Shown here: positions 1 to 11,413 of the stretch, one piece after another
How the letters are laid out: every line of letters begins with the position of its first letter
Position numbering within the stretch: the stretch's first letter is position 1
NCBI GenBank assembly: GCA_023132135.1
Contig: JAGLYR010000123.1
Location: 1-11,413, forward strand
Source of the DNA: Candidatus Eiseniibacteriota bacterium
Lineage (GTDB): Bacteria; Arandabacterota; Arandabacteria; JAGLYR01
Direction: 5' to 3'
DNA length: 11,413 nucleotides
Notes under the pieces: generated by a model
What the model was told of the DNA's origin: nothing
Seen by the model: the letters and a program-made list of their open reading frames with translations, nothing else
Databases searched by the model: none
Translations under genes and position numbers: made by a program

Positions 1-12
1 CGGGGAAGGGAC

Positions 13-105
13 GTAAATGGTAAATCGTAAATGGGAGGAAACGACGGGGACAGGAAAACAGGGGACTATTCCAATGCATTTCTCCGAGCGCCATTTACCA
101 TTTAC
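13..105. repeat. Fold-back inverted repeat of GTAAATGG units
   Basis: The left arm at 13-25 (GTAAATGGTAAAT) is the exact reverse complement of 93-105. Further partial GTAAATGG copies lie inside. The enclosed stretch holds a G-rich pair of near-direct repeats around GGGGACAGG and ACAGGGGAC (47-66). The arrangement resembles extragenic palindromic repeats. No coding potential is visible. It may run past the left edge of the window. Confidence 0.5.
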
Positions 106-153
106 TATTTATGGGTGTTGGCAGACCACATTGTTGCAGTGTCAGAGCGCAGA

Positions 154-175
154 ACTTGTGCATAATCCAGGCTGG
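154..175 (-). repeat. Dispersed CTAGCCTG-family repeat, ATTATGCAC variant (end fragment)
   Basis: Read on the minus strand, this contains AGCCTGGATTATGCACAAGT. It matches 4567-4586 on the plus strand at 18 of 20 bases, and the right arm of the hairpin at 7157-7180 at 18 of 22. The outer end reads CTGG here instead of CTAG. It ends just before the ribosome binding site of the first gene. Confidence 0.55.
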
Positions 176-176
176 T

Positions 177-182
177 GGAGGA
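177..182 (+). promoter_or_regulatory. Ribosome binding site fixing a TTG start
   Basis: GGAGGA lies 4-5 bases before TTG at 187 and 13 bases before GTG at 196. The upstream in-frame GTG at 175 overlaps the site and cannot use it, so TTG 187 is the best start. Confidence 0.55.
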
Positions 183-186
183 CCAA

Positions 187-1464
187 TTGATTTCTGTGAG
201 AGGTTTCGTCTTTGTTCTTGCCGTGGCTGCAATCCTGCTCACGGCGTGCGTGCCGTCCGCCGGGGCCGACCGCATCCTCGTCTACATGGACCTGGAACAG
301 GCCGATCATCTCAAGGCCTACGGACTGGCCTACTGGTGCCTGGAGCAGGGGTTGACGGTGGAGTGGTTGCTCAACTATCGCTGCGGGTCATTCCTCCTGG
401 ACAACAGGGATTTCGTGGCGCGGGCGGCGCTGCTCAAGGGGGTCAGCTTCTCCCGCGTTACCACGGGTGAGGTGGCCAGTATTCACGCCCTGATGGAGGA
501 GGGGAACATGGAGGTGGTTCTCCTGGAGAAGAGCCCGGCGGTGGCCATCTATGCACCACCCGAAAAGGAACCATGGGACGACGCCGTGATGCTGGCCCTT
601 GAGTACGCGGAGATCCCGTACCGCGTGACCTACGACGTGGATGTACTGTCGGGGGGACTGGAGGAGTTCGACTGGATCCACCTGCATCATGAAGATTTCA
701 CGGGCCAGTTCGGCAAGTTCTACGCCAGCTTCAGGAATGCCGAGTGGTACCGGAAGCGGGTGGAACGGATGGAGACCCGCGCCGGCGACGCGGGGTTCCC
801 CACTGTAACGGAGCACAAGAAGGCTGTGGCCCGAGGAATCAAGGACTACATATCTCGCGGGGGGTTCCTTTTTGCGATGTGTTCGGGTACGGATTCCTTC
901 GACATAGCACTGGCCGCCGAAGGGATCGACATTGTGGAGAGTGTGTTCGACGGCGACCCACCGGAAGCAGGGTTTCAGCAAAAGCTGGACTTCCGGAAGT
1001 GCCTGGCCTTCGAGGGTTTCAGCCTGATCACGGATTCCTTCATCTACGAGTTCTCGGATATCGATCAGACCACAACGGCGCTCAGGCGGGGTTACGAGGC
1101 CGACTACTTCACCCTGTTCGATTTCTCCGCCAAGTACGATCCTGTCCCTTCCATGCTGACCCAGAGCCACGTGTCGGTGATCAACGGGTTCCTGGGACAG
1201 ACAACCTCATTCAAGAAATCGCTCATCAAGGACACAGTGGTGATTCTGGGAGAGGTGGAGGGGGCCGGCGAGGTCAAGTATCTTCACGGCAATTACGGGA
1301 AAGGAACGTTCACCTTCTACGGAGGCCACGATCCCGAAGACTACCAACACATGGTTGGGGATCCTCCCACCGATTTGTCCCTCCACCGCAACTCCCCGGG
1401 TTACCGGCTCATCCTCAACAACATCCTGTTCCCCGCTGCGAAGAAAAAAGAGAGAAAAACCTAG
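187..1464 (+). CDS. Exported or lipid-anchored protein, amidotransferase-like C-terminal half (family often labelled 'asparagine synthetase B')
   Basis: From the TTG start the protein has 425 residues. Residues 1-26 form a signal peptide whose hydrophobic core ends in LLTAC. Cys21 fits a lipoprotein box, while AGA-D a few residues later fits signal peptidase I, so anchoring is uncertain. The mature start (ILVYMD..., HLKAYG, EWLLNYR.GSF) matches, from memory, an exported family common in Bacteroidetes and relatives. It often carries the name asparagine synthetase B, but I see none of that enzyme's domains. FLFAMCSGTD around Cys232 and YGKGTFTFYGGHDPEDY around His381 recall class I glutamine-amidotransferase-like folds. 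Such proteins often end NNILF, as here near residue 413. The substrate is unknown. The stop TAG is the first TAG of the repeat element that follows, and the tail KKKERKT is strongly basic. There is no operon partner: the next gene starts 579 bases on. Confidence 0.8.
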   Translation: MISVRGFVFVLAVAAILLTACVPSAGADRILVYMDLEQADHLKAYGLAYWCLEQGLTVEWLLNYRCGSFLLDNRDFVARAALLKGVSFSRVTTGEVASIHALMEEGNMEVVLLEKSPAVAIYAPPEKEPWDDAVMLALEYAEIPYRVTYDVDVLSGGLEEFDWIHLHHEDFTGQFGKFYASFRNAEWYRKRVERMETRAGDAGFPTVTEHKKAVARGIKDYISRGGFLFAMCSGTDSFDIALAAEGIDIVESVFDGDPPEAGFQQKLDFRKCLAFEGFSLITDSFIYEFSDIDQTTTALRRGYEADYFTLFDFSAKYDPVPSMLTQSHVSVINGFLGQTTSFKKSLIKDTVVILGEVEGAGEVKYLHGNYGKGTFTFYGGHDPEDYQHMVGDPPTDLSLHRNSPGYRLILNNILFPAAKKKERKT

Positions 1465-1504
1465 CCTGGATTTCTCACCAGCCATCTGCGGCCAAGGGTT
1501 CGCT

Positions 1505-1551
1505 GTTCTCGCCCTCGCCCTGTCGCCCACTCTCGCACTCGCCACGTCGCC
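1505..1551. repeat. TCGCC-rich low-complexity tract
   Basis: About six imperfect copies of TCGCC/TCGCAC follow one another (TCTCGCCCTCGCCCTGTCGC and on). The tract lies between the outer and inner left ends of the inverted-repeat element and has almost no purines other than G. Confidence 0.5.
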
Positions 1552-1590
1552 GTTTAGCCTGCGTTTCTCACCAGGTTTCGTCGCGAGAGG

Positions 1591-1700
1591 CCGGGCCATG
1601 TGGCGAGAGGCGCCTTTGGACTGAGTCGTTCCCGGAGGCGTAGCCGTGGCTACGCTGAGGAAGCGACGAGGGAAAAGGCGCCTCGCAGCCCATGGACCGG
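1591..1700. repeat. Long imperfect hairpin inside the element
   Basis: CCGG.CCATG at the left pairs with CATGG.CCGG at the right. GCGAGAGGCGCCTTT (near 1603-1617) pairs with AAAGGCGCCTCGC (near 1675-1687). GTCGTTCC pairs with GGAAGCGAC. The apex is a perfect GCGTAGCC/GGCTACGC (1638-1645 and 1648-1655) around GT. Fold-backs of this type are typical of the body of non-autonomous elements. Confidence 0.65.
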
Positions 1701-1737
1701 TACCGTAGCAGAAAACTGGTGAGAAATGCAGGCTAGA

Positions 1738-1854
1738 GTGAAGGGACCCCATGCACAATCGTGCCATGAGGCCTCGGGAACCCAGGGGCAAGGGCCCCTC
1801 TCTTCTTCTCGATTCGAGGGGTCACAGATCACGGATTGGCCAGGGTCCCTTCAC
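1738..1854. ncRNA. Candidate structured RNA closed by a perfect 12-bp stem
   Basis: GTGAAGGGACCC at 1738-1749 is the exact reverse complement of 1843-1854. Inside are smaller stems: GCAC/GTGC near 1753-1764; AGGGGC/GCCCCT (1784-1789 and 1794-1799, 4-base loop); and CTCGA/TCGAG (1808-1818). GGCCCCTC can alternatively pair with GAGGGGTC (1817-1824). It starts two bases after the mobile element ends. Strand, transcription and role are unknown. It could equally be a second mobile fold-back. From 1855 to 2043, before the response regulators, I see no gene and no convincing promoter. Confidence 0.35.
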
Positions 1855-2043
1855 GACCATTATACCAATGGACCCGGAACGCGTCAAGTCGACCGTGGAA
1901 TCTCCCTCTGGGGCGCCGGAAACACCGGAATCGGCGGCAGGAGGGAGCTAAAGACCTCGTCGGCAGGGGTCGATACGTCAAGGGATAGGAAGGATCGGGG
2001 TAACCTCTGAGGAGCGGGAAAGACCTTGGGGAAGGGGTAAGTC

Positions 2044-2490
2044 ATGGATCGTAAGCGCATACTTGTGGTCGATGATGATCGGTTCATTCGACGCGCCGTG
2101 CGGTGTCTCATCGAGTGTCTGGGCCATGAATGCCTGGAAGCTGAAGATGGAGAAGAGGGTTGCAAGACAGCCCTCGCCGAGAAACCGGATCTCATTGTCC
2201 TGGACGTCATGCTTCCGAAAGTCAACGGGTACGAGGTTTCGCGGATGATCAAGGAAGAGGTCCGCAAAGGAGGTGTGGGAAAGAACATACCTATCCTTAT
2301 TGTGACGGCGAGGAGGACCGACTCGGAAGAACGCGAGGAGTTCCTGCGAACGTGGTCGCAGGCGGATGAGTTCATCTACAAACCCTTCGACCTGGATCAC
2401 CTGAGCGATCGGATCAGCGAGTTTCTCGGGGCCGGGGAGGCCTGTTCCCGGGAAGCCTCCGGGGAAGAAGAGATATCGTTGCGCAGATAG
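2044..2490 (+). CDS. Single-domain response regulator (receiver only)
   Basis: This 148-residue protein is one CheY-like receiver with a short charged tail and no output domain. The acidic pocket is Asp10-Asp11-Asp12, the phospho-acceptor is Asp54 (LIVLDVMLP), and the switch and conserved Lys are Thr88 (LIVTARR) and Lys113 (YKPF). All catalytic residues are present, so it should accept phosphate from a histidine kinase, which is not in this window. Residues 70-82 hold an extended Lys/Gly-rich loop (KEEVRKGGVGKN) before the fourth strand. AAGGGG six bases before the ATG is a good ribosome binding site. The next regulator starts 26 bases downstream, so the two are probably co-transcribed and may act in one phosphorelay or compete for one kinase. 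Confidence 0.9.
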   Translation: MDRKRILVVDDDRFIRRAVRCLIECLGHECLEAEDGEEGCKTALAEKPDLIVLDVMLPKVNGYEVSRMIKEEVRKGGVGKNIPILIVTARRTDSEEREEFLRTWSQADEFIYKPFDLDHLSDRISEFLGAGEACSREASGEEEISLRR

Positions 2491-2516
2491 AAGACCATCG
2501 GGAGCGGAGGCAAAGC

Positions 2517-2924
2517 ATGTCAAAGAAGTCCATCCTCGTGATTGAGGATACCAAGTCGGTGAGACAGATCGTGGCAGCCATGCTGCTGGAGGAGGGGTAC
2601 GAGGTTATCACTGCCATCGATGGGAAGGATGGCCTTGAGATGGCCAAGAGGGAGCGGCCTGACTTGGTGGTCCTGGATGTCATGTTGCCGGAAATGAATG
2701 GGTATGAGGTCTGTTGCCGCATCAAGTTCGACGAGCAGTACGAACACATCCCCGTGATCCTGCTCACGGCTCGCCGGAAGGAAGCCGACCGCCGGAAGGC
2801 GGCCCAGACCGGCGCCGACGTCTACCTGACGAAGCCCTTCGAGCGAGATCAGCTGATGCAGGAAGTGAAACGTCTTCTGGAACAGAAATCCGGATCTACC
2901 GCAAATACCCCAGCGCGTTCATGA
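2517..2924 (+). CDS. Single-domain response regulator (receiver only), second of a pair
   Basis: This 135-residue protein is a full receiver: Glu10-Asp11 in the acidic pocket, Asp54 phospho-acceptor (LVVLDVMLPEMNGYEV), Thr84 (LLTARR) and Lys106 (TKPF). No DNA-binding or enzymatic output domain follows, and the last ~15 residues are a polar tail. A GGAGG-like site precedes the ATG by about seven bases. It resembles the upstream receiver through the VLDVMLP..NGYEV core, which suggests an old tandem duplication, though it lacks the longer loop. Its last 29 bases overlap the end of the convergent phosphodiesterase gene, so no terminator can sit between them outside coding sequence. Confidence 0.9.
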   Translation: MSKKSILVIEDTKSVRQIVAAMLLEEGYEVITAIDGKDGLEMAKRERPDLVVLDVMLPEMNGYEVCCRIKFDEQYEHIPVILLTARRKEADRRKAAQTGADVYLTKPFERDQLMQEVKRLLEQKSGSTANTPARS

Positions 2925-4512
2925 TTTCCTGCGCATTCCGGTCCGACGGATCTGTGCCCGTGATGAACTGCGGTTCTTCCTTGCGGCGCGCGTTCTTCCT
3001 GCTGAGCCGTACAGGATTGTCGGCCAGGTGCTCTTCTGCGAAGGCTTCTTCGATGACCCTGCCGTCGAAATCGGTGGGGATCGGCAGTCCCATGAGATAG
3101 AGAAGCGTGGGTGCGATATTCATCAGCTCTGCGTCAAGTTGCTTGCCAATCCTGATCTGGGAACCGTGGAGCACAAACATGCCATCCCGCTCGTAGTTGC
3201 CGGGATACGGGTGGTTCCGTCCGATTTGGAGGGGGCCCACAACCTGACTGAGCTCGAATATCCCCGAGATGGTGATACCTAGAGGCAACACTCCTCGGGT
3301 GGTCTGGAAGAAAATATCCGGCAGCTGGTCGACCCGGTCGCCCGCGTAGATCTCCTCCCGGGTGAACACGCGCCCGACGACCTGTTCGCCCGTTTCGGGA
3401 TCGCTGAATGCCAGGAGCCGTTGCTTGATGTCGTGAACGATCTTCTCGTACTCGATTCCTGATTCCACAATGCCGGTGGGTTCGCGGCCCCTCAAGTTTA
3501 TCCGGATGTGCCCGAAATTGCAGTGGCAATCGGCAATGGAGAACGCTTGGGTCCGGGGCCACAGGACCTGGTACCGGCCGAGGCCGAGATCGTGCTGTGA
3601 TTCCGGGGTGAACGGGATTACCCGGAGACTGTCGTCCAGCCGGCCTCTCAGGTTGAGGAACCCCTCGTCCAGCAACCACCGGTTGATGGAAAAGTAGCGA
3701 TCGTACGGGCCCGGGAAATAGCCGTGGTCCGACAGGACCATCACCGTTGTCTCAGGGCCTGCGGTCTCGATCAGCTGTCCCAGCGCGAGGTCGGCCTGCG
3801 CATACACGGAGTCGATGGCTTCGGGATCTTCGATGTAGAAGTGGCACGCTTCGTCCAGACCCTTGAGCGAGACGACGCAGAGATTCCAGTCCAGCTTTCG
3901 CATGTATCTCGATACCATCCGGGCCCGCTCATCCATGGCCGCGAGGTACTCGTCCAGGGGGCGAGGGCCCTTGAAATGAGGAACATACCCCTTCTGGCGG
4001 AGTTGCTCGGCGAGGTCAGGCGGGTAGGCGAAGACCCCATTCTCATCCGCCGGGATGCCGCTGATGAGCACACCGTTGACTTTGATGGGGGGAAAAGTGA
4101 AAGGCACGTTGACCACGATAACCCGGCCTCCCGCTTCACTCACCAGATCCCAGACCCGCTTCTCGGACGCAATACTGGCGCCCGTGACGGGGTTGCCGCG
4201 GTAAGTTCCCGGAGCCAGAACCGCCCACTGATAGATACCCGTCCGCCCAGGTCCCTTCCCGGTAGTAAGAGCGGTCCATGAAGCAGGTGTGATTGGGGGA
4301 ACGGTTGAGAACAGTGTTCCGTGTGTTCCTTCCCCGATCAGCCGCGCCAGATTGGGGAGCTCTCCCCTGTCGAGCATCGGCTCGATGAACTCGAGGTCCG
4401 CTCCTTCAATGGCCACGACCAGAACCCGCTGGAGATCCTCCGGTCCTCTGCCGCAACCCATCACGAGTGTGAATCCGAGGATGAGGGTGATTGTCCGAAC
4501 TATCTTTGCCAC
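2896..4512 (-). CDS. Type I phosphodiesterase/nucleotide pyrophosphatase-like lipoprotein (alkaline phosphatase superfamily)
   Basis: From GTG at 4512 the protein has 538 residues. Residues 1-20 are a lipoprotein signal (TLILGFTLVMGC, Cys20). The family core follows: VVAIEGAD near residue 36, GELPNLARLIGEGTHG, PPITPASWTALTTGK with Thr75 as likely nucleophile, LDEACHF (Asp220, His224), VLSDHGY (Asp262, His263) and a late His434 (GRNHPYPGNY). These are the metal and nucleophile positions of the superfamily, which hydrolyses phosphomono- or diesters. The substrate here is not predictable. One difference is visible: the first metal ligand, normally Asp in a G-[LF]-D-G motif, is Glu36. The GTG start is preferred over TTG at 4527 because GGAGGG lies seven bases before it and the signal peptide then starts MAKIV. 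It is expected to face the periplasm. Confidence 0.87.
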   Translation of the reverse strand: MAKIVRTITLILGFTLVMGCGRGPEDLQRVLVVAIEGADLEFIEPMLDRGELPNLARLIGEGTHGTLFSTVPPITPASWTALTTGKGPGRTGIYQWAVLAPGTYRGNPVTGASIASEKRVWDLVSEAGGRVIVVNVPFTFPPIKVNGVLISGIPADENGVFAYPPDLAEQLRQKGYVPHFKGPRPLDEYLAAMDERARMVSRYMRKLDWNLCVVSLKGLDEACHFYIEDPEAIDSVYAQADLALGQLIETAGPETTVMVLSDHGYFPGPYDRYFSINRWLLDEGFLNLRGRLDDSLRVIPFTPESQHDLGLGRYQVLWPRTQAFSIADCHCNFGHIRINLRGREPTGIVESGIEYEKIVHDIKQRLLAFSDPETGEQVVGRVFTREEIYAGDRVDQLPDIFFQTTRGVLPLGITISGIFELSQVVGPLQIGRNHPYPGNYERDGMFVLHGSQIRIGKQLDAELMNIAPTLLYLMGLPIPTDFDGRVIEEAFAEEHLADNPVRLSRKNARRKEEPQFITGTDPSDRNAQEIMNALGYLR

Positions 4513-4519
4513 GTGGTTT

Positions 4520-4525
4520 CCCTCC
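4520..4525 (-). promoter_or_regulatory. Ribosome binding site fixing a GTG start
   Basis: On the minus strand GGAGGG stands seven bases before GTG at 4512. An in-frame TTG at 4527 lies just upstream of this motif and has no site of its own. Confidence 0.6.
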
Positions 4526-4564
4526 AATTGGTCTCGGCTCCTAGCTCGTCAGAACATGCTGTCG

Positions 4565-4586
4565 CTAGCCTGCATTATGCACGAGT
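4565..4586 (+). repeat. Dispersed CTAGCCTG-family repeat, ATTATGCAC variant
   Basis: CTAGCCTGCATTATGCACGA and the next two bases share CTAGCCTGCATT with the ends of the 1461-1736 element, then diverge. The diverged part matches the copy at 154-175 (18 of 20 bases). It lies in the divergent control region, not at a gene end. Confidence 0.6.
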
Positions 4587-4598
4587 ATTCCGCCAGGT

Positions 4599-4662
4599 GT
4601 CAAGGGCGGGTCTGGCTGGGTGAGGGGCCACCAACCGCAGTTGGACAAAGATTGCCCTTGAC
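4599..4662. repeat. 9-bp inverted repeat spanning the divergent control region
   Basis: GTCAAGGGC at 4599-4607 is the exact reverse complement of 4654-4662. Between them is a smaller perfect hairpin, CCAAC-CGCA-GTTGG (4631-4644). The right arm overlaps the candidate -35 box that follows, so it could be an operator or part of a mobile repeat. Confidence 0.4.
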
Positions 4663-4686
4663 GGAGTGCGTGTTCAGGGGTAATCT
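4658..4686 (+). promoter_or_regulatory. Candidate sigma-70 promoter for the lamin-tail gene
   Basis: TTGACG at 4658-4663 is followed after 17 bases by TAATCT at 4681-4686. The -35 box matches at five of six; the -10 box is weak. Its GCCCTTGAC context is the same nine bases found at the much better promoter at 7731, which raises its credibility slightly. Confidence 0.3.
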
Positions 4687-4797
4687 CTCGTCGGGGAATC
4701 CAGCATAGAGAGGAGGTGTCTCGGGGTACCGGACAACAGCAGAATGTCAGTGGGTTGATGCCGAGCGATGGGGTGGTTGTGACGAGGAGGTGTGGAG

Positions 4798-5448
4798 ATG
4801 AAAATCGCTTGGCTATTTTTGTGCACGGTGGCTGTTGTAAGCGTCGACATTGCGTCGCGAGCCGAGGAATGGGGAACCATCAGCGCCCGCCGGGACGGCG
4901 CGGGGATCACGATCAACGAAATCCTGGCCGATCCTCCTGAAGGAGAGAGCGGGGATGCTAACCGGGATGGTGAACGGGAAACCTATGGCGACGAGTTTGT
5001 GGAGATCTACAACGCGGGCCCGGACACGGTCAATCTTCGCGGTTGGCAGATTGCCGATGCCACCGGTGTGCGGCACGTGTTTCCCGATTCAGTGAATGTT
5101 GTTCTCCTGCCGGAAGGGTTTGTCACGGTTTTCGGCGGGGGTGTTCCCTCCGGGTTCGGGGAAAACGTGTGGGTGGCGTCCTCTGGGCGTCTGGCGCTCA
5201 ACAACGGGGGAGACCAGGTGACCTTGGTTGCCGTTTCCGGCGACACCGTAGATGTGGTTTCCTACGGGTCGGAGGGGGGGCATAACGAATCGCTGATCCT
5301 GGTTCCCGACGGCGTGGGCGAATGGACAAGACCTTCGGTGGAAGAATGGGATTGGCCCTTCAGTCCGCAGGAACCGAACCGGGGCGATACCGGTGCCGGG
5401 GGCGCGACCTGGGGCCGGGTGAAGCATCAATACCGGTCCCACGGCTGA
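4798..5448 (+). CDS. Secreted lamin-tail-domain (LTD) protein
   Basis: The 216-residue protein starts at ATG 4798, seven bases after GGAGG at 4786-4790; a GTG at 4792 is too close to that site. Residues 1-22 are a signal peptide with a cleavage site around SRA-EE. Residues 38-165 form one lamin-tail domain: INEILADPP, DEFVEIYN, LRGWQIAD, RHVFP, VFGGG, ASSGRLALNNGGDQVTL and the closing SLILVPDG. GDANRDG at 62-68 has the DxNxDG spacing of a calcium-binding loop, and SPQEPNRG is the usual LTD end. LTDs in bacteria are usually modules of large secreted enzymes; here the domain stands alone with no enzyme, anchor or sorting tail. The role is probably extracellular binding, but no ligand can be named. 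It converges on the receiver-XRE-cupin gene. Confidence 0.85.
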   Translation: MKIAWLFLCTVAVVSVDIASRAEEWGTISARRDGAGITINEILADPPEGESGDANRDGERETYGDEFVEIYNAGPDTVNLRGWQIADATGVRHVFPDSVNVVLLPEGFVTVFGGGVPSGFGENVWVASSGRLALNNGGDQVTLVAVSGDTVDVVSYGSEGGHNESLILVPDGVGEWTRPSVEEWDWPFSPQEPNRGDTGAGGATWGRVKHQYRSHG

Positions 5449-5473
5449 TAGCTGACAATCAGGAGACAGAGAA

Positions 5474-5503
5474 GCGGCCCGGACCCCCGAAGGTCCGGGC
5501 CGC
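5474..5503. terminator. Strong GC hairpin between convergent genes
   Basis: The 12-base arms 5474-5485 and 5492-5503 (GCGGCCCGGACC and its complement) pair perfectly around a CCCGAA loop. It starts 25 bases after the stop of the LTD gene and lies 41 bases beyond the stop of the opposing gene. No T-run follows on either strand. It may stop or protect both transcripts but is not a textbook intrinsic terminator. Confidence 0.55.
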
Positions 5504-5527
5504 AGCAGCAAGTGCGCACGCCGGCCG

Positions 5528-5548
5528 CTGGTGAGAAATGCGGCCTAG
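5528..5548 (-). repeat. Solo CTAGCCTG-family repeat end, ATTTCTCACCAG variant
   Basis: On the minus strand this reads CTAGGCCGCATTTCTCACCA plus one base, two mismatches from the right end of the 1461-1736 element. No partner end is found nearby. The TAG within its CTAG is the stop codon of the receiver-XRE-cupin gene. Confidence 0.6.
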
Positions 5549-6486
5549 ATGGTCGGGGGAGTCGTGACCCACAACAGGTGAGCGATCTGATCTCCCGTGT
5601 TCTTCCAGCGGCAGGGCGTGGAAGAATCGAAGTGAGTAGCGTCTCCAGCTTCCAGCAGATGAGTCTCCTCCCCGAAGGAAAACTCAATCTGACCGGCCAG
5701 CACATAGCCGAAAATCTCACCGCCGTTGAACAGGACCCGATCGGAATTGGCCTCGCCCGGCGGAATCGTGTAGAGGAGCGGCTGCAGTTTCCTGTGGGCG
5801 ACGGCCGTCGACAGCAGGTCGGTGTGGATCTTCGAATAGCGGGCCGTGAAGCGCTTGCGGTCACGCTCTCGGGTGATCTTCTGGTCGTCGGCACGCGGGT
5901 CTCGGAAGAAATAGCCGATCTCGACTCCCAGAGTGCCGGCGATCCGGTTCAGTGTGTCGATATGGGGAGATACCTTGTTGTTCTCAACCTGGGAGAGGAA
6001 TCCCTTGGACAGGTGAGTTTTCCGGGCGACCTCGTCCAGCGTCATGCTGGCGGCAAGCCTGAGATTCTTGATCTTCGTTCCAAGATCGATGATCTCGACC
6101 AGCTTGCGGGTCTCCTTTTCCGAGCCCGGTCCGATGGTGCTGTCGACAATCTGCCCGAGTTCCTCGATGTTGACAGGTTTGGTGAGGTAGTCCAGGGCTT
6201 GGCTCTTGGCCGTCTCCGCTGCAGTCTGGATAGACGGATAGCCGGTCAGGACGACGACCTTCACCTCAGTGTCGAATCTCCGAATGCCTTTCAGTACCTC
6301 GGTTCCTTCCATATCGGGCAGCTTCAGGTCCAGAATGGCAAGGTCATAGGCTTCCCGCTTGATGTGAGTCAGTGCTTCGTTGCCGCTGTCGACAGCGGTG
6401 ACTCTATAACCTTCCTTCTCCAGATACTCGGTCAGTACTTCGCGAACGCCCGAGTCGTCATCAATGACGAGGATCTTCTTGCTCAT
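5545..6486 (-). CDS. Response regulator with receiver, XRE-type HTH and cupin domains
   Basis: From ATG at 6486 the protein has 313 residues, with a GGGGG-rich ribosome binding site six to seven bases upstream. Residues 1-118 are a complete receiver: Asp9-11, phospho-acceptor Asp53 (LAILDLKLPDMEG), Thr81 (VVLTGYPS) and Lys103 (LTKPV). Residues 134-193 are an XRE/HTH_3 DNA-binding domain (IKNLRLAASMTLDEVARKTHLSKG... then LSQVEN..VSPHIDTLNRIA). Residues 236-307 are a cupin_2 barrel (GYVLAGQIEFSFG, LEAGDATHF). XRE-cupin proteins usually repress according to a small ligand. Here the receiver adds phosphorylation as a second input. The cupin keeps Glu257 and His285 but not a full metal-binding His set. 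The upstream open frame to 6693 has no binding site and no domain. Confidence 0.88.
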   Translation of the reverse strand: MSKKILVIDDDSGVREVLTEYLEKEGYRVTAVDSGNEALTHIKREAYDLAILDLKLPDMEGTEVLKGIRRFDTEVKVVVLTGYPSIQTAAETAKSQALDYLTKPVNIEELGQIVDSTIGPGSEKETRKLVEIIDLGTKIKNLRLAASMTLDEVARKTHLSKGFLSQVENNKVSPHIDTLNRIAGTLGVEIGYFFRDPRADDQKITRERDRKRFTARYSKIHTDLLSTAVAHRKLQPLLYTIPPGEANSDRVLFNGGEIFGYVLAGQIEFSFGEETHLLEAGDATHFDSSTPCRWKNTGDQIAHLLWVTTPPTI

Positions 6487-6586
6487 CAGTTTCCCCCTTT
6501 GTTGAAGCGTTACGTAAGGGTAAAGCACTCGGTTGGGAAGCTCTGGATGCACTAAGTGTTTCGACAGTTGCAACAGAACACGAACC

Positions 6587-6615
6587 AACATACAAGGCAG
6601 ACGGTATCTTGGCAA
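6587..6615 (-). promoter_or_regulatory. Candidate sigma-70 promoter for the receiver-XRE-cupin gene
   Basis: On the minus strand TTGCCA (plus 6610-6615) and TATGTT (plus 6587-6592) are separated by exactly 17 bases, matching five and four of six consensus positions. Transcription would start near 6580, leaving a leader of about 94 bases. Confidence 0.4.
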
Positions 6616-6700
6616 GTGGTTTTTGGGAGGGTGAACCAGGGCCATGTATGGCTGTTCGCGAGCACGATGGCGTAGGGACCGCCCGGAAAGCAACTTCTTC

Positions 6701-6722
6701 AGTTGTGCCGGAGTTGTGCCGG
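6701..6722. repeat. Tandem 11-bp repeat, possible operator
   Basis: AGTTGTGCCGG occurs twice head to tail, and CAACT-TCTTC-AGTTG (6691-6705) forms a dyad with the first copy. It lies about 90 bases upstream of the candidate promoter of the XRE-type regulator. A further hairpin, AGGGAA/TTCCCT, follows at 6728-6746. A role as a binding site is inference. Confidence 0.35.
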
Positions 6723-6844
6723 GTTTCAGGGAACCGCAGATTCCCTAGCGAATCACGCTCCAGTGGAACGAAAAAAAGAAACCGGTGTTCAGGGGATGGA
6801 AAGAGCTAAAGATTGAGCTTGTCTCGCCGATTATCCATCCAGAT

Positions 6845-6889
6845 GTGGACCAGGACAGGATGGATCCACCATTTCGACGTCTGACGTCT
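6845..6889. promoter_or_regulatory. Dyad and tandem repeat upstream of the HTH gene
   Basis: GTGGA at 6845-6849 is mirrored by TCCAC at 6865-6869, followed by two adjacent GACGTCT copies (6876-6889) that end 26 bases before the GTG start. They could be operator sites. I could not find a convincing -35/-10 pair for this gene. Confidence 0.25.
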
Positions 6890-6915
6890 TCCGTACTCCA
6901 AGGGAGGAGTGACTT

Positions 6916-7119
6916 GTGAAGAGCGTGCTTGAAGACACCATTCTCGACATCGGCGATGCGGCAGACTACCTCCGAATCAAGAAGTGGACCCTGTACCGCC
7001 TGGCCAAAAAGGGCAAAGTCCCTGGAGTGAAGATCGGCGGGCAGTGGAGGTTCAAGAAGGAAGTCTTGGACCAGCTTTTCCTGGAATCCAGCTCGTCTGG
7101 CAGACAGGAACCGAACTAG
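6916..7119 (+). CDS. Small excisionase-family (HTH_17, MerR-like) DNA-binding protein
   Basis: The protein has 67 residues from GTG at 6916, with GGGAGGAG ending seven bases before it. Residues 8-58 are the complete excisionase-type winged helix: ILDIGDAADYLRIKKWTLYRLAKKG, then VPGVKIGGQWRFKKEVLDQLF. The domain binds DNA. Family members act as phage excisionases or, as is likelier here, as small chromosomal regulators, since no integrase, attachment site or phage gene is present. The rest is a short Ser-rich tail (ESSSSGRQEPN). Its stop TAG lies inside a CTAGCCTG repeat. It starts 429 bases from the divergent receiver-XRE-cupin gene and could share control with it, but no direct evidence links them. 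Confidence 0.85.
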   Translation: MKSVLEDTILDIGDAADYLRIKKWTLYRLAKKGKVPGVKIGGQWRFKKEVLDQLFLESSSSGRQEPN

Positions 7120-7178
7120 CCTGCATTTCTAGCCTGGACTGTGTACAAATCCTCCCGGATTTGTACACAGTCCAGGCT
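7116..7178. repeat. CTAGCCTG repeat fragment plus perfect 22-bp hairpin
   Basis: CTAGCCTGCATTTCT (7116-7130) matches the start of the 1461-1736 element, then is cut short by a second CTAGCCTG at 7129. That second copy opens a hairpin with perfect 22-base arms at 7131-7152 and 7157-7178 (AGCCTGGACTGTGTACA...) and a 4-base TCCC loop. The arms resemble the ATTATGCAC variant at 154-175. The first TAG is the stop of the HTH gene. It may end transcription, but no T-run follows. Confidence 0.65.
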
Positions 7179-7196
7179 GGGCAATAGAAGAGAAGT

Positions 7197-7226
7197 AGAC
7201 AATATTGCGATCTATTGTCTGTTTTT
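7197..7226 (+). terminator. Weak candidate terminator
   Basis: AGACAAT (7197-7203) pairs perfectly with ATTGTCT (7214-7220), followed by G and five T. The stem is AT-rich with a 10-base loop, so termination would be inefficient. It is placed suitably downstream of the small HTH gene. Confidence 0.3.
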
Positions 7227-7486
7227 CTGTCCGACAAAGCACTTCCCTCGCCGTACTGTTCGGCGATCCTCGCTCTCTCGCTCTAATGTCTAATCTCTAT
7301 TGCTCTGCTGCTCTGCACCTGCGTATTCACTCTGTTGCATACTTGGTATCCAGAACTGGGCGGAATCCTGACGGCTGGGAATCTCGCGCGAGAGGATAGA
7401 CGGCTAGGTTTCAGATTGCTAACTCCTTTGTAAATCAAGGGAGTAAGTGGCCACGGGTGCCAACGGCATTCCCCAGGACGCGAATG
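7227..7486. other. Gene-free stretch with small palindromes
   Basis: No open frame here looks like a protein. A CT-rich low-complexity segment lies at about 7268-7320. TCTCGCGCGAGA (7382-7393) is a perfect palindrome. ACTCCTTTG/CAAGGGAGT (7422-7444) forms a 9-bp stem with one wobble. TGCC-AAC-GGCA near 7457-7468 lies just upstream of the sigma-54 promoter, where an activator could bind. Confidence 0.35.
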
Positions 7487-7502
7487 TGGCATAGGAGTTG
7501 CA
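7487..7502 (+). promoter_or_regulatory. Sigma-54 promoter (-24/-12)
   Basis: TGGCATAGGAGTTGCA keeps GG (7488-7489) and GC (7500-7501) with exactly the required 10 bases between them, and the full TGGCA and TTGCA blocks. Transcription would start near 7513, rightward. The first supported gene downstream starts at 7899, so it makes either a long leader or a non-coding RNA. The sigma-54 activator encoded at 8297 is an obvious candidate to drive it. Confidence 0.65.
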
Positions 7503-7730
7503 CTAACCTGATAGTCGGCAGCGACCAGTACTCTCCGGACTTGCAGACTCCGGGGAGGGCAGGCTCGGGGAATTGCTAGTCAACCCCGGGTGGGGAGTCA
7601 AGGGCGTCGGATTTGAGTACCAGGGAGAAGGGTAGGCGTTATCCGGGTCGGGAAGAAGACAGGTTTCGGCCTGTCCCCAGCTTCGGGAACCCAGGGGCCT
7701 CCAGGTGCTCGACCTCCGGATTCGGCGCCC
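7503..7730 (+). other. Transcribed but non-coding stretch, possibly structured
   Basis: No start with a binding site opens a useful frame. Visible stems are CTCTCCGG/CCGGGGAG (near 7531-7557, one wobble) and GACAGG-TTTCGG-CCTGTC (near 7659-7676). TCGGGAACCCAGGGGC at 7683-7698 is identical to 1774-1789 in the other long gene-free region. A leader or small RNA is possible. Confidence 0.35.
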
Positions 7731-7759
7731 TTGACACGTTCCCCTCAATGGCGTATAAT
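7731..7759 (+). promoter_or_regulatory. Perfect-consensus sigma-70 promoter
   Basis: TTGACA (7731-7736) and TATAAT (7754-7759) are separated by exactly 17 bases. Transcription would start near 7766 and run through the small exported gene and the sigma-54 activator, after a leader of about 130 bases. Confidence 0.75.
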
Positions 7760-7898
7760 GATTTAAGCACGTAACAGAGGCATGGAGGGGGTTGCCGCCA
7801 TTGGCCGGGAGCATGCATCAGTTGGGCTGGAGCCCGGCTCTGGGTTGGTTTCGGGAGGGTGGTCGGCACTCTTCTCGAGTTCTCAGGGGGTAGTTGCG

Positions 7899-8207
7899 AT
7901 GCGGTGGGCCACTATCTGTTTGCTGGTTGTCTGGTTCGTGGTTGCCGGTTTCTCTTCGTGGGCGACGGCCGATGGGCCGGGTTGGGTCCCGCAGGAGTTC
8001 AAGAGGGGCGGGGGCGACGAACTGGAGTCCTGCGGGCGCTTTGATCCTGCAGGAGGGGACGGCGGCATGGGCCTCATGCCGGCGGCGCCGACTACGGTGC
8101 CGGACAACGGTGTGGAGATTCGTTCGTCCTATGAGCCCAGGGTGAGCCCGTTCACCTGGTCAGATGCACTGTGGTGGGTGATGTTCCACCTCCTGTGGCT
8201 GTGGTGA
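7899..8207 (+). CDS. Small exported protein with a Trp-rich C-terminus, family not recognised
   Basis: The 102-residue protein starts at ATG 7899, eight bases after AGGGGG. Residues 1-24 are a clear signal peptide (MRWATICLLVVWFVVAGFSS, then an ATA-D cleavage site), leaving about 78 residues. The middle is Gly/Pro/Asp-rich and low in predicted structure, with one Cys (Cys45). The last 16 residues, 87-102, are strikingly aromatic: Trp at 87, 92, 93, 100 and 102 in WSDALWWVMFHLLWLW. The in-frame ATG at 7782 would add 39 residues but has a binding site only one base away and would bury the signal peptide. It is the first gene below the consensus promoter and lies 89 bases before the TPR-sigma-54 activator, probably in one transcript. 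A secreted signal or an envelope peptide are both possible. I cannot assign a function. Confidence 0.65.
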   Translation: MRWATICLLVVWFVVAGFSSWATADGPGWVPQEFKRGGGDELESCGRFDPAGGDGGMGLMPAAPTTVPDNGVEIRSSYEPRVSPFTWSDALWWVMFHLLWLW

Positions 8208-8296
8208 GCTGTCAGTAGTCGTTTGGGACGGGGACCGATTCGCGATGCGCGCGGGTTGCCTGTCGCTGTCCACAGTGGATTGTTCGGAGGACCACT

Positions 8297-11200
8297 GTGA
8301 AGCACGAGCGGCGCGATCGATCTCATAGGTCCGGAAAGGGCCATCCCCAGAAGGAGAACCTGCAACCGACCGACAGTCTGAGGTTGCTGGAAGATCTGGG
8401 GGACATCTATTTCTCCGCGGACGCCTATCCTCAGGCGCTCGAGCAGTACAAGCATGCCCTCTCAAACGTTTCCCCTGAAGAGGGTCTTGATCTCCATCTC
8501 CAGGTTGTCCGCTGTCACCATGCTCAAGGCGAGTACCAGGAAGCTCTCGAAGCACTCTCCCGCATTGAGGAAACCTGCGCATCCAATCTGGATTCCCGGG
8601 CCCGCGGTGTGCTGCTCGCCCTGTATGGTCACACGTTCCGGGCGCTGGGCCAGTACGAGCAGGCCAAGGAGGCTTGTGAGGGTGCCCTGGATGCCTTGCG
8701 CGGCAGCGGAGAGGACCGGGAGATCGCCAGCGTGGGGCTGTGTTTGGGGGCTGTCCTTCACCGCCAGGGACTGCTGGAGCGAGCGCGACGGATGTACGAG
8801 GATGCTCTCTCATACTACCGGCAGGTCGGCGATCAGACCGGTGTCGCGATGGCCTTCAACAATCTGGGCCTCGTGTACATGAACCTCTGCCAGTGGGCCC
8901 GGGCCGCCGAGTACCTGGTGGAGGCGCGGGAAATCGCCGAGGTGCAGGGCAACTACGCCAAGGTGGCCGTCCGCACAGCCAACCTGGGGATTATCCGCTT
9001 TCACCAAGGTCGCTGGAAAGAGGCGGACCAGAACTTCCGGCGGGCTCTCCGGGTGTACCGGGAAATCGGATACTCGAGGGGCACGGCCAAGGTGTCCATA
9101 GAGCTGGCCCGCCTTGAGAGGGTGCGAAGGCGCTGGGGTCGCGCGCAGGCGCTACTGGAGGAAGGTCTCCGGCTGAGTCAGGAAAACGGCTACAAGCGGG
9201 AAATCTCGGTGGCTCATGAGTTCCTCGGCGAGCTCAACCATGATCTGGCGCGCTTTGAGGAGGCTGAGAGCCACTACAGCCGGGGGTTGGAGCTGGCTGA
9301 GGTGATTGCTCCCCAGAGCGATCATGTCTCGGAGATCTGCAGGCGCTGGGCAGAGCTGTCGGTAGCTTCGGGCGATGCCGGACAAGCATTGAACCTGGCC
9401 GAGCGGGCTCTGGCCATGGCCATCCGCATCCAGGATCGCCTGGAGGAAGGTCTCTCCCACCGGGCCCTGGGCCGGGCCCACGAGAAGCTGGGTGACAGGG
9501 AGCAGGCGCGGGAACATCTGGAGCAGGCAGCGGAGCACCTGCGGCGGTCCGAGGAGCCCTATGAACTGGCCCGGACTCTCCTGGCCCTTGGGGATTTCTA
9601 CAGCGCTCATCCTGCTCAGGGCAGCGACGAAAAATCTCTCGATCTTCTGCGGGAGGCGGGGGAAATCCTTGAGAGTCTGGGTGACCGGCGGGGGTCGGCT
9701 TCTGCGGTCATTCACATGGCCCGGTTGCTGTTGAGATTGGGCCGGGCGGACGGATGCCTGGGGCTTCTCGATCGGGCTGAGACGCTTCTCGAGGAAGAGC
9801 GTGAAGGGAAGGAAAGCGGTCAGATCGAGGCCCTGAGAGGGGAAGTGGAGAAACACCTGTTGCTGGAGGCCTGTTCTGACGAGAACCGGCTGGCTCTCTT
9901 TGCCCGCTGGGGAGAAGGTAAAGATCGGTCGCCCGCCGGAATGCTGAAGTTGGCTCTCGAAATGGTGGGGGCGGATCGGGGATTCGTCGCACGGGTGTCG
10001 GATACCGGGAAGAACGATATCGAAGTTATTGTGGGCCTCGAAAGACGGCGCGCTGTGGACCTGCTGGAGGATCTTCTGATTGTCGGTGACGAACCGGGCC
10101 CACGTCTGGTTCTGGATGCCGACCGGCGCGAGTCCGGTGGCAGTCAGCTGGTGAAGAGCTATTTCCTGCTGCCACTCAACGTGGGCGTGGGGGTGAAACG
10201 CTGGGTTTACCTGGACAAGGTGGCTGGCGGGTCGGAGGGGCGTTTCGGGAAAAGGGACGTCGACCTGCTCGTGGTTTTCCTGAAAATGGCTTCCCGGGAT
10301 GCAGACCTGGAGACGGAATCCAGGGTTGGCAAACCTGCGGCGACGGGTTCGAAGTGCTGCTCCCTGGAGGACGTGGTGACCGAGGATCCTGCCCTCAAGC
10401 GAATCCTGAAGATGGTGCCGAAGATCAGCTGCAGCAAGCTCTCGGTGCTCCTGCGCGGAGAAACCGGGACGGGCAAGCAAGTTATCGCCGAGGCCATTCA
10501 TTCGTCCAGCGACCGGAGGGACAAGCCTTTTGTGACGGTCAGTTGCGCGGCGCTGCCGGAGGGGTTGCTGGAGACCGAGCTCTTCGGCCATCTTAAGGGT
10601 TCGTTCACGGGCGCGGACCGGGACAAGACAGGGCTCGTGGAGGAAGCGAATGGTGGGACCCTGTTCCTGGATGAGATCGAGAAGGCCAGTGTGGCGGTAC
10701 AGGGCAAGCTCCTGCGGGTGCTGGATACCGGAGAGGTCCGGCCGGTGGGATCGACCCAGTCACACAATGTGGATATCCGGGTCATCTGCGCCACCAGCAA
10801 GATGGATCTTGAGACGGAAATCCGGGAGGGGCGTTTCCTGAGCGACCTCTTCTACCGGCTGAACGATATCATGTTCACGATTCCTCGGCTGCGGGAGCGA
10901 GAGGAGGATGTCCTCGTTCTGGCCGAGTACTTCCGGAACAAGTACAACCGCGAGATGGGAAGGACCGTGACAGGCATCGACCCCGGCGCCAGGGATGCGT
11001 TGAAAGCCTACTCGTGGCCCGGGAACGTTCGCGAACTGGAGAAAGCCATCAAGCTGGCTGTGGTTCTGGCGGACGATGACGGGAGGATCACGCGGGACCT
11101 TCTCCCGCCGGAAGTTGTCCGGGGCAGTATGGGAGGTGAGGTGGCGGGACGCAACGGCGGCACACTAAAGGAAATGGTGGAAGCGATGGAGCGGGAGCAG

Positions 11201-11317
11201 ATCCTGAAAGCTCTGGAGCGCTCCAGCGGGAACAAGAGCGAGGCAGCCCGGATTCTGGGGATTACCCGCAAGGGGCTGGCTAACAAGATCCAGAGGTACA
11301 ATCTGAAGCCTCTGTAG
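8297..11317 (+). CDS. Sigma-54-dependent activator with TPR and GAF sensor regions (TPR-GAF-AAA+-Fis)
   Basis: The protein has 1006 residues from GTG 8297, with CGGAGG six bases upstream. Residues ~33-494 hold about 12 tetratricopeptide repeats, e.g. NNLGLVYMNLCQWARAAEYL. Residues ~545-670 look like a GAF domain (GADRGFV, LLPLNVGVGVKRWVYLD). Residues ~687-945 are the AAA+ activator domain: Walker A GETGTGKQ (721-728), GSFTGA (768-773) for the sigma-54-contact GAFTGA loop, Walker B GGTLFLDEIE (786-795), sensor I ATSKMD (832-837), FLSDLFYRL (847-855) and WPGNVREL (907-914). Residues ~957-1006 are the Fis-type HTH (GNKSEAARILGITRKGL). There is no receiver, so control is probably by protein or ligand binding to the TPR/GAF part. 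Oddities: Ser replaces Ala in GAFTGA; the first Arg of the usual FRxDLYYRL is Leu848, with Arg854 kept. Confidence 0.95.
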   Translation: MKHERRDRSHRSGKGHPQKENLQPTDSLRLLEDLGDIYFSADAYPQALEQYKHALSNVSPEEGLDLHLQVVRCHHAQGEYQEALEALSRIEETCASNLDSRARGVLLALYGHTFRALGQYEQAKEACEGALDALRGSGEDREIASVGLCLGAVLHRQGLLERARRMYEDALSYYRQVGDQTGVAMAFNNLGLVYMNLCQWARAAEYLVEAREIAEVQGNYAKVAVRTANLGIIRFHQGRWKEADQNFRRALRVYREIGYSRGTAKVSIELARLERVRRRWGRAQALLEEGLRLSQENGYKREISVAHEFLGELNHDLARFEEAESHYSRGLELAEVIAPQSDHVSEICRRWAELSVASGDAGQALNLAERALAMAIRIQDRLEEGLSHRALGRAHEKLGDREQAREHLEQAAEHLRRSEEPYELARTLLALGDFYSAHPAQGSDEKSLDLLREAGEILESLGDRRGSASAVIHMARLLLRLGRADGCLGLLDRAETLLEEEREGKESGQIEALRGEVEKHLLLEACSDENRLALFARWGEGKDRSPAGMLKLALEMVGADRGFVARVSDTGKNDIEVIVGLERRRAVDLLEDLLIVGDEPGPRLVLDADRRESGGSQLVKSYFLLPLNVGVGVKRWVYLDKVAGGSEGRFGKRDVDLLVVFLKMASRDADLETESRVGKPAATGSKCCSLEDVVTEDPALKRILKMVPKISCSKLSVLLRGETGTGKQVIAEAIHSSSDRRDKPFVTVSCAALPEGLLETELFGHLKGSFTGADRDKTGLVEEANGGTLFLDEIEKASVAVQGKLLRVLDTGEVRPVGSTQSHNVDIRVICATSKMDLETEIREGRFLSDLFYRLNDIMFTIPRLREREEDVLVLAEYFRNKYNREMGRTVTGIDPGARDALKAYSWPGNVRELEKAIKLAVVLADDDGRITRDLLPPEVVRGSMGGEVAGRNGGTLKEMVEAMEREQILKALERSSGNKSEAARILGITRKGLANKIQRYNLKPL

Positions 11318-11343
11318 TGCTACGTGCTGTGCACTACGGAGGG

Positions 11344-11367
11344 GCGACGCATGCGTCGCTTTTTTTT
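11344..11367 (+). terminator. Intrinsic terminator of the activator operon
   Basis: GCGACG pairs with CGTCGC around CATG (11344-11359), followed by eight T (11360-11367). It lies 26 bases after the stop. A weaker GTAGTGC/GCACTAC stem (11314-11337) overlaps the stop codon. Nothing further is visible to the window end. Confidence 0.85.
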
Positions 11368-11413
11368 GTGCTTTCCAATGGGGGATGATTGTTCGTCTTC
11401 TTCCTTCCCCCCG

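Follow-up and report, generated by a model that had tools for sequence, protein, structure and literature searches.

Repeats adjoining C-TAG stop codons in a Candidatus Eiseniibacteriota genome are terminal inverted repeats of IS1380-family MITEs

Background

REPs are palindromic repeats associated with RAYT (Y1) transposases and occur without target duplication. Bacterial MITEs, such as those described in Haloquadratum, are short and non-coding, carry terminal inverted repeats (TIRs), duplicate their target and depend on a transposase supplied in trans (PMC3119063). The IS1380 transposases form the outgroup in trees of piggyBac, whose elements have TIRs starting with CCC and duplicate 4 bp, namely TTAA and, in a minority of cases, TTAG and CTAA (PMC10813416). 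As a side observation, the TTAA target of piggyBac also contains a stop codon.

The window analysed here, a contig of 11,413 nucleotides, carries a dispersed repeat of the form CTAGCC[T/C]GCATTTCTCACC(AG) at the end of several genes. A preliminary description, made from the window alone, had proposed either an element with CTAG as its insertion site, tolerated for that reason where genes end in C-TAG, or a repeat with a role at 3' ends, of no described family. The part concerning insertion and tolerance was borne out by the present analysis; those concerning a 3'-end role and the lack of a described family were not. IS1380-family transposons and non-autonomous miniatures (MITEs) share this repeat as their TIR, and the elements found here are MITEs of the IS1380 family.

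Results

The repeat in the window and in its genome

Copies of the repeat sit exactly at the ends of the genes stopping at 1464, 5545 (minus strand) and 7119, in each case with a TAG stop preceded by C, just as had been noticed; the CTAG, however, is the 4-bp target duplication and lies outside the repeat proper. The three genes are indeed unrelated, with no Pfam match for the first, a response regulator-HTH-cupin architecture for the second and HTH_17 for the third. The cupin match reaches residue 307 of 313 of the second protein, which is therefore full-length. Besides these three copies, the window holds a complete MITE, a hairpin and two ends of another TIR family (Table 1); the MITE has relatives in several other contigs.

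Table 1. Coordinates of the IS1380-type ends, elements and target tetramers in the window.
Feature	Position	Strand	Remarks
Family C end, CCAG-CCTGGATTATGCACAAGTTCT (minus-strand reading)	151-175	-	Absent from the preliminary description
CTAG target tetramer	1461-1464	+	TAG at 1462-1464 is the stop of gene 196-1464
Family A TIR, CCTGGATTTCTCACCAG	1465-1481	+	Left end; right end of the element not found (interior 1482-1553)
TTAG, left flank tetramer of the complete MITE	1554-1557	+	
Complete 175-bp family A MITE	1558-1732		TIR CCTGCGTTTCTCACCAGG...CTGGTGAGAAATGCAGG; inverted pair; absent from the preliminary description
CTAG, right flank tetramer of the complete MITE	1733-1736	+	Differs by one base from the left TTAG
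Family C end, CTAG-CCTGCATTATGCACGAGTATTCC	4565-4591	+	38 bp upstream of the start of gene 2896-4527; absent from the preliminary description
Family A TIR, GCCGCATTTCTCACCAG (minus-strand reading)	5528-5544	-	No partner found
CTAG target tetramer	5545-5548	-	TAG is the stop of gene 5545-6486 (response regulator-HTH-cupin)
CTAG target tetramer	7116-7119	+	Its TAG ends the HTH_17 gene 6916-7119
Truncated family A TIR, CCTGCATTTCT	7120-7130	+	11 identical bases only; cut short by the hairpin element that follows
Family D hairpin, CTAG-CCTGGACTGTGTACAAATCC TCCC GGATTTGTACACAGTCCAGG-CTGG	7129-7180		Absent from the preliminary description

With up to three mismatches, TAGCCTGCATTTCTCACC matches the window five times against 0.01 expected, a number reached in none of 200 shuffles. 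The repeat is abundant in the genome as a whole (3.4 Mb), where the same tolerance gives 228 matches, 115 forward and 113 reverse, as compared with a single one for the reversed control. Many of these copies are arranged as facing inverted pairs, while about half of the ends have no recognisable partner. Some copies are perfect hairpins of 44-48 bp placed directly after a stop codon, and many contigs end inside these elements. An apparent pair of 1167 bp on contig C15 was rejected as a single element; on inspection, its left end has a decayed partner at a distance of about 45 bp, immediately ahead of the following start codon.

Ends shared with IS1380-family transposons

Transposases were searched for with the IS1380 profile PF13701 and assigned to family with NCBIfam NF033539 (cut-off 180 bits); all five transposases tested belong to NF033539 (IS1380), scoring 384 bits and above. 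The TIRs of the complete IS1380 elements L164, L168, L300-L304 and L308 match those of the repeat. Two of them come from a Bryobacterales genome, one (L168) as CTAG-CCTGCATTTCTCACCAG..-CTAG and the other (L164) as CTAA-CCCGCATTTCTCACCAG..-CTAA, and two from plasmids of P. putida and Stutzerimonas (L302 and L303), as CTAG-CCCGCATTTCTCACAG..-CTAG. ISPa33 (L304) reads CTAG-CCCGGATTTCTCATGA-CTAG, and other annotated plasmid IS1380 elements have the same or similar ends next to CTAG (L301) or TTAG (L300). By host, the flanking tetramers of the annotated plasmid elements are also CTAG in Bradyrhizobium and Hydrocarboniclastica and TTAG in R. leguminosarum. The end of ISBdi2, CTAA-CCCGTCTTATTCGTAA, is similar to CCTGG[GA]TTATTCATGAATCC, the second TIR family in the window's genome.

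The paired MITEs themselves are short and without a transposase gene. In the window's genome, one IS1380 gene was identified (G000:C139:3029-4375), with a right end GGTGAGAAATGCGGG-CTAA; its left end was not found, an IS3-like sequence being seen upstream by inspection. This genome, the assembly of which is fragmented at repeats, yielded no complete autonomous element.

Concerning the spread of the TIR, an exact-match scan of public genomes gave at least 100 stretches with the motif, and those listed include Deltaproteobacteria, Bryobacterales and other Acidobacteriota, Gammaproteobacteria, Verrucomicrobiota, Planctomycetota, Nitrospira and Rhodohalobacter. In many of the listed stretches, the motif lies at both ends of inverted elements, whose lengths range from 40 to 370 bp and peak near 180 bp and whose interiors differ; MITEs with the same TIR recur across several phyla. 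Rhodohalobacter sulfatireducens, which can be cultured, carries one of 256 bp (L039). Relatives of the window's genome from the same class gave at most one weak match each, and the exact TIR patterns A and B had no match in viral contigs. Neither a paper on the stop-codon habit of IS1380 MITEs nor one on the same TIR in several phyla was found in the open-access literature searched, where the exact TIR letters occurred only in an unrelated virus paper.

Target site duplications and empty sites

The flanks of 115 distinct paired elements were compared in register. At each of exactly four consecutive positions, left and right flanks match in 71-84% of the pairs, vs. mostly 13-36% at the positions around them. 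Identical flanking tetramers were counted in 48 of the 115 pairs, against 29.8 after permutation (0 of 10,000 permutations), and in 10 against 1.8 when CTAG was excluded. A duplication of only the 2-bp TA, suggested by the constant TAG/CTA, was rejected as the sole mode, given the coordinated TTAA/TTAA, TTAG/TTAG and CTAA/CTAA flanks and the four-position match. Two empty sites were also visible. In the one (L172 vs. L175), a Bryobacterales CTAG-element-CTAG corresponds to a single CCAG in the sister-genome copy; in the other, an element (L078) is nested in a larger MITE as CTAG-element-CCAG, and several uninterrupted copies of that MITE have a single CTAG or CGAG. The target, YTAR, provides TAG or TAA on both strands.

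Many of the 115 pairs have imperfect duplications, chiefly TTAG..CTAG. These are one-sided, with 8 TTAG..CTAG and 3 of the mirror form CTAG..CTAA, vs. none of the opposite CTAG..TTAG and 2 of its mirror CTAA..CTAG: the outermost base follows the target and the base touching the TIR (G-CC...GG-C) tends to the consensus. This one-sidedness is an unexplained detail. One tentative and rather improbable idea is that IS1380 brings flanking bases of its own along to the new site, in the manner proposed for the tetranucleotide of piggyBac; if it did, the element could write a TAG beside a gene, and some GTAG or ATAG stops would have been edited on insertion.

Association with stop codons

Gene-end statistics were obtained from a 1.28-Mb sample (contigs C1-C130) with a purpose-made simple codon-usage gene caller, which reproduces the genes of the window. 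Where a flanking gene runs into a family A end, the TAG is in frame in 34 cases and out of frame in 2 (34:0:2). As a whole, a TIR end of families A-D directly follows 45 of the 132 C-TAG stops, compared with 2 of the 130 CTAG sites inside genes and, for the other intergenic CTAG sites, about 9% (each insertion counted once) to 16% (counted by sites), bearing in mind that the two ends of one element are not independent in such counts. Likewise, CC[T/C]G comes after the CTAG stop of 48 of 138 genes, vs. about 1.3% after GATC sites. Per side, family A ends at CTAG lie at a stop in 21 of 45 cases, as against 79 of 590 sides of the remaining non-coding CTAG sites (odds ratio 5.7, p = 3e-7), and within genes in none, vs. 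236 for the control. Ends therefore lie at stops more often than CTAG sites in general do, an excess seen with TIR families A, B and C alike.

The occupancy of stops varies with the tetramer, being 34% for CTAG, 15% for TTAG/CTAA, 8% for ATAG and 5% for GTAG in this sample. Such low figures for the last two account for the three window stops not preceded by C, at 2490 (ATAG), 2896 and 11317 (both GTAG), which indeed lack the repeat, as had been pointed out. Stops of convergent genes are occupied more often than those of tandem genes (odds ratio about 4, p of about 0.005). All classes of copies are raised at stops in the window's genome, including contig-end and paired ones, and partnerless ends the most (21 of 40 non-coding sides), though pairs are under-counted in an assembly broken at repeats. 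The fragments at stops end after variable lengths, in some cases 11-13 bases. As regards conservation, ends at stops, with a mean of 0.74 mismatches, do not surpass the other ends, with 0.69 (p = 0.64).

Two other genomes with recent complete MITEs, of a deltaproteobacterium (VGTG) and a member of Bryobacterales (JAPPLB), do not have the stop excess: the share of MITEs at stops vs. that of CTAG generally is 4/41 vs. 4/42 in the former and 3/38 vs. 13/78 in the latter. In general, therefore, the element does not seek out stops. Both genomes are depleted of insertions within genes, the second significantly so.

Discussion

Origin of the association with stop codons

The reading that we favour, with a probability of roughly 0.88, is that an IS1380-family transposase mobilises the MITEs in trans and that tolerated insertion, with loss elsewhere, has produced the pile-up at stops. 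Such a transposase would recognise the CC[T/C]GCATTTCTCACC ends, move the MITEs in trans and insert them at YTAR, preferably CTAG, with duplication of the 4 bp. This mobilisation probably took place in the window's genome too, where the only IS1380 copy found lacks one end. A gene end with C-TAG would be a ready-made target, one CTAG copy being left as the unchanged stop, and the gene stays intact because YTAR has TAG or TAA on both strands. CTAG sites within genes would be targets as well, but insertions there would destroy the gene and be lost, so that survivors would accumulate at stops and in intergenic DNA, most of all at convergent gene ends. The excess at the latter is what tolerance predicts, since landing between two gene ends breaks nothing. 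Later decay would shorten the gene-distal part and leave the gene-proximal end anchored at the stop; fragments of varying length are expected if the free side is eroded by deletions and the stop holds the gene side in place. Purifying selection and deletion would then be the cause of the stop excess. Tolerance alone predicts the pattern of the two other genomes, but not the extra enrichment in that of the window. Retention alone, considered as the source of the excess of partnerless ends, was dropped, as contig-end and paired copies are also raised; tolerance comes first and retention second.

An element actively aiming at stop codons or gene 3' ends, for instance through transcription termination or DNA structure, would likewise give the odds ratio of 5.7 and an excess in three TIR families. 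It is unlikely, for the complete recent MITEs of the two other genomes lack that excess, occupancy tracks the tetramer, and convergent gene ends, the least harmful sites, are favoured; active targeting of stops is not supported, and tolerance together with retention explains the pattern. A 3'-end signal, i.e. a repeat co-opted as terminator or for mRNA protection and kept after stops by selection, would fit the one third of C-TAG stops that carry an end, the perfect hairpins immediately after some of them and the excess being greatest between convergent genes. This role, which had been suggested for the repeat, appears very unlikely: ends at stops are not better conserved, the bias is absent from the two other genomes, most stop-adjoining ends are partnerless fragments and so form no hairpin, no family was matched in an Rfam scan of the window, and the repeat is lacking in same-class relatives, apart from the weak matches mentioned above.

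We give even less credit to the repeat having supplied the stop itself, through genes truncated or fused by an insertion or a later deletion, with the TAG as a new codon. A few ends do lie at GTAG or ATAG stops, which are non-canonical targets, but the TAG belongs to the target duplication and must pre-exist in an intact insertion, out-of-frame entries are nearly absent and the domains are complete in two of the three window proteins. Hardly credible, finally, is a REP/RAYT-like palindrome family or another IS family such as IS5 in place of IS1380. The small hairpin copies look REP-like and YTAR is a target common to IS5, which also duplicates it; still, the transposases found between these exact TIRs in several genomes and plasmids, in an examination covering IS1380 transposases, are IS1380 by NCBIfam. 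What remains is the element inserting at CTAG and tolerated at C-TAG ends, for which the target duplications, the empty sites, the matching ends of IS1380 transposons and the test of reading frames all speak.

A simple rule follows, in that a transposon whose target tetramer has a stop codon on both strands gains a safe landing at every gene ending in that tetramer. In the window's genome, a mobile-element end comes directly after about one third of the C-TAG genes, and 3' untranslated sequences have been shaped accordingly. Annotators gain a way of recognising IS1380 MITEs, which break metagenome assemblies, and a set of junctions is available for asking whether IS1380 moves like piggyBac.

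Comparison with known systems

The closest relatives are the IS1380 elements themselves. The copy on plasmid pKF715A of P. putida has the same TIR as the window elements, CCCGCATTTCTCAC, and the family (pKF715A, Stutzerimonas, ISPa33, IS1380A and ISBdi2) shares with them the 4-bp duplication and CTAG, CTAA or TTAG, IS1380A itself duplicating TCGA. Unlike these ISs, the window elements are transposase-free and measure 44 to about 400 bp. With piggyBac, IS1380 has in common a 4-bp duplication that includes TTAG/CTAA, but piggyBac prefers TTAA and lives in eukaryotic hosts. REP/BIME palindromes are similarly intergenic, present in many copies, folded as small hairpins and often 3' of genes; the repeat departs from them by its IS1380 affiliation and its 4-bp duplication, REPs having none. 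As for bacterial MITEs in general, the window elements are likewise short and non-coding, with TIRs and a target duplication, and what sets them apart is their position next to the stop codons of neighbouring genes and the occurrence of the same TIR across several phyla.

Terminal inverted repeats and stop codons

At least four families of terminal inverted repeats (TIRs) in the source genome (contigs C1-C130) have the pattern YTAR|CCTG in common, and the ends of families B, C and D are also found at CTAG stops in the same contigs. TAG is the most frequent stop codon in this genome (455 of the 851 called genes), as well as at the loci of the deltaproteobacterial genome VGTG (73/138), a preference that is unusual among bacteria. 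The elements located at stops are too few to account for this predominance.

TIR families and related features
Feature	Sequence	Location
TIR family A	CC[TC]GCATTTCTCACC	C1-C130
TIR family B	CCTGG[GA]TTATTCATGAATCC	C1-C130
TIR family C	CCTGGATTATGCA.. (continues)	C1-C130
TIR family D	CCTGGACTGTGTACAAATCC	C1-C130
175-bp family, unequal flank tetramers		window 1554-1557 and 1733-1736; L207, L235, L025, L230
Family D hairpins		window 7133-7200; L148, L152, L155, L179, L184
Terminator-like hairpin	CCCGGACCCCCGAAGGTCCGGG	window 5478-5503

Structure of the elements

The copies of the 175-bp family are almost identical in sequence, despite left and right flank tetramers that differ in all five (TTAG..CTAG and similar). 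As for family D, the hairpins beyond the window are bordered on one side by YTAG or a variant of it, and the opposite side always carries CAGAGCAATAGAGAAG; the hairpin thus forms one end of a longer repeat. The terminator-like hairpin, which is GC-rich, lies immediately interior to the partnerless family A end at 5528-5548.

Compared by eye, the 180-184 bp miniature elements (MITEs) from Deltaproteobacteria, Bryobacterales, Gammaproteobacteria and the window display a common interior layout: the palindrome GGCGTAC..GTACGTYGAG occupies the centre, and the subterminal motifs resemble TCGCGACG and CTGCTACGG.
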